In this document: positions 1 to 12,063 of the stretch, in pieces
How positions within the stretch are numbered: the stretch's first letter is position 1
Layout: the number at the start of each line of letters is the position of its first letter
Assembly (NCBI GenBank): GCA_934630385.1
Contig: CAKTWE010000053.1
Coordinates: forward strand, 1-12,063
Source: an uncultured Collinsella sp.
GTDB taxonomy: Bacteria > Actinomycetota > Coriobacteriia > Coriobacteriales > Coriobacteriaceae
Direction of reading: 5' to 3'
Length of the DNA: 12,063 nucleotides
The notes under the pieces: model-generated
What the model saw: the letters and a program-made list of their open reading frames with translations, nothing else
Told to the model about the DNA's origin: nothing
The model's database searches: none
Position numbers and translations under genes: made by a program

Positions 1-71
1 CTGCTCTACAGTCCTGCTCGCACGGAGAGCACATTAAGTGCTCTCCGGCTCGTGCGGAACTCGCGATAAAC
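1..71. repeat. Structured repeat, copy 1 (core and right side; left arm is outside the window)
   Basis: This stretch shares its layout with the element at 11460-11592. Both have CTGCTCTACAGTCCTGC (1-17), a variable 9-bp stem closing an ATTAA loop (arms 24-32 and 38-46), and then GTGCGGAACTCGCGAYAAAC (52-71). The stem sequence differs between copies but pairs perfectly in each, with CAC-ATTAA-GTG kept at the tip. In copy 2 a long outer inverted repeat flanks the core. Here only the right flank (from 68) is visible, so an outer stem cannot be tested. It could be a structured RNA, a dispersed palindromic element or an elaborate transcription-end structure. Confidence 0.7.
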
Positions 72-199
72 CTTGTATACGCCCGCCCGCTCCCGAGGGG
101 CATCTCTCATGCAAAAACTTTTGTCGGGTAAAGTCCGAGGTCAGTGGCGTTTTATACCGAGAAACTCAAAAAAAGTTGAAAATTCATTACAAATTTGCG

Positions 200-228
200 T
201 TGACTTTAGGTAACTAAAGTTTCATACT
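200..228 (+). promoter_or_regulatory. Sigma70-type promoter of the cstA leader transcript
   Basis: A -35 box TTGACT (200-205) and a -10 box CATACT (223-228) are separated by exactly 17 bp. AT-rich sequence lies upstream (about 165-198). Transcription would start near 235 and run through the leader ORF and terminator before reaching cstA. No comparable promoter fits between the terminator end (433) and the cstA ribosome binding site, so this is the likely cstA promoter. Boxes were matched by eye. Confidence 0.65.
203..220. promoter_or_regulatory. Inverted repeat in the cstA promoter spacer, candidate operator
   Basis: ACTTTAG and CTAAAGT form perfect 7-bp arms around GTAA, starting at the end of the -35 box and filling most of the spacer. 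A dimeric repressor bound here would block RNA polymerase. The regulator is unknown and the repeat could be chance in AT-rich sequence. Confidence 0.4.
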
Positions 229-298
229 GCGTTTCATCCACTGGGGGATGTGAACCGCACGGATCGTTCGCATCATGATTGAAGAGGATTTCTTAGAC

Positions 299-343
299 AT
301 GTTCACGCATCAGCTAAACATTATCAGCGTAGTAATTATCTGA
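299..343 (+). CDS. Candidate Ile/Val-rich leader peptide (attenuator ORF)
   Basis: ATG at 299 opens a 14-codon ORF, MFTHQLNIISVVII, ending with TGA at 341-343. Six of the last seven sense codons are Ile or Val (ATT ATC AGC GTA GTA ATT ATC), preceded by a CTA Leu codon two codons earlier. GTA and CTA look uncommon in this GC-rich coding background. A GAAGAGGA stretch (281-288) lies 10 nt upstream and can serve as ribosome binding site. An in-frame ATG at 275 would add eight residues but has a weaker upstream signal. The ORF lies between the promoter and a strong terminator that precedes cstA. That is the arrangement of amino-acid attenuators such as those of ilv operons, in which ribosome stalling on scarce aminoacyl-tRNA alters RNA folding. 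The function is inferred. Confidence 0.55.
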   Translation: MFTHQLNIISVVII

Positions 344-383
344 TGCGGGTTAGCACATACAGCTAGCCCGTACGATAACGGGC
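306..383 (+). promoter_or_regulatory. Leader RNA with competing hairpins upstream of the cstA terminator
   Basis: Several stems cannot all form together. CGCATCAG (306-313) pairs with CTGATGCG (340-347), enclosing the Ile/Val codons. GGGTTAGC (347-354) pairs with GCTAGCCC (362-369) with one G-U pair. GCCCGT (366-371) pairs with ACGGGC (378-383). In addition CATCAGC (308-314) can pair with GCTGATG (385-391), just before the terminator. A ribosome stalled on the Ile/Val codons would disrupt the first stem. A stem that directly competes with the terminator 5' arm was not found by eye, so the switching route is unresolved. Confidence 0.45.
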
Positions 384-394
384 GGCTGATGAAG

Positions 395-433
395 ATGAGG
401 GCCGTCGAGCGCAACCGACGGCCCTCATTTTTT
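395..433 (+). terminator. Intrinsic terminator in the cstA leader (attenuator)
   Basis: A perfect 13-bp stem (ATGAGGGCCGTCG at 395-407 with its complement at 416-428) has an 8-nt loop and runs into T428-T433. It sits 35 bp before the cstA start and about 160 bp after the promoter, so cstA expression needs read-through. A terminator of an unseen upstream gene is less likely, because the promoter and leader ORF lie between. Confidence 0.85.
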
Positions 434-468
434 ATGTCTGGGAAGTTCTTTTTAGAGGAGGAAATGTA

Positions 469-2358
469 ATGAACGGAGTTTTGCTCATGGTTGTGGCTGC
501 GGCGGTGCTCGCCTGCGGCTATCTGGGCTACGGCCGCTGGCTGGCCAACAAGTGGGGCGTTGACAAAGAGGCCCTCACGCCGGCCAAGCGCATGAAGGAC
601 GGCAAGAGCTTCTCGCCCGTCTCCGCCTTCACCGCGTTCTCGCATCAGTTCAGCTCGATCTGCGGTGCTGGCCCTGTTACGGGTACGATCGTCGCCATGG
701 CCTTTGGCTGGCTGCCCGTCGTGCTCTGGGTCCTCGTCGGCGGTATCTTCTTCGGCGCCGTCCACGACTTCGGCGCCCTGTACGCTTCGATGAAGAACAA
801 CGGCAAGTCGCTGGCTCAGCTCATCGAGAAGTACATCGGCAAGACTGGCCGTCGCCTGTTCCTGCTGTTCTGCTGGCTGTTCTGCATCATCGTCATCGCC
901 GCTTTCACCGACATGGTCTGCAAGACGTTCATGTTCACCCCGGCCGTTGACGCTTCTGGCGCTGCTACCGGTGCCATCGACTTCACCAAGTCCTATGCCG
1001 CCGGCTGCGCTGGCACCATCTCCATCCTGTTTACCTTCGTCGCCATCGCCTTTGGTTGGGCCCAGAAGAAGTTCAACCTCACCGGCGCCGCCGAGTTCGT
1101 CACCGGCGTGGTGCTCATGGTCCTCATGTTCGCCGTCGGCATGCAGTTCCCGGTCTACCTGGACAAGTTCCAGTGGTTCGCCGTCGTCATGGTCTATCTG
1201 GTCTTTGCTGGCGCCATGCCCATCCAGATGCTCAAGACCCCGCGTGACTACCTCACTTCCATCATGATGATCGTCATGATCGTTTGCGCTGTCCTCGGCA
1301 TCGTCGTCCTGGGCGTCAACGGTCAGGCCACCATCACCGCTCCGGTCTTCACCGGCTTCTCCACTGCCTCTGGCATGATGTTCCCGGTCCTGTTCGTCTC
1401 CGTCGCTTGCGGTGCCCTCTCCGGTTTCCACAGCCTCGTTTCTTCTGGTACCTCCTCCAAGCAGGTCGAGAAGGAACAGGACGCCGTCAAGGTCGGTTAC
1501 GGCGCCATGATCGTCGAGTCCTTCGTCGGTATCCTTGCCATCATCGTCGCCGGCATCATGTTCTCCGACATGAACACTGCCGGTACCGGTGCCCTCAACG
1601 CCGGCGTCGCTTCCACCCCGTTCCAGATCTTCGCCGCTGGCATCTCCCGCGGTATGCAGGCCTTCGGTGTTAACGGTACGCTTGCAACCGTCTTCATGAC
1701 CATGAACGTCTCCGCTCTGGCCCTGACCTCGCTCGATGCCGTCGCTCGCATCGCCCGCACCTCGTTCTCCGAGTTCTTTGCCCAGACCAACGACGCCCTG
1801 GCCATCGAGTCCAAGGCCGGCTACATGAAGGTCCTCGGCAACCCCTGGTTCGCCACGGTCGTTACCCTGCTTCCTGGCCTCGCCCTCGCCTTTGGTGGCT
1901 ATGCCAACATCTGGCCGCTCTTTGGTGCTTCTAACCAGCTGCTCGGCGGTATGACCATGATCACCCTCGCCGTGTTCTGCAAGTGCACTGGCCGCAAGGG
2001 TTGGATGCTCTACGTGCCCGTCGCCTTCCTGCTCTGCTGCACCTTCACCTCGCTGGTCCAGAGCGCCATGGGCTGCATGACTGCCGTTCAGCAGTTTGGC
2101 TTCTTCGGCACCATCCCGGCTACCGCCACCACGGCTGCCGTCTCCGTCGCCGCTACCAAGGGCCTGCAGCTCGTCTTCGCCGTCCTGCTGATGGTCCTGG
2201 GCCTCATCGTTGCCGTTAACTGCCTCAAGGAGTTCTTCGGCAAGGAGGCCGGTTCCATGCCCGACGAGGAGCCCGAGTGGTCCGAGATGGGCAAGGCCGA
2301 GTACGGCCGCGCCGCTGCCGCCGAGGCTCCTGCCGACGGCGCTGCCCAGAACGCCTAG
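469..2358 (+). CDS. cstA: CstA-family carbon starvation / peptide or pyruvate transporter
   Basis: The product is 629 residues, with the typical CstA N-terminal region (about 1-380) and C-terminal membrane region (about 390-590). Characteristic stretches include FSHQFSSICGAGPVTG (57-72) and GAVHDFGALYAS (96-107), plus many hydrophobic segments spread over almost the whole length and a short acidic tail. E. coli CstA is somewhat longer (about 700 residues). Family members in enterobacteria import peptides or pyruvate; substrate here is not shown by the sequence. The start is set by AGGAGG at 456-461, seven bases before ATG. Codon use is strongly biased to TTC, CTC, GCC, TCC and ATC, which suggests high expression. 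The gene is monocistronic, preceded by an attenuator-like leader and followed by a bidirectional terminator, so growth on peptides or amino-acid limitation may control it. Confidence 0.93.
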   Translation: MNGVLLMVVAAAVLACGYLGYGRWLANKWGVDKEALTPAKRMKDGKSFSPVSAFTAFSHQFSSICGAGPVTGTIVAMAFGWLPVVLWVLVGGIFFGAVHDFGALYASMKNNGKSLAQLIEKYIGKTGRRLFLLFCWLFCIIVIAAFTDMVCKTFMFTPAVDASGAATGAIDFTKSYAAGCAGTISILFTFVAIAFGWAQKKFNLTGAAEFVTGVVLMVLMFAVGMQFPVYLDKFQWFAVVMVYLVFAGAMPIQMLKTPRDYLTSIMMIVMIVCAVLGIVVLGVNGQATITAPVFTGFSTASGMMFPVLFVSVACGALSGFHSLVSSGTSSKQVEKEQDAVKVGYGAMIVESFVGILAIIVAGIMFSDMNTAGTGALNAGVASTPFQIFAAGISRGMQAFGVNGTLATVFMTMNVSALALTSLDAVARIARTSFSEFFAQTNDALAIESKAGYMKVLGNPWFATVVTLLPGLALAFGGYANIWPLFGASNQLLGGMTMITLAVFCKCTGRKGWMLYVPVAFLLCCTFTSLVQSAMGCMTAVQQFGFFGTIPATATTAAVSVAATKGLQLVFAVLLMVLGLIVAVNCLKEFFGKEAGSMPDEEPEWSEMGKAEYGRAAAAEAPADGAAQNA

Positions 2359-2399
2359 TTCTCGCACCTCGATAGAGCGCCAAGCTCATTGACTCGGAA

Positions 2400-2427
2400 A
2401 GACCGGGCGCCGTAAGGCACCCGGTCT
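2400..2427. terminator. Bidirectional terminator between cstA and the convergent luxR gene
   Basis: AGACCGGG (2400-2407) pairs with CCCGGTCT (2420-2427), and an inner GCC/GGC pair follows after one C/A mismatch, closing on GTAA. The plus side continues ATTTAG and the minus side CTTTCC, so T-tracts are short both ways. It lies 41 bp after the cstA stop and 2 bp after the luxR stop. Confidence 0.75.
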
Positions 2428-2429
2428 AT

Positions 2430-3887
2430 TTAGTGTGTCTGGAACGTTTGCTGCTGGTGAGCGACAAGTTTCATGAGCTCGTCGTTGGAGTGGACGTTGA
2501 GCTTGGCGTATAGGTTACGCACATGGGTTTTGACGGTGTTGGGCGTAACGACGAGCGTGGTCGCGATATCGGCCCGGCTGACACCCTGGGCAAGCAGGAA
2601 GAGCACGTCACGTTCGCGTTGGGTGAGATGAAAGTCCTCAGCGATAAGCGAACAGGCCCATTCGCGATCCGAGTGCATATCCTCGTCGGTCGGTTTGATG
2701 AAGCCCCAGCCGTTTTTGAGGTTGTTGCTGGAGGACATGAATACGGCGACGGCCATAAAGGCGAACGTCGCCAGGGCGGCGAGAGTCGCGTTGAGACTCG
2801 TGTAACCAGATACGGGGACGCGCGTGTAGGAGGCGATTCCGAGGACGCTGCCTGTGACACGTCCCATCATGAGGCTGGCGCTGGGGCAGGCGGCCACCCA
2901 GATAGCGGGCTGGTCACAATTCTTGATGAGATGGCTGCCTAGGCTCCAGAGCACGATGTCCAGATAGACATATGCGGTGAACAGGATGAGATGCGGAAGG
3001 ATGCGGGTGGGCCCCGACTGTCCAACGAGCGTGCTAATGGCGCAAGCGAGGCCGATGGAGCCGAATCCAACGTGGTAGATGAGCCGGTCGAAGTCGATGC
3101 GCAGCGCGAGGCCGAGCAAGAGGGCGATAAGGGAGGCGATGCAGATGGAAAGCGAGGTGAATCCCATACCCATATTCGCCCCATGGCTGAAGACGGTCAC
3201 GGCGAGACCGACTGAAATGCCCTGGGCAAAAGATGTTCCCAGGAAACGCCAGGGAATGATGAGATGGGCGCAGCTGGCCCCGTAGACCTTCGCCTTACCG
3301 ATCTTATTGAGTGTCAGGAAAAAAGTATGTGCCATGATGACGATGAATGCGAGAGAGCATACCGTGCGGGGAATTAACGACAGGTAGAGCAGGATCGCTG
3401 TGATGGGGAGGCCCAGCACTGAACATCCGACATTATATATAAGTGTATATGTAGAGCCCAGATAGCCCATCAGGCGTCCAAACTCAATGTGGATGGCACA
3501 GGCGCCGATGCAGGTCATGAACACGCCTAGGCAATAGCAGGTGACCTGGTTCACGGGTGATGTGACGAAAGGGGTGAAGCAGCAGAGGATCAGGATTCCC
3601 AAGATGAGCGCTGCAGACATCGAGGTGAGATAGTGGGGGCTATCGAACATCTTCAGCTTTCGGCCTGCACTGGCAAAGAAGATACAGCATGTTGCGATGA
3701 CGACGCAGAAGAATGTGGCAGACGTCGCGCTGCCCAGCGGGGTGGGCAGCGCCGTTGGGAACACGGGTGTCAAGAAGAAGAACAGTGTCGTAAGACCCTT
3801 GTAAAGCGTGAAAGAGATGAGAAGGGAAGGGCATTCCTTGAGCGAATCGAGGCTGCGCTTGTATACACCGTTGTCGATAGATTGCAT
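2430..3887 (-). CDS. Membrane-anchored LuxR-type transcriptional regulator
   Basis: The 485-residue product has an N-terminal region (about 1-400) of roughly a dozen hydrophobic segments resembling a transporter-like membrane domain. A polar linker (about 390-420) leads to a C-terminal LuxR-type helix-turn-helix (about 421-480), with LTQRERDVLFLLAQG, a recognition segment around TPNTVKTHVRNLYAKL and then NVHSNDEL. Such fusions are common in Coriobacteriia and often sit beside catabolic or respiratory genes. The membrane part presumably senses a small molecule and the HTH binds promoters from the membrane, but the ligand is unknown. AAGGAA (minus strand, 3897-3892) precedes the ATG. A 19-bp palindrome lies near position -42 of a possible promoter, suggesting autoregulation or regulation by the neighbouring small LuxR protein. 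Convergent with cstA, divergent from the small luxR gene. Confidence 0.88.
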   Translation of the reverse strand: MQSIDNGVYKRSLDSLKECPSLLISFTLYKGLTTLFFFLTPVFPTALPTPLGSATSATFFCVVIATCCIFFASAGRKLKMFDSPHYLTSMSAALILGILILCCFTPFVTSPVNQVTCYCLGVFMTCIGACAIHIEFGRLMGYLGSTYTLIYNVGCSVLGLPITAILLYLSLIPRTVCSLAFIVIMAHTFFLTLNKIGKAKVYGASCAHLIIPWRFLGTSFAQGISVGLAVTVFSHGANMGMGFTSLSICIASLIALLLGLALRIDFDRLIYHVGFGSIGLACAISTLVGQSGPTRILPHLILFTAYVYLDIVLWSLGSHLIKNCDQPAIWVAACPSASLMMGRVTGSVLGIASYTRVPVSGYTSLNATLAALATFAFMAVAVFMSSSNNLKNGWGFIKPTDEDMHSDREWACSLIAEDFHLTQRERDVLFLLAQGVSRADIATTLVVTPNTVKTHVRNLYAKLNVHSNDELMKLVAHQQQTFQTH

Positions 3888-3922
3888 CGCGTTCCTTCGT
3901 CGGCGGCTGAAACGATGCGTTT

Positions 3923-3967
3923 AGTTTACTCTCCTGCGGAGTAGGCGCTTCACCCCTAGGGGGTGAA
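3923..3967 (-). promoter_or_regulatory. LuxR-box-like palindrome and possible luxR promoter
   Basis: TTCACCCCTAGGGGGTGAA (3949-3967) has perfect 8-bp arms around TAG. On the minus strand a possible -10 box TAAACT (3928-3923) would give a start near 3916, with a poor -35 sequence (GAAGCG). The palindrome centre (3958) then falls near -42, the usual position of LuxR-type activator sites next to weak -35 boxes. The palindrome is certain; the promoter and the binding protein are inferred. It could also act on the divergent small gene. Confidence 0.55.
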
Positions 3968-4003
3968 TTCCGGTTACCGGCGCTAATCGCCATGGTGAGA
4001 TGA

Positions 4004-4032
4004 TTGGTCTACGTGCGGTGATGGGATATGTT
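4004..4032 (+). promoter_or_regulatory. Possible weak promoter of the small luxR-type gene
   Basis: TTGGTC (4004-4009) and TATGTT (4027-4032) are 17 bp apart, with a predicted start near 4039, just before AGGAGG at 4052. The match to consensus is modest and was made by eye. The palindrome at 3949-3967 lies upstream and could serve this promoter as well. Confidence 0.35.
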
Positions 4033-4063
4033 GTCCTCAACCGATAGGATGAGGAGGCAGGCC

Positions 4064-4411
4064 ATGAACGGAACGTTGATTGCGGAAGGATGCGCAGCCC
4101 AGTTTGAGACCAAGGGCGGTCTTGCCTACACCATTTGGGTATCGACCGATGCACAAGACGATCGCGCATGCTCGATTCGCGTCGTTCCCCAGGATGAACC
4201 TCGTCGAACTGTGCGCGATCTGAATGGTCTCACGGCGCGAGAAAACGAAGTTGCCCAGCTGGTCGTAGAGGGCTATACAAACAGCGAGATCGCAGATGAA
4301 CTCTGCATCAGCCTCTCCACGGTTAAGTGCCACATGCAAAAAATATTCAAAAAAATCGGCGTTGCCAATAGGACGATGCTATCCAAATATTGCTTAGCAA
4401 AAAGTGCCTAA
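4064..4411 (+). CDS. Small LuxR-type HTH protein
   Basis: The 115-residue product ends in a full LuxR-type helix-turn-helix (about 56-105) with LTARENEVAQLVVEGYTNSE, then STVKCHMQKIFKKIGV and ANRTML. The first 50 residues match no receiver, autoinducer or membrane domain that can be recognised, so any sensing is unexplained. ATG at 4064 was chosen because AGGAGG (4052-4057) lies six bases upstream; an in-frame ATG at 4028 would place that motif inside the coding sequence. It is divergent from the membrane-bound LuxR gene, sharing a 176-bp control region, and convergent with the unknown membrane protein. It may act with the larger regulator, compete with it for the same sites, or control the downstream hydrolase genes. 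DNA binding is well supported; target and signal are not. Confidence 0.8.
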   Translation: MNGTLIAEGCAAQFETKGGLAYTIWVSTDAQDDRACSIRVVPQDEPRRTVRDLNGLTARENEVAQLVVEGYTNSEIADELCISLSTVKCHMQKIFKKIGVANRTMLSKYCLAKSA

Positions 4412-4431
4412 CGATATGTCGAGACATAAAG

Positions 4432-4466
4432 CGAGCCCCGCTGGTGTAACCCAACGGGGCTCGTTT
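4432..4466. terminator. Bidirectional terminator between the small luxR gene and the membrane protein gene
   Basis: CGAGCCCCG (4432-4440) pairs perfectly with CGGGGCTCG (4455-4463), followed by TTT on the plus strand. On the minus strand the stem is followed by CTTTATG. It lies 20 bp beyond the small luxR stop and about 20 bp beyond the stop of the convergent gene. Confidence 0.85.
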
Positions 4467-4485
4467 CGGTTGTAGGGGCTGGGGG

Positions 4486-5715
4486 CTACAGCATGGGTAC
4501 GATTGCGTAGTTGAGAAGAAGTGCCCAGAGGATGACTGCGGGGAAGATGCCGCACTGGATGAGGATGATGGCGGGATACTGGCCTTGGAATTTGGCGGTT
4601 TTCATGATGAAGTTGATGATGGGTACGAAGATGATTGCGCCGATGATGATCGTGGGGATGGCGATGATAAAGTCGGTCGCCGTGCCCGTGGCGCAATAGC
4701 CGCCTACGATAGCCGAGACGAAGACCACGCCGGGGAACGAAAAGACGAACGGCTGTGATTTCCAATCTGGGTAGTAGATGAAGATGGCCAGCGCCGCCAC
4801 GATGATCTGGGAGGCGATGAGGAGCGGAAGGTTGCCGGCCCCGTAGGCGGGCTCGAACGGATTCATGAACCAAGCGATGATTGCGCCGATGTACATGCCG
4901 ATCGTGGAGATGGAGCTACCGGTCACGGCGAGCTCGCCGATATCGCCGAATACACGGTTGATGAAGAAGTCCATGACAGAGGGCTTTTCTGCGGGCTCAG
5001 CTATCGGCTGGGCTTCGTCTACAACAGGAGCGGGGGTGGGTTTGGGTTTCATCCAAGGAAGGACGTTGCATACAGCGGTGAGGATAGAGGTTACGATGAC
5101 GACCGCCATACTGACGGCAACGAAGAGCGGAACGCCGAGTGGGGTCGCCACGTTAAGCTGTAGCCAGTATGCGACGGGGAATGCCGTGAATGTGCTCAGC
5201 ACGATGCAAGTAGCAAGCTTGCTGGGTGTGGCACCGAATTGGATTATAAGCGGCTGCACGATGAGCAGTACGGCAAAGGTGGGAATCCACCCAGTGAAGC
5301 CAGGCCAGACATGTCCGAAGAAGATGATGCCTAATGCCACGGAGACAAGCGAGGCTATGGTCAGCCGTCCATAGATGGTTCCGTTGCCATCGACGCCGGT
5401 TCCTGCCATGCGCGAACCCTTTACTTCCAAATGGGCGGCGATGAGCGCGCCCACGACGAGTCCGACGGATGCGGGCGCCGATGCCAGAAAGGTTGTTTCG
5501 GACATATCGGCAAAGAACCAGTGAATCTGTCCGGGGATGACGCCTTGCATGCATCCGACGAGCATGGTCCCAAAATCGGTGATGACGGTGTTATTGGCGA
5601 TGAGGGGTGCTGCTGCGGTCATGGCCGCGTAGAGGATGCAGGCTCCGGCTACGGTGGCGATCAGTGCCGGGAGCGCTTCCTTGCGGGGGCACGTGACGCT
5701 GTTTTGTTTGTCCAT
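4486..5715 (-). CDS. Polytopic membrane protein of unrecognised family, probable transporter
   Basis: The 409-residue product is hydrophobic throughout, with about ten predicted membrane segments in two blocks. The first block (about 15-225) contains a glycine-rich loop, GTGVDGNGTIYGR. A proline/alanine/glutamate-rich polar linker follows (about 228-255), then a second block to the C-terminus with GGYCATGTATDF and a closing hydrophobic segment. There is no ATP-binding motif, so a secondary carrier or channel-like role is the simplest idea. I do not recognise the family. AAGGAA (minus strand, 5727-5722) lies six bases before ATG. The gene is divergent from the amidohydrolase across a shared control region, which suggests import of the hydrolase substrate or export of its product. 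An inverted repeat starts 20 bp upstream of the start codon. Confidence 0.75.
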   Translation of the reverse strand: MDKQNSVTCPRKEALPALIATVAGACILYAAMTAAAPLIANNTVITDFGTMLVGCMQGVIPGQIHWFFADMSETTFLASAPASVGLVVGALIAAHLEVKGSRMAGTGVDGNGTIYGRLTIASLVSVALGIIFFGHVWPGFTGWIPTFAVLLIVQPLIIQFGATPSKLATCIVLSTFTAFPVAYWLQLNVATPLGVPLFVAVSMAVVIVTSILTAVCNVLPWMKPKPTPAPVVDEAQPIAEPAEKPSVMDFFINRVFGDIGELAVTGSSISTIGMYIGAIIAWFMNPFEPAYGAGNLPLLIASQIIVAALAIFIYYPDWKSQPFVFSFPGVVFVSAIVGGYCATGTATDFIIAIPTIIIGAIIFVPIINFIMKTAKFQGQYPAIILIQCGIFPAVILWALLLNYAIVPML

Positions 5716-5734
5716 GATGAGTTCCTTCGGTGCG

Positions 5735-5779
5735 CTGCAGATATGTCATGCGCCAGCCGTGTGACCTGCATATCTGCAG
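5735..5779. promoter_or_regulatory. Inverted repeat in the divergent control region, candidate operator or 5' UTR hairpin
   Basis: CTGCAGATATG (5735-5745) and CATATCTGCAG (5769-5779) are perfect 11-bp inverted arms separated by 23 bp. As DNA, the arm centres are 34 bp apart, about three helical turns, suiting two protein sites on one face. As minus-strand RNA, the stem would end about eight bases before the ribosome binding site of the membrane protein gene. The regulator is unknown; the adjacent LuxR-type proteins are candidates. Confidence 0.6.
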
Positions 5780-6128
5780 AGAGTCGCTGCGTGTGTGGGA
5801 TGGAAAAACCGCGACAACCACAGTGTGGGGGAGGAAGCCCGTTCGCGCCATCGGTCATCCGACGTATTTTTCTAACCGTTCATCGGTCGGCAGGGCCCGT
5901 TCGCCGTTGGCGGAAACGCTGAAGCCCATTTTTCCAGCGGAATCTCTTTTGGCTTTGCCGTTTGCGGCGATCGTACTTTGGACCGATATACCGACCGCTA
6001 GATGCTCGATAGAATGTGGGGCACGGGATGGAGAGACAGGCGAGGCGCGCCCGGCGCGTCATCGTTTTCTCTTTTGCGCACTTTGCTTGTGGCAAACGTC
6101 GCAAAAGGTATTTATGGAGGTATTCACC
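5780..6128. other. Long upstream region of the amidohydrolase gene, no gene seen
   Basis: About 350 bp lie between the inverted repeat and the amidohydrolase start. The reading frame happens to stay open from 5730, but the encoded extension has no recognisable domain and the ribosome binding site at 6116 marks a later start. The region contains spaced direct repeats, GCCCGTTCGC at 5837 and 5895 and CATCGGTC at 5849 and 5881, plus the inverted form GACCGA at 5981. These are possible regulator half-sites. A TAGAAT (6010-6015) could be a -10 box, but no good -35 box sits at the right distance. Confidence 0.4.
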
Positions 6129-7805
6129 ATGAAGACCTGGTATCCCGAAGCAGACCTCGTTATCCAGCACGCAAAGATCTACACGGTCGCTATTACTTGC
6201 GATGAGGTCAAAGCTGGCAAGACCGATTTCCCCATCATCGAGGATGGCGGGGTCGCCGCTAAGGACGGTAAGATCATCGCCGTGGGCGGCGCAGCCGATG
6301 TCGAGGGGCTCATCGGTGAGAACACCAACGTGATTGATGCAACCGGCCAGATCATGACTCCCGGTTTCGTCGAGTGCCATATGCATGCCAAGTGGACGGG
6401 CGAACAGCTGCTCAACCTTGACTTCCAGGGCGTTACGAGCCGCCAGGCCATCCTTGATGCCGTGGCTGAGAAGGCCGCCAGCACGCCCGATGGTGAATGG
6501 ATTGAGGGCGACGGTTGGAACGAGCTGATCTGGGAGGACAGCCAAGAACTCATCACTCGCCGCGACCTGGACGAGGTTGCACCTAACAACCCGGTGTTCC
6601 TGCTGCATATGTCGGTCCATACCATCGCCGCCAATTCCCTAGCGCTCGAGGCAGTCGGTTACACCAAGGACACCCCGCAGCCCGAGGGTGCCGAGATCGG
6701 CCATTACGACGACGGCGAACTGAACGGCATGCTGTATGAGAACGGTGCCCTGCAACCCATGCTCAAGGCCAAGCCTGCGCTCACCGATGCACAGCATATC
6801 GAGTCCCTGGAACTCATTGGCAAGAAGCTCAACTCTTTCGGCATCACAAGTGCCATCGACGCCAACCTCAACTTTAAACAGCTGCATATCTATAACGATG
6901 CCCGCAAGCAGGACAAGTTGACCTATCGTGCCAACCTCATGTTCTATCTGGACCCGCAATTCGGTTCGTTCGAGGACAACCTGCGCCGTATCGAGGAGAT
7001 GCCCTGTGTTACCGGCTTCGGCGATGACATGCTCAAACTCAATGGCTGCAAGGTGACGCTCGACGGTATCACCGCCGCCGGCACTGCCGCCATGAAGCGT
7101 CGCGAGTACCGTCAACGCCCGGGCTACTACGGCGATACTATCTACACTCAGGAAGAGATTGACACCCTAGTGTGCAAGGCGACCGAGCTTGGCTGGCAGT
7201 TTGGCATTCACACCATCGGCGACCTCTCCGAGGACCGTGCGCTCCATGCGTACCAGGAGGCCAACAAGATTCGCCCTGTCAAGGACCTGCGCCACTACAT
7301 CATCCACTATCAGCTGCCCTACGAGGAGCAGTGGCCCATCATGCAAGAGCTCGGTATCGGCGTGTGCCTGCAGCCCACGCTCGTCTCGACCATGGGAGAG
7401 GCCCCGATTTTCTGGCCGGAGCAGGCCGAGCGCTTCCAGTCGGCGGGGCTCATGTTTAAGAACGGTATCCTCGCCGGCGGCAGCTCTGATAGCCCCGTCG
7501 TGAGTCCCGATCCCATGATGGGCATGTATTACGCAATCACGCGTCTGGACGAGACTACGGGCCGTACTGACATCCTCTCAAAGGGCGACGAGTCTCGCGT
7601 GACGCCGATCCAGGCTCTGGTTATGTACACCAAGAACTCCGCATTCTTCAGCCATGACGACGACAAGATGGGTTCCGTAGAGGTGGGCAATTTTGCCGAC
7701 CTGTGCCTGTTCGACGAGGACTTTATCACGGGTGACGTCGAGAACTACCGTACTACCAAGGTTGCCAAGACAATCCTGGGCGGCAAAGTCGTCTACGAGC
7801 GCTAA
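6129..7805 (+). CDS. Amidohydrolase family 3 (YtcJ-like) metal-dependent hydrolase
   Basis: The 558-residue product begins with a small N-terminal part (about 5-75, with VAAKDGKIIAVG and IDATGQIMTPGF) and continues into the metallohydrolase barrel. Likely metal or catalytic residues are H84 and H86 in VECHMHA, K303 in MLKLNGCK, H361 in HTIGD, H393 in IIHYQ, and D454 in GGSSDSPV. The C-terminus closes the N-terminal part with VGNFADLCLFDED and GGKVVYER. The family cleaves C-N bonds, often in amides, ureas or imides; the substrate cannot be read from the sequence. The usual HxH context in this family is PGFxDxHxH, so ECHMH is a mild variation. There is no signal peptide, so it acts in the cytoplasm. 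GGAGGT (6116-6121) sets the ATG at 6129 rather than the in-frame ATG at 6114. It is followed 73 bp later by an MFS gene, probably co-transcribed. Confidence 0.9.
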   Translation: MKTWYPEADLVIQHAKIYTVAITCDEVKAGKTDFPIIEDGGVAAKDGKIIAVGGAADVEGLIGENTNVIDATGQIMTPGFVECHMHAKWTGEQLLNLDFQGVTSRQAILDAVAEKAASTPDGEWIEGDGWNELIWEDSQELITRRDLDEVAPNNPVFLLHMSVHTIAANSLALEAVGYTKDTPQPEGAEIGHYDDGELNGMLYENGALQPMLKAKPALTDAQHIESLELIGKKLNSFGITSAIDANLNFKQLHIYNDARKQDKLTYRANLMFYLDPQFGSFEDNLRRIEEMPCVTGFGDDMLKLNGCKVTLDGITAAGTAAMKRREYRQRPGYYGDTIYTQEEIDTLVCKATELGWQFGIHTIGDLSEDRALHAYQEANKIRPVKDLRHYIIHYQLPYEEQWPIMQELGIGVCLQPTLVSTMGEAPIFWPEQAERFQSAGLMFKNGILAGGSSDSPVVSPDPMMGMYYAITRLDETTGRTDILSKGDESRVTPIQALVMYTKNSAFFSHDDDKMGSVEVGNFADLCLFDEDFITGDVENYRTTKVAKTILGGKVVYER

Positions 7806-7824
7806 GTCGCTGCGCGTTGCCTGG

Positions 7825-7857
7825 GCCGGGAGGGACGAGTACCCTCCCGGCGCTTTT
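7825..7857 (+). terminator. Terminator-like hairpin inside the amidohydrolase-MFS unit
   Basis: GCCGGGAGGG (7825-7834) pairs perfectly with CCCTCCCGGC (7842-7851) around a 7-nt loop, followed by GC and TTTT (7854-7857). It lies in the 73-bp gap before the MFS gene. No clear promoter follows, so it may be a leaky terminator or an RNA-stabilising hairpin that sets the expression ratio of the two genes. Confidence 0.65.
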
Positions 7858-7878
7858 ACACCAATCGAGGAGAACAAC

Positions 7879-9081
7879 ATGTCTGCTATGCATAAGACCT
7901 CTGCAAAGGGGTGGGCGGCCTGTCTTGCCGCAATCTTTGGCGGCATGGCCCTGGCCCTGCTGCAGAATAAGCTCACGCCCGTGATGAACGTCATCATGGA
8001 TGCGTTCAATATCGATATGGCCATGGCTGGCCTGCTGTCGACGATCTTTACCGTCATGGGCGTTATCATGGCGCTGCCCGCGGCAGGCATGCTCAAGAAA
8101 TTTGGTCCCCGCACTTCCGGCCTCATTGCGTTCGCTTGCGCCATCGCTGGCTCGGTTCTCGGTATTATGACCGAGAACGTTACCGTGATGCTCGTGAGCC
8201 GTGTGGTCGAGGGAACGGGCATCGGCATTATCGCTGTCTTGGCCCCGTCCGTCATTTCTATGTGGTTCCCACCCGAGAAGCGCGGCCTCCCCATGGGTAT
8301 CTGGGGTTCCTGGATGATGGTCTCGCAGACGGCCCTCTTCTTCACCGGCACTTCGATTACGGATTCATGGGGCTGGCGCGGTATGTGGGTGCTCGGCATT
8401 GTCGTGTGCGTGATCGCGGCCGTGCTTTTCGCTGTCTTCGTCAAGAGTCCTGATCCAGAGGAGAACTATGCCGATGTCGAGGCCGAAGGTGTCACGGTCA
8501 TAGGCGGCATCAAAAGCCTGCCGCAGTGGCTGCTCGCCGTGTCGGCGCTCTGCTACACCTTCTGCTGCTTCACCTTTGCCAATTGGATCTCGAGCTATTG
8601 GATCGAGGTCACCGATTGGGGTGCAGGCAGGGTCGGTAACTGGGTCGGAATCCTGTTTCTAGTTGAGATGATCTATACCTGGATTGTTGGCGCAGTGCTC
8701 GACCGCATCCACAATCGCAAGATTGTCGGCATTATCGGCTTGCTTGTCTACGGTGCTCTTGGCGTCGCGGCCTTTACGGCGACGGCGGAGCCCATAATCT
8801 ACGTGTTCACGTTCACATATACCATTTTCGAGGCCCTGGCTGTGACCGCGATCTGGGCAATCGCTCCCGAGACCGCCAAAGATCCGCGCTATGCGGGCGT
8901 GGCATTGGGCGTGCTGAACATCGGCCTAAATCTGGGTACACTGCTTTCGGCCCCGGTTTCCGGTGCAATCCAGCAACAGTTCGGTTGGATTGGTGTCGCT
9001 GCCTCGTTCTGTGCTGTCGCCGTCGTGGGCGCTGTCGCGCTGTTCACTGTCAAGATGCCTAGGGCGGTTGTGTCCGAGTAA
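7879..9081 (+). CDS. Major facilitator superfamily transporter
   Basis: The 400-residue product has about twelve hydrophobic segments, the usual MFS size. It has a basic loop after the second helix (GMLKKFGPRTSG, about 70-81). The stretch at about 108-150 (SRVVEGTGIGIIAVLAPSVI, then WFPPEKRG and IWGSWMM) is typical of MFS carriers of the CynX/NarK-like type. A polar central loop (about 190-210) separates the two six-helix halves. The substrate is unknown; its position after the amidohydrolase suggests uptake of that enzyme's substrate or export of a product. GAGGAG (7867-7872) lies six bases before ATG. The reading frame stays open upstream to 7693, but that part overlaps the amidohydrolase and is not coding. 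Confidence 0.92.
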   Translation: MSAMHKTSAKGWAACLAAIFGGMALALLQNKLTPVMNVIMDAFNIDMAMAGLLSTIFTVMGVIMALPAAGMLKKFGPRTSGLIAFACAIAGSVLGIMTENVTVMLVSRVVEGTGIGIIAVLAPSVISMWFPPEKRGLPMGIWGSWMMVSQTALFFTGTSITDSWGWRGMWVLGIVVCVIAAVLFAVFVKSPDPEENYADVEAEGVTVIGGIKSLPQWLLAVSALCYTFCCFTFANWISSYWIEVTDWGAGRVGNWVGILFLVEMIYTWIVGAVLDRIHNRKIVGIIGLLVYGALGVAAFTATAEPIIYVFTFTYTIFEALAVTAIWAIAPETAKDPRYAGVALGVLNIGLNLGTLLSAPVSGAIQQQFGWIGVAASFCAVAVVGAVALFTVKMPRAVVSE

Positions 9082-9109
9082 AACTGTTTTGGCTCATTTC
9101 CTTTCCGGA

Positions 9110-9138
9110 AGGCCCGATGCGCTTGACGTGCCGGGCCT
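9110..9138 (+). terminator. Possible hairpin terminator after the MFS gene
   Basis: AGGCCCG (9110-9116) pairs with CGGGCCT (9132-9138), and GCGC (9119-9122) pairs with GTGC (9128-9131) after a 2-nt bulge. No T-run follows, so it is at best a weak or factor-assisted terminator. It lies 28 bp beyond the MFS stop codon. Confidence 0.4.
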
Positions 9139-9199
9139 CCTTCGCGGTGCTCAATTTTCATGCAAAAACGAGCAACGTTCGAGTGTTCTCGGAGATGTT

Positions 9200-9229
9200 T
9201 TGCGTGGACAGGGGCGAGCGTTGTACCAT
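9200..9229 (+). promoter_or_regulatory. Possible promoter of the JetD-like gene
   Basis: TTGCGT (9200-9205) and TACCAT (9224-9229) are 18 bp apart, giving a start near 9236 and a leader of about 28 nt before the GTG start. The match is weak and was judged by eye. Confidence 0.3.
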
Positions 9230-9263
9230 GTGGACATATATGTGTGCATATGAAAGGGGCCCC

Positions 9264-11456
9264 GTGGCCAAGACGGTATATTCCGATAACCAACAAAATG
9301 TCGATGCTCTGGCTGAGCGTCTGAGCGGACAAACGTCGCTTTCTGCCGAGCGGGCAAAGCTGGTTGCCTACGACCTGCTCTGCCGCAAGGCACTCAAGAT
9401 TAAGTCGAGCGCGCTGGCACAGATTTTCCGCTCCGTCGATAAGGAATGTGACACCAAGGCGATGCGCGATGAGCTCATCGCGGCAAAGATTGTGACCAAG
9501 ATCGAGGGCAGCGGCATTAATGGTCGCCCTGCCTTCTACACCATTAATGCCGAGATCCACGATGCCCAGGAGCAGCCCGTCGAGGTCGCCGAAGGGGCTG
9601 GCGCTGAGGATTCCGTTGAGACGGCTACCGTGGAAGAAGCTGCTTCGCGCGAGCATATCGATACCGATGAGCTGCTCGATGAGAACGTCGTTCGCGCTTT
9701 TACCGCCAAGGCGGGTCGCGGTGGCTTTGGCGGGGGCGGCAAGCGCGATGCGCAGCGCCGCGCTCAGCAGGAGCGCTTCCGTCGCGCCGTTGCTCAAAAG
9801 GATGAGCTCGATACCGAGGCTGCTGAGATCGAGGTCGCTGTCGAATCGCAGAAGCCCGCGAAGGAGCAAAAGCCCGTGGAGGCCCAAGAGCCCAAGCGCC
9901 GTCGCGGTGCTCACTTTAAGGCTGCACAGCAGGATGTCGTGCATGAGGTCGAAGAGCCTTCCGAGGTTGCAGACGATGTTGAAGAGTCTGCCAAGAGGGC
10001 TCCGGGTTCGTGTCGTCCCGGCCGCGGTTTTGCGGGACGCGCATATCCCGTAAAGCGTCAGGAGAAGGGCGAGCCGGCTTCGACCGCTCAGGCCGAGAAG
10101 GCCGAACAAACCGAGAAAACCGTTGAGCCGGCGGCTCGCGAGCAGCAAGCTTCCGAGTCACAGCCTGCGGCTGACACCGAGGTCAAAGCTCAACAGACTG
10201 CTGATAAGCAGGCGGGGGAGAGCGCCTCAGGCAAGCCCCGCCGTCGTCGTCACCGCGGCGGTCGTGGCTCAAATGCCGAGGCCGTGGCCGAGAAGGCAGC
10301 GACACAAAACGGAGACGAGAAGGTCGAGACCCCGGTGGAGCAGGTCAAGCGTCAGCCGGCGAAGGAGGCCAAGTCCGATCGTCCGCAAAAGCGCTCGTCC
10401 GCGCCCAAGCAGGAACGCAATACCCGGGCAGATTCCAAGCGTAAGCCCCGTGCACAGGCTGAGCCTGCCGCGGCTGATAATGCTGCCCAGCGGTCTGAGT
10501 CGACCGTCCACGGCGAGGTTTCGGCGTTTGCCCTGGCCCGCGTACTGGGCAGGCAGCTGCTCAAGGTTGTCCCCACGCCTATGGCACTCTCCAAGATCAA
10601 GGAGCAGCAGACCCAGATTGTAAAGGTTGAAGGCAAGGACGGTAAAAAGACGCCGCAGCGCGCTCAGCACAATGAAATGTCCAATCGCAAAATCGCTGAG
10701 GAGATTGCGATTATCCAGGCATGGATTGAACAGAACCGCGGTGCCGATACGCCGGTTGCCTCGCGTCGCCAGCGTGCCTACCAGATCTTCAACGATGAGA
10801 AGGCCTTCGACGGCAAGCATGGTGAGCGCCTGATCAGGCGCATGACCGAAAAGGGCATCAGCATGCAGGCAATCAAGGTTGCTCCCAACCGTCCTGTGCA
10901 CTTTACGGGCTTCTTTACGCTGGGCGCCGACAAGCCGTTCATTATGGTCGAGAACCTGGATACCTATGACGAGATCGTCAAACTCCTGCGCGGACGCAAA
11001 CATGCCAAGCTTTTTGGTACTAAGGTAGGCGGCGTAATCTTTGGCGGCGGCTGCAAGGCGAGCGTCTCGCATGCACTTGATGATTATCTGGCGGAGATCG
11101 GCTATCGCTTTAGCTATCTCTACTACGTGGGCGACATCGATCGAGAGGGCGCGCGTATTGTCGAGCAGGCTCGCAACGCCAACGTCGTTGAGATTCGCCT
11201 GCATGCCGGAATGTATCGCGCCATGCTTGCCGAGCATAAGCGTCGCGTGAAGGCGGGCGGCGAGTGCGAGCCCGCGGCGGCCAACCAGGGCGTGCCGCAG
11301 AATCTGGCGGCCACGATTAAAGACCTGCCCATGGTTACGCGCGTGCAGTTCCGCAACGTGCTGCGCGAGGGCGGACGAATTCCGCAGGAGATCCTGATGA
11401 CCGCCGACTATCGGGATGGCGACTCGGGAAGCTTCGACCGCATGCTGAATAATTAG
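9264..11456 (+). CDS. Toprim-like protein resembling the Wadjet JetD C-terminal/DUF2220 family, with long disordered linker
   Basis: GTG at 9264 follows AAAGGGG (9253-9259) and gives 730 residues. The alternative upstream ATGs in frame lack such a site. Residues 1-95 look like a small helical domain ending in a possible winged-helix hairpin (IVTKIEGSGINGRPAFYTI). Residues about 100-415 are low-complexity, rich in Ala, Glu, Lys, Gln and Arg, with basic or RGG-like patches at 149-166 and 325-336 (GKPRRRRHRGGRG, 323-335). Residues about 415-730 form the conserved region. MVENLDTYDE (E563), VIFGGGCKASVSHA (591-604) and YYVGDIDREGARI (D624, D626) match the Glu plus D-x-D pattern of Toprim nucleases. 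They resemble the JetD C-terminal domain, whose usual forms are VEN and WGDID. No jetA, jetB or jetC lies in the window, so a Wadjet role is not shown. Nucleic-acid binding or cleavage is inferred; family assignment rests on motif reading. Confidence 0.7.
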   Translation: MAKTVYSDNQQNVDALAERLSGQTSLSAERAKLVAYDLLCRKALKIKSSALAQIFRSVDKECDTKAMRDELIAAKIVTKIEGSGINGRPAFYTINAEIHDAQEQPVEVAEGAGAEDSVETATVEEAASREHIDTDELLDENVVRAFTAKAGRGGFGGGGKRDAQRRAQQERFRRAVAQKDELDTEAAEIEVAVESQKPAKEQKPVEAQEPKRRRGAHFKAAQQDVVHEVEEPSEVADDVEESAKRAPGSCRPGRGFAGRAYPVKRQEKGEPASTAQAEKAEQTEKTVEPAAREQQASESQPAADTEVKAQQTADKQAGESASGKPRRRRHRGGRGSNAEAVAEKAATQNGDEKVETPVEQVKRQPAKEAKSDRPQKRSSAPKQERNTRADSKRKPRAQAEPAAADNAAQRSESTVHGEVSAFALARVLGRQLLKVVPTPMALSKIKEQQTQIVKVEGKDGKKTPQRAQHNEMSNRKIAEEIAIIQAWIEQNRGADTPVASRRQRAYQIFNDEKAFDGKHGERLIRRMTEKGISMQAIKVAPNRPVHFTGFFTLGADKPFIMVENLDTYDEIVKLLRGRKHAKLFGTKVGGVIFGGGCKASVSHALDDYLAEIGYRFSYLYYVGDIDREGARIVEQARNANVVEIRLHAGMYRAMLAEHKRRVKAGGECEPAAANQGVPQNLAATIKDLPMVTRVQFRNVLREGGRIPQEILMTADYRDGDSGSFDRMLNN

Positions 11457-11459
11457 GGA

Positions 11460-11592
11460 CGTGTGGCCCCGGCGGGCCGGGCATTAAGTTTGCTGCTCTA
11501 CAGTCCTGCGCAAGACGAAGGCCACATTAAGTGGCCTTCTTTGCGTGCGGAACTCGCGACAAACTTAATGCCCGGCCCGCCGGGGCCACACG
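11460..11592. repeat. Structured repeat, copy 2, with perfect 32-bp outer inverted repeat
   Basis: The left arm (11460-11491) and right arm (11561-11592) are exact reverse complements over 32 bp. They enclose CTGCTCTACAGTCCTGC (11493-11509), a perfect 9-bp hairpin (arms 11517-11525 and 11531-11539, loop ATTAA) and GTGCGGAACTCGCGAYAAAC (11545-11564, overlapping the right arm by four bases). In addition AGTCCTGC can pair with GCGGAACT over seven of eight positions. The core recurs at 1-71 with a different but still paired inner stem. It starts three bases after the JetD-like stop codon and could end that transcript, though no T-run follows. It could also be a structured RNA or a mobile palindromic unit. 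Confidence 0.85.
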
Positions 11593-11690
11593 GCACTTGG
11601 TTGTCGCAAGCGGCTCGCTTTTCGGAACTGGGCTGATGGACACGTTCCAAAATCTACCACAGTCGCTGTACGGGGTGTCTATAAAGAGCC

Positions 11691-11920
11691 GTGGTCAAAA
11701 AACATCAAATATGAGTACTGGTGCTCTTTTGGTAGCAGAAATTTTGACCTCATATTAGATGATTTGACGTGTCGATCAAGCAGATATGCTGCCGTATCTC
11801 CTCAAGTGTTCAATAAAAGATAATCTTGATGCGAATTAATCTCATTAACAGCTTCTTTTATTAACGTAAATAATGTAGCTACAACGGTAGCAGTACTCAT
11901 ATTTGCTGTATTTTGGCCAC
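11691..11920. repeat. Diverged 30-bp inverted repeat pair flanking AT-rich DNA
   Basis: The 30 bases at 11691-11720 and the reverse complement of 11891-11920 agree at 27 of 30 positions, including a shared CAAATATGAGTACTG. The arms face each other across 170 bp. Each arm is itself followed inward by related sequence (TGGTGC and TGCTACC). Inside is a weaker inverted repeat, AATAAAAGA with TCTTTTATT. The arrangement resembles the ends of a small non-autonomous mobile unit or a pair of facing regulatory sites. No target-site duplication could be identified with confidence. Confidence 0.65.
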
Positions 11921-11953
11921 AGCCCTTCGGAAGGTCCTCGAAAATAGCTCCGT

Positions 11954-11986
11954 CCCGGCACTTTAGGAACGTCCCTAAGTGCCGGG
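11954..11986. repeat. Palindromic hairpin, REP-like
   Basis: CCCGGCACTTTAGG (11954-11967) pairs with CCTAAGTGCCGGG (11974-11986) over 13 bp with one bulged T and a 6-nt loop AACGTC. There is no T-run on either strand, so it is not a classical intrinsic terminator. It may be an intergenic palindromic repeat. Confidence 0.6.
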
Positions 11987-12063
11987 GGTGGCGCGCGCAG
12001 ACGTGGTGTAAGAGCGTCCCGAGGTCCGTCGCTGCAAGTCCCGATGTTACTCCTTCTTGAGAC

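Follow-up and report, generated by a model that had tools for sequence, protein, structure and literature searches.

'I-shaped' intrinsic terminators, which lack a U-tract, have reportedly been found in mycobacteria. The REP/BIME sequences of the GTAG and CGTC superfamilies are hypothesised, in the available text of PMC3733652, to have roles in supercoiling, termination and mRNA stabilisation. A survey of structured RNAs in the human microbiome lists 250 palindromic sequences among 3161 candidates, 230 predicted to form terminators (PMC8040213, in its available part). In hairpins, template switching is documented to produce arm homogenisation, compensatory multibase changes and spacer inversion (available parts of PMC8604942 and PMC8794818). 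The element described here is similar to REP/BIME sequences in being a short intergenic palindrome found in repeated copies. Still, REPs as presented in the available text of PMC3733652 are 20-40 bp long and carry an unpaired GTAG/CGTC tag, whereas the Coriobacteriia element has a free stem, fixed loops and a length of ~130 nt.

The window analysed here is a stretch of 12,063 nt from an uncultured Collinsella sp. (contig CAKTWE010000053.1), and it holds two copies of the element (Table 1). A sequence-only reading had proposed that the two copies keep blocks of 17 and 20 bases and a common tip, with an inner stem that changes its letters while remaining paired. This description was borne out: the 17-base block (CTGCTCTACAGTCCTGC) is identical at 1-17 and 11493-11509, the 20-base block agrees in 19 of 20 positions between 52-71 and 11545-11564 (one T/C change), the tip CAC-ATTAA-GTG is present in both copies, and the inner stems 24-32/38-46 (GGAGAGCAC/GTGCTCTCC) and 11517-11525/11531-11539 are both fully paired. 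What had been overlooked is the pair of 38-nt outer arms of copy 2; the stretch 11493-11564 is the middle of a 143-nt hairpin, 11455-11597. The RNA fold of 11440-11610 (171 nt) has a free energy of −118.1 kcal/mol with z = −14, and none of 200 shuffled sequences was as stable; the single-stranded DNA fold of 11455-11597 has z = −15.

Table 1. Positions in the window of the two elements and of the gene that carries element 2
Feature	Position	Strand	Details
Left outer arm, element 2	11455..11492	+	38 nt, 95% complementary to 11560-11597
Core block 1, element 2	11493..11509	+	CTGCTCTACAGTCCTGC
Inner stem 5′ strand, element 2	11517..11525	+	GAAGGCCAC
Terminal loop ATTAA, element 2	11526..11530	+	sequence and fold
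Inner stem 3′ strand, element 2	11531..11539	+	GTGGCCTTC
Core block 2, element 2	11545..11564	+	GTGCGGAACTCGCGACAAAC
Right outer arm, element 2	11560..11597	+	inverted repeat with 11455-11492, fold
Gene carrying element 2 at its 3′ end	9264..11456	+	730 aa from scored start; longest ORF from 9117
Core of element 1	1..71	+	left arm lies outside, removed by window start
Right outer arm, element 1	68..101	+	upstream of cstA-like gene

The neighbouring genes were recorded for both copies. Copy 1 is upstream of a cstA-like gene, while copy 2 stands at the 3′ end of gene 9264-11456, its left arm sharing the last two bases of the TAG stop codon (11454-11456). Searches of Pfam and NCBIfam (E≤1e-5) gave no match for the product of the latter gene; the N-terminal part of this product is long and of low complexity. 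Further along, at 11684-11927, there is a MITE-like stretch of 244 bp with terminal inverted repeats of 37 nt (86% complementary), the left end of which is also seen 3′ of the orthologous gene in L018, L041 and L083.

The fragment of element 1, with its incomplete stem, has z = −2.1 (7 of 200 shuffles fold equally well). Its right arm agrees with the orthologous element of other genomes. The core is reversed with respect to the nine of 43 genus genomes that match at this locus, and its orientation in the window was found in none of the 43 with up to three mismatches allowed; as the reversed core is at a contig edge, it might stem from an error of assembly. The region 299-436, directly upstream of the cstA-like gene, has a candidate leader peptide, MFTHQLNIISVVII (299-343), and, between this peptide and the gene, an intrinsic-terminator-like hairpin at 392-431 with a T-run. 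Judged by its letters, this region resembles an attenuator of the Ile/Val type for a transporter of the CstA family.

That there might be only two copies made by a recent local duplication had been considered in the sequence-only reading; this was rejected, as many copies were found in a single chromosome (~32 of the window's type), in the genus and in other Coriobacteriia. An exact core scan of genome_contigs gave at least 120 stretches, and all 120 among the matches listed are titled Collinsella. One exact core pattern had no matches in viral_contigs, and a phage-borne element was rejected. At the genus level the core-and-stem model R1 matched 39 of 43 genomes; the number of R1 matches per genome (up to 54) includes both strands of each palindrome. 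One of the copy sets analysed had 94 unique sequences among 116 copies.

The Collinsella-group chromosome G011 is a single contig of 2,306,349 bp (loci L151-L266). We searched it de novo and found 179 inverted repeats whose arms are ≥18 bp long and ≤110 nt apart. A motif filter gave 46 elements: 32 of the window's type (fam1) and 14 of a second type (fam2) with the core GTCCTCGGACATG..stem..GTCCTGCGGAAT and arms variable as in fam1; the arms are shorter than 18 bp in three of the 46. The same chromosome has palindrome families with conserved arms (ttgcggtgaaatagggactgttt; tctcgatctgtaacatct; tcattggggacgttctt; catctactacgttt; aaaccatcacaacattcga) at 247636, 468077, 967539, 1078004, 2194146 and elsewhere, which by inspection are apparently MITEs. 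Two near-identical 164-bp palindromic elements are situated ~0.8 kb apart in L184 (677437-677600 and 678262-678425). Variable-arm hairpins with other recurrent tips, GGGCTTCGCGA; GAACGACTYTGC..; TGCTCAAACATTCTCGCTTCGCTGCGAAACTGCGCG, at 1525879, 1527048, 1527235; 358438, 1791962; 709797, 1618986, are possibly additional core families.

The element has a nearly fixed core of ~70 letters placed on a long stem that differs from gene to gene. A conserved asymmetric internal loop (5′ GUCCU.. / ..GCGGAA) lies between the inner and outer stems, and the outer stem, usually 20-45 bp long, has letters specific to each locus. We aligned 28 copies, the window copy and 27 of 37 distinct copies chosen as gap-free or differing from the window copy; L030, L043, L055, L079 and L085, with arms chimeric or poorly paired, were left out (the chimeras L030, L055, L079 and L085 may in part be draft-assembly joins). 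In this alignment 98.7% of 952 cells are paired, 29 of 34 pairs have changed on both sides and none of the 25 modelled outer pairs is constant. Covariation scored 0.795, versus 0.193 in shuffled and at most 0.156 in slid alignments, in agreement with the earlier idea that covariation with fixed flanks indicates a structured element. Further copies with unpaired inner stems, which would have spoken against that idea, were absent among the 28 chosen copies (inner stem 100% paired); the inner stem is partly unpaired or chimeric in L079 and L096. Yet selection on RNA is not proven by covariation alone, since template switching between inverted arms yields a similar pattern (available parts of PMC8794818 and PMC8604942). 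The case for a function as RNA leans more on strand and position (sense, directly after stop codons) than on covariation.

In the arms of 142 unique elements (those with arms passing a score) 97.8% of pairs are Watson-Crick, 0.8% G-U and 1.4% mismatched; for 46 elements that do not come from the C. aerofaciens group the values are 95.6%, 1.0% and 3.4%. By a different measure, the G-U share of the full fold, the elements have 5.8% (sense) and 3.3% (antisense) versus 9.2% in U-tract terminator hairpins of the same genome. In comparisons of all pairs among 153 unique elements, seven pairs had similar arms with unrelated flanks; four of these are due to one flipped element and three involve L117. 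Among the same 153 elements there were 382 same-locus pairs, and in 86 of them the arms are <60% identical. Close pairs (≤5% divergence; 97 non-independent pairs) have 33 double versus 118 single arm changes.

A covariance-model search of Coriobacteriia, proposed in the sequence-only reading, did reveal copies beyond the window. Model R1 matched at least 112 of 296 genomes of the class and model R2, built from a 36-copy alignment, at least 151 of 296 (E≤1e-6). In a phylum sample R2 matched at least 25 of 396 genomes (E≤1e-5); 24 of the 25 were already in the genus or class sets, and the match in the remaining one (G524) is weak. In these large searches 10-13 candidates were scored per genome, so the numbers for class and phylum are minimum values; weak matches may be long hairpins without the core. 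In 30 loci from twelve genomes (L297-L326) the core is found with arms and inner stems that are unrelated; L299, L301, L312, L325 and L326 have a core variant that deviates in core letters. The 36 diverse copies (the window copy and 35 of 47 candidates) have CAGTCCT and TGCGGAACT invariant, with a covariation score of 0.663 versus 0.208 in shuffled alignments; the invariance of AACT is partly by choice, because the copies excluded include a subtype (7 of the 47) with the ending GCGGAATCT. Common to all 47 candidates are GTCCT and GCGGAA only, of which GTCCT and GAA were required by the extraction pattern. The window has no match in Rfam 15 at E≤1, and on the element 20 of the 30 loci L297-L326 have only sub-threshold matches to miRNA-like hairpins; with no match above threshold, a plain known RNA family was rejected.

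We observed that 29 of the 46 elements in G011 follow a stop codon within 100 nt in sense orientation; with elements placed at random in intergenic DNA (2000 simulations) the mean was 2.7 and the maximum 11. In these 29 the core starts 38-97 nt, and the base of the left arm is 4-46 nt, from the stop. One element is antisense after a stop (null 2.7) and four are beside a start codon of the opposite strand (null 1.8, 95% range 0-5), at 46-63 nt from it; 12 are in none of these classes, which leaves 17 of 46 that are not sense after a stop. The best-scoring loci, L143-L150 and L297-L360 (L329 belongs to G011), where gene calls are rough, contain 60 elements, 29 of them sense after a stop, every one at 42-68 nt. 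Of the others, 8 are next to a start, 5 lie antisense behind a stop, 5 are in predicted ORFs and 13 are in no class. Genes were called by ORF scores with a codon model trained on Collinsella, which may miscall outside this genus; 5 of 41 non-aerofaciens elements were inside predicted ORFs.

In G011 a T-run adjoins one of the 26 stop-adjacent element hairpins. A loose scan detected a terminator-like site ≤250 nt downstream of the core for nine of the 29 elements in sense orientation (in the control, ≤250 nt from the stop, for 172 of 414 plus-strand genes); in these nine cases the element would be an extra hairpin and not the terminator. At 14 of 46 loci complementarity extends past the arms toward the coding sequence (local score ≥25; mismatched pairs reach this score in 1.7% and control genes in 4.1%). 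Genes upstream of the 29 sense elements have a Pfam match in 28 cases, one of them to an uncharacterised domain (DUF711). Many are housekeeping genes (chaperonin, class II aldolase, PFOR, PEP carboxylase, phosphotransacetylase, ValRS, PNPase, anaerobic RNR, deformylase, GatB), and there are genes for transporters and hydrolases as well. Outward-pointing elements are found at both ends of valS and of a GHMP-kinase gene (451462/454312 and 1356996/1358024). A replication-strand signal was rejected, with 16 co-oriented versus 16 anti-oriented fam1 elements and 8 versus 6 for fam2. Inverted pairs with 204-226 bp between cores and chimeric arms first pointed to an invertible promoter switch; this was rejected as the main function, as 36 of the 46 elements are outside close inverted pairs and flips are rare.

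Comparison of strains revealed exchange of whole hairpins. Relatives at the locus of element 2 (L119, L071 and L059) have compensated pair changes in the outer arm or core; a second hairpin allele follows the same gene in L018, L041, L073, L083, L092 and L097, an intermediate one in L014, and in G011 the right half of the window's allele comes after a different long hairpin. For fba we read 30 loci. In the 22 of C. aerofaciens type the gene ends are almost the same (86-90 of the final 90 nt agree) and are followed by three unrelated hairpin alleles: A in 16 genomes (one truncated), B in three and C in three. Seven genomes have full A and then the right half of B (in one of them, L272, full A, half B and half A are consecutive), L283 has full B and then the right half of A, and L268 has lost the right half of C and kept the left. 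In eight outgroup species fba has U-tract terminators (L289, L292 and L294), other hairpins or no clear call. Cleavage of the hairpin, we infer, would initiate such allele swaps. Among 199 isolated elements, a set in which some pair loci at the edges of loci or contigs remain, there were 36 flipped versus 878 same-orientation pairs. Thirteen flipped pairs are due to the G011 element L180, inverted relative to 13 relatives with arms identical in some of them, two to the locus L224/L347/L342, and the rest to window copy 1 and the inverted-pair loci.

We read these data, with slightly more belief than doubt, as evidence of a Coriobacteriia-specific element predicted from its sequence and placement to act mainly as RNA, as the 3′-end hairpin of protein-coding mRNAs; it looks like an undescribed messenger-RNA end signal. 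The acting form is taken to be the transcribed RNA because of the strand bias and the tight distance from stop codons. The outer arms would fold as RNA polymerase exits the gene into a very stable hairpin, which would help to form the mRNA 3′ end, shield it against 3′ exonucleases or both, often without a U-tract terminator. The conserved internal loops would be read by a putative factor, so that the stem need only pair, and template switching together with recombination between strains would keep the arms matched, flip cores and swap whole hairpins. One could speculate, with little confidence, that Coriobacteriia have a dedicated, so far undescribed factor that recognises the core, which would give the class a third route to forming or protecting many of its mRNA 3′ ends, using neither a U-tract hairpin nor Rho; a fixed reader site would then sit on a gene-fitted stem rebuilt by template switching and allele exchange. 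The main facts against a purely RNA-based account are the low G-U content and the 17 of 46 copies located elsewhere. Some of these 17 could be a result of core flipping, and in the RNA reading low G-U is due to template switching; still, rare G-U pairs in the arms suit upkeep of both strands or of DNA at least as well as selection on single-stranded RNA.

Alternatively, the core could be a selfish palindrome of REP or MITE type, mobile now or once, that enters hairpins behind genes, with arms belonging to the target or made as fold-back copies. In line with this, the core is repeated with few alleles, and none of 134 strict core matches in the loaded loci (two of them in the window; 36 at locus edges, with gene context classified in part) is within a gene by ORF scoring. 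The core lies ≤15 nt from a contig end in 16 of the 120 listed stretches, as is typical of repeats, several MITE-like families are present in G011, hairpin alleles are exchanged as a whole with half-hairpins left behind, and complementarity runs past the arms toward coding sequence at the 14 of 46 loci. We nevertheless find this origin unlikely: arms are not shared between loci (the seven pairs among 153 unique elements), loci persist among strains (the 382 same-locus pairs), and elements are stop-adjacent and strand-biased. Moreover, the two Y1 transposase (Y1_Tnp) matches in G011, at 760130 and 881179, are at least 28 kb from all 46 elements (nearest ones at 731664 and 951214), and REPs driven by RAYT were rejected for this chromosome.

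The strand bias bears as well on a site acting in DNA, where a nuclease, gyrase or nucleoid protein would bind a cruciform or hairpin placed at gene ends to manage supercoiling or replication-transcription conflicts. Very low G-U means that both strands fold, fam1 has no replication-strand bias, antisense copies are present by start codons with similar spacing, and breakpoints fall within hairpins. But a strand-neutral site would not produce sense-to-antisense ratios at stops of 29:1 (G011) and 29:5 (the other loci), and the conserved core is asymmetric; we rate such a role as quite improbable. The double changes in close pairs and the core inversions might also be the work of mutation with no role for the hairpin, as template switching could perfect any long inverted repeat and has a published precedent (available part of PMC8794818). 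We give this very little weight, since it leaves the class-wide core and the fixed position after stops unexplained.

If the preferred reading, an mRNA 3′-end hairpin, is true, about half of the sampled Coriobacteriia genomes carry an uncatalogued structured element at mRNA ends. G011 would have tens of copies, several of them on genes of core metabolism, and the element would matter for the question of how transcripts end without U-tracts in common gut bacteria (Collinsella and other Coriobacteriia). Annotation and assembly would benefit, because draft contigs sometimes end at cores. Among the matches listed in searches of the open-licence literature we found no description of the element. 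PMC11109978 and PMC8632094 do not mention Collinsella or Coriobacter, and the available text of PMC3733652 does not mention Collinsella, Eggerthella or Actinobacteria. An instance of the Coriobacteriia element may already be among the 250 palindromic candidates of PMC8040213; the palindromic examples named in the available part of that paper are from Bacteroidetes.

Compared with known systems, REPs, MITEs and U-tract terminators each fail a tested defining feature. Some copies but not all have a CGTCC-like string at the foot of their left arm, and there is no conserved stem of 20-40 bp as in REPs, with outer pairs varying and arms being locus-specific. Terminal inverted repeats, expected of a MITE, are not common to all copies. 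The element resembles intrinsic terminators in having a strong GC-rich hairpin after the stop (29 of 46) and in taking the terminator position at fba; it differs in a much longer stem, a conserved internal-loop core and a T-run in one of 26. With template-switch hairpins (available parts of PMC8794818 and PMC8604942) it shares arm homogenisation, compensatory multibase changes and spacer inversion, but template switching is a mechanism of mutation and not a family, and the fixed core and position are outside its explanation. The elements offer an unusually clean natural record of template-switch evolution, with fixed loops, free stems, flipped cores, swapped alleles and few G-U intermediates.
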